Assembly: GCF_018398315.1 (NCBI RefSeq)
Contig: NZ_JAHBRW010000001.1
Span: forward strand, 1,422,001-1,486,000
Length of the DNA: 64,000 bases
Direction: 5' to 3'
Source of the DNA: Chelatococcus sp. YT9
Lineage (GTDB): Bacteria; Pseudomonadota; Alphaproteobacteria; Rhizobiales; Beijerinckiaceae
Below, piece after piece: positions 1-64,000 of this stretch. Position numbers and translations under genes: made by a program. Position 1 is the stretch's first letter. Every line of letters starts with the position of its first letter. Below the pieces are notes generated by a model. The model ran no database searches. It worked only from the letters and a program-made list of their open reading frames with translations, and was not told the origin of the DNA.

Positions 1-681
1 ATCATCGACAACCCCCAGCCCAACGCCTTCGCGACCGGCCGCAACCCCGAGAATGCCGCCGTGGCCGCGACAACGGGCCTCATGCGCATTCTGAGCCGCG
101 AGGAACTGGCCGGCGTCATGGCCCATGAGCTCGCCCATATCAAGAACCACGACACGTTGACGATGACGATCTCGGCCACCATTGCCGGCGCGATCTCCTC
201 GATCGCCCAGTTCGGCCTGTTCTTCGGTGGCGGAAACCGCAACAACAACGGGCTAGGCACGATTGGCACCATTCTGCTCGTCGTGCTGGCGCCGATTGCG
301 GCGATGATCATCCAGATGGCAGTCAGTCGCTCGCGCGAATATGAGGCCGATCGGATGGGGGCGGAATTCTGCGGCAATCCCTTGTGGCTCTCCACCGCTC
401 TCGCCAAGATTTCCCAGGGTGTTGCCCATATCCCGAACGAGGACGCCGAGAGCCATCCGGCCACCGCGCCGATGTTCATCATCAATCCTCTGTCCGGGCG
501 CGCGATGGATAATCTGTTCTCCACTCATCCGGCCACGGAAAACCGGATCGCCGCACTTAAGCAGCTTGCCCACAGCATGGGCGTGACACCGCCGCGCTCA
601 TCCTCCTTCCTCGGAGGCGCCCAGCGCGCCGCGGGCCCCTGGGGGAGCAGATCACGCCCGCGCAGCGGCCCCTGGGGTTAA
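1..681 (+). CDS. htpX: Protease HtpX homolog, C-terminal part
   Basis: Membrane-bound M48 zinc metalloprotease that degrades misfolded inner-membrane proteins. The reading frame is open from the first base, so the N-terminal membrane segments lie outside the window and 226 residues are visible. The zinc site is seen as HELAH (in [12 protein letters not shown]), with the third-ligand region [12 protein letters not shown] further on. Two hydrophobic segments lie between these motifs, as usual for HtpX. The C-terminus is Gly/Arg/Pro-rich (SRPRSGPWG), a common tail in alphaproteobacterial HtpX. rsmB follows on the same strand, which is the usual Hyphomicrobiales order. Confidence 0.95.
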
Positions 682-890
682 GCCGGCGCGAAGGCGTGCG
701 CGCAGGGCAACCATCGCGATCCCGCGTGATTAAATGTCGACAAATGCCATCGCTTCGCGGAAAAGGCGTGCTGATGGCATGGCCTGGCGCGCCCGCCGCT
801 TCCTCGATCCGGATTGTCGCGCCAGCCTGTCGCCCGAAGTTCTTCAGAGTTTAAGCCCATGACAGGTCCTGCCACAGGGGATCGGCCCAG

Positions 891-2282
891 TTGAAACCCT
901 CGGTTCCGGCACACCGCGGCCGATCACGGCGGGATGATCCGCCTGGACTCGCCGCGCGTCGCATGGCCGCGGCGGCGTTGACTCGCATCCTGGGCCATAG
1001 CGAGGGCTTGGAAGATCTGTTTGACGGCACCGCAGCACGCCGTGCCGCTTCACGGGATAGCAGGCCCGCTGGCGTCGAGCTCGATCTGCGCGACAGGGCT
1101 TTGGCGCGCGCCATTACGACCGCCGCCCTTCGCCGTCTCGGCACCCTGCGCAAGGCGATAGGCGACCGTCTGCAGAAGGGCCTGCCGCGCAACTCCGGCG
1201 CGCTTGAGGCCATCCTGCTCGTCGGGGCGGCCCAGTTGCTGCTGCTCGACGTACCGGATCACGCGGCTGTGACCACAGCGGTGGACCTTGCCCGCGGCGA
1301 CAAGCGCGCTTTTCCCTATGCCAAGCTGGTCAACGCCGTGCTGCGCCGTATCGCAGCCGACCGTGAGGCGATCCTGGCCGCGACAGATCCTTTCGATGTC
1401 GATACGCCGACGTGGCTGCGCTCCCGCTGGAGCGACGCGTACGGCGAGGCGACAGCACGGCAGATCGCGGCTGCGCACGGGCGAGAGCCCTCGATCGACA
1501 TCACCGTGAAAGCCGACGCGCCGCATTGGGCGGAACAGCTCGGCGGCCTCCTCCTTCCAACCGGATCGATCCGCCTGACGACGCGAACGCCTGTGGCGGA
1601 ACTGCCCGGCTATGCCGAGGGCGCCTGGTGGGTGCAGGATGCCGCGGCCGCCGTTCCGGCTCGGCTCCTTCGCGTCCGGCCTGGCGAGACAGTGCTCGAT
1701 CTCTGCGCCGCGCCGGGCGGCAAGACGGCTCAGCTCGCAGCCGCCGGCGCCGACGTCACCGCCGTGGACAGAGCTGAAGCGAGGCTGGAGCGCCTCAAGG
1801 AGAACATGAAGCGGCTCAGGCTCACTGCGGCCTGTCGGAGGGCGGACGCGGGCACCTTTCAGCACCCGCCCGCCGATGCCGTCCTGCTCGACGCGCCGTG
1901 CAGCGCGACCGGCACTATTCGCCGCCATCCTGATGTGGCCTGGACAAAGCGCCCGGAGGATATTGCGGCGCTGGCTTTGATCCAGCAGCAGTTGCTGGAC
2001 CATGCGGCCAGCCTGGTCAAACCCAGAGGCGTGCTCGTCTATTGCACCTGCTCCCTTGAGCCCGAGGAAGGTGAAGCACAGACCAGTGCATTCCTCGCCC
2101 GGCATCCGGAATTCCGTCGCGAGGCCATCGCAGCGGCCGAGGTCGGCGGTGTCGATCATCTCATCACGCGTGACGGCGACTTCCGCAGCCTTCCCAGCGC
2201 AAGCGTCACATTGGCCGATGGAACCGTCGTCGATGGCTTTGATGGCTTCTACGCCGCCCGTTTGCGGCGGAGTGACACCTGA
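891..2282 (+). CDS. rsmB: 16S rRNA m5C967 methyltransferase RsmB (Sun family)
   Basis: Uses S-adenosylmethionine to methylate cytosine 967 of 16S rRNA. An N-terminal NusB-like RNA-binding domain (about residues 20-150) precedes a Rossmann-type methyltransferase domain. SAM-binding motif I is VLDLCAAPGGKT. The two catalytic cysteines lie in LLDAPCSATGT and in the YCTCS motif. The length of 463 residues fits the family. The start chosen is TTG at 891, because the next in-frame ATG (963) would cut into the NusB-like domain (RRMAAAALTRIL); the exact start is uncertain. A heparinase-like gene and purH follow on the same strand. Confidence 0.93.
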   Translation: MKPSVPAHRGRSRRDDPPGLAARRMAAAALTRILGHSEGLEDLFDGTAARRAASRDSRPAGVELDLRDRALARAITTAALRRLGTLRKAIGDRLQKGLPRNSGALEAILLVGAAQLLLLDVPDHAAVTTAVDLARGDKRAFPYAKLVNAVLRRIAADREAILAATDPFDVDTPTWLRSRWSDAYGEATARQIAAAHGREPSIDITVKADAPHWAEQLGGLLLPTGSIRLTTRTPVAELPGYAEGAWWVQDAAAAVPARLLRVRPGETVLDLCAAPGGKTAQLAAAGADVTAVDRAEARLERLKENMKRLRLTAACRRADAGTFQHPPADAVLLDAPCSATGTIRRHPDVAWTKRPEDIAALALIQQQLLDHAASLVKPRGVLVYCTCSLEPEEGEAQTSAFLARHPEFRREAIAAAEVGGVDHLITRDGDFRSLPSASVTLADGTVVDGFDGFYAARLRRSDT

Positions 2283-2396
2283 AACGAGGGCAACTGAAAC
2301 GTTAACTTCTGCCCGCTATCTTCGCCGATTGGTAACGGTGCTGGAGCACTGAGCGGTCATGCGCATCGACCGGTCGGTTGATACGGGACGGGATGA

Positions 2397-4184
2397 GTGG
2401 ACGCAGTTGCCGTGAGGAGAGCTGAAGTACAGAAGACAAAAACGGTCGCGTCCCCAGGAACCGACCGTTGGCGTCTTTACGGGCTCGCCCTTGGCGAGGG
2501 CTGGCGACGCCTGCGCTATTGTGCCGTCAGCGCATGGCGCAGCGTTTTTTCCCTGCATCGTTTCGCGCCGGATCGCATTCTCATCGTGCCCCAGGACCTG
2601 CGGACCGCGGATCCGACCGTCGCGGGTGACATTTACTCCGGCTATTACGCTCTCGCCGGCCGGGTTGTGAATACGCGCGGATCATCCCCGTTCAACGAGG
2701 AGCCGCCGAGCCGCGCTTGGGCGGAGGCTCTTTATGGCTTTGGCTGGCTACGACATCTACGGGCCGCGGATTCGGCGCTGTCGCGCGCCAATGCGCGCGC
2801 CCTGGTCGATGATTTCTTCAATCACGCCACCTCGCGCCACGGCATCGCAACCAAGCCACGCGTCGCCGCGCGCCGGCTCATCTCGCTCCTCGATCACTCC
2901 CCACTCGTGCTCGACGGCGCTGACCGCGGCTTCTACCGGCGGTTCACGCGCACCCTCGGCCGGACCGCCGTTCAGCTCCAGCTTTCGGTCGCCGGCGGAT
3001 TGCGAGGTAACGACAGGCTTATCGCAGCCGTCGCGCTGGCCTACGCCGGGCTCTGCCTGAACGGCCCGAGCCGGGTGCTACGGCAGGCGAACCGCCTGCT
3101 GACCGACGAGTTGAACCGCCAGGTGCTGCCCGATGGCGGCCATATCAGTCGCAATCCACGCGTCGTGGTGGAGCTCCTGACCGATCTGCTGCCGTTGAGC
3201 CAGACGTACGCGGCGAGGGGTGCTGAACCGCCGCCGGCGCTCATCGGCGCCATTGATCGGATGATGCCCGTACTGCGCATGTTCCGGCATGGCGAAGGAT
3301 CGCTAGGCCTGTTCAACGGCATGGGTCTCACAAAGCCGGACCTCATCGCGACCCTCCTCGCCTATGACGACGTGCGCGCCAAGGCGATGGAACATGCACC
3401 GCACTCTGGCTACGAACGTCTCGAAGCCGGAGAGGCGATCGTCTTGATGGATGTCGGCACACCGCCCCCCGCTGAATTCTCGCGTGAGGCCCACGCTGGC
3501 TGCCTGTCCTTCGAAATGTCAGTCGGGGCGTACCGTCTCGTGGTGAATTGCGGAGCACCGCGCCCTGGCACCGGCCCGTCGGCATTCGCTGCGCGCTCCA
3601 CAGCGGCTCACTCCACCGTCACCATGGGCGACGTGTCGTCCTGCCATTTTGCAGGCGCTACCAGCGGCAACACGGTCGGCTGGTGGCTCAGCCGCTTCAT
3701 CGGCACCCCTGTGCTGTCAGGACCGCGCCACGTTCCAGCAACGCGAGAGACCCTCCCGGACGGCATCAGCATCAAGGCCTCGCACGATGGCTATCTCAGC
3801 CGCTTCGGAGTGATCCACGAGCGCCGGCTCGATCTGGGCGGACACGGCGACAGGCTCGAAGGCGAGGACAGCTTCATTTCGGAAGGGCCGGCGAGGCCCG
3901 GCGAGACTGACACGACGCTACGGTTCCATCTGCATCCCTCCGTCCGCGCCTCGCGGATCGCCGATGGCCCAGGCATCTTCCTCGTATTGCCGAACCAGGA
4001 TTGCTGGAGCTTCGAGGCGGACGCGGGAGAACTCAGCCTTGAAGAGAGCGTGTTTTTCGCCGCCTCGGATGGGATCAGGCGCACGACACAAATCGTCGTG
4101 ACCCTTGACGCCGGCTTGACGCGATCGGTGCGTTGGCGCTTCCTGCACCTCGGCCACAGACCGCAGGGGGAAAGCGAAAGCTGA
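2397..4184 (+). CDS. Heparinase II/III family protein
   Basis: Belongs to the uncharacterised heparinase superfamily proteins found beside purH in many Hyphomicrobiales. An alpha-helical N-terminal half (about residues 60-320) is followed by a beta-rich heparinase II/III-like C-terminal domain (about 340-570). The latter holds the conserved stretches SFEMSVGAYRLVVNCG and AAHSTVTMGD. No signal peptide or membrane segment is obvious, so it may be cytoplasmic, which is odd for a polysaccharide lyase. The start is a GTG at 2397, with another GTG at 2412. The substrate is unknown; a role in envelope or exopolysaccharide turnover is only inference from the fold. Confidence 0.85.
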   Translation: MDAVAVRRAEVQKTKTVASPGTDRWRLYGLALGEGWRRLRYCAVSAWRSVFSLHRFAPDRILIVPQDLRTADPTVAGDIYSGYYALAGRVVNTRGSSPFNEEPPSRAWAEALYGFGWLRHLRAADSALSRANARALVDDFFNHATSRHGIATKPRVAARRLISLLDHSPLVLDGADRGFYRRFTRTLGRTAVQLQLSVAGGLRGNDRLIAAVALAYAGLCLNGPSRVLRQANRLLTDELNRQVLPDGGHISRNPRVVVELLTDLLPLSQTYAARGAEPPPALIGAIDRMMPVLRMFRHGEGSLGLFNGMGLTKPDLIATLLAYDDVRAKAMEHAPHSGYERLEAGEAIVLMDVGTPPPAEFSREAHAGCLSFEMSVGAYRLVVNCGAPRPGTGPSAFAARSTAAHSTVTMGDVSSCHFAGATSGNTVGWWLSRFIGTPVLSGPRHVPATRETLPDGISIKASHDGYLSRFGVIHERRLDLGGHGDRLEGEDSFISEGPARPGETDTTLRFHLHPSVRASRIADGPGIFLVLPNQDCWSFEADAGELSLEESVFFAASDGIRRTTQIVVTLDAGLTRSVRWRFLHLGHRPQGESES

Positions 4185-4320
4185 CCGCAGCGCCCCTTTC
4201 AGGGGAACCAGCGCGCCGAACCCGCGTCGATCCTGCAGCTTTTGCCGAAGGCCGCTTTCGTGCTAATCGCGACGCATCCACATCTAAGGTGGAGCGAAGC
4301 GACATTCTCGACGGAAGCCG

Positions 4321-5913
4321 ATGCTTGAACATCCAAAGCCCCTGACACGTGCCCTTCTCTCGGTTTCGGACAAGACCGGCCTCGTCGATTTTGCCCGCAG
4401 CCTCATTGAACACGGCGTCTCGCTAATTTCCACCGGCGGCACATACAAGGCCATTGCCGAGGCAGGCCTGCCAGTCACGGAAGTGTCTGATGTCACCGGT
4501 TTTCCCGAGATGATGGATGGCCGCGTGAAGACCCTTCACCCTGCCGTCCATGGTGGTCTTCTCGCAATCCGCGAAAATCCCTCCCACCAGGCCGCGCTCC
4601 TTGCGCACGGCATCGCGACCATCGATCTGCTCGTCGTCAACCTCTATCCCTTCGAGGCGACGCTTGCGGGCGGCGGCTCCTTCGATGATTGCGTCGAGAA
4701 CATCGACATCGGTGGCCCCGCCATGATCCGCGCCGCCGCCAAGAACCACACGGATGTCGCCGTTGTTGTTGAACCGTCCGACTACGAGGCGGTTCTGCAG
4801 GAGCTCGCCGCCCACGACGGGTCCACCACCCTGCCGTTGCGCCGCCGTCTCGCCCAGAAGGCCTATGCCCGCACCGCCAGCTATGACGCTGCCATCTCCA
4901 ACTGGCTGGCCCGTGAGATCGGCGAGGAAGCGCCGGCTTTCCGCGCCTTGGGCGGTTCGCTGATCCAGCCCATGCGCTACGGCGAAAACCCCCATCAGCC
5001 GGGGGCGTTCTACCGTACGGCGGAAGCGAGGCCCGGCGTCGCCACTGCCCGCCAGCTCCAGGGCAAGCAGCTTTCCTACAACAACATCAACGACACCGAT
5101 GCGGCCTTCGAATGCGTCGCGGAATTCGACCCCGCGCGCACGTCCGCCGTCGTCATCGTGAAACATGCCAATCCCTGCGGCGTGGCCGAGGGATCTTCCC
5201 TGCTCGAGGCTTATGAGAAGGCGCTGGCCTGCGACCCCGTCTCCGCCTTCGGCGGCATCGTCGCCCTCAACCAGACCTTGGATGCCGACGCAGCCCGCAA
5301 GATTGTCGAGATCTTCACTGAAGTCATCATCGCCCCCGACGCGAGCGAGGAGGCGATTGCATTGGTCGCCGCCAAGAAGAACCTGAGGCTTCTCCTGACC
5401 GGCGGCCTGCCGGATCCGCGCGCGCCGGGCCTCGGCTTCAAAACCGTGGGAGGGGGGTTCCTTGTCCAGGCGCGCGATAACGCCGTCATCGACGACATGC
5501 CGCTCGAGGTCGTGACGAAGCGCGCGCCAACGGAGGCCGAACGCGCCGATCTGATCTTCGCCTTCCGAGTCGCGAAGCACGTGAAGTCGAACGCCATCGT
5601 TTATGCCAAAGGCGGCGCGACCGTCGGTGTCGGCGCAGGCCAGATGAGCCGCGTCGACTCCTCGCGCATCGCGGCCTGGAAAGCTGCCGAGGCAGCCCGT
5701 ACCGCCGGCTTGCCGCGCTCATTGGCCGAAGGTTCCGTCGTCGCGTCCGACGCCTTCTTCCCCTTTGCCGATGGGCTTCTGGCAGCGGCTGAGGCGGGGG
5801 CCACGGCCGTGATCCAGCCCGGAGGCTCGATGCGCGACGACGAGGTGATCAAGGCCGCCGATGGAGCCGGACTCGCAATGGTGTTCACCCGCCATCGCCA
5901 TTTTCGCCACTGA
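4321..5913 (+). CDS. purH: Bifunctional purine biosynthesis protein PurH
   Basis: Catalyses the last two steps of IMP synthesis: AICAR formyltransferase and IMP cyclohydrolase. The N-terminal MGS-like cyclohydrolase domain (about residues 1-200) shows [13 protein letters not shown] and [12 protein letters not shown]. The formyltransferase domain follows, with [22 protein letters not shown] and the family-typical C-terminus ending in FTRHRHFRH. The length of 530 residues is normal. ATG at 4321 gives the conserved N-terminus. About 136 bases separate it from the heparinase gene, and a carbonic anhydrase gene follows closely. Confidence 0.98.
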
Positions 5914-5972
5914 CCCGGGTGGCCGATGCCGGCGTCGGCCGGCAACACGGTTTGCGTAACAGGGAGACCCCA

Positions 5973-6638
5973 ATGTTTCCGGAGCAACTCACGGCAGGCT
6001 ATCGGGCTTTTCTCGATAGCCGTTTTCCCAGCGAGCGCAGCCGCTACAAGCAGTTGGCGGAAAAGGGACAGAAGCCGGAGGTCATGGTCATCGGCTGCTG
6101 CGATTCGCGTGTATCACCCGAGGTGATCTTCGACGCCAGCCCCGGCGAGCTCTTCGTCGCCCGCAATGTGGCCAATCTGGTACCTCCTTACGAGACCGGA
6201 GGCGACTTCCATGGGACCAGCGCCGCGCTCGAATTCGCGGTGCAGGCGCTCAAGGTCAAGCACATCGTTGTGCTCGGCCATGCGAGCTGTGGTGGCATCC
6301 GCGCCTTCGCTGATGACGCCGAACCCTTGTCACCGGGTAATTTCATTGGCAAATGGATGGCCCTTATCGCGCCCGCCGCAGAGAAGCTCGGCAGTCCCGC
6401 CGGGGACCGCAGCTCCTATCTGACAAAGCTCGAGCATGCCGCGATCGAGATGAGCCTCGCCAATCTCATGACCTTCCCCTGCATCGAGATCCTGGTGAAC
6501 CAGGGCCGGCTCCAGCTGCATGGCGCCTATTTCGGCGTGGCGAGCGGACAGCTTCTCGTGCGGGACCCCGCAACTGGCGTCTTTGAGGCCGTTTTTCCGG
6601 ACCACCCCGGCAGAGCCTCGTTGTTCGACTGCCGGTGA
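5973..6638 (+). CDS. Beta-class carbonic anhydrase
   Basis: Interconverts CO2 and bicarbonate in the cytoplasm. Zinc ligands are visible as Cys43 in CCDSRVSPE, His103 and Cys106 in GHASCGG; the Asp-Arg pair of CDSR is also present. The length of 221 residues fits the family. The start is ATG 5973, preceded by an AGGGAGA ribosome-binding site at about 5961; an in-frame start at 5919 would add a non-conserved leader that nearly touches purH. Bicarbonate supply next to purine synthesis is suggestive but not proof of co-regulation. The gene is convergent with asd, with a terminator hairpin between them. Confidence 0.95.
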
Positions 6639-6673
6639 TCCCCGGCCGCCTATCGCGAGCTCACGCCACAAAG

Positions 6674-6704
6674 CAAAAGCGCGGCCATGAAGCCGCGCCT
6701 TTTC
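6674..6704. terminator. Bidirectional intrinsic terminator
   Basis: A 7-bp GC-rich stem (GCGCGGC / GCCGCGC, 6679-6685 with 6692-6698) with a 6-base loop is flanked by AAAA on the left and TTTT on the right. It lies between convergent carbonic anhydrase and asd genes, so it can serve both. Confidence 0.7.
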
Positions 6705-6728
6705 CTATGACCGCTCTGTTGCGCGAGG

Positions 6729-7763
6729 TTACGCCGCCTTGGCCTTCGGCGTGATCAGCTTACGGTTCACCAGGGCCTCGGCGATCTGCACCGCGTTGAG
6801 CGCCGCACCCTTGCGGAGATTGTCCGACACGACCCACATGGCGAGGCCATTCTCGACAGTGCCATCCTCACGAATGCGCGAGATGTAGGTCGCGTCTTCG
6901 CCGGCAGCCTCATGAGGAGTGATGTAGCCGCCGTCCTCGCGCTTGTCGATCACGACACAGCCAGGAGCCGAACGCAGGATATCCCGGGCCTCATCGGCCG
7001 TGATCGGCTTCTCGAACTCGATATTGACCGCTTCTGAATGGGAAATGAAAACCGGCACGCGTACCGCGGTAGCGGTCAGCTTGATCTTCGGGTCGAGGAT
7101 CTTCTTGGTCTCCGCGACCATCTTCCACTCTTCCTTCGTGTACCCGTCCTCCATGAACACGTCGATATGGGGGATCAGGTTGAAGGCGATCCGCTTCGTG
7201 AACTTGGTGGTCTTGAGCTCGCCGGCGGTGAAGATGGAACGGGTCTGGTTGAACAGTTCGTCCATGCCGTCCTTACCGGCGCCGGAGACCGACTGATAGG
7301 TCGCCACCACGACACGCTTGATCACCGCGTGGTCATGCAGGGGCTTGAGTGCCACGACGAGCTGAGCGGTCGAGCAGTTGGGATTGGCGATGATGTTCTT
7401 CTTCGTGAAGCCGGCGACCGCCTCGGCATTCACCTCGGGCACCACCAGCGGCACGTCCGGGTCCATGCGCCACGTCGAGGAATTGTCGATGACGACCGCG
7501 CCCTGAGCGCCGATCCGCGGCGACCATTCCTTCGACACGGCGCCACCGGCCGACATCAGGCAGATATCGATATCGGAGAAATCGTAGGTCTCGAGATCCT
7601 TCACCTTCAGTGTCTTGTCACCGAAGGAGACCTCCTGACCGATGCTGCGACGTGACGCGAGAGCAACGACCTCGTCGGCGGGAAAGGCCCGATCGGCGAG
7701 GATCTCCATCATCTCACGGCCTACGTTGCCCGTGGCGCCGACCACGGCGACCTTGAACCCCAT
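6729..7763 (-). CDS. asd: Aspartate-semialdehyde dehydrogenase
   Basis: Reduces aspartyl phosphate to aspartate semialdehyde with NADPH, feeding lysine/diaminopimelate, threonine and methionine synthesis. The N-terminal nucleotide-binding loop is VAVVGATGNVGREM. The catalytic cysteine is in NPNCSTAQLV, and substrate-binding residues are in SVSGAGKDGMDEL. The length of 344 residues is typical. Three ATG codons follow an AGGAG ribosome-binding site; the third (7763) has the best spacing (6 bases) and gives the conserved start MGFKVAVV. Confidence 0.97.
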   Translation of the reverse strand: MGFKVAVVGATGNVGREMMEILADRAFPADEVVALASRRSIGQEVSFGDKTLKVKDLETYDFSDIDICLMSAGGAVSKEWSPRIGAQGAVVIDNSSTWRMDPDVPLVVPEVNAEAVAGFTKKNIIANPNCSTAQLVVALKPLHDHAVIKRVVVATYQSVSGAGKDGMDELFNQTRSIFTAGELKTTKFTKRIAFNLIPHIDVFMEDGYTKEEWKMVAETKKILDPKIKLTATAVRVPVFISHSEAVNIEFEKPITADEARDILRSAPGCVVIDKREDGGYITPHEAAGEDATYISRIREDGTVENGLAMWVVSDNLRKGAALNAVQIAEALVNRKLITPKAKAA

Positions 7764-8254
7764 CATCATCTCCTGTTGCGCTTCTCTCCCCGTCACCTAT
7801 GGCGCCTTGCGGCACCGTCCTCTCGCCCCGCGGGAGAGAGAACGGGGAACGAGCGGAGGCTCAGCCGGTCGCTTTCGCGACCGTCGTGACGGTTTTCCGT
7901 TTCGTCGTGGTGTGAAGCGCCACCATGGCTGTTCCGTCGCAATCCGGCTCAAGTCTGGGAGTGAGCAACATCAGACGGAGGCTCCTGTCAAGGGGGCAGA
8001 TGCGAAAGCGGCCGACGGAGCGCACTAAATCACGAGTGGATTGCACAACATGCCACTAGCGCTCGAACCCGGCGGAGCGCTCAATCCGTATCGGGATATC
8101 CGCAATCCTTTGTTCACCCTTCGTGGAAAAAGGCGGGCACCAATAACGGGTGAACAACGTTGGGGGTCCAAAGTCGTGGCGTCGATGTGGCATGAGTGGG
8201 CGGTCACGCCCGGCTATCGCGTCCGGACCAACAGCAACGGATCTCGATCACGCT
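7764..8254. other. Intergenic region, no convincing gene
   Basis: About 490 bases between the divergent asd and unknown-protein genes. Short frames on both strands show no recognisable protein. At about 7818-7845 there is an imperfect palindrome (CTCTC, 8-base spacer, GGAGAG). It resembles the short GC-rich dispersed palindromes common between alphaproteobacterial genes. Promoters of both flanking genes should lie here, but I see no clear boxes. Confidence 0.5.
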
Positions 8255-9244
8255 ATGAATTCTCGTTACGGCGATACGAATTGGGACGAGGATTCGGAAT
8301 TCACCCGGCTGGCTGACGCCATCTCCGGCAAACGCGCCGCGCCGAAAGGATCGCCCTACAAGACTCTGCACCGCCAGAGCACGAAGAAGCACGCGGGCAA
8401 GCCTGATCACGCGGGTATCTCGCATCATCGTGTGCATATCAGGGCAACACCCGATCGCCAGGTCCGTCGCGCGGCGCCCAAAAGCAATCGCATCAGTGCA
8501 GGGCTGGTCGCGCTCGGGCTTCTGGCCGCGGCCGGCGGGGCGCTCCTTACGCACAAGTTGCTCGAGCCGCCGGCCACTCCCGACGTGCGGGAAGAGCGCA
8601 ACGCCCCGCTCGACTACACGATAAAGCCGACCCCGGCGGTCGATGCTCTGGGGCAGGCGCTTCCCATATGGGTTCGGCTGGCGAAACCGGCAATCACGGT
8701 CGTCAATCCGGCATCCGCGCTCAAGACCGTCGACGTTGCCTATGAAACTTGGCAGCACGGGCTTGGCGGGCAGCGGGACATCACGGTTTTCGGGCGCTTC
8801 ACCGAGGGCCTTTACGTCTTCATGTCCTTCTACCGGCAGGGCGAGGAGGCGCAGGCCGCTCCAACATTCTTCGTCGACGCCGCGCGCCAGGCGGCCGAAG
8901 CCGGCATCGGCGTGATCCGAACGGATGTTCCGGCCGTTCGCTCAACGAAATTCGGCCCCACGGAGATGGCCAACGGCGTCTTGACCAATGGAACGCTGCG
9001 CCGCGACTGCCTCGTGTTCCGCAATCGCAGCGCCGACAGCAGCTTGAGCATATCAGGCTGGGCCTGCGGGGCTGCCGATCACCCGATCGAGGGCGACACG
9101 CTGGCCTGTCTGATCGACGGCACGGGGTTCGCGGCGAGTGACGCGGCGCTCAACCAGCACTTGGCTGCATCCGAGACCAAGAGGCGCCCGGGTTGCGCCG
9201 CCCAACCGGCCGCGCCCGCGAAATTGCCGCAGCGTCGCTCCTGA
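8255..9244 (+). CDS. Hypothetical single-pass membrane protein
   Basis: Not recognised. The start ATG 8255 gives an acidic/polar N-terminus (MNSRYGDTNWDEDSEF). A basic stretch of about 90 residues, rich in Lys, His and Arg, follows. One hydrophobic segment (GLVALGLLAAAGGALL) lies at about residues 80-95. A globular domain of about 230 residues completes the protein and ends in a Pro/Ala-rich tail. The positive-inside rule predicts the basic N-terminus in the cytoplasm and the C-terminal domain in the periplasm. Cysteines in RRDCLVF, WACGAAD, TLACLIDG and PGCAA could form disulphides there. In-frame starts up to 8150 exist but add low-complexity leader. Confidence 0.75.
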   Translation: MNSRYGDTNWDEDSEFTRLADAISGKRAAPKGSPYKTLHRQSTKKHAGKPDHAGISHHRVHIRATPDRQVRRAAPKSNRISAGLVALGLLAAAGGALLTHKLLEPPATPDVREERNAPLDYTIKPTPAVDALGQALPIWVRLAKPAITVVNPASALKTVDVAYETWQHGLGGQRDITVFGRFTEGLYVFMSFYRQGEEAQAAPTFFVDAARQAAEAGIGVIRTDVPAVRSTKFGPTEMANGVLTNGTLRRDCLVFRNRSADSSLSISGWACGAADHPIEGDTLACLIDGTGFAASDAALNQHLAASETKRRPGCAAQPAAPAKLPQRRS

Positions 9245-9755
9245 CCCGACCGCCGGGCCGTGCCACATGCGCACGCAGCAGCGTGCAAACGCGACGGCTG
9301 CTCGCCTGCGCGGGAGACCGACAGCGAAGCGGCTCTGTTGCCTGAAATTGCATCATGGCATGTGAAGAGGCACGGGCGCCTTCTGGCGCGTTCCGCGTAC
9401 CGTTTGACAACGATACACCAACGGTTACGATCGCCTCAGAACAGTTGCGTGCAGCAATGCATGCAGCGGATATACTAAGGGAACGCTCGTTAGTCTTTAG
9501 TATTACGGAAATTTGATCAACGTCTCGCTCCAACGTTGAGGGATGCCCTATTTGCGTATCTTTCGACAAGACGCCCGAGGACTTTCGATAGGACAGAATG
9601 ATATCATCAGATGTCACCTCTATCTTGCCGGAACGCGCAAGTATTCCCGCGCAACGCAAATACAGATCGTCCGGGATCGTTTTTGACAATGAGCGCATAT
9701 GGCATTGATGTTCAATGCAGCGAGGCGACTACCGTCAAAGCGAGGGGAAATAATC
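9245..9755 (+). other. Long leader/promoter region of the peptide ABC operon
   Basis: About 510 bases with no convincing gene. A sigma-70-like pair, TTGACA (9404-9409) and TACGAT (9426-9431) with a 16-base spacer, lies about 325 bases upstream of the solute-binding protein start. An AT-rich patch at 9470-9515 holds the inverted repeat TACTAA/TTAGTA, a possible operator. Only GAGGGGA at about 9742, the ribosome-binding site of the next gene, is well supported. Confidence 0.45.
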
Positions 9756-11375
9756 ATGATCATGATGCGCAAAAACTGGAAGAGCGCCGCGATGGCCGGT
9801 GCCATGGCGGGGCTCATGGCGGGATTGCTGGCCAGCGTGTCACCTGTCGCAGCCGCCACCCCAAAAGATACGCTTGTGCTGGCTTGGGCAATCGACGACA
9901 TCATCACGCTCGACCCGGCTGAATCGTTCGAGATCAGCGCCGGTGAGATCATGGGCAATACCTATGATCGGCTTGTGCGCTTCGATATCAACGATCCGTC
10001 CAAGCTTTACGGCGACATCGCCGATTCCTGGACAGTCTCGGACGACGGCAAGCTCTATACTTTCAAGCTGAAGCCGAACCTGAAATTTGCATCCGGCAAC
10101 CCGCTGACGGCCGACGACGTCGTCTATTCGCTGCAACGGGCCGTCAAGCTCGACAAGACGCCGGCCTTCATCCTCACCCAGCTTGGATGGTCTAAGGACA
10201 ACGTCGATAGCAAGGTCAAGAAGGTCGATGACCTGACCGTGACCCTCGAGACCGACAAGCCCTACGCGCCAAGCTTCGTCCTGAATTGCCTCACCGCCAA
10301 TGTTGCGGCGATCATCGACAAGAAGCTCGTCGAGGCCAACGCCAAGGACGGCGACCTGGGCTATGGCTGGTTGAAGACACACTATGCCGGGTCCGGCCCG
10401 CTGAAGATCCGCGACTGGCGCGCCAACGAAATCCTCGCCATGGAGCGCAACGACAACTATTACGGCGAAAAATCCAAGCTGCCGCGCGTCATCTACCGCC
10501 ACGTGAAAGAGAGCGCCACCCAGCGACTGCTCCTGGAAAAAGGCGATGTCGACATCGCGCGCAATCTGGAGCCCGGGGATCTCGACGCCGTCGCCAAGAA
10601 TGCCGATGTGAGTGTCACCAATACGCCGAAGGGCACGATCTACTACTTCAGCCTCAACCAGAAGAACCCCACGCTGGCCAAGCCTGAGGTCCGGGAGGCC
10701 ATGAAGTATCTCGTCGACTATGACGCGATCGGCAAGACCTTCATCAAGGGCATCGGCGAGATCCATCAGACCTTCCTGCCGAAGGGCCTGCTCGGCGCCT
10801 CCGATGAGAAGCCCTATAAGCTCGATGTCGCCAAGGCCAAGGAGCTTCTGGCCAAAGCAGGCCTGAAGGACGGGTTCACTATCACCATGGATGTGCGCAA
10901 CACCCAACCGGTGACGGGCATAGCCGAAGCGGTGCAGCGCAGCTTCGCCCAGGCCGGCATCAAGATGGAAATCATTCCCGGAGACGGCAAACAGACGCTC
11001 ACCAAATATCGTGCCCGCAATCATGACCTCTACATCGGTCAATGGGGGGCGGACTATTGGGACCCACATACGAATGCCGATACCTTTGCCCGCAATCCGG
11101 ACAACTCCGACAACGCCTCCTCCAAGACCCTGGCTTGGCGCAATGATTGGGATATTCCGGAATTGACGAAGAAGGCCGATGCGGCCGTCCTGGAACGCGA
11201 CACCGAAAAACGCGCTCAGCTGTACAAGGACATGCAGAAGGATGTGCTCGCGACGAGCCCCTATGTCATCATCTTCCAGATGATCGAGACGGCGGGCGTG
11301 CGCAAGGACGTCAAGGATTTCAAGCTCGGACCCACCTCGGACACGACCTACACCTTCAAGGCTTCCAAGAGCTGA
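9756..11375 (+). CDS. Peptide ABC transporter solute-binding protein
   Basis: Periplasmic family 5 solute-binding protein (DppA/OppA type) that delivers a peptide or similar ligand to the membrane complex encoded next. It has a Sec signal peptide: basic MRKNWKS, a hydrophobic Ala/Gly/Met-rich core, and a likely cut after PVAAA. The mature part opens with TLVLAWAIDDIITLDPAE, typical of the family, and has the usual length (539 residues in total). ATG 9756 is preceded by GAGGGGA; the upstream in-frame start at 9699 is less likely. It heads a five-gene operon of binding protein, two permeases and two ATPases. The ligand cannot be told from the sequence. Confidence 0.93.
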   Translation: MIMMRKNWKSAAMAGAMAGLMAGLLASVSPVAAATPKDTLVLAWAIDDIITLDPAESFEISAGEIMGNTYDRLVRFDINDPSKLYGDIADSWTVSDDGKLYTFKLKPNLKFASGNPLTADDVVYSLQRAVKLDKTPAFILTQLGWSKDNVDSKVKKVDDLTVTLETDKPYAPSFVLNCLTANVAAIIDKKLVEANAKDGDLGYGWLKTHYAGSGPLKIRDWRANEILAMERNDNYYGEKSKLPRVIYRHVKESATQRLLLEKGDVDIARNLEPGDLDAVAKNADVSVTNTPKGTIYYFSLNQKNPTLAKPEVREAMKYLVDYDAIGKTFIKGIGEIHQTFLPKGLLGASDEKPYKLDVAKAKELLAKAGLKDGFTITMDVRNTQPVTGIAEAVQRSFAQAGIKMEIIPGDGKQTLTKYRARNHDLYIGQWGADYWDPHTNADTFARNPDNSDNASSKTLAWRNDWDIPELTKKADAAVLERDTEKRAQLYKDMQKDVLATSPYVIIFQMIETAGVRKDVKDFKLGPTSDTTYTFKASKS

Positions 11376-11384
11376 CGGCGCGTC

Positions 11385-12470
11385 ATGGTCGTCACTGAGA
11401 CGCCCCGGCCGGGTGGCATCAAGCCCACCCGGCCTCGCGCGAGATCCCGTTCATTAGCGGCCGCATCCAGCGTCGGGCGCTTCCTCGTCATCGTCGTTCT
11501 GACCTATCTCGGCCTACTGGCGGTCACGTTCTTCATCGGACGGGTCATTCCCGTCGATCCCGTGCTCGCCATCGTGGGTGACCGCGCGCCCACCCATGTG
11601 GTCGAACGCACCCGGGAGGAGCTCGGTCTCAACAAGCCGCTCATCGAGCAGTTCGTCATCTACGTCCGCAACGTGCTGACAGGAGACCTCGGCACATCGG
11701 TGCTGACATCGAACCGCGTGATCGACGATATCCGGCGCGTCTTTCCGGCCACGCTCGAGCTCGCGACGCTCGGCACACTCATCGGCGCTGTCTTCGGCAT
11801 TCCGCTCGGCGTGCTTGCGGCCGTCAGGCGCGGAAGCCTTGCCGACCAGCTCGTGCGCGTGATCGGGCTCGTCGGCTATTCCGTGCCGATCTTCTGGCTC
11901 GGTCTGATGGCCCTGCTCGTCTTCTATGCGCGCCTCGGCTGGACGGAGGGACCGGGCCGCTTCGACATCATCTATGAATACACGATCACGCCGGTGACCG
12001 GCATTCTGCTCCTCGACACGGCGATGGCAGGGGAATGGGACGCGTTCCGCAACGTCGCGGGCCATCTCATCCTGCCCTCGGCGCTGCTCGGCTATTTCTC
12101 GCTGGCCTATATCAGCCGCATGACACGCTCGTTCATGCTGAACGAGCTCAGTCAGGAATATGTCGTCGCTGCCCGTGCCAAGGGCATTTCCGAGGCGCGC
12201 GTCATCTGGCGCCATGCCCTGCGTAACGCCGCCGTACCGCTCGTGACCGTGATCGTGCTGTCCTACGCCGGCCTGCTTGAAGGATCGGTGCTGACCGAAT
12301 CCGTCTTTGCCTGGCCAGGGTTAGGACTTTACATCACCAATTCGCTCCAGAATGCCGACATGAACGCGGTGCTCGGCGGCACCATCGTGGTCGGCTCGGT
12401 CTTCATCGGGCTCAATCTCCTGTCGGACCTGCTCTATCGCTTCCTCGATCCAAGGACGAAGCGGCGATGA
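11385..12470 (+). CDS. Peptide ABC transporter permease, DppB type
   Basis: First inner-membrane channel subunit of the importer (BPD_transp_1 fold). It has an N-terminal hydrophobic helix followed by the DppB-type region with IPVDPVLAIVGDRAP and EELGLNKPLIEQF, and several more transmembrane helices. The coupling-helix EAA loop is seen as EYVVAARAKGISEARVIWRHALRNA, which contacts the ATPase. At 361 residues it is slightly longer than usual because of an insert around residues 185-205. It begins 9 bases after the binding-protein stop. Confidence 0.93.
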   Translation: MVVTETPRPGGIKPTRPRARSRSLAAASSVGRFLVIVVLTYLGLLAVTFFIGRVIPVDPVLAIVGDRAPTHVVERTREELGLNKPLIEQFVIYVRNVLTGDLGTSVLTSNRVIDDIRRVFPATLELATLGTLIGAVFGIPLGVLAAVRRGSLADQLVRVIGLVGYSVPIFWLGLMALLVFYARLGWTEGPGRFDIIYEYTITPVTGILLLDTAMAGEWDAFRNVAGHLILPSALLGYFSLAYISRMTRSFMLNELSQEYVVAARAKGISEARVIWRHALRNAAVPLVTVIVLSYAGLLEGSVLTESVFAWPGLGLYITNSLQNADMNAVLGGTIVVGSVFIGLNLLSDLLYRFLDPRTKRR

Positions 12471-12510
12471 AGGCCGGCGAGCAGCGACATCTCATCATGA
12501 CAGACATGCG

Positions 12511-13437
12511 ATGACGGATATGGCTCAGCCCCAGGACTGGCGGGCATGGCTCACCAGCGATCGGCCGGCCTCTCGCAGCCAAGCACGCCTCGGCCGCGCC
12601 TTCGCCGGCTGGCAGCGTTTCACGGCCAACAAATTGGCCATGGTCGGCTTGGCGATCGTGCTCGGCCTCGTGCTGGTCGCGATCTTCGCAGACGTGATCG
12701 CCCCCTATTCCCCGGTGGAAGGGGGGGACCTGCGCACTGAAAGGCTGTTGCCACCAAGCGCCGCCCATCTCTTCGGGACCGACGACCAGGCGCGTGACAT
12801 CTTCTCGCGCGTGGTCTACGGCTCGCGCATCACGCTGTTCGTCGTGGTGCTGGTCGCCATCATCGCCGCGCCCATCGGCCTTGTCGTCGGCACCGTCGCT
12901 GGCTATGCCGGCGGCTATGTCGATGCCATCCTGATGCGCATCACGGATATTTTCCTCGCCTTCCCGAAGCTCATTCTGGCGCTCGCGTTCGTTGCCGCGC
13001 TCGGCCCGGGAATCGAGAATGCGGTCATCGCGATCGCCATCACCTCATGGCCGCCATATGCCCGCATTGCTCGCGCCGAAACGCTCACCATCCGCTCCAG
13101 CGAATTCATCGCGGCCGTTGAACTGATGGGCGCATCCTCCTGGCGCATCGTGCTCCGCCACATCATGCCGCTGTGCGTGTCCTCTTTGATCATCCGCGTT
13201 ACCCTCGACATGGCCGGCATCATCCTCACGGCCGCGGGCCTCGGCTTCCTGGGTCTCGGGGCTCAGCCGCCACTGCCGGAATGGGGCGCGATGATCGCCT
13301 CCGGCCGGCGTTTCGTGCTCGATCAATGGTGGGTCGCCGCCGCGCCGGGCGCCGCAATCTTCATCGTCAGCCTGGGCTTCAACCTGCTCGGCGATGGCCT
13401 GCGCGACGCGCTCGATCCCAAGGCCTCGGACCAATGA
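12511..13437 (+). CDS. Peptide ABC transporter permease, DppC type
   Basis: Second channel subunit of the importer. The N-terminal helix after residue 40 (MVGLAIVLGLVLVAIFADVI), the motif HLFGTDDQARDIFSRVVYG, and the EAA loop (EFIAAVELMGASSWRIVLRHIMP) are diagnostic of the DppC/OppC type. The length of 308 residues is normal. It starts about 40 bases after the first permease, and its stop overlaps the next ATG by the ATGA arrangement, which suggests coupled translation. Confidence 0.94.
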   Translation: MTDMAQPQDWRAWLTSDRPASRSQARLGRAFAGWQRFTANKLAMVGLAIVLGLVLVAIFADVIAPYSPVEGGDLRTERLLPPSAAHLFGTDDQARDIFSRVVYGSRITLFVVVLVAIIAAPIGLVVGTVAGYAGGYVDAILMRITDIFLAFPKLILALAFVAALGPGIENAVIAIAITSWPPYARIARAETLTIRSSEFIAAVELMGASSWRIVLRHIMPLCVSSLIIRVTLDMAGIILTAAGLGFLGLGAQPPLPEWGAMIASGRRFVLDQWWVAAAPGAAIFIVSLGFNLLGDGLRDALDPKASDQ

Positions 13438-14315
13438 GCGGCGGACCTGTGAGCGATGGCCATGCGGCGGATCCGCGACTGAGCAAGCCGCTCCTCGAGG
13501 TCGAGGACCTGCGGGTGAGCTTCCCAAGCCGCAATGGTCCTGTCGAGGCGGTGCGTGGGGTCTCCTTCACCCTGGGGCGGGAAAGACTCGGCATCGTTGG
13601 GGAATCCGGCTCAGGGAAATCCCAGACGGGTCGCGCCATCATGGGGCTGACGCCGCCGCATGCCGAGATCACCGCGAGACGCCTCGCCTTCGCCGGAACG
13701 GACCTGATGGAGCTTTCAGCGCGCGAGCGGCGCGCCTTCCGCGGCGAGCGTATCGCGATGATCCTGCAGGACCCGAAATATTCGCTCAATCCCGTCATGA
13801 CCATCGGCCAGCAGATCACAGAGACCCTGCGCGCCCACAGCGATGTGACGCGCGCGGTCGCGCGCGACCGCGCGTTGGAAATGCTAGCCGCGGTGCAGAT
13901 CCGTGATCCCGAGCGCATTTTCGGGCTCTATCCGCATGAGGTGTCCGGCGGCATGGGCCAGCGCGCCATGATAGCCATGATGCTGATAGCCGACCCGGAG
14001 CTTCTGATCGCCGATGAGCCGACCTCCGCGCTCGATGTCACCGTGCAGCTGCAGGTTCTCGGTATTCTCGACCGGCTGGTCAGCGAGCGCGGGATGGGGC
14101 TCATCTTCATTTCCCACGATCTCCGGCTCGTCTCCTCCTTCTGCGACCGCGTCCTCGTGATGTATCGCGGGCGGATCGTCGAGGAGATCGCCGCCAATCG
14201 GCTCAGTGAGGCCACGCATCCCTACACCCGCGGGCTCATCAACTGCCTGCCGAAGATCGGCGATGACCGCCACCCCCTGCCGGTGCTCGACAGGCGGCCG
14301 GAGTGGGCGCAATGA
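13434..14315 (+). CDS. Peptide ABC transporter ATPase, DppD type
   Basis: Cytoplasmic ATPase subunit. Walker A is GESGSGKSQTG, the signature motif SGGMGQRAM, Walker B LLIADEPTSALD, and the switch histidine lies in FISHDLRLV. Near the end comes THPYTRGL, the start of the oligopeptide/dipeptide C-terminal extension, which stops after about 25 more residues. At 293 residues it is therefore shorter than the usual 320-330. The start ATG overlaps the previous stop (ATGA). Confidence 0.93.
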   Translation: MSGGPVSDGHAADPRLSKPLLEVEDLRVSFPSRNGPVEAVRGVSFTLGRERLGIVGESGSGKSQTGRAIMGLTPPHAEITARRLAFAGTDLMELSARERRAFRGERIAMILQDPKYSLNPVMTIGQQITETLRAHSDVTRAVARDRALEMLAAVQIRDPERIFGLYPHEVSGGMGQRAMIAMMLIADPELLIADEPTSALDVTVQLQVLGILDRLVSERGMGLIFISHDLRLVSSFCDRVLVMYRGRIVEEIAANRLSEATHPYTRGLINCLPKIGDDRHPLPVLDRRPEWAQ

Positions 14316-15058
14316 CCGACGCCCTCACCATCAGCAACCTCACTGTCTATTTCGAGGATTTCGCGGCAGTCGATGGTGTTTCCTTCAGCGTGCCGGCGGG
14401 TTCGTCCTTCGGGCTCGTCGGGGAGTCGGGCTCGGGCAAATCGACAGTACTGCGGGCCATCGTCGGGCTCGCGCCGGTGAGTGGCGGCGCCATTCTGCTC
14501 GACGGCAAGCCCGTCGCGCATCCACGCGGCAAGGCCTTCTACCGCCATGTCCAGATGGTGTTTCAGGACCCTTACGGCTCATTGCATCCCCGCCAGACCA
14601 TTGACAGGGCCCTTGCCGAACCGCTCGCCATCCACGGCATCGGCGACGGCGAACGCCGCATCGCCCGCGCGCTCGACGAGGTGGGGCTGGGAAAAGGCTT
14701 TCGCTTCCGCTATCCGCACCAGCTGTCCGGCGGCCAGCGCCAGCGCGTCGCCATTGCGCGGGCGCTCCTTCTGGAACCGGAGGTGCTGCTCCTGGACGAG
14801 CCGACCTCTGCCCTCGATGCCTCCGTGCAGGCCGAAGTCCTCAATCTGCTGGAGCAGCTCAGACGCGAGCGCCGGCTGACCTACGTGCTCGTCAGCCATG
14901 ACCTCGCTGTGGTCACCCATATGTGCGACCGGCTGCTTGTCATGCAGAAGGGGCAGGCGGTGGAGGAAATTTCGGCCCAGGATCTCGCCGCCCGCCAGAT
15001 CAGCACCGCCTATACCCACGATCTCATGGTTGCGAGCGCCGGCTTCAGGCGAGGCTGA
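14312..15058 (+). CDS. Peptide ABC transporter ATPase, DppF type
   Basis: Second ATPase of the importer. Walker A is GESGSGKSTVL, the signature LSGGQRQRVAIARAL, Walker B VLLLDEPTSALDA, and the H-loop VLVSHDLAVV. At 248 residues it consists of the nucleotide-binding domain alone and lacks most of the C-terminal extension normal in DppF/OppF proteins. Its start ATG overlaps the stop of the DppD-type gene (ATGA). It ends the operon. Confidence 0.92.
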   Translation: MTDALTISNLTVYFEDFAAVDGVSFSVPAGSSFGLVGESGSGKSTVLRAIVGLAPVSGGAILLDGKPVAHPRGKAFYRHVQMVFQDPYGSLHPRQTIDRALAEPLAIHGIGDGERRIARALDEVGLGKGFRFRYPHQLSGGQRQRVAIARALLLEPEVLLLDEPTSALDASVQAEVLNLLEQLRRERRLTYVLVSHDLAVVTHMCDRLLVMQKGQAVEEISAQDLAARQISTAYTHDLMVASAGFRRG

Positions 15059-15189
15059 GCTTCGTGAGATCCCAGCCCCCACCCCTCCGCGCACGGGCGA
15101 GCGGTATGGCATTGTTAGCGAAAACAGACTGCGCGCAGCGTGCCGCGGCGGAGGAGCTACGGGCCGCGATATGCAATTCGCGACGTGAG

Positions 15190-15219
15190 ACCCCCTCCCC
15201 TGCGGCAGGGAGCAACGGG
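15190..15219. repeat. Short GC-rich palindrome (dispersed-repeat-like)
   Basis: CTCCC and GGGAG arms around CTGCGGCA, between the convergent ABC operon and holA. It resembles the intergenic palindromes frequent in alphaproteobacteria and the one near 7820. It may also help end transcription from both sides, although it has no T-tract. Confidence 0.35.
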
Positions 15220-15227
15220 GCCGACGC

Positions 15228-16259
15228 TTACCGCCGGCCAGCCCGCCGGGCCGCCAGCGCCACTGACCAGAGGCATTTCAAGGCCAATTCACTGGCAAGG
15301 CCCGCCTGCCGTCGTGTCGCAGCAACACCGGCACCAAGGTCAACGACAACGCCACGCAGCATCGGCGTCGTCCAGACCCGCAACTGCCGCTCTACGGTGC
15401 TTTCGCGCTTGAAATAGAGGCCGCGCATCGTCTTTACGGCCGCGGCCGTCGGCGCGCCGCGATCAACACCGACGCGCGCCTGCGCCAACATGAGCGCATG
15501 CCGTAACGCATAGCCCAGCAGCGTCCCGGCATCCGTCCCCTCACCCATGAGCCTGGTGAAAGCTCGGTCGAGTTCAACCAAGTCGCCCGTAAAGGCGGCG
15601 TCGACAGCTGCATCCATGGCGAGCGCGGAAACATCGCCGATCACTGCCTCGATATCTTCGACGGTGATAGCCCCTTTGCCATGGGCATAGAGGACGAGCT
15701 TGTCGATCTCGCCCCGCGTTGCGCCACGGTCGGCGCCGAGGAGGCCTAGCAGATGCGCCTTGGCCTCGGCATCGATGGTGAGCCCTGCGCTCTTTACGCT
15801 CGTGTCGATGAGCGCCGCGAGGCTGCGAGCGTCGTCGGCATAGCAGGCGATCGCGAGCGCGGCCGGCGATTTCTCGCAGAGAACGCGGAGCGGCGAAGAC
15901 TTCTGGAGTTCGCCCGCCTCGATGACGATGATGGCGTCCTCCGGCGGCGTCGCCAGCACCGTCGTGACGGCAGGAGCCAGATTGCGGCTGCCGACCCTGA
16001 CGCGAATGGCACGCTTGCCGCCGAAGAGCCCGATGGTATTGGCCTCGTCGGCCAGCCGCAGAGGGTCGCCGGCGATATCGTCGCCGTCCATCTTGACGAG
16101 CTGGAAAGGATCGCCCGGATCACTGACGCTGCGTTCCGCGAGCGCCCGCGCTCGCTCCGAAACAAGCCCGCCGTCAGGACCATACAGGAGCACGACGGCA
16201 GCGCGGAGATCCTGCCGCCGCAGCACCGTCTCGGCATCGCTGGCCTTGACCGCGACCAT
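15228..16259 (-). CDS. holA: DNA polymerase III subunit delta
   Basis: Clamp-loader subunit that opens the beta sliding clamp. The 343-residue protein shows the HolA N-terminal domain (VVLLYGPDGGLVSERARAL), the hallmark Asp-rich stretch IIVIEAGELQKSSPLR, and the helical C-terminal part. The order leuS-lptE-holA on one strand is conserved in proteobacteria. lptE ends 6 bases upstream, so the two are surely co-transcribed. Confidence 0.93.
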   Translation of the reverse strand: MVAVKASDAETVLRRQDLRAAVVLLYGPDGGLVSERARALAERSVSDPGDPFQLVKMDGDDIAGDPLRLADEANTIGLFGGKRAIRVRVGSRNLAPAVTTVLATPPEDAIIVIEAGELQKSSPLRVLCEKSPAALAIACYADDARSLAALIDTSVKSAGLTIDAEAKAHLLGLLGADRGATRGEIDKLVLYAHGKGAITVEDIEAVIGDVSALAMDAAVDAAFTGDLVELDRAFTRLMGEGTDAGTLLGYALRHALMLAQARVGVDRGAPTAAAVKTMRGLYFKRESTVERQLRVWTTPMLRGVVVDLGAGVAATRRQAGLASELALKCLWSVALAARRAGRR

Positions 16260-16265
16260 CGGCGA

Positions 16266-16823
16266 TCAGAGGCCCGCGACCTGCCGATTGGCCATCCGCG
16301 CCGCAAGCTGGGTCTTGATCTGTTCAGCCAGCTGCTTGGCGACCAGGATCTCCGCATCCCGGGCCGCGCGCAGGGACGCAAAGCGTTGCGGGCTACGGTC
16401 GTAGGACGCGGATGCAACGGCCTTGCCTGTGAAGATCGGATCACCCCCGGCGTAGGGCCGGAGCGTGTAGTTCGCGGTCCCGATCAGTGTCGCCGACTGT
16501 GCGTTACCGGTGGACGAATCGACGATCGCGGTCTGAACGCGCTCTGAAACCGTCAACTCGAGCCGGTAACGTTTGTCGCCGGCCGGGGCGCCCCCGTTTA
16601 GCGCAAAAACGGTCTCGTTGCGCAGGTAGTGAGCCATGCGCTCCTGGCCGACGGCCGCCCCCATCGGAGCGACCTCGATCGCAGCCAGGTCCGACCGCAC
16701 AGAAGTGCCGGCAGACGTCGTCCCATAAAGTGGGCGGAAACATCCGCCCAGCGACAAGGCGACGGCCAGTGTGAGCACAACGGGTAGAAGCGGTGCTCGA
16801 CGCTTCACGTCAGGCGACGACAT
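16266..16823 (-). CDS. lptE: LPS-assembly lipoprotein LptE
   Basis: Outer-membrane lipoprotein that plugs LptD during lipopolysaccharide export. It has a lipoprotein signal peptide with a hydrophobic core ([13 protein letters not shown]) and lipobox LGGC at Cys28, followed by FRPLYGTT, the classic LptE start. The length of 185 residues is normal. Its start overlaps the end of leuS by 14 bases, and holA follows after 6 bases. Confidence 0.92.
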
Positions 16824-19449
16824 TCACGATCCTTTGCGGAACCACAATGATCTTCTTGATCGGCCGCCCCTCAACGGCCCGCTGCACGGCTTCCAACGCG
16901 AGCACCGCCGCCTCGACGGTCGCCGAATCGGCGTCACGAGCGACGGTGACATCGCCGCGGCGCTTGCCGTTGACCTGAACCGGCAGCGTGATCTCGTCCT
17001 CGACGAGGAGAGAACTGTCTGCGACCGGCCATGCGGTCTCAGCCACCAGGTTGGTATAGCCGAGAACCGACCAGCATTCTTCGGCGAGATGCGGCATCAT
17101 TGGGGCGGCGAGTTGCACGAGAATGGTCGCCGCCTCGTAGAGCGCGAAACGCATGTCGGCCGAGATATCCTCGATACCGCCAGCCTCGCCCGCCTGACGC
17201 GCACCAACGGCCGCCGCTTGGAGGGCATTGGTGAGTTCATAGAGCTGGGCTACGGCGCGGTTGAAGCGCAGGCGTTCGATATCCTCTCCGGCCGTCGCCA
17301 GCGCGCGATGGGCGGCTTTGCGCAACGCGAGCGAGGCCGCGTCGAGCTCGGTGGCCGCCGGCTCGTCCTTCACGATGCCCGTTATGGTGGCAACTTCATT
17401 GATGAGGCGCCAGACACGCTGGACGAAGCGGTGAGAACTTTGCACCCCGTCCTCTGTCCAGATGACGTCGCGCTCGGGCGGCGAGTCCGACAGCATGAAG
17501 AAGCGCGCGGTATCCGCGCCGAAGGTGCCGATGATGTCGTCAGGGTCGACCGTGTTCTTCTTCGACTTCGACATCTTCTCGATGGAGCCGATCTCGACAT
17601 CCGCGCCAGTGGACAGCTCGATGGCGCGGCGCTCGCCGCCTTCCGTGGTGATACGGATCTCTGATGGCTGCAGCCATTGCCCGTCCACCCCGCGGTAGGT
17701 CTCATGCACCACCATGCCCTGGGTGAACAAGCCCTCGAAGGGCTCGTCCAGCCCGGAATGGCCGGTTGCGCTCATGGCCCGCATGAAGAAGCGGGAGTAG
17801 AGGAGATGCAGGATCGCATGCTCCACGCCGCCGATGTACTGGTCCACCGGCAGCCAGCGATCGACCACCGCCCGGTCCGTCGGCTCGGTTTCCAGGAAGG
17901 GATCGGTGAAGCGGGCATAGTACCAGGACGAATCCACGAAGGTGTCCATGGTGTCGGTCTCACGCACCGCCGGCTTGCCGCAGTTGGGGCAGGCCACATG
18001 CTTCCAGGTGGGATGGCGGTCGAGCGGATTGCCCGGCACGTCGAAGGAGACGTCCTCGGGCAGAGTCACCGGGAGGCTTTCGGCGGGCACCGGAACGACA
18101 CCGCAGCTCTCGCAGTGAATGATCGGGATCGGGCAGCCCCAATAGCGCTGGCGTGACACACCCCAGTCGCGCAGGCGATAGTTGACCTTACGCTCGGCCA
18201 CCGGCCGCCCGTCGAGGTCGCGACTTTCCAGACGCCTGGCGACCTCCTCCTTGGCCTCTGGAATGCCGAAGCCATCCAGAAAGGCCGAGTTGAAGAGACG
18301 GCCGTCGCCGTCATAAGCCGTGTCAGCGACGGTGAAGTCATCGTCGGCGCCGTCCGGGCGCACCACGGCCTTGACCGGCAGGCCGTAGGCCCGGGCGAAC
18401 TCGAGGTCGCGCTGGTCATGCGCGGGGCAACCGAAGATGGCGCCCGTGCCGTAGTCCATCAGCACGAAATTGGCGACATAGACCGGCAGCGTCCAGTTGG
18501 GATCGAAGGGATGTACGGCCTTGAGGCCGGTGTCGAAACCGCGCTTCTCGGCCTTGTCGATGATCTCCTGAGCCGTGCCGGTGCGCTTGCACTCCTCGAT
18601 GAAGGCCGCGAGCCCGGCATTGCCCTCGGCAGCCTTGCGGGCGATGGGATGATCCGCCGCGATCGCCACGAAGCTCGCGCCGAACAGGGTGTCCGGCCGC
18701 GTGGTATAAACCTGGACCTCACCGGGCTCACCGCCCTTGAGCGCGAAGCGGACCAAGAGGCCTTCCGACCGGCCGATCCAGTTCTTCTGCATGATGCGGA
18801 CCTTCTCAGGCCAGCGCGTCAGCCCATCGAGGGCGTTCTCCAGGTCTTGCGCGTAACGTGTGATGGTGAAGAACCATTGCGTGAGCTCGCGCTGCTCCAC
18901 CAGCGCGCCGGAGCGCCAGCCACGTCCATCGATGACCTGCTCGTTGGCGAGCACGGTATGGTCCACCGGATCCCAATTGACGCGCGCCGTCTTGCGAGAG
19001 ACGAGGCCCGCCTTCAGGAAATCGATGAACATGCGCTGCTGGTGGCGATAATAAGCGGGATCGCAGGTCGCGATCTCCCGGCTCCAGTCGAGCGACAGGC
19101 CCATCGATTTCAACTGGTCGCGCATCGATGCGATATTGGCGTAGGTCCACTCGCGCGGATGCACCTTGTTCGCCATCGCCGCGTTCTCGGCCGGCATGCC
19201 GAAGGCGTCCCAGCCCATGGGGTGCAGCACGTTGAAACCCTTGGCGCGCTTGTAGCGCGCAACCACGTCGCCCATGGTATAGTTGCGCACGTGACCCATG
19301 TGGATGCGTCCCGAAGGATAGGGAAACATCTCGAGCACATAGTATTTTGGGCGCGGATCCGCATTGTCGGTGCGGAAGAGCTGACGCTCGTCCCACACCT
19401 TGCGCCATTTCGGCTCGGCTTCCTTCGGGTTGTAACGCTCCACGCTCAT
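16810..19449 (-). CDS. leuS: Leucyl-tRNA synthetase
   Basis: Charges tRNA-Leu. The 879-residue protein has the class I signatures: the HIGH-type motif in [19 protein letters not shown] and the KMSKS motif in [15 protein letters not shown]. The CP1 editing domain holds [19 protein letters not shown] zinc-binding insert (CESCG and CPNCGKP) precedes [13 protein letters not shown]. The start ATG at 19449 gives [19 protein letters not shown], as in relatives. It heads the leuS-lptE-holA cluster. The 220-base divergent region to the PLP protein gene must hold its promoter. Confidence 0.98.
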
Positions 19450-19671
19450 TGCTGTCGTCGGTCCGGTCGTTCGCTCCTGAGGGAGCGCAAAATGAAGGGA
19501 ATCGGCTCAGAACCATGCCCCATGCGTCAAAAGCGGCGCAGCGGCATTGCCTCACCGAGGTCGATCGGACTAGGACACGAATGAAGGAAGCGGTCAACAA
19601 TGGGCAGCCTTTTAACGCCCTCTGTGGCCGGATGGACAAAGACGGATTCAGTGAAAGATTTGGTGAGGACA

Positions 19672-20388
19672 ATGGCTAGTGCATCGTCCATCGATACGAG
19701 TTCCGGGTCCGACGCTGCGACGCGGCTGGCAGCGGTTCGCGATGCCATTGCCCGCACCGCGCGTGAGGAAGGGCGCGATCCGTCCGACGTGACGCTCGTC
19801 GCTGTCTCCAAGACATTCGCCGCAGCGGAAATCCTGCCTGTGCTCGAGGCTGGCCAGCGCGTTTTCGGCGAAAACCGCGTTCAGGAAGCCAAGGCCAAAT
19901 GGCCGGCGCTCCGGGAGCGCTTTCCGGGCGTCGAGCTCCATCTCATCGGGCCCTTGCAGAGCAACAAGGCCCGCGAGGCCGTGGCCCTGTTCGACGTCAT
20001 CCACACGCTCGACCGCGAATCACTTGCCGCCGCGCTCGCCAAGGAAATTCCGCGCGAGGAAGCGGCCACCGGCCGCCGCCCCCGCCTCCTAGTCGAGGTC
20101 AACACCGGCCTCGAGCCGCAGAAGGCCGGCATTGCTCCGGCGGACCTCGATGCCTTTCTCGCCCGTCTGCGTGACCATCACGGTCTCGCGATCGAGGGCC
20201 TGATGTGCATCCCGCCAGCCGATGAACCGCCCTCCGCGCATTTCGCCCTGCTCGCGACGCTCGCGCGCCACCATGGCCTGCCGCTCCTGTCGATGGGCAT
20301 GAGCGGCGATTTCGAGCAGGCGGTCATGCTCGGCGCGACCCATGTGCGCGTGGGGAGCGCCATTTTCGGGCACCGCCCGCCTCTCTAG
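19672..20388 (+). CDS. PLP homeostasis protein, YggS/PROSC family
   Basis: Pyridoxal-phosphate-binding protein that controls free PLP. It has the alanine-racemase-like barrel and no racemase partner domain. The PLP lysine is in TLVAVSKTF, and FGENRVQEAKAKW and LHLIGPLQSNKAR are family hallmarks; the C-terminal SMGMSGDFEQAVMLGATHVRVGS binds the phosphate. The start ATG 19672 follows GTGAGGACA. An earlier in-frame GTG-type start (19600) would add a leader that is not conserved in the family. The protein has 238 residues. Confidence 0.93.
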   Translation: MASASSIDTSSGSDAATRLAAVRDAIARTAREEGRDPSDVTLVAVSKTFAAAEILPVLEAGQRVFGENRVQEAKAKWPALRERFPGVELHLIGPLQSNKAREAVALFDVIHTLDRESLAAALAKEIPREEAATGRRPRLLVEVNTGLEPQKAGIAPADLDAFLARLRDHHGLAIEGLMCIPPADEPPSAHFALLATLARHHGLPLLSMGMSGDFEQAVMLGATHVRVGSAIFGHRPPL

Positions 20389-20406
20389 CGGCAATCGTTA
20401 CGCCTG

Positions 20407-20898
20407 TTAGAGGAGATCCCGCAGAGCGCCACGCGGCTCGGCCAGCCAGCGCTGGTCATCGAAAAGACAGGTCACCCTCTTTCCTCCGGCTGTGAGATGA
20501 TATCGCAGCAATAGCCTCCCCACAGGCGCAAAGCCGGGCGGAAAAACGATGGTGAACGGCATCGGGGGCCGCAACGCTTCCAGGAAGTCCGTAAACTCCG
20601 ATGCGGATATGGCCCGATCATCCGCTGGTTGGCCGTCCGGGCGTTCCTCCTGAAACAGATGGCGGGCCAGGATATCGCGGCCGCAAGCCGTTTGCCGGCA
20701 AAAGACTTGAATGGTGGCATCTCGGCCCAGCATTGAAAACGCCCCGGGCTCGACTGCTGACAAGCCGAGTGCATCGACCTCGAAGGTGGCAAAGCGCCGA
20801 TGACGCGGCGTGGTCAGGTACATCTGGCTCAGCGGCAATTGCGCCAGTATCCGGGCATCATCCGAGTTGCCGAGGTAGAGCAGAGCGGGATTCCGCAT
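20407..20898 (-). CDS. Hypothetical protein, paralogue of the upstream neighbour
   Basis: Not recognised. From ATG 20898 the protein has 163 residues and starts MRNPALLYLGNSDDARILAQ. It shares patterns along most of its length with the product of 20939-21541: an N-terminal LGN, RFATF, GR-x(4)-R-x-LF, and a C-terminal hydrophobic-strand region ending in D-x-RW versus S-x-AW. No signal peptide, membrane helix or catalytic motif is seen. A longer frame opens at 21003 but would overlap the neighbour, so the internal ATG is preferred. Only 40 bases separate the two, which suggests co-transcription. Confidence 0.65.
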   Translation of the reverse strand: MRNPALLYLGNSDDARILAQLPLSQMYLTTPRHRRFATFEVDALGLSAVEPGAFSMLGRDATIQVFCRQTACGRDILARHLFQEERPDGQPADDRAISASEFTDFLEALRPPMPFTIVFPPGFAPVGRLLLRYHLTAGGKRVTCLFDDQRWLAEPRGALRDLL

Positions 20899-20938
20899 AA
20901 GGTGTTGCGTTCGCAGTCGCGTGAGGCGCTGCCCGTCC

Positions 20939-21541
20939 TTAGGTGACTGACCGCAGAGCCGTGCTAATCCGGTGTGAACGCTCGGCCGACTTCGGCATTT
21001 CACCGATAAAGTCAGGAAACCAGGCGGCCGGTGAAGTCACCAAGGTGATGGGAACGTCATTGGTGGCGAGGAAATTGTTGATGTGAAACATGGCGTTGTC
21101 GGTCAAGCCTGGAGCCAGGTTGACGCGGAAACGCGGCTGAACCCCAAGATCGAGGAGGAAATGGCCAATATCGAGCGCCCCGATCAACCTGTCGCGCCCG
21201 TGGTCATGGGGCGGCAGCCAAACCGACGGAAAGATTTTCGCCCGGCGGTCCATCAAGCCACGGCGGATGCGCCCGAAGGAAGATGGTACATCGGGGAAAA
21301 GATGGGTGCGGCCTATGACTTGTCGGCCATCCGGGGCGGCAATGAAACCGAGGTGAACGGTGCTGAACTCGGGCAACACCGACAGACAGCCTCGTACGGC
21401 TGGCGAAAAACTCGAGCCACGGTTACAGAACGTCGCAAATCGGTAATCCGGGGACGACTCAACATAAAACCTGCATTGCTTTATAACTGCCGCGGAAATA
21501 TTTCCGATTTCATTACCGAGAAAAACAAACGCATTCTGCAT
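20939..21541 (-). CDS. Hypothetical protein, first of a paralogous pair
   Basis: Not recognised. The 200-residue protein starts MQNAFVFLGNEIGNISAAV. A strong AGGAG ribosome-binding site lies 8 bases before ATG 21541, and AT-rich DNA upstream (21542-21650) probably holds the promoter. It carries RFATF, GRTHLFPDVP and a C-terminal strand-rich part (VPITLVTSPAAWF), all with counterparts in the next gene downstream. Compared with that gene it has an insertion of about 35 residues in the middle (RIRRGLMDRRAKIFPSVW). No export signal is seen. The function is unknown. Confidence 0.72.
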   Translation of the reverse strand: MQNAFVFLGNEIGNISAAVIKQCRFYVESSPDYRFATFCNRGSSFSPAVRGCLSVLPEFSTVHLGFIAAPDGRQVIGRTHLFPDVPSSFGRIRRGLMDRRAKIFPSVWLPPHDHGRDRLIGALDIGHFLLDLGVQPRFRVNLAPGLTDNAMFHINNFLATNDVPITLVTSPAAWFPDFIGEMPKSAERSHRISTALRSVT

Positions 21542-21650
21542 ATTTCACGCTCCTGCATGAGATATGCTTTCATATATTAAGCTATTTAATCATCGCAGAT
21601 GGCGCATGATATTGCGCAGCACCTGCCGGATGCCGCCAATCTTGCCCCTG

Positions 21651-22331
21651 CTAACCTATTCCAAGATGGTCGCGAATGAGGCTTCCCAACCGTGGATCCG
21701 TGAAATCGTTCACGGCAAGTGAGGCCCCGGCGTCCATCAAGGCCGCTTCGCTGAGCGACGTCGTCAGGCCGACAGTCAGGATGCCGGCCGCCGTGGCAGC
21801 CTTGATGCCGGAGCGAGAATCCTCGAAGGCAAGAGCGCGTCGCGCGTCGCCGTTCAGGACCTCAAGCCCGGTGAGATACGGCAAGGGATCGGGCTTCTGG
21901 GCAGGGAGTTCATCGGCGATGACCACCGCTTCGAAACGGGCATCGAGCTTCAGACCCTTCAGGAGGAGCATCGCGTTATCGCGCGGCGCGTTAGTGACGA
22001 CGGCGCAGCCGATGCCATGTGCACGAGCAAAGGCCAACAGATCACCCAGCCCGGGCGTCGGCTCGAGTCCCTCAACTTTGCTGCGGAACAGGGCCTCCTT
22101 GGCGGCCGCAAGGCGCTCATGCTCGGCGATCGGGAGCTCGGGAAACAGGCCCACCATGATGTCAGCATTGGCGCGCCCGATGATATCGCGCTCGAACACG
22201 TCCCACTCCATGGTGCGATCGAAATCGCCCAGCAGATCCTGAAAGGCCCGCCAGTGCAGATGATCCGTGTTCACGAGCGTGCCGTCGAGGTCGAACAGAA
22301 GCGTGGCGGGGGGCATTGATGTCACGGGCAT
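21651..22331 (-). CDS. HAD-superfamily sugar-phosphate phosphatase-like protein
   Basis: Haloacid-dehalogenase fold hydrolase with the alpha-helical cap of the beta-phosphoglucomutase/Gph group. Motif I is LLFDLDGTLVNTDH (nucleophile Asp14 and acid Asp16). Motif II is VVTNAP, motif III the Lys of QKPDPLPY, and motif IV FEDSRSGIKAA. It probably dephosphorylates a small phosphorylated metabolite; the substrate is not readable. An alternative start at 22316 (MPPATLLF) is possible. It lies 6 bases downstream of the transpeptidase-like gene, so they form an operon. Confidence 0.9.
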   Translation of the reverse strand: MPVTSMPPATLLFDLDGTLVNTDHLHWRAFQDLLGDFDRTMEWDVFERDIIGRANADIMVGLFPELPIAEHERLAAAKEALFRSKVEGLEPTPGLGDLLAFARAHGIGCAVVTNAPRDNAMLLLKGLKLDARFEAVVIADELPAQKPDPLPYLTGLEVLNGDARRALAFEDSRSGIKAATAAGILTVGLTTSLSEAALMDAGASLAVNDFTDPRLGSLIRDHLGIG

Positions 22332-22337
22332 TACCAG

Positions 22338-22868
22338 TCAATGGATGATGAGGCGGGTATGAGGGCCGATCACGGCCAAAAGCCGGCGGATGGCGTTCGC
22401 ATCAACTGCCACACAGCCCTCCGTTGGACTGAAGCCGGATCGCGCGATATGCAGGAAGATGGCGCTACCGCGGCCGGGAATCCGCGGCCCGCGGTTCCAG
22501 GCAATATCCACCACGGCATCATAGAGATGATCGTCGCGCCATAGGCTCTCGGCGCTGGCGGGATAGGGAAGGACGACCGGGCAATTATAGCGGCGGTCGC
22601 CCGGCGCGTCGCACCACCCATCGCTCTTGCGAGTCACGCGCGTGGGAAGGCCCGAGCGGGGCCGGCGGCCGTGATCGGCCCGATAGGTGAGGCTGAGAAG
22701 CCGGAAGCGTCCGCGCGGCGTATGGCCATCGCCTTCGCGTTTGACAGTCGCGACGCCGGAGCGCCCCAATGCACAGGGCAGATGCAACGCCCCCGCGACG
22801 ACGACCCCGCGGGTGCGATCGAGAGGAGAGGCGTAGACGTGGACAACAGGAATTGTTGTGCGCTTCAT
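22338..22868 (-). CDS. L,D-transpeptidase-like (YkuD) domain protein
   Basis: Carries a YkuD catalytic core: His140 in FLHIARSGFSPTEGCVAV and nucleophile Cys152, followed by the usual Val. Such enzymes make 3-3 crosslinks or attach proteins to peptidoglycan. The 176-residue protein is nearly all catalytic domain, and unlike most relatives it has no signal peptide or membrane anchor in this frame, so export is unclear. In Hyphomicrobiales a gene of this kind often lies beside the response regulator that follows here divergently. Co-transcribed with the HAD gene. Confidence 0.85.
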   Translation of the reverse strand: MKRTTIPVVHVYASPLDRTRGVVVAGALHLPCALGRSGVATVKREGDGHTPRGRFRLLSLTYRADHGRRPRSGLPTRVTRKSDGWCDAPGDRRYNCPVVLPYPASAESLWRDDHLYDAVVDIAWNRGPRIPGRGSAIFLHIARSGFSPTEGCVAVDANAIRRLLAVIGPHTRLIIH

Positions 22869-23062
22869 GCTTGCAGGAGCTTTTGCGGACAGCCCGAAGC
22901 TGCTTCAGGCCTTGTTTGCCGCGTGGGGCATACATAGTCTAGGAATTCCACGGTGCTGCCTGTGTTAAGGAGCCTTTTCACTGTCTAGCGCGATTGTTCT
23001 CAAATCCAAGATAATTTCCCGCCTCGATCCTTCCGTCGCTCCATTCTAAGGAATCCCCCCAC

Positions 23063-23749
23063 ATGCCCAGTGCTCGCCACCTCCTGATTGTGGACGACGA
23101 GCAGGATCTCCGTGAGACTCTCGCGGAGCAGCTCGCGCTTGTTGAGGAATTCACCGTCGCAACCGCGGCGAATGCCACGGAAGCCATCGCATCCGTCGCG
23201 GCCGGCCGGGTTGATCTCGTGATCATGGATGTCGGTCTGCCCGACAAAGATGGGCGTGATGCTGTCAAGATCATGCGGGAAGCCGGTTTCCGCGCACCGA
23301 TCATCATGCTCACCGCGCTCGGTGGCGATTCGGATACTGTTCAGGGACTGGAAGCCGGCGCCAACGACTACGTGGTGAAGCCTTTCAAATTCGCGGTGCT
23401 GCTCGCACGCATCCGCGCACAGCTTCGCCAGCACGAGGCCAGCGAGGACGCCGTTTTCTCCATCGGCCCCTATACGTTCCGGCCCAGCGCGAAACTTCTG
23501 GTCAATGCCCGCGGCTCAAAACTGAAGCTGACTGAAAAGGAAACCGCCATCCTGCGCTTTCTTTACCGGGCCGATCAGAAGGTTGTCGGCCGCGATACCC
23601 TTCTCGCAGAGGTCTGGGGCTATAACGCCGGAGTGACCACCCACACGCTGGAAACGCATATTTATCGGTTGCGGCAGAAGATCGAGGAGGATCCTTCCGA
23701 GGCCCGGATCCTCGTGACCGAAGCTGGCGGGTATAAGCTGATCCCGTAG
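23063..23749 (+). CDS. OmpR-family response regulator (OtpR/CenR-like)
   Basis: DNA-binding response regulator of 228 residues. The receiver domain shows acidic Asp11/Asp12, phospho-acceptor Asp56 in LVIMDVGLP, Thr84 and Lys106 in DYVVKPFKF. The C-terminal winged helix has LTEKETAILRFLYR, LLAEVWGYN, and TLETHIYRLRQKIE, ending GGYKLIP. No sensor kinase is adjacent. The pairing with a downstream cyclic-nucleotide-binding gene matches the Brucella otpR locus, and similar regulators (CenR) control the cell envelope in Caulobacter; orthology is inferred from this context and the sequence. Confidence 0.9.
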   Translation: MPSARHLLIVDDEQDLRETLAEQLALVEEFTVATAANATEAIASVAAGRVDLVIMDVGLPDKDGRDAVKIMREAGFRAPIIMLTALGGDSDTVQGLEAGANDYVVKPFKFAVLLARIRAQLRQHEASEDAVFSIGPYTFRPSAKLLVNARGSKLKLTEKETAILRFLYRADQKVVGRDTLLAEVWGYNAGVTTHTLETHIYRLRQKIEEDPSEARILVTEAGGYKLIP

Positions 23750-23811
23750 TCTGCCTGCCGGAACCAGGATATCCCGGCGGCGACGCGTGACACGTTTCGG
23801 TATGACCCGGT

Positions 23812-24369
23812 ATGGCCGTGTCATCGCAGTATTGGGAAGAGCTTGCAGGCGGCACGGGCATGGGACTGAACGACGACCTCGAAACGTTGAGCCGGGTGCC
23901 GCTCCTCTCGTTGATCGAACCCGATGCCTTGCGGCTTCTTGCCTTTGCTGCGGAAACGCGGATTCTCCGAGCGGGCGACATACTGTTCCGCCGGGGCGAG
24001 AACGCGGACGGTGGATACATCGTTGTGTCGGGCGCGATAGCGCTGGACGCAAGTGATGACGGCTCTCCGGCAAACTACATCGCGAGGCCCGGCACACTTC
24101 TTGGGGAATCCGCGCTCTTCGCGGAGTGCACTCGCCCGGCCACAGCCATCGCGCGGGAGCCATCCAGTGTCATGAAAATGCAGCGGGGCCTCGTGCATCG
24201 CGTGTTGGGCGAATTTCCCTATTCAGCCCGCGCGCTTCATGACGCCATTGCGGCGCGGCTCATCGCCTTTTCTCAAGAACTCGGGGAAATTCGCGACACG
24301 ATCGATGCAGCCGGCGCCGAGCCGGCGGCCCAAGCCCCGCTAGATCAAGCCCCTACAGATCAAGCGTAA
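23812..24369 (+). CDS. Cyclic-nucleotide-binding domain protein (Crp-like, no HTH)
   Basis: A cNMP-binding beta-roll (about residues 30-130) shows RAGDILFRRGENADGGYIVVSGAIAL and, at the phosphate-binding cassette, PGTLLGESALFAECTRPATAIA. A helical C-terminus and an Ala/Pro/Gln/Asp tail follow, with no DNA-binding domain. It probably senses a cyclic nucleotide and acts on a partner. ATG 23860 (MGLNDDLETLS) matches the usual family start better than 23812, so the mature protein may be 169 residues. It lies 62 bases after the response regulator gene and overlaps the end of convergent xthA by 17 bases. Confidence 0.85.
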   Translation: MAVSSQYWEELAGGTGMGLNDDLETLSRVPLLSLIEPDALRLLAFAAETRILRAGDILFRRGENADGGYIVVSGAIALDASDDGSPANYIARPGTLLGESALFAECTRPATAIAREPSSVMKMQRGLVHRVLGEFPYSARALHDAIAARLIAFSQELGEIRDTIDAAGAEPAAQAPLDQAPTDQA

Positions 24370-25168
24370 TCGACACCGGCACGTGATCTGACGGCCGCTC
24401 CCAGCCGCGTGTTTCACGCGCGATGGTGCTGCCCGTCACGCTGGAGGCCAAATCCGGCGCAACCCACACGTGGTCAAGGCGGCGGCCCTTGTCCGCGGCA
24501 GCCCAATCCGGCGAGCGATAGCTCCACCACGTGAACACCTTCTCGGGCACCGGGCGCAGCTGGCGTATGGCATCGACGAAGCCCGACGTCTCACGAAATT
24601 CCTCCAGCCGGGTGGTCTCGATTGGCGTATGGCTGACGACGTTGAGCAATGCCTTGTGGTTCCAGACGTCGGCTTCGTACGGCGCGATATTGAGGTCCCC
24701 GAGCAGAATGGTTGGGGCAGCGGTCGGGCGCGCGCGGTCTTGCCACTGCATAAGCTCGTCCAGGAAAGCGAGCTTATGGGCAAAGCGCGGATTGAGCTCC
24801 GGATCCGGAATATCGCCGCCAGCGGGCACATAGAAGTTATGGATCGTCACGCCAGATGCAGCCTTGGCACCGGTGCCCAGGGTCACGGCGATATGGCGCG
24901 AATCATTCTTGTCGCAGAAGCCCATGACGTTGGTCGAGGCAAATGGCAGCCGGGAGATCACCGCAACCCCGTGGTAGCCCTTCTGACCATTGAGCGCCAT
25001 GTGATGGTAGCCAAGCGCCTTGAAGGCCGCCGAAGGAAAACGGTCGTCGGGGCATTTTGTCTCCTGCAGGCAGAGCACATCCGGGCGCGTTTCCGTCAGG
25101 AAACGGACGACGTGGTCCAGCCTCATGCGGACAGAATTGACGTTCCAGGAGGTGACGACGAGTTTCAT
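24353..25168 (-). CDS. xthA: Exodeoxyribonuclease III
   Basis: AP endonuclease and 3'-5' exonuclease of base-excision repair. All core motifs of the exonuclease-endonuclease-phosphatase fold are present: SWNVNSVRMRLDHV, the metal-binding Glu in CLQETKCPDDRFP, ILLGDLNIAPYEADVW, RLDHVWVAPDL and the catalytic His in PSDHVPVSI. The length of 271 residues is standard. Its 3' end overlaps the convergent cyclic-nucleotide-binding gene. Confidence 0.95.
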   Translation of the reverse strand: MKLVVTSWNVNSVRMRLDHVVRFLTETRPDVLCLQETKCPDDRFPSAAFKALGYHHMALNGQKGYHGVAVISRLPFASTNVMGFCDKNDSRHIAVTLGTGAKAASGVTIHNFYVPAGGDIPDPELNPRFAHKLAFLDELMQWQDRARPTAAPTILLGDLNIAPYEADVWNHKALLNVVSHTPIETTRLEEFRETSGFVDAIRQLRPVPEKVFTWWSYRSPDWAAADKGRRLDHVWVAPDLASSVTGSTIARETRGWERPSDHVPVSITLDL

Positions 25169-25473
25169 GCCTTGCTTTCGACGTGCTGGCAGGGGGGGCT
25201 TTGGTCAGGCGACCACCGGCTTGCTTTCGCAGAAAACGGTCCTTCTCGCAAACGGACGCGCCGCCGCAGCCGCTCTACGAACTCAACGATGATGACGGGC
25301 CGGTCTCATCGAGCTCGCCGGTTTTTTCGGTTCGCGGACAGGGCCCCGGCGGTCGGCGTTTCGCCGCGCTTCAGTAAACGTGCGTGCGCTACGGTTTTCG
25401 CTCCGGTTAAGCGAACGCGCGGCGATTCCTGGATGCGCTATGGGACACGTGGGAAGCGTAGGCCGCAGCCTTC
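25169..25473. other. Intergenic region upstream of xthA
   Basis: About 305 bases with no convincing gene. A weak hairpin with CCGG arms followed by TTTTTT (about 25310-25327) would read as a terminator on the plus strand, but no plus-strand gene precedes it. The xthA promoter should be here. Confidence 0.4.
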
Positions 25474-26415
25474 CTATTCCGCCTGTGCGCGGCTGGCGAG
25501 GCGCAGATCGGACAGCGCCACGGAGGTCTCGTAGCCCTGCGGGTCAACAACGGTCCACTGCCTCAGGGCATTATTACGGGCATCGAAACGCAGGGTGATG
25601 CGCGATGTGCCGCCGATGGTGGCGCTATCCTCGAAACTCACGGTCACGACGCCGTCGTTGCCGATGTCCACCGCGCGAACCTTCGTATCACGCGTCAGAT
25701 CGAAACGATCCTTCAGGAGAAATTTCAGAGGCGTCTGGCCGATGGGATAGACATCGTTGGTCTTGAGCTTGGAATCGCGGATGGCGACAGACCGTCCATC
25801 CGCTACGATCTCGAGCGTTGACGGCGGGTTATAGGCGAACCGCAAACGCCCCGGCCGCTGAATATAGAGCGTGCCTTCGGCCCGACGGCCGTCACCGCCA
25901 TACTGGACGAACCGCCCCGTGAGCGTGTCGATGCTGTTTACGTAGGAGTTCACGCGTTCAATGGCCGCCGCCTGGCTGGTGGGCACCACATTCGTGGCGG
26001 CACGTGGCGCGGCTGCCGGAGCGATGGACGCCACCGGTGCAGCGGGAGCTGCCGGCGCAGCCGTAGCGACAGGCTGAACAGACCCGCCGTCGCCACCGCC
26101 CAGGGCTACCGGCCGACGTGGCGGCAACGGAGGCCCGCCCGCCGCGGACTGGGAGGGGGCCGCTGGGGTCGCGGCTTGCGGCGGCGCCGCTGGCGACGAG
26201 GCGGTATTGGCCCTCGGCGGTGCAGGTACAGGTGCCGGCGCAGGGGCGGCTCGAGCCGGGGCTGGATCTTGTGCGGGCCCTTCAGCCGGCGCTTTCCCGA
26301 ACATGCCGTCGAGGAACCGGGTGAGGGGGTCATTCTGCGCTTGTGCAACGGGCACACCGCCACTGGCCGCGAAGGCGGCCACAAGCGCCAATGTTGCACA
26401 ACCAAAACGCTTCAT
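25474..26415 (-). CDS. lolA: Outer-membrane lipoprotein carrier LolA-like protein
   Basis: Periplasmic chaperone that ferries lipoproteins to the outer membrane. A signal peptide (MKRFGCATLALVAAFAASGG, cut near AQA) precedes a low-complexity Pro/Ala linker of about 110 residues. The LolA domain fills the C-terminal 190 residues: FVQYGGDGRRAEGTLYI, RPGRLRFAYNPP, LKFLLKDRFDLTRD, RITLRFDARNNALRQW. ATG 26415 is preceded by GGTGAG; the frame opens at 26445, but the leader would spoil the signal peptide. It follows ftsK, the usual alphaproteobacterial order. Confidence 0.9.
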   Translation of the reverse strand: MKRFGCATLALVAAFAASGGVPVAQAQNDPLTRFLDGMFGKAPAEGPAQDPAPARAAPAPAPVPAPPRANTASSPAAPPQAATPAAPSQSAAGGPPLPPRRPVALGGGDGGSVQPVATAAPAAPAAPVASIAPAAAPRAATNVVPTSQAAAIERVNSYVNSIDTLTGRFVQYGGDGRRAEGTLYIQRPGRLRFAYNPPSTLEIVADGRSVAIRDSKLKTNDVYPIGQTPLKFLLKDRFDLTRDTKVRAVDIGNDGVVTVSFEDSATIGGTSRITLRFDARNNALRQWTVVDPQGYETSVALSDLRLASRAQAE

Positions 26416-26699
26416 CTCACCATCCGCGCTAGGGGCGAAGCCCACATGTCCCCGCCATCACTTCGACCGACTGAAAGAGATCTTCACGAGGTGATCCCTC
26501 CCTTAAGATCGTGAACCATACGCCAAATTCCAACGCTCTTCACAGAAAGCTGAGGAGTTTCACATAAACCAGCGTTATGGCGAAAGAGGGACCGATAAGT
26601 CCGTCTGAAGGAGCCTGCCCATTCTGCCGATGGGCTCACGGCCCGCCGCCCGCCCTCACGACCTCCCGTCCATCGGGGGGCAGTGGATCGGGTGCCCAC

Positions 26700-29210
26700 C
26701 TAGTCTTCGTCGTCGCGGTCGCCGCCTTCCATCAGGATTTCACGTTTTCCGGCGTGATTCGCCGGACCCACGACACCCTCGTTCTCCATGCGCTCCATGA
26801 GTGAGGCCGCACGGTTGTAGCCGATCTGCAGGCGACGCTGGATATAGGACGTCGAAGCCTTCCGGTCGTGCAGCACAATGGCGACGGCCTGGTCATAAAG
26901 ATCGCCGCCGGGGGCGCCGAAGGACGAATTGTCGAACACGGCGCCATCCCCGCCCGCGTCAGCGCCATCATCATCGCTGGCAGTGACGGCGTCGAGATAT
27001 TGCGGCCGGCCCTGGCGCTTGAGATGGGCGACGATCTTCTCGACCTCATTGTCGGAGACGAAGGGCCCGTGCACGCGCATGATGCGGCCGCCGCCCGCCA
27101 TATAGAGCATATCGCCCTGCCCCAGGAGCTGCTCGGCACCCTGCTCGCCCAGAATGGTGCGGCTATCGATCTTCGACGTCACCTGGAAGGAGATGCGTGT
27201 GGGGAAATTCGCCTTGATGGTGCCGGTGATAACATCGACGGACGGCCGCTGGGTGGCGAGGATGACATGGATACCCGCGGCGCGCGCCATTTGCGCGAGG
27301 CGCTGGATCGTGCCCTCAATCTCCTTGCCGGCGACCATCATCAGGTCAGCCATCTCGTCGACGATGACCACGATATAGGGCAGCGTCTCCAGATCCATGA
27401 GCTCTTCCTCATAGATCGCCTCGCCCGTTTCCTTGTCGAATCCGGTCTGCACCGTGCGGGTGATGACGTCGCCCTTGGCTTTGGCCTCTGCGACCCGAGC
27501 GTTGAAGCCGTCAATGTTGCGGACACCGACCTTTGACATTTTCTTGTAGCGTTCCTCCATCTCCCGGACCGCCCATTTCAGAGCCACAACGGCCTTCTTC
27601 GGATCGGTGACAACCGGCGTCAGGAGATGGGGGATGCCCTCATAGACGGAGAGCTCGAGCATCTTGGGGTCCACCATGATCAGCCGGCATTCCTCCGGCT
27701 TCAGCCGGTAGAGCAGCGACAGGATCATGGTGTTGATGGCGACGGACTTGCCCGAGCCGGTGGTGCCGGCGACGAGCAGATGCGGCATGCGCGCCAATTC
27801 CGCGATGACGGGCTCGCCCCCGATGGTTTTGCCGAGGCATAGGGCGAGCTTCAGCTTCGTCTTCTCGAAATCTTCGGAAGCCAGCAGCTCGCGCAGGAAG
27901 ACCGTCTCGCGCTTGGCATTCGGCAGCTCGATGCCGATGGCGTTGCGGCCGGGTATAACGGCGACGCGCGCGGAGACCGCGCTCATCGAGCGCGCGATAT
28001 CGTCCGCAAGGCTGATGACACGGGACGATTTGGTGCCCGGGGCGGGTTCCAGCTCATAGAGCGTGACGACTGGACCAGGGCGCACGTTGACGATGTCGCC
28101 GCGCACACCGAAATCCGTGAGCACGCCTTCCAGAAGCGCTGCGTTCTGGTCAAGCGCCTCCGGGGATACCGGCATCAAGGTTTTCTTCGGTTCTGCCAGC
28201 AAGCCAAGCGGCGGGAGCTGGTAATGCTCCGCGTCGAGGAAGGACGGCTGGGCCTCCCGCGCCAGGCGTCGGCCCTGCTTGGGCGCCGGAGCACGCGGCG
28301 CCACGCGGCTCGGCGGCGGTTCCACGGCGAAGCTGTCGTCACCTCCATAGGGGGCGCCGGCGTAGTCCTCATCGTCCTCGTACTGCGGATATGGCGATGA
28401 CATGGCACGCCGCGACACGCCCGCCCCCGCTCCCTCCAGCATGGGTTCCCCGCGCGGTCGTGGTGCGGTTTTCGGTGCTGCGAAGCGGCGGGCTAGAGCT
28501 GCCTTCGTCGCCATCACGCCATGGGCGATGGCTCCGAGTGAAATGATGCCCCAACCCGGCTCGCTGCTGCCGTCGGAATCGTCGTCGCTGTCGGCCACCG
28601 TGTCGTGATTGTCATCATCGGCATTCTCGAGGCGATCATCGACGAGACCGATGCCGCAAGCCGCCGTCAGCGCCAGGATGGCGACACCCGCGTAAATCAA
28701 GGCGACAAGGGCACGCTCCGGGCCGCCGCCGAAAGGAATGATACCCCGCGCCGCGAAGACGAGCGCGTCGCCGACCACGCCGCCGAGGCCCGTTGGCAAA
28801 GGCCAGCGCGCGGTTGACGGCAAGGCGCTGGCAACCGCGGCTGCGGCGGCACCGCCGAGCAGCCACAGGCCGATCTTCAGGGGCAAGCGCGGCAAGGCCC
28901 TGCGGGTCATCAAACCGAGCCCCCAGGCCGCGACCGGTAGAAGGAAGGCAATGGCGCCCAGCCCAAAAACCTGCATGGCGAGATCGGCGGTGATCGCCCC
29001 AGGCAGCTTCAGCAGATTGGCAGCCGGCTGACTTGTGGCGTGCGTCAGGCTCGGGTCGTCGACCGACCATGTCGCGAGCGCGAGTGCGGTCGCGCCCGCA
29101 ACGCCCAACAAGGCGAGACCGACCATCTCCACGGCACGGCGCGCGAAAAAGCGGCGCAGGGCGTCGGAGAGACCGTCGGTGGGAGACGAAGGCCGGCGTA
29201 GTGTTCGCAT
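26700..29210 (-). CDS. ftsK: DNA translocase FtsK
   Basis: Septal DNA pump that clears chromosome dimers and activates XerCD. Four hydrophobic N-terminal segments (residues 25-190) anchor it. An acidic, low-complexity linker follows (about 200-330), and then the RecA-like motor with Walker [16 protein letters not shown] and Walker [15 protein letters not shown]. The C-terminal gamma winged helix ([19 protein letters not shown]) reads KOPS sequences. The length of 836 residues is normal for Hyphomicrobiales. lolA lies downstream after about 285 bases. Confidence 0.96.
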
Positions 29211-29382
29211 TCGCAGAGGGACCCGGAAAAGTCACGCTAACGGCCGCAGCGTAAGACCCGGCGGTTAAGGCGTGATTAACCTTCCCAGCAAAGTCGCATC
29301 GCGTCTCTTATTGGTATGGCCCTGCGCAGGTATGGCTTCATAGTCCGCTCAGCGACACATCCCACGAGAAAACCCGCATACG

Positions 29383-29410
29383 AAAAAACCCCGGCCTTGC
29401 GGCCGGGGTT
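29383..29410 (-). terminator. Intrinsic terminator of glnK-amtB
   Basis: On the minus strand the stem AACCCCGGCC/GGCCGGGGTT with loop GCAA is followed by TTTTTTCG. It lies about 30 bases after the amtB stop codon. Confidence 0.85.
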
Positions 29411-29441
29411 GAGTTTCCAGGAGAGGATGGAAGAAGCCGTC

Positions 29442-30800
29442 TCAGTAGTTGTAGGCACGTTCTCCGTGGTCGGCGAGGTCAAGCCCTTCGCGCTCGCCCT
29501 CCACGGAGATTCGCAGGCCGACTATGAGATCAACCACCTTGTAGAGGATGGCCGACCCGATACCGCTCCAGATGAGCGCGACGACCACCGCCACAAACTG
29601 GGTCCAGAGCTGTCCGCCCATCGAATAGTCCGCAACCCCGACGCCGCCGAGGGCCGGCGCGACCAGAATGCCGGTGAGCAGCGAGCCGACGATGCCGCCA
29701 ATGCAGTGGATGCCGAAGACATCGAGCGAGTCGTCATAGCCGAGCGCGTTCTTCACCGTGGTCGACGCATAGAAGCAGATGACGCCGGCGATAATCCCGA
29801 GGATGATCGAGCCCATCGGTCCGATGAGCCCGGCAGCCGGGGTGACCGCAACAAGACCGGCGACCGCGCCTGAAACCGTGCCGAGCAGGGAGGGATGGCC
29901 CTTCGTGCCCCATTCCGTGAACTGCCAGGCCATGCCTGCCGCCGCCGTGGCGACGAACGTGTTGAGCATGGCGAGCGCCGCCCCGCCGTTGGCTTCGAGA
30001 TTCGACCCGGCGTTGAAGCCGAACCAGCCCACCCACAGCAGCGAGGCGCCGATCATCGTCATTGTCATCGAGTGCGGCGGCATTGGCTCCTTGCCGTAGC
30101 CGGTACGCTTGCCAATCATCAAGGCGCCGACGAGGCCGGCCATACCAGCGTTGATGTGGACCACCGTGCCGCCGGCAAAATCGAGTGCGCCCATCTTGAA
30201 CAGGAAGCCCTCGCTGAACCACACCATATGGGCCATGGGGAAGTAGACGAAGGTGACCCACAGGACGGTGAACAGGAGGAGCGCGGAAAATTTGATGCGC
30301 TCGGCGAAGGACCCGACGATCAGTGCCGGCGTGATGCAGGCGAAGGTCATCTGGAAGCAGATGAATACGAATTCAGGGATGACGACACCCTTGGTGAAGG
30401 TATCTGCCGTCGAATCACCCGTGATGCCGGCAAGGAAGGCCTTGGAGAAATTGCCGATGAAGGCGTTCGTGCCGGTGAAGGCCAGGCTGTAGCCGTAGAT
30501 CACCCATATCAGTGAGACCACGCAGACGATGGAAAACACCTGCGTCAGCACGGACAGCATGTTCTTCGTGCGCACGAGACCGCCGTAAAACAAGGCAAGC
30601 CCCGGAATGGTCATGGCCAGCACGAGGATCGCGGAAACCAGCATCCAGGCCGTATCACCTTTATTCGGAACCGGTGCGGCTGCCGGAGCCGCTTCTGCGG
30701 CAGCCTGGGCAAATGCCGGCTCGGCACCTGCAATGGTGCCGGCGGCAAGTGCAAGGGCGAGTGCCGCAAGACCCGCCTTATGCTCGCGCTTGAACGTCAT
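29442..30800 (-). CDS. amtB: Ammonium transporter AmtB
   Basis: Inner-membrane ammonium channel of 452 residues. A cleavable signal peptide (GLAALALALAAGTIAGAEPAFA) and an Ala/Pro spacer precede eleven predicted helices. Family marks are ALFYGGLVRTKNMLSV, the conserved Asp region VVHINAGMAGLVGALM, and LDVFGIHCIGGIVGSLLTGI. It lies 36 bases downstream of the PII gene, the standard glnK-amtB operon. PII blocks the pore when nitrogen is plentiful. Expression probably depends on the sigma-54-like promoter upstream of glnK. Confidence 0.97.
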   Translation of the reverse strand: MTFKREHKAGLAALALALAAGTIAGAEPAFAQAAAEAAPAAAPVPNKGDTAWMLVSAILVLAMTIPGLALFYGGLVRTKNMLSVLTQVFSIVCVVSLIWVIYGYSLAFTGTNAFIGNFSKAFLAGITGDSTADTFTKGVVIPEFVFICFQMTFACITPALIVGSFAERIKFSALLLFTVLWVTFVYFPMAHMVWFSEGFLFKMGALDFAGGTVVHINAGMAGLVGALMIGKRTGYGKEPMPPHSMTMTMIGASLLWVGWFGFNAGSNLEANGGAALAMLNTFVATAAAGMAWQFTEWGTKGHPSLLGTVSGAVAGLVAVTPAAGLIGPMGSIILGIIAGVICFYASTTVKNALGYDDSLDVFGIHCIGGIVGSLLTGILVAPALGGVGVADYSMGGQLWTQFVAVVVALIWSGIGSAILYKVVDLIVGLRISVEGEREGLDLADHGERAYNY

Positions 30801-30836
30801 GAAACAAACTCCTCGAATGTAGCAGCAGGCGGGGGA

Positions 30837-31229
<393 letters not shown>

Positions 31230-31249
31230 CTAATCCGTCCCAAGGGAAA

Positions 31250-31265
31250 TCAAGCTTCGTGCCAG
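31250..31265 (-). promoter_or_regulatory. Sigma-54-like promoter upstream of glnK
   Basis: On the minus strand this reads TGGCACGAAGCTTGA. The -24 element TGGCAC is perfect, the spacer is 5 bases, and the -12 element is TTGA where the consensus is TTGC. It lies about 75 bases upstream of the glnK start. A GCGCAAAGCGC dyad at 31280-31290 could be an activator site but is close to the promoter for NtrC. Confidence 0.5.
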
Positions 31266-31388
31266 ATAGGCCCAAGTTGGCGCAAAGCGCACTTTTTCAG
31301 GGCAAACACCGGCCGGTGGCCGCCATTTCCCCTCACGCCGCAGCCGAGCCTGCGCGATCGATCATCATTCCGCTTAGAAAATAGGCAG

Positions 31389-32264
31389 TCAGACGGCCAG
31401 ATCAGGACGTGGGCGAATCAGGCCTTCCTGAGCCACCGAGGCAATCAGGGTCCCGTCACGGGTATAGATCAGGCCGCGTGAAAAGCCGCGCGCGCCCCCT
31501 GAGAAGGGCGTATCCTGAGCATAGAGCAGCCATTCGTCGGCACGGAACGGCCCATGGAACCAAAGGGCGTGATCGAGGCTCGCGCCCTGGATATCCCGCT
31601 CGAACACCGTCCTACCGTGGGGGATGAGGCTGGTATCGAGCAGCGTCATATCCGAGGCATAGGCCAGTACGCAGCGATGGATCGCGGGATCATCGGGGAG
31701 GCGCTGCGTGGTGCGGATCCAGACGTTGAACTGGGGTGCCATCGGCGTGCCCGATTGCTGATAGCGCTGGTATTCGACGGGCCTGAGCTCAATCGGCCGC
31801 TCGCGCTCGTAGTAGGTCCGCATCGGATGCGGCATCGCCGGAAGGAAATTGGCGCGCAGATCGTCCTCCGTGGGCAGATCCTCCGGCATCGGCACATCTG
31901 GCATAGGGAAGTGGTAGGTGAGGCCGGTCTCAGGCGTGTGAAAGGAAGCGGACATGGAGAAGATCGCTTCGCCATGCTGGATGGCAACCACGCGTCGGGT
32001 CGCAAAGGAGCGCCCATCGCGGATGCGGTCGACCTCATAGATGATCGGAACCTGCGGATCGCCCGGCCGCATGAAATAGCCATGCAGCGAATGAATGTCT
32101 CGCCCGGGATCTACCGTTCGCGTCACCGCGACGAGGGCTTGGCCGATGACCTGTCCACCGAAGACGCGTTGCCAACCGACCTTGGGGCTACGCCCGCGGA
32201 ACAGGTTGCGCTCGAGCGGCTCAAGATCGAGAATATCGAGGACTTCATCTACGGGATTGGCCAT
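31389..32264 (-). CDS. tesB: Acyl-CoA thioesterase II
   Basis: Hydrolyses medium- and long-chain acyl-CoA. The 291-residue double hot-dog protein shows the first-domain motif GRSPKVGWQRVFGGQVIGQA, RPGDPQVPIIYEVDRIRDG, and the C-terminal motif SLDHALWFHGPFRADEWLLY, which contains the catalytic Asp/His region. It stands alone on the minus strand between glnK and the divergent ubiquinone hydroxylase gene. Confidence 0.95.
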   Translation of the reverse strand: MANPVDEVLDILDLEPLERNLFRGRSPKVGWQRVFGGQVIGQALVAVTRTVDPGRDIHSLHGYFMRPGDPQVPIIYEVDRIRDGRSFATRRVVAIQHGEAIFSMSASFHTPETGLTYHFPMPDVPMPEDLPTEDDLRANFLPAMPHPMRTYYERERPIELRPVEYQRYQQSGTPMAPQFNVWIRTTQRLPDDPAIHRCVLAYASDMTLLDTSLIPHGRTVFERDIQGASLDHALWFHGPFRADEWLLYAQDTPFSGGARGFSRGLIYTRDGTLIASVAQEGLIRPRPDLAV

Positions 32265-32538
32265 CGGTCACCCATTTCTGCCGTGTGCGATGCGTGACTG
32301 CGGAAGGACGATGTCCATCCACCTCACAAGCCTCTTTCATCCCATGTGCGCCCTGACGGGTTGGGGCGTCAAGCGCCGGTGGGCGAATGTCCTCGCTGGG
32401 ACGCGGCCCGATGACATGGTCCGGTTCGCGCATAATAGTGGTAGAGGCTGCCGGGGATTCGCGTCTGCCATGCTGCCTTTGATCTGGGGCAATGGTCATG
32501 GCCGCGGTGCACGATAGAGACGCTGGTGGTGGAACGGT

Positions 32539-33771
32539 ATGGCAAACGACTCGCAGGCGGCCCCGCTGCCGATGATTGATGTCACCATCGCTGGTGGAGG
32601 CGTTGTCGGCCTATGCCTTGCCGTGGCCTTACGACAGGGTGCCGGCCTATCGGTCCTGGTTTGCGATCCCCTGCCCGCTGGCAAGGATGTCGGGCGTGCC
32701 TCCGCGGTCGCGGCAGGTGGACGGCGCATGCTGGCTGAGCTTGGCGTCTGGGATGCGATCGCTCCAGCGGCCCAGCCCGTTGCCAGGATGGTCGTAACCG
32801 ATAGCCGCCTTACCGACCCGATACGGCAATCCTTCATCACTTTCGATGGTGAGATCGCGCCGGAAGAGCCCTTCGCCCATATCATCGAGAATGCCGTTAT
32901 GACCGAGGCGCTGCGTAAGGCGGCGGAGAAGGCAGGCGTTGTCGCGGCAGCGACCTCCGTGAGGGCGTTCTCGCGGCGGGGCGGTGGTCTCGATCTCACC
33001 CTAGCCAACGGAGACAAGAAGCGAACGGCTTTGCTTGTCGCAGCCGACGGAGCCCGTTCGGCCTTGCGGTCCTATGCGGGCATCGCCTGGAGCGGTCATG
33101 ACTACGAGCAATCCGGCATCGTCGCCACCATCGGGCACGAGAGGCCCCATGACGGCTGTGCTGTCCAGCACTTCCTGCCGTCCGGGCCCTTCGCGCGGCT
33201 TCCCCTGACCGGAAACCGCTCGTCGATTGTCTGGACGGAGCGACGCGAGGAGGCAAACGCGCTTCTCGCTCTAGATCCGGATGATCTCGTCGAAGAACTG
33301 GAACGCCGGTTTGGGCTCGATCTGGGACGGATCACGCTCGAGACTGCGCCACGCGCCTTCCCGCTCGGCGTCGGCATGGCGCGTCGCTTCATCGGTAACC
33401 GCTTCGCCCTTGTTGGCGACGCGGCGCATCTCGTGCATCCGCTCGCCGGCCTTGGTCTCAATCTCGGCCTGCGTGACGCAGCGGTGCTCGCCGAATTGAT
33501 CGTCGACAACGTTCGACTCGGGCTGCCGCCCGGCGACGCCACTGTGCTGGAAAGCTACCAGCGGGCCCGGCGGTTCGACACATTGACGCTGGGTGTCGCA
33601 ACCGACGGCCTGAACCGGCTGTTCTCCAATGACCGGTTGCCGCTTCGCCTTATACGGGACCTGGGCCTTGGCCTGGTAGACCGCATGCCGGCACTGAAGA
33701 GCTTCTTCATCCGCGAGGCAGCCGGTGTCGTCGGCGCCGTGCCACGCCTCATGCGTGGTGAGCCGCTCTGA
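32539..33771 (+). CDS. UbiH/UbiF/Coq6-family ubiquinone hydroxylase
   Basis: FAD-dependent monooxygenase that hydroxylates a ubiquinone precursor ring. The dinucleotide-binding motif VTIAGGGVVGLCLAVALRQ, the DG motif LVAADGARSALRSYAGI, and the FAD-binding GDAAHLVHPLAGLGLNLGLRD are all present. The length of 410 residues fits. Which ring position it hydroxylates (UbiH, UbiF or the multi-position UbiL/UbiM types) cannot be told from the sequence. ATG 32539 is chosen because it gives the family-typical short lead before the FAD motif. Confidence 0.9.
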   Translation: MANDSQAAPLPMIDVTIAGGGVVGLCLAVALRQGAGLSVLVCDPLPAGKDVGRASAVAAGGRRMLAELGVWDAIAPAAQPVARMVVTDSRLTDPIRQSFITFDGEIAPEEPFAHIIENAVMTEALRKAAEKAGVVAAATSVRAFSRRGGGLDLTLANGDKKRTALLVAADGARSALRSYAGIAWSGHDYEQSGIVATIGHERPHDGCAVQHFLPSGPFARLPLTGNRSSIVWTERREEANALLALDPDDLVEELERRFGLDLGRITLETAPRAFPLGVGMARRFIGNRFALVGDAAHLVHPLAGLGLNLGLRDAAVLAELIVDNVRLGLPPGDATVLESYQRARRFDTLTLGVATDGLNRLFSNDRLPLRLIRDLGLGLVDRMPALKSFFIREAAGVVGAVPRLMRGEPL

Positions 33772-33814
33772 TCATGGAGGTCCAGGCTGTACGGAGCCTT
33801 GAGACCGGTCGGCC

Positions 33815-34738
33815 TTAGGGTATGTGCCGGCGGATGAATGCGACGATGGTCTGGACGAGACCTTCGGCGAGGGCCCGGTCCGGGTCGCGGTAGGCCGCCA
33901 GATTGTCGGCAGCGCCTGGTTCCACGTCCTTCAACACGTGATTCATGGCGGGCAAGGTAAGCGCCACGCCGCCAGGCCGGGCGTCGACCGGCGGAACCTG
34001 GATATCCCGCCCGCCTGCGATCACCAGCAGGGGCGCCTGCTGCTGGCGCGCCAGGCCATCGGGGTCAAGAGCCATAAGGGATCTGAGAAACGGCTGGATG
34101 CTTGGCCGGAACAGCGGCGCAAGCGCGGCAGGCACCTGCTCGATATCGTCCCCGTGCTGGAGACGCTCCAGGATCGTGGCCGCCTCGCCGCGCAAGGGTT
34201 CCGGTGCCTCAGCCAGCTGCTTCCTGATGAGCTCCGCGACAGGCTTACCCGGCGTGGTGAGCAGCACAAGGCCCGCGACCGGCTCGCGTTGGGCAAGCGC
34301 GAGCGCGATGACACCACCTTCGCTATGTCCAATGAGGAAAGCCGCGGAAATGCCAGTCTGCGCACGACACCAGCGAAGCCACTCTGCGGCATCTGCGATC
34401 GCGGCATCGATAGTCAGCTCCCGTTCTGCGTCCGCCGTTGAAGGCAGACGCTTGTCATATCGGAGAGTGGCTATTCCTCCGGCGAGAAGCGCGTCAGCAA
34501 GGAGAGCGTAAGGGCGGGCGCTGACGCCGTAGGGATTGTTGCCATCCCTGTCCGTCGGCCCCGATCCCGGTACGATGACCGCGCAGGGAAATGTCCCCTT
34601 CCCGGCCGGGGCAGCGAACACACCGGTCATACCGCTCCGGCTCACGATGGTTTCGGCATGGACCGGGAAGGCCGCGATCATCAAGAGGAACCATGCAACA
34701 CAGCCGGAAAGCCTCGAGCGGGGTGCAACGCAGCTCAC
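33815..34738 (-). CDS. Exported alpha/beta hydrolase
   Basis: Serine hydrolase of the dienelactone-hydrolase-like group. A signal peptide (hydrophobic [13 protein letters not shown], cut after VHA) precedes the fold. The oxyanion region [16 protein letters not shown] is followed by nucleophile Ser in [13 protein letters not shown]. The acid is probably in the GGRDIQVP region and the catalytic His in [10 protein letters not shown]. The substrate is unknown. GTG 34738 overlaps the stop of the Trm112-like gene (GTGA), which supports this start and translational coupling. Confidence 0.87.
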
Positions 34739-34968
34739 TCGATGGAACGTGCCTCTTCCGGCAGCATGATCGGGATGCCGTCCCGGATGGGATAGGCGAG
34801 CTTGGCCGGGCGGCTGATGAGCTCCTGACGCGCGGCATCGTACTCCAGGCTTGCCTTGGTCAAAGGGCAGACCAGGATCTCGAGGAGCTTGGGATCGACG
34901 GTCGTGCCTTCAGCTAGAGAAGGCTCTTCGCTCATGGGGTTGGCGGGGGAAGTGGATTCGTCCGTCAT
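34735..34968 (-). CDS. Trm112-like small protein
   Basis: The 77-residue protein carries the Trm112/UPF0434 core [19 protein letters not shown] and [17 protein letters not shown]. Canonical Trm112 proteins have paired zinc cysteines; here only the Cys of LVCPLTK remains, so zinc binding is probably lost, as in many bacterial members. An N-terminal acidic extension of about 22 residues precedes it. It is embedded in a minus-strand run after the LON-domain and thioredoxin genes and overlaps the hydrolase gene. Confidence 0.88.
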
Positions 34969-34974
34969 GGAGGC

Positions 34975-35640
34975 TCACTGCAATGTGGAATCAGGATTTT
35001 CGGAATCGCGCACCAACTCGATTTCGGTGATCGCGATCAGCATTTCTGCGCGGCTCTTGAGATCAGGCGCTTCGAGCAATGCCTGCTTCTCACGGGTTCC
35101 GAATGGACTCATCATGGAAAGGGCATTCACCAGCGCCTCGTTGGGCGCTTCGTTGATGCCCTTCCAATCCACCTTCAGGTCGTTGGCCTCGGCAAACTCC
35201 TTCAGAGTGCGAATAACACCGGCGCGATCGGTCTCAGCTTCCCCGGCGCGCGGCTCGAAATCGACCTTGAAAGGCTCGTAATCGACGCGCGCCTGGCGAT
35301 AGGGCGTCGCGACGGTCAGTTCCTCGACAATGCGAAAGCGGGAAACGCCTGTTAGGGAAATCACATAGCGCCCATCGCCGGTTTCGGCGAACTGGGTGAT
35401 GCGGCCCGTGCAGCCCACGGAGTAGAGCCGTGGCATGGCCGCATCCTCTTCGTCATCCGGCTGGATCATCCCAATAACGCGGTGGCCGGCGATCGCGTCG
35501 TCAATCATCGCGACGTAACGGGGCTCAAAAATATTCAGTGGCAGTTGGCCGCGCGGCAGGAGGAGCGCCCCGGCCAGAGGAAACAGCGGGACCACGGCGG
35601 GGCAATCCTGCGGACTACGATAGGTCTGGTGGGTCGACAT
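34975..35640 (-). CDS. LON N-terminal substrate-binding domain protein
   Basis: A 221-residue protein made of the Lon protease N-terminal (PUA-like) domain without ATPase or protease parts. It has PLFPLAGALLLPRGQLPLNIFEPRY, VGCTGRITQFAETGDGRYVISLTGVSRFR, and a helical C-terminal half. Such proteins are very common in alphaproteobacteria, and their role is unknown; binding of unfolded protein is inference from Lon. It lies 6 bases upstream of the Trm112-like gene and downstream of the CnoX-like gene, suggesting a proteostasis-related cluster. Confidence 0.9.
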   Translation of the reverse strand: MSTHQTYRSPQDCPAVVPLFPLAGALLLPRGQLPLNIFEPRYVAMIDDAIAGHRVIGMIQPDDEEDAAMPRLYSVGCTGRITQFAETGDGRYVISLTGVSRFRIVEELTVATPYRQARVDYEPFKVDFEPRAGEAETDRAGVIRTLKEFAEANDLKVDWKGINEAPNEALVNALSMMSPFGTREKQALLEAPDLKSRAEMLIAITEIELVRDSENPDSTLQ

Positions 35641-35718
35641 CTCGATCAGGACCTAAATATGCAATGTCGATGCCGACCGGAGCCCCGCAGCGAGTATGGC
35701 CTGCGGGACCGGATGGCA

Positions 35719-36615
35719 TCAGGCGAACAGCAGGGATGACAGGCGCCGCCGGCCGGCCAGCGTCGCCTCATCCGTCGGGCCCCAGGCCTCGAAGAACTGC
35801 AGAAGCTGCTTGCGCGCGCCGTCGTCGTTCCAGTTGCGATCGCGGCGAACGATCTCGAGCAGATGATCGGCTGCTTCCTCGCGCTTACCTTGCGCGTTCA
35901 GGGCCACTGCGAGATCGAAACGCGCCTGATGATCGAGGGGATTGGCCGCCAACCGTTGCTCGAACTCCGCGAGATCACCGAGTGAAGCGGCCTGTTCGGC
36001 CAGCTCGAGGGCGGCGCGCGCCGCCGCTATCGCGGGATCGTTGGCCTTGTCGGCCGGCGCCATGTCGAGAAAGCGGTGGGCGCCTTCAAGGTCATTGAGT
36101 TCCACATGAAGCTTGGCGAGCGCTCCGATAGCGCGGGCGTTGTCGGGCTCCTGCGCCAGCGCCTCGGCATAGAGCCCTGCCGCGCCAGCCGCATCTCCGG
36201 TCGCGGCAAGCTGGTCCGCACTGTCCAGCAGTTCGGCTACCGGCCCCGGCCCAAGTGGTCCGACAAGCCGCTCGATGAATGCCTTGACCTGGCTCTCCGG
36301 CAAGGCGCCGACAAAGCCGTCGGCTGGCTGGCCGCGGCTGAAGGCAACGACCGCCGGAATGGACTGAATACCGAGCTGACCGGGGATCTGGGGGTGCTCG
36401 TCGATATTGAGCTTGACGAGCTTCACCTTGCCCTGCGCGGCATTCACGGCCTTTTCGATCACCGGCCCGAGCTGCTTGCATGGTCCGCACCAGGGTGCCC
36501 AGAAATCCACCAGGACCGGCTGGCGCATGGACTCCGCGATCACATCCTGCCGGAAGTCCGAGGTTGTTGTATCCTTTACCAGGGAATCGGCCTGGCCGGA
36601 CGTATCTGCGAGCAT
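35719..36615 (-). CDS. Thioredoxin-TPR co-chaperone, CnoX/YbbN-like
   Basis: An N-terminal thioredoxin domain has an intact active site, Cys43-Gly-Pro-Cys46 in DFWAPWCGPCKQLG, while E. coli CnoX has SxxC. A C-terminal tetratricopeptide region (about residues 130-298) has helical repeats such as LAQEPDNARAIGALAKLH and FEQRLAANPLDHQARFDLA. CnoX-type proteins guard clients from oxidation and hand them to chaperonins; an intact CxxC suggests additional thiol-disulphide activity, as in Caulobacter CnoX. The length of 298 residues is normal for alphaproteobacteria. Confidence 0.9.
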   Translation of the reverse strand: MLADTSGQADSLVKDTTTSDFRQDVIAESMRQPVLVDFWAPWCGPCKQLGPVIEKAVNAAQGKVKLVKLNIDEHPQIPGQLGIQSIPAVVAFSRGQPADGFVGALPESQVKAFIERLVGPLGPGPVAELLDSADQLAATGDAAGAAGLYAEALAQEPDNARAIGALAKLHVELNDLEGAHRFLDMAPADKANDPAIAAARAALELAEQAASLGDLAEFEQRLAANPLDHQARFDLAVALNAQGKREEAADHLLEIVRRDRNWNDDGARKQLLQFFEAWGPTDEATLAGRRRLSSLLFA

Positions 36616-37202
36616 GAAGTCCTCATCTCTCCTGGCGCATCTGGGGCAGAGCCCCCGACGCCGTCCTCACCTTCGGGCGATAGCGTCGACGAGCGCGCTC
36701 CCGTCCATGATCCGCCGACTCATCGAACAAGTCACTGCATAAGTCCACCTGATATCGCAACCCAAACTTGATATGAGACGGGTATGCGCGGGTGACCCCG
36801 CATTGGTCAGATAGGAAGTCACACCTCTTCCGCAAAGGGCACTGTCCCTGATGTCCAACGGGTTCCCTCTCCGCAAACAGGGCCTGCAGGTCCGTCGCCG
36901 AAGCAAGCCCCGAATCCCCACGTTAGGGATAATCCGCCCTCGCCCGCTCAAGGCGAGCGCACGTGAGCGGAGGAAAGCTGGCGTCCAAAACCGTGGGCCT
37001 ATGTTCCGCCGGCGACCATCCTGGGAGAGGGGTGTATTGCCACGCTTTGCAAAGGGGGCGGTTCGGCAGGGGCGGTGATGCTCAGCCTCGTCTCAGCTCG
37101 GCCAAACGGAAAAACGTCCCGTAGTCTTGACCGATTCTAATTTGTAATTATTCTAATGAAAGTGAATTGCCGGCCTGTTGCGGCCGAAATGGAGTGATGA
37201 CC
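36616..37202. other. Intergenic region with promoter of the small Cys protein
   Basis: About 590 bases without a convincing gene; short frames show no family features. At its right end are TTGACC (37127-37132) and TATTCT (37149-37154), spaced 16 bases, a plausible promoter for the 37203 gene. Overlapping it are two direct copies of ATTCTAAT (37134-37141 and 37150-37157), a possible operator. CTTTGCAAAG at about 37048 is a short palindrome of no clear meaning. Confidence 0.45.
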
Positions 37203-37412
37203 ATGGATAGGACCACGTCCTGCACAAGCTGCATCTTCTTTGACACCCACGCCGGGAATGGCGGTAGCCCGGCTGCCGACGCGGGTCTTTGCCGTTTCAA
37301 TCCTCCCGTTTCCCAGCCCGGTCCCGACGCCCATGGTCTCTGGCCGGTGGTAACCACCGACGATTGGTGCGGGCATTTCACGGCCCAGCGTCAGGGCACC
37401 CGCGTGGCCTGA
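37203..37412 (+). CDS. Small four-cysteine protein
   Basis: A 69-residue protein of a widespread, uncharacterised small family. Its pattern is C-x2-C (TSCTSCIFF), then a glycine-rich stretch, GLCRFNPP, GLWPVV and DDWCGHF. The four cysteines could bind zinc or an iron-sulphur cluster; this is inference from the spacing. ATG 37203 is 8 bases after GGAG, while the ATG at 37197 is only 2 bases after it. A strong terminator follows directly, so it is a single-gene transcript. Confidence 0.85.
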   Translation: MDRTTSCTSCIFFDTHAGNGGSPAADAGLCRFNPPVSQPGPDAHGLWPVVTTDDWCGHFTAQRQGTRVA

Positions 37413-37432
37413 TTTCCTGACTTAGTCCCAAT

Positions 37433-37470
37433 AAAAAAAGCCCGCTGACGGTCCGTCGGCGGGCTTTTTT
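37433..37470. terminator. Bidirectional intrinsic terminator
   Basis: An 11-bp stem (GCCCGCTGACG / CGTCGGCGGGC, with one G-T pair) with a 3-base loop is flanked by a run of seven A and a run of six T. It lies between the small Cys-protein gene and the convergent tonB stop, which it touches. Confidence 0.88.
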
Positions 37471-38447
37471 CATTTGATATCAAAGCGAATCGGGATGGCG
37501 AGGGGGATCGTGGCCCCCCCTATGTCGGCTGGCGGTGCTGGAACAGGACTGGCCCTCCGGACAATCGCGACAGCTTCCTGGTCCAAGAGCGCGGCGCCTG
37601 AACTCCGGGCGACACGGGCAGATAAAACACGCCCTGAGCGGTCGATTGTGAAGGCGACAACCGGATTGCCCTGCTGACCTCTCGCCTGCGCGGCGCCGGG
37701 GAAGCGGGAATAACGCCGCAGATGCGCACTCACAAAGCCTTTCCAGTTCGCTGACGCGCGCGAAGGCGCCTGCGTCACGCCTTGTGACGGCGCGGCGGCG
37801 GTCTGCGCGCGCGGGGCGTCGCTGGTCGGTGGCGCGGAATTTCGATCCGAACGCTTGTCCTTGCGCTCAACCTCACGACGACGCTCGAGCCGGCGAACCC
37901 TCGGCGGCTCCTTCTTTTCAATCTTCTTCACCTCCTTCTTGACCTCCTTGGGCGGAAGCGGAGGCGCTGGCGGCGTCAGGACAGCGGCGGCGTTGGGCAC
38001 ATCTGGCAGTTCCGGCACGTCGACGTCCGGCGCCTCCACCATCGGGCGCGGCGGCTCCGGTTTCGGTGGCAGTGGCTCAGGCTCGGGTTCGGGTGGAGGC
38101 GGCTCTGGTGCGGGCGGCGCTGGCTCAGGCGGTAGAGGCGGTTCCGGTTCCGGCGTTTCAACAGGTGGCTCGATCGGCTTTTCCGGTTCGGGCTCGGCTT
38201 CCACCATCAGCGGCCCGACTTCCGTTTCCGGTGGCGCTTCAGGAGACACCGGGAGGGGTGCCAGCTCGATCAGCACGGCCGCACCGGTCGGGTCGGTCGG
38301 GCCAGGATCCTGCGGCCAGTTCATGACGCTCCAGGCACCCGCCGCATGGGCGGTGACCACCAGCAATGCGGCCAGCCCCCAGCGGGCGACTTGACGGGGC
38401 GCCCCCTCCTCCCACCGGGAAGCTCCCAAGGGCAACTGCGAACTCAC
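37470..38447 (-). CDS. tonB: TonB-family energy transducer
   Basis: Transmits the proton-motive force to outer-membrane receptors. An N-terminal membrane anchor (WGLAALLVVTAHAAGAWSV) is followed by a long Pro/Glu/Lys-rich rod of about 150 residues. The C-terminal TonB domain shows FVSAHLRRYSRFPGAAQARGQ, VVAFTIDRSGRVLSARV, and RRASPVPAPP. The length is 325 residues. Its start overlaps the exbD stop by 4 bases (ATGA). The order exbB-exbD-tonB is standard in Hyphomicrobiales. Confidence 0.93.
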   Translation of the reverse strand: MSSQLPLGASRWEEGAPRQVARWGLAALLVVTAHAAGAWSVMNWPQDPGPTDPTGAAVLIELAPLPVSPEAPPETEVGPLMVEAEPEPEKPIEPPVETPEPEPPLPPEPAPPAPEPPPPEPEPEPLPPKPEPPRPMVEAPDVDVPELPDVPNAAAVLTPPAPPLPPKEVKKEVKKIEKKEPPRVRRLERRREVERKDKRSDRNSAPPTSDAPRAQTAAAPSQGVTQAPSRASANWKGFVSAHLRRYSRFPGAAQARGQQGNPVVAFTIDRSGRVLSARVARSSGAALLDQEAVAIVRRASPVPAPPADIGGATIPLAIPIRFDIK

Positions 38448-38971
38448 TGTGCCGCCCCGGGAGCCGCGGCCGCAGGTGCGCCCCGACTTGACGCGTCTTG
38501 GCTTGAAGCCGGAGCAGCTTGGCCCGGAGCAGCTTGGCCCGGAGCACCCTGACTTGGCGCACCTTCAAGGCCCACCAGCCCTATCTTGAGATAGCCCGCG
38601 GATCGCAGGAGGTTCATCACCTCCATGACGTCGCCATAGGGCACGGCCTTGTGGGCCCGCACGAAGACACGTTCCTCGCGATTGTTGTCGGTCTGCGCAT
38701 CAAGGGCCATTTGGAGCATGCTGCGGTCCGTAGGCGTATCGCCGAGGGCGAGCGTCAGATCCTCCTTGACGGTCAGGAAAAGCGGCTTTTCCGGGCGGGG
38801 TTGCGGCTGCGCGTTGGAGGTCGGCAAATCCACCGCGACATCCACAGTCGAAAGCGGCGCGGCGACCATGAAGATGATCAGCAAGACCAGCATCACGTCG
38901 ATGAAGGGCGTGACGTTGATCTCGTGGTTGTCAGCGAGCTCCTCGTCGCGATGATCCAGACGGACACCCAT
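38444..38971 (-). CDS. exbD: TonB-system proton channel subunit ExbD
   Basis: A single N-terminal helix carries the functional Asp: INVTPFIDVMLVLLIIFMVA. A periplasmic domain with AVDLPTSNA and RVFVRAHKAVPYGDVMEVM follows. Unlike most ExbD proteins (about 140 residues) this one has an extra C-terminal tail of some 35-40 residues, rich in Ala, Pro, Gln and Ser (GAPGQAAPGQAAP), encoded partly by a 15-base tandem repeat. It starts 6 bases after the exbB stop. Confidence 0.93.
   Translation of the reverse strand: MGVRLDHRDEELADNHEINVTPFIDVMLVLLIIFMVAAPLSTVDVAVDLPTSNAQPQPRPEKPLFLTVKEDLTLALGDTPTDRSMLQMALDAQTDNNREERVFVRAHKAVPYGDVMEVMNLLRSAGYLKIGLVGLEGAPSQGAPGQAAPGQAAPASSQDASSRGAPAAAAPGAAQ
38511..38546. 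repeat. 15-bp tandem repeat in the exbD tail
   Basis: The unit GGAGCAGCTTGGCCC is present twice in perfect tandem, followed by a partial third copy (GGAGCA). It encodes the repeated Gly-Gln-Ala-Ala-Pro of the ExbD C-terminus. Five codons per unit keep the frame, so copy number can vary without disrupting exbD or tonB. Confidence 0.85.
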
Positions 38972-38977
38972 GACGGC

Positions 38978-40141
38978 TTACTCGGCAGCGGCGAACAGGC
39001 CGGGCTTGCGCCGCCCGTTCGCGGCAGCGCGGCGATCGAGATCGCGCGACAGGTGGCGCAGCACTTCGGTGCCTGCGTCGGCGAGCATGGCCCGATAGCC
39101 GGTGATGCCGCGGGCGAAGACGTTATAGATGATCACGGCGGGAATAGCCGCAACAAGGCCGATCGCCGTCGCGAGCAGCGCCTCGGCAATGCCGGGCGCG
39201 ACCACCGCCAGGTTAGTCGTGTTCGACTTCGCTATACCGATGAACGAATTCATGATGCCCCAGACGGTGCCGAACAAGCCAACGAAGGGTGCGGTAGCGC
39301 CGATCGTCGCGAGAAGCCCGGTTCCGCGTGTCATGAGCCGGCCGGCCCGAGCCTCGATCCGTGACAAGGCCGCTGACGCGCGCTCCTTGATGCCGTCGGC
39401 AGGCAGGTCCGCCGAAACCTCCTCCTCCTGCTTGGCCGCGCGAACGAGAGCCGCAACCACGCCCCCATCCAGCCCGCCCTGCCTGAGGTTGCTTTCAGCT
39501 TCCACCAGGCTGCGCGCTTCGAGGAGGCCGGTGAGCGAGCGGCGCGCACGGCGCTTGGCGGCGGCAAGCTCTATGCTTTTGGCAAGCCACACCGTCCAGG
39601 TGATCAGGGAGGCGAAGGCAAGACCAACCATCACGGCTTTCACGACGAGATCCGCCTGCATGAACATGCCCCAGGGGGACAGATCATGCGGCAATCCGCC
39701 GGCAATAGGGCCTTGCAGGGATGGCGCCTCCGGCAGCACAGCTTCCGTTGCCGGCGCAGAGGTCGGCACCCCGTTACCTGTCTGCGCCTGCGTGGTAAGC
39801 GCCTGACCGTTGAGAGCCTCCCGGCCATTCGGCGTGCTCGAAGGCTGCGGAATTGGAGGCTGTATCGCGGCCGGCGAAGCAGCGGTCGGCATGGTCACCG
39901 GATTCTGCCTCATCGGCGACGGCCCCACAGCCGGGTGTCCGGCAGGAAGTTGAACGGACGTAGCGCCGGTCCCGCTGCTCTGCACGGGCTGGGGCTGCTG
40001 CGCCGCAAGCGGGCTGAAGCAAGCCGCAGCGATCAAGAGGGCGCAGCCACATATGAGGCGGTGAGGCCAATGTTTCGACCGGGATGCGACGCTCAGCGGA
40101 GAGGGCATGTTGAGCCGGAGCGCCAGGGCCATCGGCTTCAT
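38978..40141 (-). CDS. exbB: TonB-system energizer subunit ExbB
   Basis: Forms the pentameric proton channel with ExbD. A signal peptide (CGCALLIAAACFSPLAA) and a Pro/Gln/Thr-rich periplasmic extension of about 110 residues precede the MotA/TolQ/ExbB domain. That domain shows FMQADLVVKAVMVGLAFASL, GLLATIGATAPFVGLFGTVWGIMNSF and AIGLVAAIPAVIIYN. The extension is common in Hyphomicrobiales ExbB. The start is uncertain: ATG 40141 and 40132 follow GGGAG, and the frame opens at 40225 without a ribosome-binding site. First gene of the exbB-exbD-tonB operon. Confidence 0.9.
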   Translation of the reverse strand: MKPMALALRLNMPSPLSVASRSKHWPHRLICGCALLIAAACFSPLAAQQPQPVQSSGTGATSVQLPAGHPAVGPSPMRQNPVTMPTAASPAAIQPPIPQPSSTPNGREALNGQALTTQAQTGNGVPTSAPATEAVLPEAPSLQGPIAGGLPHDLSPWGMFMQADLVVKAVMVGLAFASLITWTVWLAKSIELAAAKRRARRSLTGLLEARSLVEAESNLRQGGLDGGVVAALVRAAKQEEEVSADLPADGIKERASAALSRIEARAGRLMTRGTGLLATIGATAPFVGLFGTVWGIMNSFIGIAKSNTTNLAVVAPGIAEALLATAIGLVAAIPAVIIYNVFARGITGYRAMLADAGTEVLRHLSRDLDRRAAANGRRKPGLFAAAE

Positions 40142-40473
40142 CACTCCCACCGCGGAAGACGGGCGAGAGTGATCGACATGCGTCAGTCCGTGAATCGCAG
40201 GCATGAGCCACATCCCTATTGGCATCTAGCAGATTGGCCACTGGCTGGCTGATCCGGCCGAAGCAGGAATTGGCTGGCTTGCGGTATATTCAGACGTCGT
40301 AAAGCAGCGGAGCGGTTATTCCTCTCCCTCGCTCGCTCTCACATACGTCAAATATTAGGGCTAGGAATAGTCCATCAGAGCATGGCTGCCTAGTTTCTAT
40401 ATCACTTTAGATATATTCAAAACTAAGAACATCCGCTCTATATCTTAGAACTCATCTAATTACAGGATCAGCC
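40142..40473 (-). promoter_or_regulatory. Promoter region of exbB-exbD-tonB with ICE-like motifs
   Basis: An AT-rich intergenic stretch (40340-40470) in otherwise GC-rich DNA. Two sequences resemble the Irr-binding ICE motif TTTAGAA-N3-TTCTAAA: 40406-40422 (12 of 14 positions) and 40444-40460 (11 of 14; core TTAGA-N5-TCTAA is a perfect dyad). Their centres are 38 bases apart. Iron-responsive Irr control of a TonB system would make biological sense in this order of bacteria. No gene is seen here. Confidence 0.5.
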
Positions 40474-41562
40474 CTAGTCTTCAGCTGGAGCTTTCTTGAA
40501 ATCACCTTCGCTGACCCCTCGACGCCAGTAGGCAACAGCGAGATGGCTGCTGCGGTCAAGGTTCATATCTTTGCGCCAGTAGCTGCGGATGGCACGAAAG
40601 GCTTCGAACTCGACCCCCGCCCAAGCGAAGACGCTTCCCTCCGATGGCCATTCGATCGCACGTACCGCATCCGGCAGCAGAGTCGTGGAGCCGGGTTCCG
40701 CGCCGTTGCGATGAAGAAAGCGCAAGGAGATTCCAGGTGGGTGCTGGATGATCTGCTCCTCGCTGACGTCGCTCACCTCGACCAGTGCGATCCCTCGAGC
40801 GGTCGCGGGCATGGCCTCCAGGATGCGCGCGATAGCCGGGAAGGCGGTCTCATCCCCGACAAGGCAATACCAATCAGCCTCGGCGATCCCCCGCCCGCCA
40901 GGCCCCATCACGCCGATAACGTCTCCCGGCTGCGCGCGCAGCGCGAAAGCGGCCCCCGGTCCGGCGTCCTCATGCATGACGAAATCGACGTCGAGCTCGC
41001 CTGCCCGCACATCGACGCGCCGGACCGTATAGGTGCGCACCGTCGGCCGACGCTCGCCCTCAGGCCAGACCGGCAAGCCATTGCGTCCCATTACCGGCCA
41101 CGCCGGCTCCAAGCCGGCAGGGGGAAGCAGGAGCTTGACGTGAAAGTTACTGCTGTCGAAACGCGCCAGATCCTGACCCGCGAGCGTGATCCGGCGCAGA
41201 TGTGGCGTTATATCCGCTATCCTCGACACAAGCATCTCGCGAAAATTCAAAAGTTCCGTGCGGTCACAGCCATCGCCCGTCCAGGCGATGTCCGGCTTCT
41301 CGGCCTTCGCCAGTTCCTCGAAACGCAGCGCCAACAGGAACTTCACCCGGGCGAGCGATGCCTCATCGGCAGCCTCGGCCCGCAGCATGATGCTGCCGAC
41401 GCCTGCTTCGAGAATTCCAGATCCGAAAGTGAAATCCGCCCGTCCGGCGCTCTCGCTCCAGGTAATCTTGGCATGGTCCTGTGCAAGGCGTTCGCAGAGT
41501 GTCGCGATGACATGTGACGAGAGGCTCGTGCGGACCCGCGCTTCACAGACCAATGTGGCCAT
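40474..41562 (-). CDS. Siderophore-interacting flavoreductase with N-terminal DUF2218
   Basis: Cytoplasmic ferric-siderophore reductase of the ViuB/SIP type that frees iron with NAD(P)H. An N-terminal DUF2218 domain (residues 1-95) is followed by the FAD-binding domain, with VKLLLPP, PTVRTYTVRRVD and DFVMHEDAGPGAAFA. The SIP NAD-binding domain comes last: YCLVGDETAFPAIARILE, VFAWAGVEFEAFRAIR and AVAYWRRGVSE. ATG 41562 has a strong AAGGAG 9 bases upstream; the frame opens at 41646 but lacks support. It lies near the TonB system, consistent with iron uptake, although no receptor or permease gene is in the window. Confidence 0.92.
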   Translation of the reverse strand: MATLVCEARVRTSLSSHVIATLCERLAQDHAKITWSESAGRADFTFGSGILEAGVGSIMLRAEAADEASLARVKFLLALRFEELAKAEKPDIAWTGDGCDRTELLNFREMLVSRIADITPHLRRITLAGQDLARFDSSNFHVKLLLPPAGLEPAWPVMGRNGLPVWPEGERRPTVRTYTVRRVDVRAGELDVDFVMHEDAGPGAAFALRAQPGDVIGVMGPGGRGIAEADWYCLVGDETAFPAIARILEAMPATARGIALVEVSDVSEEQIIQHPPGISLRFLHRNGAEPGSTTLLPDAVRAIEWPSEGSVFAWAGVEFEAFRAIRSYWRKDMNLDRSSHLAVAYWRRGVSEGDFKKAPAED

Positions 41563-41760
41563 CGGTTTAATCTCCTTAGCACTCGCAGCGCGCTGTTTCG
41601 ATGCCGCGGGCCTTCCCGCCGACCTGCCGTGATCCGGCAAATCCATGCGGCGGCCGCACCTGGCCAGACCTCCGCTTCATTTTGGAGGACGCCCGCATCC
41701 GAGCGCTTTTTGCGCGCATTCAGCGGCGCAGCGCAAGAGCTAAGTAACGGAACTGATTAT

Positions 41761-41777
41761 ATTTTAACTGTTCTACA
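41761..41777. promoter_or_regulatory. ICE-like motif upstream of the siderophore-interacting gene
   Basis: This 17-base site matches TTTAGAA-N3-TTCTAAA at 10 of 14 positions, with the right half TTCTA intact. It lies in an AT-rich patch about 200 bases upstream of the reductase start and may be an Irr-type operator. The match is weaker than those before exbB. Confidence 0.3.
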
Positions 41778-41852
41778 TCGAAAGCGGCCGGTTAAAGCGC
41801 GGTATTTCATCTCGTTAGCCGGCATCTGGTGAAACACACGAAATGTATGTTT

Positions 41853-42140
41853 TCAAGCTCGATCGATATGGCCGAGATCACGCCCCGGCTCAAGCTGGTC
41901 GCGAACGCGTTGCTTCAGAGTTTTTACATCTGGAAAGCCATTGTCCCTCTGGCGCTCCCAAATAACGACATCATTGCAGTCGATCTGGAAAACACCGCCG
42001 GTGCCCGGAACAAGAGCGACCTCGCCGAGATCCGCACCGAATGTCGACAGAAGCTCCTGCGCCATCCAGCCGGCCCGCAGCAACCATTGGCACTGGGTGC
42101 AGTAGGTGATGACGATGCGCGGCTTGTTCGTGTCCGTCAT
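41853..42140 (-). CDS. SelT/SelW/SelH (Rdx) family protein
   Basis: A 95-residue thioredoxin-like-fold protein with the redox motif TYCTQC (Cys-Thr-Gln-Cys) near the N-terminus, followed by WLLRAGWMAQELLSTF and the family-typical GTGGVFQIDCNDVVIWERQ. In eukaryotes the first or second motif residue can be selenocysteine; here both are Cys. Members are linked to redox sensing, but the bacterial role is not settled. ATG 42140 gives the conserved start; the frame stays open upstream to 42401 without similarity. Neighbours are the reductase gene and the unknown gene at 42302. Confidence 0.9.
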   Translation of the reverse strand: MTDTNKPRIVITYCTQCQWLLRAGWMAQELLSTFGADLGEVALVPGTGGVFQIDCNDVVIWERQRDNGFPDVKTLKQRVRDQLEPGRDLGHIDRA

Positions 42141-42301
42141 GGCTTTCCGCTCGCGGTTCGGCGATGGATATGTCTCGCATAGGATGCCTAGGCGCAAGCC
42201 TACGTGCAAGCTCCACGCAAGCAGGGCGGCCAAAGCGCCTGACGAACCGCGTGAGCCCCCGATCACAGGGGCACTCACTTGGCCAAGCAATCGGACTGAG
42301 T

Positions 42302-43138
42302 TCAGAGTATAGGACAAGTCCTGAATCTGCCGCGCCATGAGCGTGGAACATACCGGCGCCACAAGTGGGCTTCGCCTCCGCCGAAATGCCCGAATTCCCA
42401 CGGCGGTGCCACTGGGCGGAATTGCTTCCAGAACTGAACGGTATTGCGGACAAGCGCGTCGGTTTGGTTTCTATAGATCCAACGGAGCTCAGAGCCTGTG
42501 CAGGAGCGGGACTTGTCGCCCTTGTCCTTGAAGTCCAGTTTCCGACCACCGTGCCATGTCGCGTTCTTTTCCACAACCGCAGCCATATCCAATTGATCGA
42601 GAATGAAATGGGCAGCTATCGTAAACTTGCCGGTGGCGGCCCAGTGTAATCCGCCTTTGCATTTCCGCCGCAAAGTCTCTGATGAGTAAACCGGCCAATC
42701 CCTTCGCAACTCATACGTGCCGTCAAGAGCAGAGCAATAGACTGGATGGCGGCGCAATGCCCTCCAAAAATCGGCCTGCCGATGAGATAAGGGGTTGAAG
42801 TCGTCGGTGCTCCCCCGATCGCGAGCTTCCTCTTCCGACAACGAATAGCTGTCGATCATCGGGAATGGCTCTTCGGATAACTCCGCGTCCAGCCCCCAAT
42901 GTCCGCAGTATGCCGCCCTTGGAAGGCGCAGGCCATACAGAAGATCACCTCGCTCATATCGCTCTTTGAAAGGGGGATCCATGGGCATAGATGCCGCCGC
43001 CATATTTGGAGTGAAACCATGCCTCCACATCGAACAATCAAAATACAAGTAATATGATTGTGCGAAGAGAGGCGTACACTCCAAATAGATATACGCGTCA
43101 TATATCGATATGCGCTGCAATGACTGCAGGATCGACAT
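42302..43138 (-). CDS. Hypothetical protein, possibly horizontally acquired
   Basis: Not recognised. From ATG 43138 the protein has 278 residues, rich in aromatic residues and cysteines near the N-terminus ([20 protein letters not shown]). The C-terminal third has a compact, family-like motif series: GKFTIAAHFILDQLDMAAVV, TGSELRWIYRN, VQFWKQF and PVAPPWEF. Base composition is clearly less GC-rich than in the flanking genes. The start overlaps the end of the upstream hydrolase gene by 41 bases and lacks a clear ribosome-binding site, so the N-terminus may be truncated or misplaced. No signal peptide is visible. Confidence 0.65.
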   Translation of the reverse strand: MSILQSLQRISIYDAYIYLECTPLFAQSYYLYFDCSMWRHGFTPNMAAASMPMDPPFKERYERGDLLYGLRLPRAAYCGHWGLDAELSEEPFPMIDSYSLSEEEARDRGSTDDFNPLSHRQADFWRALRRHPVYCSALDGTYELRRDWPVYSSETLRRKCKGGLHWAATGKFTIAAHFILDQLDMAAVVEKNATWHGGRKLDFKDKGDKSRSCTGSELRWIYRNQTDALVRNTVQFWKQFRPVAPPWEFGHFGGGEAHLWRRYVPRSWRGRFRTCPIL

Positions 43139-44168
43139 CAGATAGCGTCGCCGGGGACCATCGCGGAGTTCTGTCCTTATCGATGACCGCTGCTCGTACG
43201 CCCTCATAGAAATCATGGCCCCGAAGGGTTTGGCAGGCAGCAGCGTACTCCGCATCGAGGCAAGCCTCGAGGGACGTGGCCAAACGAGCCCGGCGCAGGA
43301 GAGCCAACGTGACCTTCACACTTGTTGGCGAACGACTGAGGATCGTCTCTGCCGTTTCCAGCGCGAACGGTGAACGGTTAACCTTCAGCATCTGGATGAT
43401 TGCTGAGGCATCATCGTTGCTCATCAATTGATCGATAAGGGGCTGTTCTGCCGAAAGCTTGGACGCCCCCGCAGGCTGCGCAAGCGCGGCGATGACTGCT
43501 TCCACGTCGGAACCCGTCGCGCCGGCCGGCAGCGCCAAGAGGCCCGCCAGAAGTTGGCTTTTATGGGTTGAAGGCATGAAATGGTCGGCGAAGCCGGTGA
43601 ATATGGCATCAGCCGCATCCACGCTGTTACCGGTAAGCCCCATGTAAGTGCCGGTCTCGCCCGGCGCGCGCGCCAACAGCCACGTCCCACCGACATCGGG
43701 AATGAAGCCGATGCCGGTTTCCGGCATCGCCAGGCGGGTGCGTTCTGTGACGATCCGATGGCTTCCGTGGGCCGATAACCCGACGCCGCCGCCCATGGTT
43801 ATTCCATCCATGAAGGCGACATAGGGCTTTACGAACCCGGCAATTCGCGCATTTACCGCATATTCGGTGCGCCAAAAGGCCTCGGCGCGGCCGTCGTGGG
43901 CGCGGCCACTATCGGCGACCGCGCGGATATCACCACCAGCGCAGAAGCCACGCTCGCCGGCCCCGTCTATGAAGACAAGCCCGATCGCTCCGTCCCGCTC
44001 GGCCCGATCCAGCGCGGCGGCCAGGATCTCCACCATTTCAAGCGTCAGACTATTGAGCGCCTTGGGGCGATTGAGCCTGATATGCAAAAGGCTCTTCCGA
44101 CGCGCCACGAGAACGGGCGCGTCGGGGTCGTCCCACGTCACGTCTTGATCGCTGTCAGGTCCCTGCAC
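43098..44168 (-). CDS. 3-hydroxyisobutyryl-CoA hydrolase-like protein
   Basis: Crotonase-fold protein of the ECH_2 group. The length of 356 residues and the C-terminal helices match HIBYL-CoA hydrolases of valine breakdown and not the ~260-residue enoyl-CoA hydratases. Oxyanion-hole segments are visible in [15 protein letters not shown] and [16 protein letters not shown], and the catalytic acid region in [20 protein letters not shown]. The C-terminal region has [20 protein letters not shown]. Its start overlaps the acs stop by 14 bases. A general enoyl-CoA hydratase role cannot be excluded. Confidence 0.88.
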
Positions 44169-46104
44169 GCTTGTTCAGCCGGTTTGCGACAAGATCATCG
44201 ACCACTCCCGGGTCCGCCAGGGTTGATGTATCGCCGAGGCTCCCATGTTCATCCTCGGCGATCTTGCGGAGGATGCGTCGCATGATCTTCCCAGAGCGCG
44301 TCTTCGGCAACCCCGGGGCGAACTGAATCAGATCAGGCGTGGCAATCGGCCCTATCTCATGGCGTACCCAGGCCACGAGTTCCTTTCGCAGGTTCTCGGA
44401 GGGCTCGACGCCAACCATCAGCGTGACATAGGCGTAAATGCCCTGGCCCTTGATGTCGTGAGGATAACCCACGACGGCCGCTTCCGAGACGTTGTCATGG
44501 GCAACGAGGGCCGACTCGACCTCAGCGGTGCCAAGCCGGTGACCGGACACATTGAGGACATCGTCGACGCGGCCGGTGATCCAATAATAGCCGTCCTCAT
44601 CGCGCCGGCAGCCGTCACCCGTGAAATAACGGTTCGGATAGGCGGAGAAATAGGTGTCCATGAAACGTGCATGGTCCCCATAGACCGTGCGCATCTGTCC
44701 TGGCCAGGAATCCGCCAGCACGAGATTGCCAGCCCCTGCCCCTTCGATAATCTTGCCGTCAGCGTCGAGTAGCTCTGGGCGGACGCCGAAGAAGGGGCGT
44801 GTAGCCGAGCCGGGCTTGAGATCTGTTGCGCCGGGTAGCGGTGAAATCAGGGTCGCGCCGGTCTCTGTCTGCCACCATGTGTCGACGATCGGGCAGCGGC
44901 CGTCACCCACGACGCGATGATACCACTCCCACGCCTCCGGATTGATCGGCTCGCCCACGGAGCCCAAGAGCCGCAAGGAAGCGCGGGACGTTTGCTTCAC
45001 CGGTTCGTCGCCGGCCTGCATCAGCGCGCGCAGCGCGGTCGGGGCGGTGTAGAAGATGTTGACCTTATGCTTGTCCACCACTTCCCACATGCGGGACTTG
45101 GTCGGATAGGTGGGAATTCCCTCAAACATCAAGGTCTTGGCGCCATTGGCCAGTGGCCCATACACGATATAGCTGTGGCCCGTGACCCAGCCCACGTCGG
45201 CCGTGCACCAATACACCTCATCGCCATGGTAGTCGAAGATGTACTGGAAGGTCATCGAAGCATACACGAGGTAGCCGCCGGTTGTGTGCAGCACTCCCTT
45301 GGGCTTCCCCGTAGAGCCGGATGTATAGAGGATGAACAGCGGATCTTCGGCGTTCATCTCCTCACAGGGACATTCTGCGGTGACCAACGCTGCCGCCTCG
45401 TGCAGCCACACGTCGCGGCCCGGCTCCATATTCACCGGCGAGCCGGTGCGTTTGACGACGATCACATGCTCCACGCCGCCTGCAATGGCGATCGCTTCAT
45501 CGACATTCACCTTGAGCGGCACCTTACGGCCGCCGCGCACCCCTTCGTCCGCGGTGATCACCACTTTCGATCCACAGTCGGTGATACGGCCGGCCAACGA
45601 ATCCGGCGAGAAGCCTCCGAATACGACCGAATGCACAGCTCCAAGCCGGGCGCAGGCGAGCATGGCATAGGCCGCTTCGGGGATCATCGGCATGTAAATC
45701 GTGACCCGATCGCCTTTTTCCACGCCTCTCAGGCGCAGGACATTGGCGAGCCGGGCAACTTCGTCATGGAGTTCCTGATAGGTGATGTACTTGTGTTCGC
45801 CGGGATCATCGCCCTCCCAGATGATCGCGACCTGGTCCGCACGTTCTGGCAGATGCCGATCGATGCAATTGTACGCGACGTTGGTAACGCCATCCTCATA
45901 CCACCGGATTGAGACCGCCCCGGGCGCAAAGCTCGTGTTCTTGACCTTGGTATAGGGCGTGAACCAGTGAATGCGCCGCCCGTGCTCGCCCCAGAAGGCT
46001 TCAGGATCGTCGATGGACGCCTGGTACATGGCTTCGTAACGCGCCTTGTTGACATAAGCGCGGGCAGCCCATTCCGCGGGCACCGGATAAATCTTGTCCG
46101 ACAT
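44155..46104 (-). CDS. acs: Acetyl-CoA synthetase
   Basis: Activates acetate to acetyl-CoA through an acetyl-AMP intermediate. The 649-residue AMP-forming ligase shows the P-loop [58 protein letters not shown], and the acetylation-regulated Lys in [17 protein letters not shown]. The start ATG 46104 gives [12 protein letters not shown]. It is followed by the overlapping HIBYL-CoA hydrolase-like gene. The 200 bases to parB hold its promoter. Confidence 0.98.
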
Positions 46105-46306
46105 TGGTTTCCTCCCGGTCGGCTTATGAAACGGACGCTGACGCTACCAACCGCGGCTCAGTTGATTATGCGAATCGGCCTATCAATCGGCAAGCGCAAC
46201 GCATGCCGGTCTGCATTGGAATAAAGGCTACAACGGTTTGAAATCACTAGGACCTTAGTAGAAGCTGCCAAGTGTCGCACACGTGCGACAATCCTTCGCG
46301 GCAGTT

Positions 46307-47194
46307 TCAGCCCTGCAGACGACGGCAAAGCGCGTCAAGCTGATCCAAGGTGAGATAGCGGATCCGCATTTCGCCACCACGTGCCTGATGGTTGATGGTC
46401 ACCGCCAGCCCCAGAACATCCTCAAGCGCTTTTTCGAGAGCCCGCGTATCTGGGTCCTTTTCCGCCTTCGCGCGAGCGCGCGGCACACTCGCCTTTCCGC
46501 CATCGCGCGCCTCGTCCTGGGCGATGCGCTCGACGTCACGGACATTGAGTCCTTTTTCGATGACTTGCCGCGCGACAGTCTCCGGATCTTCCAAGCCGAG
46601 CAGAGCCCGCGCGTGGCCGGCTGACAGCTGACCGTCATTCACAAGCTCCTTCACACCGGCTGGGAGCTTGAGCAATCGGAGCGTATTCGCGACATGGCTC
46701 CGGCTTTTGCCGATAACTTGGGCCAGATCGTTTTGCGTATAGTCAAAGTCGGCAATGAGCCGTTCGTAGCCCGCCGCCTCTTCCATCGGATTGAGGTCCG
46801 CTCGCTGCACGTTCTCGATGATGGCGATCTCAAGAGCGGTCTTATCGTCCGCCTCGATAACCACCACGGGAACCTCGTGCAGACCGGCACGCTGGGCCGC
46901 ACGCCAGCGACGCTCGCCGGCAATGATCTCAAAGACATCGATCAAATGGGGTAGCGACCGGACAACGATGGGCTGAATTACGCCCCGCTGCTTGATCGAA
47001 TCAGCGAGTTCGGCCAAGTCCTCGTCGACAAAGGCCTTCCGCGGATTGCGCGGGTTCGGCCGCAGAAACTCCACGGGAACGAGGCGTTGACCGGGTGCGC
47101 GCGTACGTTCCAACGCGCCAAACTCCTCGCCGACATCGCCGATGAGAGCAGCTAGGCCTCGGCCAAGACGGGAACGTGCGGGATCATCGGCCAT
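46307..47194 (-). CDS. parB: Chromosome partitioning protein ParB
   Basis: CTP-dependent DNA clamp that loads at parS. The N-terminal motif SRLGRGLAALIGD, CTP-binding GERRWRAAQRAGLHEVPV, and the helix-turn-helix (YTQNDLAQVIGKSRSHVANT) are present; the C-terminal dimerisation part ends in ALCRRLQG. ATG 47194 has GGAG 7 bases upstream, and the 10-residue upstream leader is not needed. The length is 295 residues. It lies 30 bases after parA. parS-like sites are at 48689, 50752 and 61694. Confidence 0.96.
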   Translation of the reverse strand: MADDPARSRLGRGLAALIGDVGEEFGALERTRAPGQRLVPVEFLRPNPRNPRKAFVDEDLAELADSIKQRGVIQPIVVRSLPHLIDVFEIIAGERRWRAAQRAGLHEVPVVVIEADDKTALEIAIIENVQRADLNPMEEAAGYERLIADFDYTQNDLAQVIGKSRSHVANTLRLLKLPAGVKELVNDGQLSAGHARALLGLEDPETVARQVIEKGLNVRDVERIAQDEARDGGKASVPRARAKAEKDPDTRALEKALEDVLGLAVTINHQARGGEMRIRYLTLDQLDALCRRLQG

Positions 47195-47224
47195 AGGAAT
47201 TCTCCAGAACGACGGGGCCTGCAA

Positions 47225-48094
47225 TCAGGCTGCGCACAAGCTACGCTCGCGCTGAATCACTTCGGACGCCAATTTGAGATAAGCCTGAGCTCCCGCGCAT
47301 TTGAGATCGTAGAGCAAAACGGGCTTACCATGTGAAGGCGCTTCGGATACCCGAACATTCCGGGGTATGACCGTGTCATAAACCTTCTGGCCCATGAACT
47401 GCCTGACATCAGCGACCACTTGGCCCGCAAGATTGTTACGGGGGTCGTACATTGTCAGGACAACGCCATGGATCGTGAGCCGTGGATTAAGCGCGGCCCG
47501 AACCTGATCCACGGTCTTCAGGAGTTGGCTAAGCCCTTCCAGGGCAAAAAATTCGCATTGGAGCGGCACCACAACTGCATCGGCGGCTGTCAGCGCATTG
47601 ATGGTAAGTAGGTTGAGAGAAGGCGGACAGTCGATCAGCACATAGGTAAAACCGCCGGTATGGCCGTCCGAAGATGGCAATGCCGAAACGGTCTTGATTG
47701 CCTGCATCAATCGATGCGCTCGATCGCGTGATGAAGCGATCTCGAGCTCTACACCTAGAAGATCGAGCGTCGATGGGGCCACCGCCAGATTGGGAACGGC
47801 GGTATCGATGACTGCGTCTGCCAGCTGGGCAGCCCCTGTCATAACATCATAGGTCGAAATACGACGGCTGCGGCGATCAATCCCCAAACCGGTCGTTGCG
47901 TTACCCTGCGGGTCGAGATCTATGATCAATACACGTTCACCGATGGCCGCAAGCGCGGTGCCAAGGTTTATCGCCGTTGTAGTTTTACCGACGCCCCCCT
48001 TCTGATTCGCCAGAGCGAGAACACGTACGGCCTGGGAATGCAGCCTCTGGATCGGCTCCACCTGTGGTGGCTCGATGGTATGGCTATCGGTCAT
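47225..48094 (-). CDS. parA: Chromosome partitioning ATPase ParA
   Basis: Deviant-Walker ATPase that moves ParB-bound origins. VLALANQKGGVGKTTTAINL carries the P-loop with the signature lysine; IIDLDPQGNATTGL and YVLIDCPPSLNLLT are the other nucleotide-binding motifs. The length of 289 residues is typical of chromosomal ParA. It sits between rsmG (8 bases upstream) and parB, the common origin-proximal cluster. Confidence 0.97.
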   Translation of the reverse strand: MTDSHTIEPPQVEPIQRLHSQAVRVLALANQKGGVGKTTTAINLGTALAAIGERVLIIDLDPQGNATTGLGIDRRSRRISTYDVMTGAAQLADAVIDTAVPNLAVAPSTLDLLGVELEIASSRDRAHRLMQAIKTVSALPSSDGHTGGFTYVLIDCPPSLNLLTINALTAADAVVVPLQCEFFALEGLSQLLKTVDQVRAALNPRLTIHGVVLTMYDPRNNLAGQVVADVRQFMGQKVYDTVIPRNVRVSEAPSHGKPVLLYDLKCAGAQAYLKLASEVIQRERSLCAA

Positions 48095-48102
48095 TGCGTC
48101 GC

Positions 48103-48756
48103 CTATCCCCGCTCAAGCTCAGAGGCCGCGCTCACGATGAGAATCCGCGCTTCGGGATCCGTTAAGCTCGGCGCGATATCGGCCGTGATTCTCCAAGATT
48201 TAGCGGCCTCGGTCAATTCGGCATCGAGATCCTGGCCCTTCGGAAATATCCCGACTGCTCCGGTTCTCAACAGATCTTTGACCATTGGCATTAATCGGAC
48301 CACTGGCGCCAAGGCGCGCGCCGTCACGACCTCCACCTGCCCGGCAAACTGATTCGCCACATTTTCAATGCGGCCCTCGTGAACGTGAGCCGGTGCGCCG
48401 GTCGCGCGAATAGCAGCCCGCAAAAACGCACATTTCCGGCTGTTGCTCTCGACCAGATGGACTTCTGCCTCCTCAGATTCGCTGAGGAGAATTGCGATGA
48501 CGAGCCCCGGCAGCCCAGCGCCCGATCCAAGATCGAGCCACCGGCGCGCGGCGGGCCGGAGGCGGAGAAGCTGCGCCGAGTCAGCGATGTGCCGTCCCCA
48601 GATGTCGTCCAGGGTTCCTGGCCCCACCAAGTTCTTGATCGATTGCCACCGCCGAAGCTCGTTGACGTAGGCGCGGAGCTTGGCCTCGGTTTCACGTGAA
48701 ACACCAGCGACACTGGTAATGTCCAGACCGCCGTTATCGCTCGCTGACGCCATCAA
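48103..48756 (-). CDS. rsmG: 16S rRNA m7G527 methyltransferase RsmG (GidB)
   Basis: Methylates G527 of 16S rRNA; its loss gives low-level streptomycin resistance in several bacteria. The SAM-binding motif is WLDLGSGAGLPGLVIAILL, with LVESNSRKCAFLRAAIRATG and VVTARALAPVVRLMPM further on. The length of 217 residues is normal. It lies 76 bases after mnmG and just before parA. A parS-like site is embedded in its 5' coding part. Confidence 0.96.
   Translation of the reverse strand: MMASASDNGGLDITSVAGVSRETEAKLRAYVNELRRWQSIKNLVGPGTLDDIWGRHIADSAQLLRLRPAARRWLDLGSGAGLPGLVIAILLSESEEAEVHLVESNSRKCAFLRAAIRATGAPAHVHEGRIENVANQFAGQVEVVTARALAPVVRLMPMVKDLLRTGAVGIFPKGQDLDAELTEAAKSWRITADIAPSLTDPEARILIVSAASELERG
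48689..48704. other. parS-like centromere site 1
   Basis: Matches the bacterial parS consensus TGTTTCACGTGAAACA at 15 of 16 positions; the core GTTTCACGTGAAAC (48690-48703) is perfect. It lies inside rsmG, about 1.5 kb from parB, and is a likely ParB loading site. Confidence 0.88.
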
Positions 48757-48832
48757 CCTGAACTGCCCGATTGTTGCGGATAAGAATCGATAACGCTTCT
48801 ATATCACCGCGAGCGTCGATGCGAAATGACCG

Positions 48833-50701
48833 CTACGTAACGGTTGCGAATCGACCGCCTTTCCCAAGTGCTATCCCAGCGAGAATCGTCATCGCCGCAG
48901 GCGTCATACCTTCGATCCGAGCCGCCTGTCCAAGCGTTTCAGGCTGAACCTCCACGAGCTTCTGCCTGATTTCATTGGACAGCCCCGGCATGGTCAAGAA
49001 ATCGACCGCCGGAAGCTTAACTGCTTCATCAGCACGATACGTGGCGATGTCAGCAGCTTGACGTTCGGTATAGACTGCGTACGTCGCATCGGCTTCCAGG
49101 CGAGCAGCCAAGCGGTCGGGCACAGTGGACAGCTCGGGCCATATGCCGGCGAGCCTCCTCATATCAACGCCGGGGTAGGATAGAATCTGGAAGGCCGAAC
49201 GCCGCTGTCCATCCCGGTTGAGCGACAAGCCGAACTTCTCTGCCTGATTGGGAGTCAAGTCGAGAGAGCGGAGTTGCGCGCGTAGGCGGACCAGCGATTC
49301 CTGCGAGGCGCGGAAGGATTCCGCTCGTTCACTTCCGATGCACCCTATCGCAAGACCACGAGGGGTTAATCGCTCATCGGCGTTGTCGGAGCGGAGGGTC
49401 AGCCGGTACTCCGATCGAGATGTGAACATGCGGTATGGCTCACTCACTCCTTGGGTGACGAGGTCATCAACCATAACGCCCATATAGCTCTCGGCGCGGT
49501 CGAAGATAATCTCCGGCTGGTTACCTGCGCGACGCGCCGCATTAAGTCCCGCGATCAATCCCTGAGCGCCCGCTTCCTCGTAGCCGGTCGTACCGTTGAT
49601 CTGGCCGGCAAGGAAGAGCCCGCGGCAAGTTTTGACCTCCAGGGTAGCTCTCAGATTGCGTGGATCGACATAGTCATACTCGATAGCATAGCCGGGCCTC
49701 AGAACAGCCGCTCGCTCAAGGCCGGGAATGGTCGCGATAAACGCGCGTTGAACGTCCTCCGGCAAAGACGTCGAAATCCCATTGGGGTAGACCGTTGGAT
49801 CGTCCAACCCCTCTGGTTCGAGGAAAATCTGGTGCCCATCTCGATCACCAAAGCGCGTAATCTTGTCCTCAACGGAAGGGCAATAACGCGGGCCTCTGCC
49901 AGTGATTGAGCCCGAGTACATTGCTGACCGATGGATATTCTCGCGGATGACCGCGTGGGTCGCCTCGGTTGTCCGCGTAATGCCGCACTCTATCTGAGGC
50001 GTTGTGATGCGGCCGGTCAGCGTCGAAAAGGGCTCGGGCGGGTCATCGCCCGCCTGCATCTCCACAATGGCCCAATCGATCGTCCGCCCGTCAAGGCGGG
50101 CCGGAGTGCCTGTTTTCAATCGTCCAAGCGATAAGCCCAGCTGCATCAAGCTCGTAGAAAGGCCGTTCACCGGAGCTTCGCCATAGCGGCCTCCGGCGCG
50201 CTTCACCTCGCCTATATGGATCAACCCGCGCAGGAACGTTCCTGTTGTAATCACGACAGAACCGCAGCCGACGTCACGACCGTCGGCCAGTCGCACGCCG
50301 GAAACGCTGTTTTCCGAGAAGATAATCCTGTCTACTTCCGCTTCGAGGATTGTCAGATTCGCCGTGGCATCCAAGGCCTGCTGAACAGCCTGGGCGTAGA
50401 GCTTGCGGTCGGCCTGCGCACGAGGTCCGCGCACAGCTGGGCCCTTGCGGCGGTTGAGAACGCGGAACTGGATGCCGGCCGCGTCGGCCGCTCGCCCCAT
50501 AACACCATCAAGAGCGTCGATCTCCCGGACCAGATGGCCCTTACCGAGCCCACCTATCGCCGGGTTACATGACATCGCGCCAATGGTCGCGCGACTATGC
50601 GTTATAAGCGCGGTCCTGGCACCCAGACGCGCGGATGCGGCCGCGGCCTCAGTCCCGGCATGGCCACCACCTACAACAACCACATCAAACTTCGTCAACA
50701 T
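48833..50701 (-). CDS. mnmG: tRNA U34 carboxymethylaminomethyl synthase subunit MnmG
   Basis: FAD enzyme that with MnmE modifies wobble uridine 34 of several tRNAs. FAD-binding [20 protein letters not shown], the MnmG signature [20 protein letters not shown], and [19 protein letters not shown] are present. ATG 50701 has GGAG upstream and gives the normal 622 residues; an upstream frame to 50749 is an artefact. It lies between mnmE and rsmG, the classical origin-proximal order. Confidence 0.97.
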
Positions 50702-50751
50702 ATGGATCTCCAGCCGGATCCCAGAACTTCTGACGTCTGCGTCGCTCACCC

Positions 50752-50767
50752 CGTTTCACGTGAAACA
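50752..50767. other. parS-like centromere site 2
   Basis: The core GTTTCACGTGAAAC (50753-50766) is perfect; the full site matches the 16-base parS consensus at 15 positions. It lies in the short gap between mnmE and mnmG and is a likely ParB loading site. Confidence 0.88.
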
Positions 50768-50780
50768 GCGGAACGATGGC

Positions 50781-52121
50781 TTATTTTCCAATACAAAACG
50801 ACGAGAAGATCCGGTCGAGGATCTCCTCGACTCCCACATGGCCTGTCACACGCCCTAGATCTCGCAAAGCAAGCCGAAGATCCTCCGCGAGAAGCTCAGT
50901 AGGTTTGTGTGGCTCCAATCCTCGCTGAAGCGCCGCGAGCGCCCTGGTCAACGCGTCTCGATGGCGCTCGCGGGTAACCAGCGCTGAACCGTTACCGAGC
51001 GCTTCCCGGGCGCGTTCGGCGACCTCGTCCAAAAGCTCGGCTATACCTCGGTCTTTCGTTGAAGAAATAACCAACCCGGAAAATCCTTGAGGCGCGTCCT
51101 CAACGTCGCTTTTTGTCCATATCTGCAAAGTCGGCGTTTGCCAATCAGCCGCTTGGGGGGCTGAGTCGAACGCCTGTAGCGAAAGCACCAAATCTGCACG
51201 CTGCGCCCGAACGAGGGCGCGGCGAATACCCTCCTTCTCCACCGCGTCGTCGGTAACGCGGAGGCCCGCTGTGTCGATCAGCATGACCGGAAGCCCGTCG
51301 ATATCGAGCGCGGTCTCCAATATGTCCCGGGTTGTACCGGGAATGGGCGTCACGATCGCAGCTTCCCTTTGCAGCAAACGATTAAACAGAGTGGACTTAC
51401 CGGAGTTGGGGGCCCCAGCGATGACAACCGTGAAGCCCTCGCGGAGGCGCTCGCCGCGACGGCCGTCGGCGATCGCCGCAGCAATCTCATCCCGAACCGC
51501 CATAATCCGCGGCGCTACCGCCTCAGCCAAGCGATCTGGCACATCGGCCTCGTCGGAGAAATCGAGGTCAGCCTCAACTTCCGCCAAGCAATCTGCAAGA
51601 CGGTTCCGCCAGTCCAAAATGACGACGGAAAGGGCGCCGTCCATCTGACGTTGGGCTTGCCGGCGTTGCAGCTCGGTCTGCGCCTCCACGAGATCGGCAA
51701 TGCCCTCCGCTTCACTCAGATCAAGGCGCCCGGCGAGAAATGCACGACGCGAGAATTCGCCCGGCTCAGCAAGGCGGCAACCCGGTATGGCCAACAGCGC
51801 GCTGATGACAGCCCTGATCACGGCGGTCCCGCCATGAACATGAAACTCAGCCATGTCTTCGCCGGTGAAGCTCGCTGGCTCCGGAAACCAGAAGACGAGC
51901 CCACGATCTAGGATTTCTTCTGTGGCTGGCGCGCGGAGGTACCGCAGGGATGCGCGACGCGGTGCCGGGCACCCCCGCGCGATCGTTTCGAGTGCGAATC
52001 GGCTGGCGGGGCCCGACAGGCGCAGTATTGCCACTGCTGAACGGACCGGGCCGGTTGCGAGGGCGAGGATCGTTTCCCTTCCCGTGGCGTTCTCATGATG
52101 TAGGGGGGCCATACCGGTCAT
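50781..52121 (-). CDS. mnmE: tRNA modification GTPase MnmE
   Basis: Partner of MnmG in wobble-uridine modification. The N-terminal folate-binding domain ([19 protein letters not shown]), a central helical domain and an inserted G domain (P-loop [17 protein letters not shown], switch [10 protein letters not shown]) are followed by the C-terminal catalytic Cys motif FCIGK. The length is 446 residues. An alternative start is ATG 52112. It precedes mnmG with about 80 bases between. Confidence 0.96.
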
Positions 52122-52202
52122 CAGAACAAGTCAGCCTTCGTCTATTCGGTCTGGTTTGAGCGGAAAGGCGTGGCACACTGCATTAAGCAACGGAGCTCCG
52201 AT

Positions 52203-54197
52203 ATGAACCGCCTGGGTAACCAGACCAGTCCCTATCTCTTGCAGCACCGACACAATCCGGTCGACTGGTGGCCCTGGGGAGCCGATGCTCTCGCGGCGGC
52301 CCGCCGGGAGGGCAAGCCTATTCTCCTATCGGTGGGCTATGCGGCCTGCCACTGGTGCCACGTCATGGCACACGAAAGCTTCGAAGACCCCGGGACAGCC
52401 GCGGTCATGAACGAACTCTTCGTCAATATCAAGGTCGATCGCGAGGAGCGGCCGGATGTGGATCAAATCTACATGCAGGCGCTCCATATGCTCGGCGAAC
52501 AGGGGGGCTGGCCGCTCACCATGTTCCTGACACCTGACGGCGAGCCATTCTGGGGTGGAACCTACTTCCCGAAGACCGCACGTTTCGGGCGCCCGTCTTT
52601 CGTCGCCGTGCTTCGAGAGGTTGCTCGACTGGTCCGTGAGGAACCTGGACGAATCGCGCACAACCGAAATGCTCTGCTCCAGAATCTCCGCGCGACCGTG
52701 GCCGCGAGCCCCGATGCCTCTCTTGGGGAGAAGTGGTTGCTGGAGGTGGGATCAGCTCTTAAGCGCGCTTTTGACCCCGTCCATGGCGGGCTGAAAGGTG
52801 CGCCTAAATTCCCAAATCCCATGCTTCTCGAGTTCCTGTGGCGCCACGCCGTGTCATCACACGACACGGAAGCAATGGCCCTGTTCCAGTTATCGATGGA
52901 GCAGATGGCGCGTGGAGGTATCCACGACCATCTCGGCGGAGGGTTCGCCCGCTACTCCGTGGACGATCGGTGGCTCGTGCCGCATTTCGAGAAGATGCTC
53001 TATGACAATGCGCAACTCCTGCCCCTGTTCGCGCTCGCCGCGGTGAAAACCGGTAGCGCCCTCTGCAGAGAGGCGGCAGAAGGAATCGTCGCCTGGTTGA
53101 ACCGGGAAATGCGCCTTCCTGGCGGCGTCTTTGCGGCGAGCCTAGACGCCGACTCCGAAGGCGAGGAAGGCAAGGCCTATGTGTGGTCTGAAGCCGAAAT
53201 TGACGAGTTGCTCGGAGCGGAGTCTGCGCTGTTCAAGACGGTCTACGGGGTGACGCAAGAAGGTAATTGGGAAGGCTCCACCATCTTGAACCGGCAGAAC
53301 CGAGTCATGGTTGATCCCGCCAAAGAGGCCCAATTGGGAAGGCTTCGAGATCGTCTCTTGGAACACCGCAACAAGCGCGTTCAGCCAGGACGGGATGACA
53401 AAGTTCTGGCCGATTGGAACGGGCTGATGATTATCGGGCTCGTGCGCGCCGGGCTGCTGCTTGACCGGCCGGACTGGGTTCAGGCGGCGCAAGAGACCTA
53501 TCGTTTCATACGCGAATCGATGGTTAGAGATGGTCTCCTCGGTCACAGCTGGAGGGATGACCGCTTACTTTTTCCGGGGTTTGCCACAGATCATGCCGCG
53601 ATGATGCTGGCCGCCGTGACGCTTTACGAAGCGAGCGGAACCCGGCACTACCTTGAGGATGCATCGCGCTGGAGAGATCTGTTAAGAGATCATTACGCAG
53701 ACGAATCGGGTGTGCTTTACCTGGTCTCGGATAGCGCGGATGATCTGGTAATACGACCGCGGCAGACAACCGACGAGGCCACACCGAATGCAAATGGTCT
53801 CTTCGGAGAGTCTCTGGCGAGACTTGCCGCACTTTCGTACGGGACGCCGGATGAGGAACTATCCAGGCTGGCGGGGTATGCGAAGGTCGCACCACTCAAC
53901 CACGCCTCGATTCTGAACGCGTTGGACTTCTATCTCCATGGCGCGGCTGTTATTGTCGCCGGGTCAGAGAGAGAAGCGCTTCTGGCTGCAGCCCGATCCG
54001 TTCCTTATCCGAATCGGACAATTATGGATCTCAAGGACGCCGGTGATCTCCATGCCGATCATCCCGCGAGGACCCAGGCTGAGAGAGCCGGATTGGGAAG
54101 CGCCTTCGTTTGTCAGGGGCAGAGTTGCTCGCTCCCTATCAGCGATGCGGCTCTCCTCCGCCAAACTTTGCGGTCGTCCTTGGACAAGACTGAGTGA
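52203..54197 (+). CDS. Thioredoxin-domain protein, YyaL/SPATA20 family
   Basis: A DUF255 thioredoxin-like N-terminal domain has the conserved [15 protein letters not shown] (C-x-x-C in CHWC). It is followed by a six-hairpin glycosidase-like (alpha/alpha)6 barrel of about 450 residues. Examples of conserved barrel stretches are [34 protein letters not shown] and [16 protein letters not shown]. The biochemical role of the family is unknown. ATG 52203 has GGAG 7 bases upstream; the frame opens at 52170. It is 664 residues long and divergent from mnmE. Confidence 0.92.
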
Positions 54198-54209
54198 TCC
54201 GTGAGAATA

Positions 54210-54242
54210 AACCCCACGCAGCAGAGGCGCGGCCGTGGGGTT
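54210..54242. terminator. Inverted repeat between convergent genes
   Basis: AACCCCACG (54210-54218) and CGTGGGGTT (54234-54242) form a 9-bp stem with a 15-base GC-rich loop, followed on the minus strand by TTATT. It lies between the convergent YyaL-like and DUF4214 genes and is likely a transcription end for one or both. Confidence 0.5.
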
Positions 54243-54327
54243 ACCGTGAAAGGAGCCGATCCTTCAATCTCGTAGTGGGGTCATACTGGTCCGAGAAACC
54301 GGTCGACCAACCGGCTAGCTCAATCGT

Positions 54328-55263
54328 TCAGGCAAAATACCAGTCGCTGGTGGACGGGTTCCATGCGAGTGAGTGCAGGTAGTCGCTCTGGCTCACGTTT
54401 TCCGCGCTATCCGCGAAAGCGATGAGAAGGCCCTCTCTGCTAAAGCCGTTTTGCAACTGGCTAATCCAGAATGCTGCCCCCGCGCTGTCGCTGGCCCGAC
54501 CCAACACATTCTCATACATGACCTCAACCAAGTCGGCGTTGGTCATGGTGTATGCATTTCCATATGCCTTTGTGAACTCGGCGCTCTTGAGGAGCGAGCC
54601 TACGATATCCTGCTCCGAGACCCCGCTCACCTGCACGTCATACCAGAAGTTCAGACCCGCAATGTCCGCTTTACGGCCAAGCCCGGCCTCGTAGAGGCGG
54701 CCAACAGCCTCCGCATCGGCCTTATTGGAGCCGAAGGCTTCCTGCTCCCGATGGAAGTTGATGGTGTCGTTGGCGTCGTTGGACAGAAACCCGGTCAGAC
54801 CAAGGCCGCCCAACCCTTCCCATGGTATGTCGCCAATGAAGCTCTCCTTGCCCGGGAGATAGTAGGCGATTTCGCCCCAACTCAAGCTCACGTCATTGAA
54901 ATGATAGAGCTCCACCTGCCGCCCTGGATCGAGCCAGTCGAGCACGATGACCGACGTGTCGCTCGCGGTGTCCCAAAGAACCAGATGGCGATTATCGATC
55001 GTCGCGATGTGGCTCGTGGGTGATGACCACGAGATGCCCAGCATCGTCACATAGTCATGCCCGCCGCTGTCCGAGATGACCATATCGCCGTTGACGATGT
55101 AGCCATCCTCACCCTTGCCGCCCATGGCGAGGTTGAGACCGCCGCGCGCCTTGCCTTCGATCGTGTCATTGCCGCCATACCCATAAGCGACGGAATAGGA
55201 ACTTCCGAGCGTCAGGTAGTCCCGAAACGACACACCGCTCGTTGGTGTCAGATTGATAACCAT
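54328..55263 (-). CDS. DUF4214 / RTX-like protein
   Basis: A 311-residue protein with two parts. The N-terminal third has an RTX-like, Gly/Asp-rich section (YGYGGNDTIEGKARGG and MGGKGEDGYIVNGD) as in calcium-binding proteins secreted by type I systems. The C-terminal 120 residues form a DUF4214 domain with two linked repeats: LYEAGLGRKADIAGLNFWYD and MYENVLGRASDSAGAAFWIS. There is no Sec signal, which fits type I secretion by a C-terminal signal. No ABC exporter is adjacent. The function is unknown; surface or matrix roles are inference. Confidence 0.85.
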   Translation of the reverse strand: MVINLTPTSGVSFRDYLTLGSSYSVAYGYGGNDTIEGKARGGLNLAMGGKGEDGYIVNGDMVISDSGGHDYVTMLGISWSSPTSHIATIDNRHLVLWDTASDTSVIVLDWLDPGRQVELYHFNDVSLSWGEIAYYLPGKESFIGDIPWEGLGGLGLTGFLSNDANDTINFHREQEAFGSNKADAEAVGRLYEAGLGRKADIAGLNFWYDVQVSGVSEQDIVGSLLKSAEFTKAYGNAYTMTNADLVEVMYENVLGRASDSAGAAFWISQLQNGFSREGLLIAFADSAENVSQSDYLHSLAWNPSTSDWYFA

Positions 55264-55404
55264 GCCAGAAATCCCGCTTTGACTGCGTCTTTGCCCCGTT
55301 TCGAGATAGACCGAGGTCCCCGAAGAGACGTTGCAATTGCCGAGCCTGGCTAGCCGAAGACGGCCACTGGCTTTCTCGACGAGGGATTGCGGGCTGTCAG
55401 CGCA

Positions 55405-55440
55405 AAAGAAAAGCCGCCGGAGCAGAGCCGGCGGCTTATA
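55405..55440 (-). terminator. Intrinsic terminator of rho
   Basis: On the minus strand the stem AAGCCGCCGG / CCGGCGGCTT with a 7-base loop is followed by TTTTCTTTT. It lies about 60 bases after the rho stop codon, so rho itself ends at a factor-independent signal. Confidence 0.85.
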
Positions 55441-55499
55441 GAGAGAAGAGATAGAGGCAACCGAGCGAAGCGGCGGTCCTACCTGTAGTCCTTCAATCG

Positions 55500-56765
<1,266 letters not shown>

Positions 56766-56981
56766 GGAGACTCTCTCAAAATGTAAGGGGCGTGCCTGGG
56801 GAAGGCCGGCCACGGAAAGAAGGGGAACTAACAGGTAGAAGGGCAGCGGCTAGGGATTAACGAGCTACCGGGGAGAGGCGTCGCGTGGCAGGGATCCACG
56901 CCATCCGCCAACCTGTTTCAAGGAAGGATGGGATTTCCATATCCGTTTTTGAAGAGGCTCTCAAGCCCCGGTATCACGGCT

Positions 56982-57404
56982 TCAAAAAGGTTTGACCACG
57001 ACGAGGATCACAATACCGATCATCAGAACAGTCGGTATCTCGTTCACAATACGATAGAATCGCGCCGTGCGCTTGCGGATGTCGCCCGCTAGCCTGCGCT
57101 GTTCGCCAGCAAAAAAACCGTGAATGCCAGACAGAAAAAGAACCAGAAGAAGCTTCCCGTGAAGCCAGCCCGATGAAAACCAGCCTCCGCTATAGGCTAT
57201 GTAGAGACCGGATATCCACGTCGCGCCCATTGCGGGATTGATGATCGCCTTCAAGAGGCGGCGCTCCATGACCTTGAAGGTCTCCGACCTCTCGGAACCG
57301 ACCGGCGAATCCGCGTGGTAGACGAAAAGGCGCGGCAAATAGAGCATACCCGCCATCCAGGCGATGACAGAGATAACGTGGAAGGCTTTGATCCATTCGT
57401 ACAT
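56982..57404 (-). CDS. hemJ: Protoporphyrinogen IX oxidase HemJ
   Basis: Oxidises protoporphyrinogen IX to protoporphyrin IX in the inner membrane. The 140-residue protein has four predicted helices. His9 (IKAFHVISVIAWM) and Lys84 (WLHGKLLLVLF), both conserved and functionally important in HemJ, are present. It lies 5 bases after hemE, so the two heme-synthesis genes are co-transcribed, as in many alphaproteobacteria. Confidence 0.95.
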   Translation of the reverse strand: MYEWIKAFHVISVIAWMAGMLYLPRLFVYHADSPVGSERSETFKVMERRLLKAIINPAMGATWISGLYIAYSGGWFSSGWLHGKLLLVLFLSGIHGFFAGEQRRLAGDIRKRTARFYRIVNEIPTVLMIGIVILVVVKPF

Positions 57405-57409
57405 GAGGA

Positions 57410-58474
57410 TCAGCCTAACCCGTCACGCACCCGCTTGACGAGCCTTTCCACATGCGGAATCGGCGTCTGCGGCAGAATGCCATGGCCGAGATTGAAGACA
57501 TGAGGACGCCCGCGGAAGGCACCAAGGATCGCGTCGATCGCATGATCGAGGGCATCCCCACCTGAGAGCAGAACCCCGGGGTCGAGGTTGCCCTGTACCG
57601 GGCGGATAGCCTGAACGTCACGCGCGCGGTCCAACGCCACTCCTTGGTCCAGGCCCACCGCGTCGACACAGCTTTCTGCAGCGAACAGCGGGTAAAAGCG
57701 GCCACTCCCCTTCGGAAAGCCGATAATCAGGGCCTTGGGAATCTCCGAGCGGACGCCCTGCACAATTCGGCTGATCGGCTCGAGGCACCATCGACGGTAG
57801 AGGGCTTCATCCCTGACGAGCGCGCCGGCCCAGCTGTCGAAGATCTGGACGGCGTCGGCGCCAGCTTTCAGCTGGTTGACCAGATATCGAGTCGATTGCG
57901 CGACAAGGAGGTCGATGATCTCGGCAAAGAGCTCAGGCTGCTGGGCAGCGAGATCGAGAGCAGGAGCTTGGTCCGGCGTGCCTCTGCCTGCAACCATATA
58001 GGTCGCAACCGTCCAAGGCGCCCCGCAGAAGCCGAGTAGCGCCGTTTCGCTTGGTAAGGCCGCTCTCACCCGGGCGACCGTCTCGAGCACGGCACCGATC
58101 TTCTCGGGATCGAGATCCGTGCGCAGCGCTGCGACATCCGCAGGCGTTGTAACCGGCTTTAGCCGTGGTCCCTCTCCCTCGACAAACCACAAGTCCTGCC
58201 CAAGGGCGTGCGGAACAACGAGAATATCGCTGAAGAGGATGGCGGCATCGAAGCCGAAGCGGCGAATGGGTTGAAGTGTGACCTCCGTGGCCAGGCTCGG
58301 CGTATAGCAGAGGTCAAGAAACGATCCCGCTTCAGCACGCAAGGCACGATATTCCGGGAGGTACCGGCCAGCTTGGCGCATCATCCAGAGAGGGGGAGGG
58401 GTCATTGCCTCTCCGGCGAGCGTTTTAAGAATCGGGGAGGCCGAGCTTTCGGAGGCTTGCAGGACGCTGGTCAC
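57410..58474 (-). CDS. hemE: Uroporphyrinogen decarboxylase
   Basis: Removes four acetate carboxyls from uroporphyrinogen III to give coproporphyrinogen III. PPLWMMRQAGRYLPEYRALR, GFCGAPWTVATYMVAG and QIFDSWAG are family signatures. The length of 354 residues is normal. The start is GTG 58474 with a GAAGAGAGA ribosome-binding region; no in-frame ATG fits. It reads away from the presumed origin, as in Caulobacter and Rickettsia. Confidence 0.97.
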   Translation of the reverse strand: MTSVLQASESSASPILKTLAGEAMTPPPLWMMRQAGRYLPEYRALRAEAGSFLDLCYTPSLATEVTLQPIRRFGFDAAILFSDILVVPHALGQDLWFVEGEGPRLKPVTTPADVAALRTDLDPEKIGAVLETVARVRAALPSETALLGFCGAPWTVATYMVAGRGTPDQAPALDLAAQQPELFAEIIDLLVAQSTRYLVNQLKAGADAVQIFDSWAGALVRDEALYRRWCLEPISRIVQGVRSEIPKALIIGFPKGSGRFYPLFAAESCVDAVGLDQGVALDRARDVQAIRPVQGNLDPGVLLSGGDALDHAIDAILGAFRGRPHVFNLGHGILPQTPIPHVERLVKRVRDGLG

Positions 58475-58900
58475 ACCATCTCTCTCTTCAAATCTAATCT
58501 TATTTTAGAGTCTAGATTCTGTTGTTTCTACTGGTCAGGGCATGACGCATGCGCCAGTCCCGTCCACAACCAGTCCCCAGATTGCTCGCGCGGTATGGCC
58601 GGGGAACGGCGGCCAGGCGAGGCGCCGCATATCTTAACAAACCGTTAATCTTCATGGTTTGTTAACGATTGCGGCGCGATTGAGTCGACGCTGTCCCCGC
58701 TTGCGTCGAATGACCCGGCCGGAATCCATCCATAGGAGGCTGGCTGTTGATCGCTTCGACCACTCAAGCCACAGTGTGGCGTCGGGTCTGGATACAGGCG
58801 GGGGTTCTCCACAGTCGTCAACGCTTCATCCACTTGGCTGTTAGATGACTTGGCATGGCTCCATCCGCTGGGCCCGCCGCAGGAAGGTTGGGAAAAACAC
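58475..58900. other. Putative chromosomal replication origin (oriC)
   Basis: Intergenic region between divergent hemE and the PPDK regulator gene, the position of oriC in Caulobacter and Rickettsia. AT-rich DNA near hemE (58485-58535) could unwind. A perfect TTAA-N7-TTAA CtrA-type site lies at 58634-58648. DnaA-box-like sequences are TTCTCCACA at 58805-58813 (8 of 9 to TTATCCACA), a CCACAGTGTGG dyad at about 58769, TCATCCACT at 58826 and GTATCCAGA on the minus strand near 58787. Three GANTC methylation sites (58508, 58515, 58682) are present. No gene is seen. Confidence 0.8.
58634..58665. promoter_or_regulatory. CtrA-type binding site within a 10-bp inverted repeat
   Basis: TTAA (58634-58637), 7 bases, TTAA (58645-58648) is the full CtrA consensus. 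The first half also starts an inverted repeat, TTAACAAACC (58634-58643) with GGTTTGTTAA (58656-58665). In Caulobacter CtrA bound at the origin represses replication; the same is inferred here. Confidence 0.65.
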
Positions 58901-59731
58901 TTGAGTCGCAGCTACTTCCATATTCATCTCGTATCCGATTCGACGGGTGAGACGCTCATTGCGGTCAGCCGTGCTGCGGCCGCCCAGTACGAAGGGATCT
59001 CGGCGATCGAGCATGTCTATCCCTTGGTGCGGTCGAAAGCGCAGCTGGAACGGGTCATCGCGGAGATCGATGCCGCGCCGGGCATCGTGCTCTATACCCT
59101 GGTCGAACCGGACCTGGCGGCAATGTTGGAAGCGGCCTGCGCAGCCGCGAGTTCTCCTTGCCTCCACGTCCTGGATCCCGTCCAGCGGCTGTTCGAATCA
59201 TACCTCGGCATGGCGTCGCAAGCGCGTCCAGGCGCCCAGCACACGCTGAACGCGGACTATTTCCGGCGCATCGAGGCGATGAATTTCACGTTGATGCATG
59301 ATGATGGGCAAATGGCCGATGACGTAGATGCGGCGGATGTCGTGCTGCTCGGCGTCAGCCGGACGTCGAAGACGCCGACCAGCATTTATCTGGCGAACCG
59401 AGGCATCAAGACAGCTAACATTCCACTGGTGCCGGGTGTTCCCGTGCCGCCGCAGGTGATGGAAGCACGCAAGCCCTTGATCGTCGGGCTGATCGCGACA
59501 CCGGAACGCATTGTCGAGATCCGTCGCAACCGTCTTCTCAGCCTGCGTGCGGACGAGGATTCGGACTATGTAGACCGGGATATGGTAGCGGAGGAAATCG
59601 CTCAGTCGCGCCGGTTGTGCTCACGGAACAATTGGCCCGTGATCGATGTGACGCGTCGTTCAATTGAGGAGACGGCCGCGACGATCATCGAGCTGCATCG
59701 CGACCATCGTTTGAAGTTTATCGCGCTATGA
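58901..59731 (+). CDS. PPDK regulatory protein (DUF299, kinase/pyrophosphorylase)
   Basis: Bifunctional regulator that phosphorylates and dephosphorylates pyruvate phosphate dikinase (or PEP synthase). [13 protein letters not shown] opens the protein; the P-loop-like motif is [23 protein letters not shown] 58901 gives the usual family start ([11 protein letters not shown], read as Met) and 276 residues; another TTG at 58850 would add 17 residues that fit no relative. It is the first gene on the right of the origin, as its Caulobacter and Rickettsia counterparts are. Confidence 0.92.
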
Positions 59732-60348
59732 CATCGACCAACCTGTGGCTTTCGCCTGATGCGCTGATTCTTGCGTCGACGAGCGCGACGCGGCGCTCAC
59801 TTCTCAGCGCGGCGGGGATTCTCCTGGAAACGGACGATCCAGCTGTCGATGAACGTGCCGTTGAGGCACCGCTCAAAGCGGCCGGCGCGTTGCCGCGGGA
59901 TGTCGCACTGGCCCTTGCTCGTGCCAAGGCCCTGGCCGTCAGCCAAAATCATTCAAAACGGCTGGTGCTCGGGGCTGACCAGACGTTGGATTGCGAGGGG
60001 CGATCCTTCTCAAAGCCAGGGAATATGGAAGCCGCGCACCGCCAATTGATGGACCTGGCCGGTCGCACGCATCATCTGCATGCCGCAGCGGCCCTGGCCC
60101 GCGACGGTGAGATCGTCTTTGAGACGATTGCGAGCGCTGCGCTTACCATGCGCCCCATAGACGCGGCATTCGTCACACGCTATCTCGCGACGGCAGGGGA
60201 GGCAGTGACTCGCAGCGTGGGTGGCTATCAGCTGGAAGGCCTCGGTATCCACCTGTTTTCAGCGATCACCGGGGATCATTTTACCATTCTCGGCTTGCCC
60301 CTGCTTTCGATTCTTCCGGCGCTGCGCCGCGAAGGCGTTCTTGCTTGA
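59728..60348 (+). CDS. maf: Maf-family nucleotide pyrophosphatase
   Basis: Hydrolyses non-canonical or methylated nucleoside triphosphates (house-cleaning). [19 protein letters not shown] holds the Ser/Arg substrate motif, and [13 protein letters not shown] the metal-binding Asp. The length of 206 residues is normal. Its ATG overlaps the preceding stop (ATGA), so it is coupled to the PPDK regulator gene. Confidence 0.93.
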
Positions 60349-60361
60349 TAGGAAGCGACCG

Positions 60362-61231
60362 ATGTCAGCCACCCTGCCCAAGGCCTGTGTTATTGGCCAT
60401 CCCATCGGTCATTCCCGCTCACCGCTCATCCATGGCCATTGGCTTCACGAGCATGGGTTGGCCGGCGCCTATGAGAAGGTGGATGTGGCCCCGGACGATG
60501 TTGCTGCCTTTGTGATGAATTTGAGCGAACACGGCTACGTCGGTGCGAATGTCACGGTCCCCCATAAAGAAGCCGTCATTCCGCACATCACACATTTGAG
60601 TGATACGGCCGTGGCTCTTGGTGCCGCCAACACGCTCTGGCTGAACGAGGACGGCGAACTCTGCGGCGACAACACCGATGTCGCAGGCTTTCTCGGCAAT
60701 CTCGACGAACATGCGCCCGGCTGGGATGCCCGCACCGAGGTTGCCTTGGTGTTGGGCGCCGGTGGTGCGGCCAAGGCGGTAGTCTATGCGTTGTTGACCC
60801 GGGGTGTCCAGCGTGTGGTGATCGCCAATCGCAGCCTCGGCCGAGCTGAGGCACTGGCGGAACGCTTCAAGGGATCATCCAATGGCCGGGTAGAGGTGAC
60901 GCCTTGGCAGGATCTCGACAAGCTCCTGCCGCACACGAAGCTTCTCGTGAACGCTACCTCCCTCGGCATGTTTGGCCAAGACCGTCTCGCGATCGACCTG
61001 TCCGGCTTGTCCGTCAACGCCGTCGTCAACGATATCGTGTATGTTCCCCTTGAGACCGAGCTTCTTGCTCAGGCACGGGCGCGCGGCATTCTGGGCGTGG
61101 ATGGCCTTGGCATGCTTCTCCACCAGGCGGTGCCGGGTTTTGAGCGCTGGTTCGGTATACTGCCGCGCGTTACGCCCCGGCTACGGGAACATATCGAGGC
61201 GGACGTCCTTCGACAGTATCCGACGACGTGA
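60362..61231 (+). CDS. aroE: Shikimate dehydrogenase
   Basis: Reduces 3-dehydroshikimate with NADPH in aromatic amino-acid synthesis. VIGHPIGHSRSPLIHGHWL binds substrate; NVTVPHKE has the catalytic Lys; LVLGAGGAAKAVVYAL is the NADP-binding loop followed by VIANRSLGRAEAL. ATG 60362 is preceded by TAGGAAG; the frame opens earlier at 60221 within maf. The length is 289 residues. It overlaps coaE by 4 bases. Confidence 0.96.
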   Translation: MSATLPKACVIGHPIGHSRSPLIHGHWLHEHGLAGAYEKVDVAPDDVAAFVMNLSEHGYVGANVTVPHKEAVIPHITHLSDTAVALGAANTLWLNEDGELCGDNTDVAGFLGNLDEHAPGWDARTEVALVLGAGGAAKAVVYALLTRGVQRVVIANRSLGRAEALAERFKGSSNGRVEVTPWQDLDKLLPHTKLLVNATSLGMFGQDRLAIDLSGLSVNAVVNDIVYVPLETELLAQARARGILGVDGLGMLLHQAVPGFERWFGILPRVTPRLREHIEADVLRQYPTT

Positions 61232-61845
61232 GCGGCATGACGTTCATTCTAGGCCTCACCGGCTCCATTGGCATGGGCAAGTCAACGACTGCCGCAATGT
61301 TCAAAGCGCGGGGGATACCCGTTCATGATTCCGACGAGGCGGTCCACCGGTTATATCAGGGTGCGGCCGTACCGCTGATAGAAGCGGCTTTTCCGGGCAC
61401 CACGACTGATGGAGTAGTCGACCGCGCCAAGCTCGGTGCGATCGTCATTGGTCATCCCGACCGGATGGCACGGCTCGAACAACTCATTCATCCGCTTGTC
61501 CGCGCCGACAGGGATGCCGTGCTCGCGGAGGCGCGGCGTTCCGGAGCCGCGCTGATGGTCTTTGACATTCCGCTGCTCTATGAGACCGGGGCGGAGAAGG
61601 ATTGTGACGCGGTTTTAGTGGTGACGGCGTCACCGGATATTCAGCGCGCGCGTGTTCTGGCTCGCCCCGGCATGACACCCGAACGATTTGCGATGATTCA
61701 CGTGAAACAACTCCCGGACGCTGAGAAGCGGAGAAGAGCGGATTTCATTGTGGACACCGGCCTCGGGCTTGCGGAGGCGGAGGCACAGGTCGACGCGATC
61801 ATTGCTAGAATCAGGGCTCGGACAAGCGAGCGGCGGGGTGACTGA
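61228..61845 (+). CDS. coaE: Dephospho-CoA kinase
   Basis: Last step of coenzyme A synthesis. The P-loop is ILGLTGSIGMGKSTTAAMF; substrate-binding HDSDEAVHRLY and VFDIPLLYETGAEKDCDAVLVV follow. The start is either GTG 61228, overlapping the aroE stop, or ATG 61237; the second gives the common start MTFILGLTGS. A parS-like site lies inside the gene. Confidence 0.95.
   Translation: MSGMTFILGLTGSIGMGKSTTAAMFKARGIPVHDSDEAVHRLYQGAAVPLIEAAFPGTTTDGVVDRAKLGAIVIGHPDRMARLEQLIHPLVRADRDAVLAEARRSGAALMVFDIPLLYETGAEKDCDAVLVVTASPDIQRARVLARPGMTPERFAMIHVKQLPDAEKRRRADFIVDTGLGLAEAEAQVDAIIARIRARTSERRGD
61694..61709. other. parS-like centromere site 3
   Basis: TGATTCACGTGAAACA matches the parS consensus at 15 of 16 positions (A in place of T at position 3). 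It lies inside coaE about 2.8 kb to the right of the presumed origin, on the other side from sites 1 and 2. Confidence 0.75.
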
Positions 61846-62556
61846 ATGCGTGAAATCGTACTCGACACGGAAACGACCGGCCTCGATCACCTGACCGGAG
61901 ACCGCATTGTCGAGATCGGAGGCGTGGAGCTCATCAACCATTTGCCGACGGGCCGCACTTTCCACAAATACATCAATCCCCAATATCCGGTCGCCCCGGC
62001 TGCCTTCGACGTGCACGGCCTTTCGAACGAATTTCTCTCCGACAAGCCGCTGTTCCAGGACGTGGCAGCGGAATTCATGGAATTCATCGCGGATGCCCGT
62101 CTTGTGATTCACAACGCGGCCTTCGATGTCGGCTTCCTCGATTCCGAACTCACGCGTCTCGGCTTTCCACGCATAGAAGCGGCCAATGTCGTCGACACAT
62201 TGATGTTGGCGCGCCGCAAACACCCGGGCGGGCAAAACAGCCTCGACGCCTTGTGTTCACGCTATGGCATCGACAATTCTCGTCGCACGAAGCACGGCGC
62301 CCTGCTCGATTCAGAAATCCTGGCGGATGTCTATCTGGAGCTCATTGGCGGGCGGCAAACGGATCTCGGCCTGGCCGTGGCCGGTGCGGCGCGTGCAGCC
62401 ATCACCCTCGTTGAAGGCTCCCTGCGCGCGATGCAACGGCCGGAACCGCTTGCCTCGTTCTTGACCGATGCCGAACGAGAGGCTCATCGCAGTTTTGTGA
62501 CTGGCTTAGGCGAGGCCGCTATCTGGAGGCGCTACGGGCTTACGTCTGAGGCTTAA
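61846..62556 (+). CDS. dnaQ: DNA polymerase III subunit epsilon (proofreading exonuclease)
   Basis: 3'-5' exonuclease of the replicative polymerase. Exo I is VLDTETTGLDHLTGDRIVEI (Asp7 and Glu9 metal ligands); Exo II is LVIHNAAFDVGFLDSEL; Exo III is KHGALLDSEILADVYLEL. The length of 236 residues is normal. It begins directly after the coaE stop and closes the operon PPDK regulator-maf-aroE-coaE-dnaQ. Confidence 0.96.
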   Translation: MREIVLDTETTGLDHLTGDRIVEIGGVELINHLPTGRTFHKYINPQYPVAPAAFDVHGLSNEFLSDKPLFQDVAAEFMEFIADARLVIHNAAFDVGFLDSELTRLGFPRIEAANVVDTLMLARRKHPGGQNSLDALCSRYGIDNSRRTKHGALLDSEILADVYLELIGGRQTDLGLAVAGAARAAITLVEGSLRAMQRPEPLASFLTDAEREAHRSFVTGLGEAAIWRRYGLTSEA

Positions 62557-62644
62557 GCTGAAGCGCCAGCTTGTCGGGCCACTTAGTAGCGGTGAGCGCC
62601 GCCAGCCCCGGCCAAGCCCCACGCTTGGACGGGGCGAGTAGAGC

Positions 62645-62670
62645 GGGCATTCCTCGAAGGAAATGCCCGG
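62645..62670. terminator. Hairpin between convergent dnaQ and secB
   Basis: CGGGCATTCCT pairs with AGGAAATGCCCG around a 3-base loop, with one bulged base. It lies between two convergent stops, so it probably ends one or both transcripts, but no T-tract follows on either strand. Confidence 0.45.
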
Positions 62671-62677
62671 GAAATGA

Positions 62678-63166
62678 TCAGGCCTGCGCGGCCGGCTGCT
62701 GCGGCTGCACTTCCGCCAGCTTCTGGCGGTAGAGCGCGGCGAAGTCGATCGGATCGATGAAAAGGGGCGGGAAGCCGCCGTTGCGGACGCTGTCCGCCAC
62801 GATCTGCCGGGCAAACGGGAAGAGGAGGCGCGGGCACTCGATCATGACAGTCGGGTGCAGATGCTCCTGCGGGATGTTGCGCAGGCGGAACACGCCGCCA
62901 TACACGAGCTCGAAGACGAACAGGACGTCGTTGCCGATGGTGGCCTTGCCTTCAAGGGTGAGGTCGACCTCGAAGTCTGTCTCCGCGAGCTGGTTGGCAC
63001 CGACATTGACCTGGATCGAGATTTCCGGGCCCTGCTGCTGCGGCGTCAGAGAGCGCGGGGCGTTCGGGTTCTCGAAGGACAGGTCCTTGATGTATTGTGC
63101 GAGAGCGTTCAGCGAAGGCGCCGTATCAGTCGGGGCGCCAGTGCCGTTGGTTGAGGTGTCGGTCAT
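62678..63166 (-). CDS. secB: Protein-export chaperone SecB
   Basis: Tetrameric chaperone that keeps preproteins unfolded for Sec[55 protein letters not shown] and [25 protein letters not shown] are the family blocks. The length of 162 residues is normal for alphaproteobacteria, with a Gln/Ala tail. It follows dnaQ in opposite orientation, as at the Caulobacter origin. Confidence 0.96.
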
Positions 63167-63538
63167 GACGAAACTTCTCCGGATGGACGGATGATGGAAA
63201 GCGGGGTTCCGGAAGGCATCCGCGCTCCCCGGACCAGGACTCGTCGACCGGCGACGGATCCCTGTCGGAGCCGGGCCGTTCTGAACGGATACCGAAGCCT
63301 TGCAATGTTCCCAGCTTCAGTCGCTGGGGGCTAACATGGAAGCCGGTCACCGACAAGGCACCATAGTCCCAATCCCGCGTCCTTGTGAGCTAGCCATCTC
63401 TTGTTTGCCGCAACAGTGGATGTTACGAGCGCAAGGCCCCATATCTACGAAGCGGTATCGGACAAGGATGGTCTTTGTGGCTATGAATCGAACCGTGGGA
63501 CTTGACGCCGGGGAACGAGCACGAGACGACTGATAGCC
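63167..63538. other. Divergent promoter region of secB and the Tim44-domain gene
   Basis: About 370 bases with no convincing gene. The fxsA gene found here in some relatives is absent from the window. No clear promoter boxes are seen. Confidence 0.45.
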
Positions 63539-64000
63539 ATGCAAGACGGTTTCGACGTAACGACTATAGTCTTCCTCGCGCTCGCGGTGTTCGTGATCTG
63601 GCGCCTCCGTTCGGTGCTCGGCCAGCGCACCGGTAATGAGCGTCCCCCGCAGGATCCTTTCGCCCGTCGCGATCCACCGATGAAGCCCGCCAACGGAAGT
63701 GCGAACGGTGATAATGTCGTGCGCCTGCCGGGCGCGGCGAACGACACGGGCCTCGGCGGCGAGGGCAACCCGAATCGCTGGAAAGGCATCGCCGAGCCAG
63801 GGACACCGCTGGCGGCCGGACTTGATGGCCTGGTGCGCGTCGAGCCGAGCTTCAATCCGCAGGAATTCCTGGCGGGCGCCAAGATGGCCTACGAAATGAT
63901 CGTGATGGCCTTTGCTCAAGGCGATCGTAAAACCCTGAAGGGCCTTCTCTCGAAAGAGGTGTTCGAAGGCTTCGATCGTGAAATCGGAGAACGCGAAAAG
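63539..64000 (+). CDS. Tim44/TimA-domain protein, N-terminal part
   Basis: The frame is open to the window edge, giving 154 visible residues. MQDGFDVTTIVFLALAVFVIWRLRSVLGQRTG is an N-terminal membrane anchor. A disordered Pro/Asn/Gly linker follows, and then the start of the Tim44-like domain (FNPQEFLAGAKMAYEMIVMAFAQGDRKTLKGLLSKEVFEGF). Bacterial members (TimA) are related to the mitochondrial import protein Tim44; their role in bacteria is not settled. The position next to secB is usual in Hyphomicrobiales. Confidence 0.92.
   Translation, partial: MQDGFDVTTIVFLALAVFVIWRLRSVLGQRTGNERPPQDPFARRDPPMKPANGSANGDNVVRLPGAANDTGLGGEGNPNRWKGIAEPGTPLAAGLDGLVRVEPSFNPQEFLAGAKMAYEMIVMAFAQGDRKTLKGLLSKEVFEGFDREIGEREK

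Follow-up and report, generated by a model that had tools for sequence, protein, structure and literature searches.

The window analysed here is a stretch of 64,000 nucleotides from Chelatococcus sp. YT9, corresponding to positions 1422001-1486000 of contig C1, which measures 4,368,288 bases in a 6.74-Mb genome of seven contigs. Between positions 58475 and 58900 of the window (C1:1,480,475-1,480,900) lies a non-coding gap of 426 bases, flanked by two divergent genes in the list of open reading frames and their translations; the original prediction had described precisely this region, with the same coordinates. The left boundary gene, hemE, occupies 57410-58474 on the minus strand, with a GTG start at 58474 (TIGR01464, 378.6 bits against a cut-off of 302.95). 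The right boundary gene, for the PPDK/PEP synthase regulator (DUF299/COG1806), occupies 58901-59731 on the plus strand and has a TTG start (NF003742, 346.6 bits, cut-off 225); an alternative in-frame TTG is found at 58850, and the start at 58901 is preferred because the matches of relatives begin there. To the right of DUF299 follow maf, aroE, coaE, dnaQ and, on the minus strand, secB (ORFs and NCBIfam names), which is the order that had been predicted and presumably also the order downstream of DUF299 in Caulobacter. The best Maf model reaches 233.6 bits, under its curated cut-off of 269, and the gene layout is unaffected by this. To the left of hemE are hemJ and rho, and further out mnmE, mnmG, rsmG, parA, and parB; rsmG, parA, parB, and mnmE were named by reading, and the other neighbour genes by NCBIfam families. 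Flanked by rho and a gene with a thioredoxin domain (at 55500 and 54197), a minus-strand ORF of 311 amino acids (54328-55263) carries stretches that by eye resemble calcium-binding repeats and DUF4214.

By DUF299, the nearest named locus is that of Chelatococcus asaccharovorans (98% identity), and two further genomes of the genus have DUF299 99% identical. In an alignment of four Chelatococcus gaps, 297 of the 426 window positions are invariant and these are unevenly spread, for example 28/29 in 58804-58832 and only 20/51 in the spacer 58570-58620. The AT-rich patch of the original prediction is found beside hemE at 58475-58537 (54 of its 63 positions invariant in the four Chelatococcus) and reaches 77% A+T in the 30-base window 58485-58514; it is a candidate unwinding element. 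The gap as a whole has 43.9% A+T, a modest excess over the 32.5-40.4% of 47 sampled C1 stretches. Across relatives, mean A+T peaks in the tenth of the gap beside hemE (0.62 in 51 regions, 0.71 in 39).

Within this patch, on the minus strand at 58516-58536, seven consecutive NAN triplets (5'-GAC CAG TAG AAA CAA CAG AAT-3') form a DnaA-trio-like run. The longest such run in relatives averages 5.1 on the minus strand against 3.47 in shuffles, and 3.37 against 3.25 on the plus strand. Period-3 runs of A on the minus strand exceed dinucleotide shuffles (3.83 vs. 3.09 in 90 regions, 4.50 vs. 3.40 in the order sample) in a test run on the gaps minus the 25 bases next to hemE, and period-2 runs are raised too (3.81 vs. 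3.07 and 3.78 vs. 3.43, respectively). The nearest box-like stretch (58560-58568) starts 23 bases from the run. Since the published limit for the spacer between DnaA box and trios in a BUS is 16 bases (available part of PMC8287927), the run probably does not form a complete BUS, and a full BUS was set aside on this distance and on the raised period 2.

Consensus DnaA boxes are scarce in the gap. No exact box (TTATCCACA) is present there, and the only box at one mismatch is TTCTCCACA at 58805-58813 on the plus strand, located by motif scan and alignment within the invariant GTTCTCCACAG. The whole 64-kb window holds six boxes at one mismatch against 4.5 expected, which is no enrichment, and the strict box count was dropped as main evidence. 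The DnaA-box core TCCACA occurs in two copies in the gap, both invariant across the four Chelatococcus regions; because strict boxes are so few, the DnaA part of the origin argument rests on conservation of this core. On this point the original prediction is corrected. A weak core-like sequence, CCGTCCACA, lies at 58560-58568 on the plus strand and is invariant in the genus. The element ATCAACAG (58744-58751, minus strand), kept in 4/4 Chelatococcus, is found on the plus strand in 24 and as its complement in 22 of 90 dereplicated regions, against about 0.3 and 1.1 in shuffles; it could represent a divergent DnaA box or be recognized by another factor.

GANTC occurs four times in the gap, more often than the 137 sites of the 64-kb window would lead one to expect (Poisson P 0.014), again in line with the original prediction. 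The CcrM-type GAGTC at 58682-58686 falls within the invariant GATTGAGTC (motif scan and alignment), and the others are at 58508, 58515, and 58722. For IHF, the consensus is taken here to be WATCAANNNNTTR; it has no exact match in the gap, and a single near match, differing at one position, overlaps the CtrA site described below.

The CtrA motif is given as TTAA-N7-TTAA in the accessible text of PMC10225481. As had been predicted, the gap contains an exact site of this type, TTAACAAACCGTTAA, at 58634-58648 on the plus strand, and the motif scan places a second site with one mismatch, TTAACAAACCATGAA, at 58651-58665 on the minus strand, inverted to the first. Exact TTAA-N7-TTAA occurs twice in the 64-kb window, against 0.02 expected, and at four places in the 530 kb of the own genome that were scanned; of these four, the gap is the only one where two TCCACA cores accompany the motif inside a span of 426 bases. 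The block 58632-58666 is invariant at 34/35 positions across four Chelatococcus, and the wider block 58632-58686 at 53/55 positions in the genus. A 38-base pattern of the CtrA block matches one place in the genome when up to three mismatches are allowed, and the wider conserved block is palindromic, with 27-base arms that are 78% complementary. Thus, a TTAA-N7-TTAA site in the gap and a ctrA gene are present as in a Caulobacter-type origin, and an exact IHF site is not.

To survey CtrA-type sites across the order, exact TTAA-TTAA pairs with spacings N2 to N16 were scored in hemE-DUF299 gaps against shuffles. N7 is found in 26/31 loci of the window's family (shuffles 0.1; the next spacing, N13, in 7), and in 32/90 loci of other families of the order sample (shuffles 1.7; next N14, in 6), these 32 being spread over 16 of the 39 sampled families other than the window's own. 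Among named loci, N7 is present in 15/29 of L060-L088 (shuffles 0.1), where N3 (8/29) and N14 (7/29) are raised too, and in 8/49 of the more distant L089-L139 (shuffles 1.3, maximum 4; the next spacing in 3), or 5/39 after dereplication (shuffles 1.1, maximum 4). N7 is the leading spacing in all four locus sets.

A CtrA site within an origin may have other uses. The TTAA-N7-TTAA could serve transcription of hemE or DUF299 and not repression of replication, as CtrA is primarily a transcription regulator according to the part of PMC4588119 at hand and the site starts at a distance from the hemE start, 160 bases, that could suit a promoter. This is countered by the constant relative place of the site in the window's family, between the groups of DnaA cores (26/29 sites at 0.3-0.5 of the gap; more spread in other families, with 22/36 at 0.3-0.6), and by Caulobacter, where CtrA displaces DnaA at the origin (same portion of PMC4588119). 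We consider a purely transcriptional role unlikely, with an appreciable chance of being correct; neither the position of the site nor the Caulobacter precedent separates one CtrA role from the other. More doubtful is that the conserved GTTAAC-rich block is the site of another factor and has the CtrA spacing by chance, an account that would explain why the block is longer and more palindromic than one CtrA site needs, and why N3 and N14 are raised in the nearer named loci, and against which stands the lead of N7 in every set.

DUF299 was found in 103/120 order genomes and 56/60 family genomes, and a divergent hemE adjoins it in 199 of 206 loci (the other seven have no hemE inside the sequence stretch examined), giving 193 distinct gap sequences of 266 to 602 bases. 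Downstream, maf-aroE-coaE-dnaQ is kept in 59 of the 67 named loci longer than 8.7 kb, seven having no aroE match and one no match at all. Two records have unusual labels. In L115 (JAHREI010000001.1), titled Bacillus subtilis, the gap between hemE and DUF299 measures 399 bases and DUF299 has a Pseudochrobactrum-like score, so that the record is probably mislabelled or mixed. NZ_LR743510.1, filed in the plasmid collection as a Methylobacterium bullatum sequence of 2.83 Mb, corresponds at 1099502-1103640 to half of the stretch from hemE to coaE and may be a piece of chromosome.

Motif enrichment in relatives was measured in 90 dereplicated regions (of 107) against shuffles. TCCACA occurs on the plus strand in 74/90 regions (8.3 expected), GTCCACA in 55/90 (shuffles 1.6), and GTTAAC in 36/90 (shuffles 4.3). 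GANTC is about twice as frequent as in shuffles in the family set (138 vs. 59), the near set (118 vs. 48), and Chelatococcus (17 vs. 8), and counts 118 vs. 69 in the distant set.

Strand asymmetry (KOPS density and GC skew) and parS sites bear on the origin independently of the gap sequence. The motif GGGNAGGG, which we take to be the KOPS motif of E. coli, was fitted with a two-rate model over the first 100 forward sites listed on C1, which reach 1.87 Mb; sites on the reverse strand and those of the control motif read backwards entered as counts without positions. Among these, the best breakpoint in forward density is C1:1,480,000, with 36 sites per Mb before it and 117 per Mb after it. The log-likelihood gain is 16.8, a value to be compared with the 11.5 that was the highest reached by any of 500 uniform draws on a coarser grid; the 2-unit support interval is 1.4405-1.5005 Mb and the 3-unit interval is wide, 1.2145-1.515 Mb. 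GC skew, sampled in 47 stretches of C1 and not as a full-contig curve, is negative in 15/20 stretches left of the gap (mean -0.018) and positive in 24/25 to the right (mean +0.016; Mann-Whitney P 1.7e-5, with adjoining stretches not independent), the comparison omitting stretches at 4.15 Mb (-0.029) and 4.30 Mb (+0.005), which lie beyond a second sign change near the contig end. By KOPS and sampled skew together, the strand asymmetry switches at the gap, as in a hemE-type oriC, and the GC-skew check proposed with the original prediction agrees with it.

The five left stretches with positive skew include three that adjoin at 1.438-1.462 Mb, plus those at 0.70 and 1.40 Mb. The adjoining ones correspond to window positions 16000-40000, where skew is about zero or positive within a mostly negative arm; an island or an inversion might give such a pattern. 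The second sampled sign change falls between 4.01 and 4.15 Mb, which on a closed circular C1 would give unequal arms of about 2.6 and 1.8 Mb. Since the single dif-like pattern searched, ATAA-N6-TTATGTTAA, gave no match with one mismatch allowed, the terminus is merely bracketed by the sampled skew.

The sequence GTTTCACGTGAAAC, which we assume to be the parS core, has only two exact copies genome-wide, 7.7 and 9.8 kb left of the gap, at 50753-50766 between mnmG and mnmE (C1:1472753-1472766) and at 48689-48702 (C1:1470689-1470702). Its inner part, TTCACGTGAA, is seen inside the hemE-DUF299 gap itself in 4/26 family, 2/22 near named, and 1/39 distant loci; in L041 of the window's family, for example, a centromere-like site lies within the origin itself. 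Both dnaA and ctrA (423.8 bits, cut-off 350) are on C1, and repC is above cut-off on C2 and C3 only; C1 is therefore taken as the DnaA chromosome. The dnaA gene, at 1.627 Mb, is 146 kb from the gap, and the 12 kb around it contain a single DnaA box, with one mismatch, and lack an exact CtrA site.

It is very improbable that the origin lies elsewhere on C1, for example beside dnaA or in the mnmG-parAB cluster, and that the gap is only a conserved divergent hemE/DUF299 promoter pair. The distance of dnaA, the parS sites at mnmG, and the few strict boxes in the gap would suit this; against it, origin-type motifs accumulate in the gap in the 90 dereplicated relatives. An origin linked to dnaA was rejected on the KOPS breakpoint and motifs, as a breakpoint at 1.627 Mb, judged on the first 100 sites listed, falls 10.9 log units short of the best one and dnaA has no box cluster nearby; the 2-unit interval spans mnmG-parAB, and this location is therefore disfavoured by motifs and homology and not by the breakpoint.

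The region 58475-58900 is thus almost certainly the DnaA-dependent replication origin (oriC) of the main chromosome, C1, of Chelatococcus. ORFs, protein families, and comparison of loci delimit it, and the identification made in the original prediction is supported by the KOPS breakpoint, the sampled skew, the parS sites, and the restriction of repC to C2 and C3. It is an ordinary origin, of the kind to be expected in an alphaproteobacterium, and strong DnaA boxes are few in it; a 2011 paper cited in PMC4588119 reportedly described Caulobacter's own DnaA sites as weak. The position of the Caulobacter and Rickettsia origins between hemE and COG1806, also part of the original prediction, agrees with the accessible part of PMC1914354. 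According to the same portion of that source, the Caulobacter crescentus origin Cori, which like the present gap lies between hemE and COG1806/DUF299 and has DnaA and CtrA sites, contains five of each together with one IHF site. The Chelatococcus gap has a single DnaA box, with one mismatch, lacks an exact IHF site, and carries one exact and one near CtrA site. Wolbachia and Ehrlichia origins share hemE as one boundary and contain DnaA, CtrA, and IHF motifs, but their other boundary gene is COG1253 (available text of PMC1914354).

The working of the origin is predicted to be as follows. DnaA would bind a small number of weak boxes at either side of the gap and open the AT-rich, DnaA-trio-like patch next to hemE, and one fork would then depart in each direction. 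Segregation by ParAB would begin with the parS sites, which lie 8-10 kb to the left. Between the box groups, phosphorylated CtrA would occupy the two inverted sites at 58634-58665, and it may silence the origin until removed, as in Caulobacter. Methylation of GANTC by CcrM would mark whether the origin has already been copied.

What appears to be new, as far as sequence comparison can tell, is the almost invariant CtrA-type block at 58634-58665 and the contrast in CtrA sites within one order. The Ensifer and Rhizobium loci have the same boundary genes as Chelatococcus, and in a Sinorhizobium meliloti record the match to DUF299 begins at base 419, as if its numbering started from the hemE-DUF299 gap. 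Chelatococcus differs from S. meliloti in the nearly invariant CtrA-type block, the S. meliloti origin being described as having neither CtrA motifs nor CtrA binding, and whether or how CtrA regulates initiation there as unclear for lack of such sites, in the portions available of PMC4433202 and PMC11500502. In Brucella, binding of CtrA to the origin was not found, as far as the available part of PMC2877005 reports. The distribution of the exact motif across the order fits these published absences. In the literature covered, from which most subscription papers were missing, no statement was found on the origin of Chelatococcus or its family.

The eight L089-L139 loci with the site belong to five Bartonella, one Pararhizobium MAG (L104), and two unclassified Hyphomicrobiales MAGs, and the Bartonella gaps are AT-rich (A+T 0.67-0.73). 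On a FastTree of DUF299 only, with 135 rows (62 with the site, 73 without) and 32 of 132 inner branches open, the site label changes 20 times against 44.9 in shuffles, a tree that cannot separate gain from loss. In an 11-row clade of Rhizobium, Ensifer, Shinella, Hoeflea, Pseudochrobactrum, and family f22, the site is present only in two Bartonella rows, which are AT-rich; L104 was outside the row selection of the tree. The Bartonella, Pararhizobium, and Hyphomicrobiales MAG sites therefore count against a clean loss in rhizobia, and losses are probably overcounted because exact-match scoring treats sites with one mismatch as absent.

As to which state came first in the order, we infer, with confidence slightly better than even, that control of the chromosome origin directly by CtrA is the earlier condition in Rhizobiales (Hyphomicrobiales). 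It would have persisted in Chelatococcus, in most of its GTDB family, and in several further families, and would have disappeared in the part of the order to which the rhizobial models Sinorhizobium and Brucella belong; the origin in the window would thus be Caulobacter-like and CtrA-gated within the rhizobial order. The contrast, in the same order and at the same gap, lets one ask whether CtrA gating of the origin was lost in rhizobia, and what may have replaced it.
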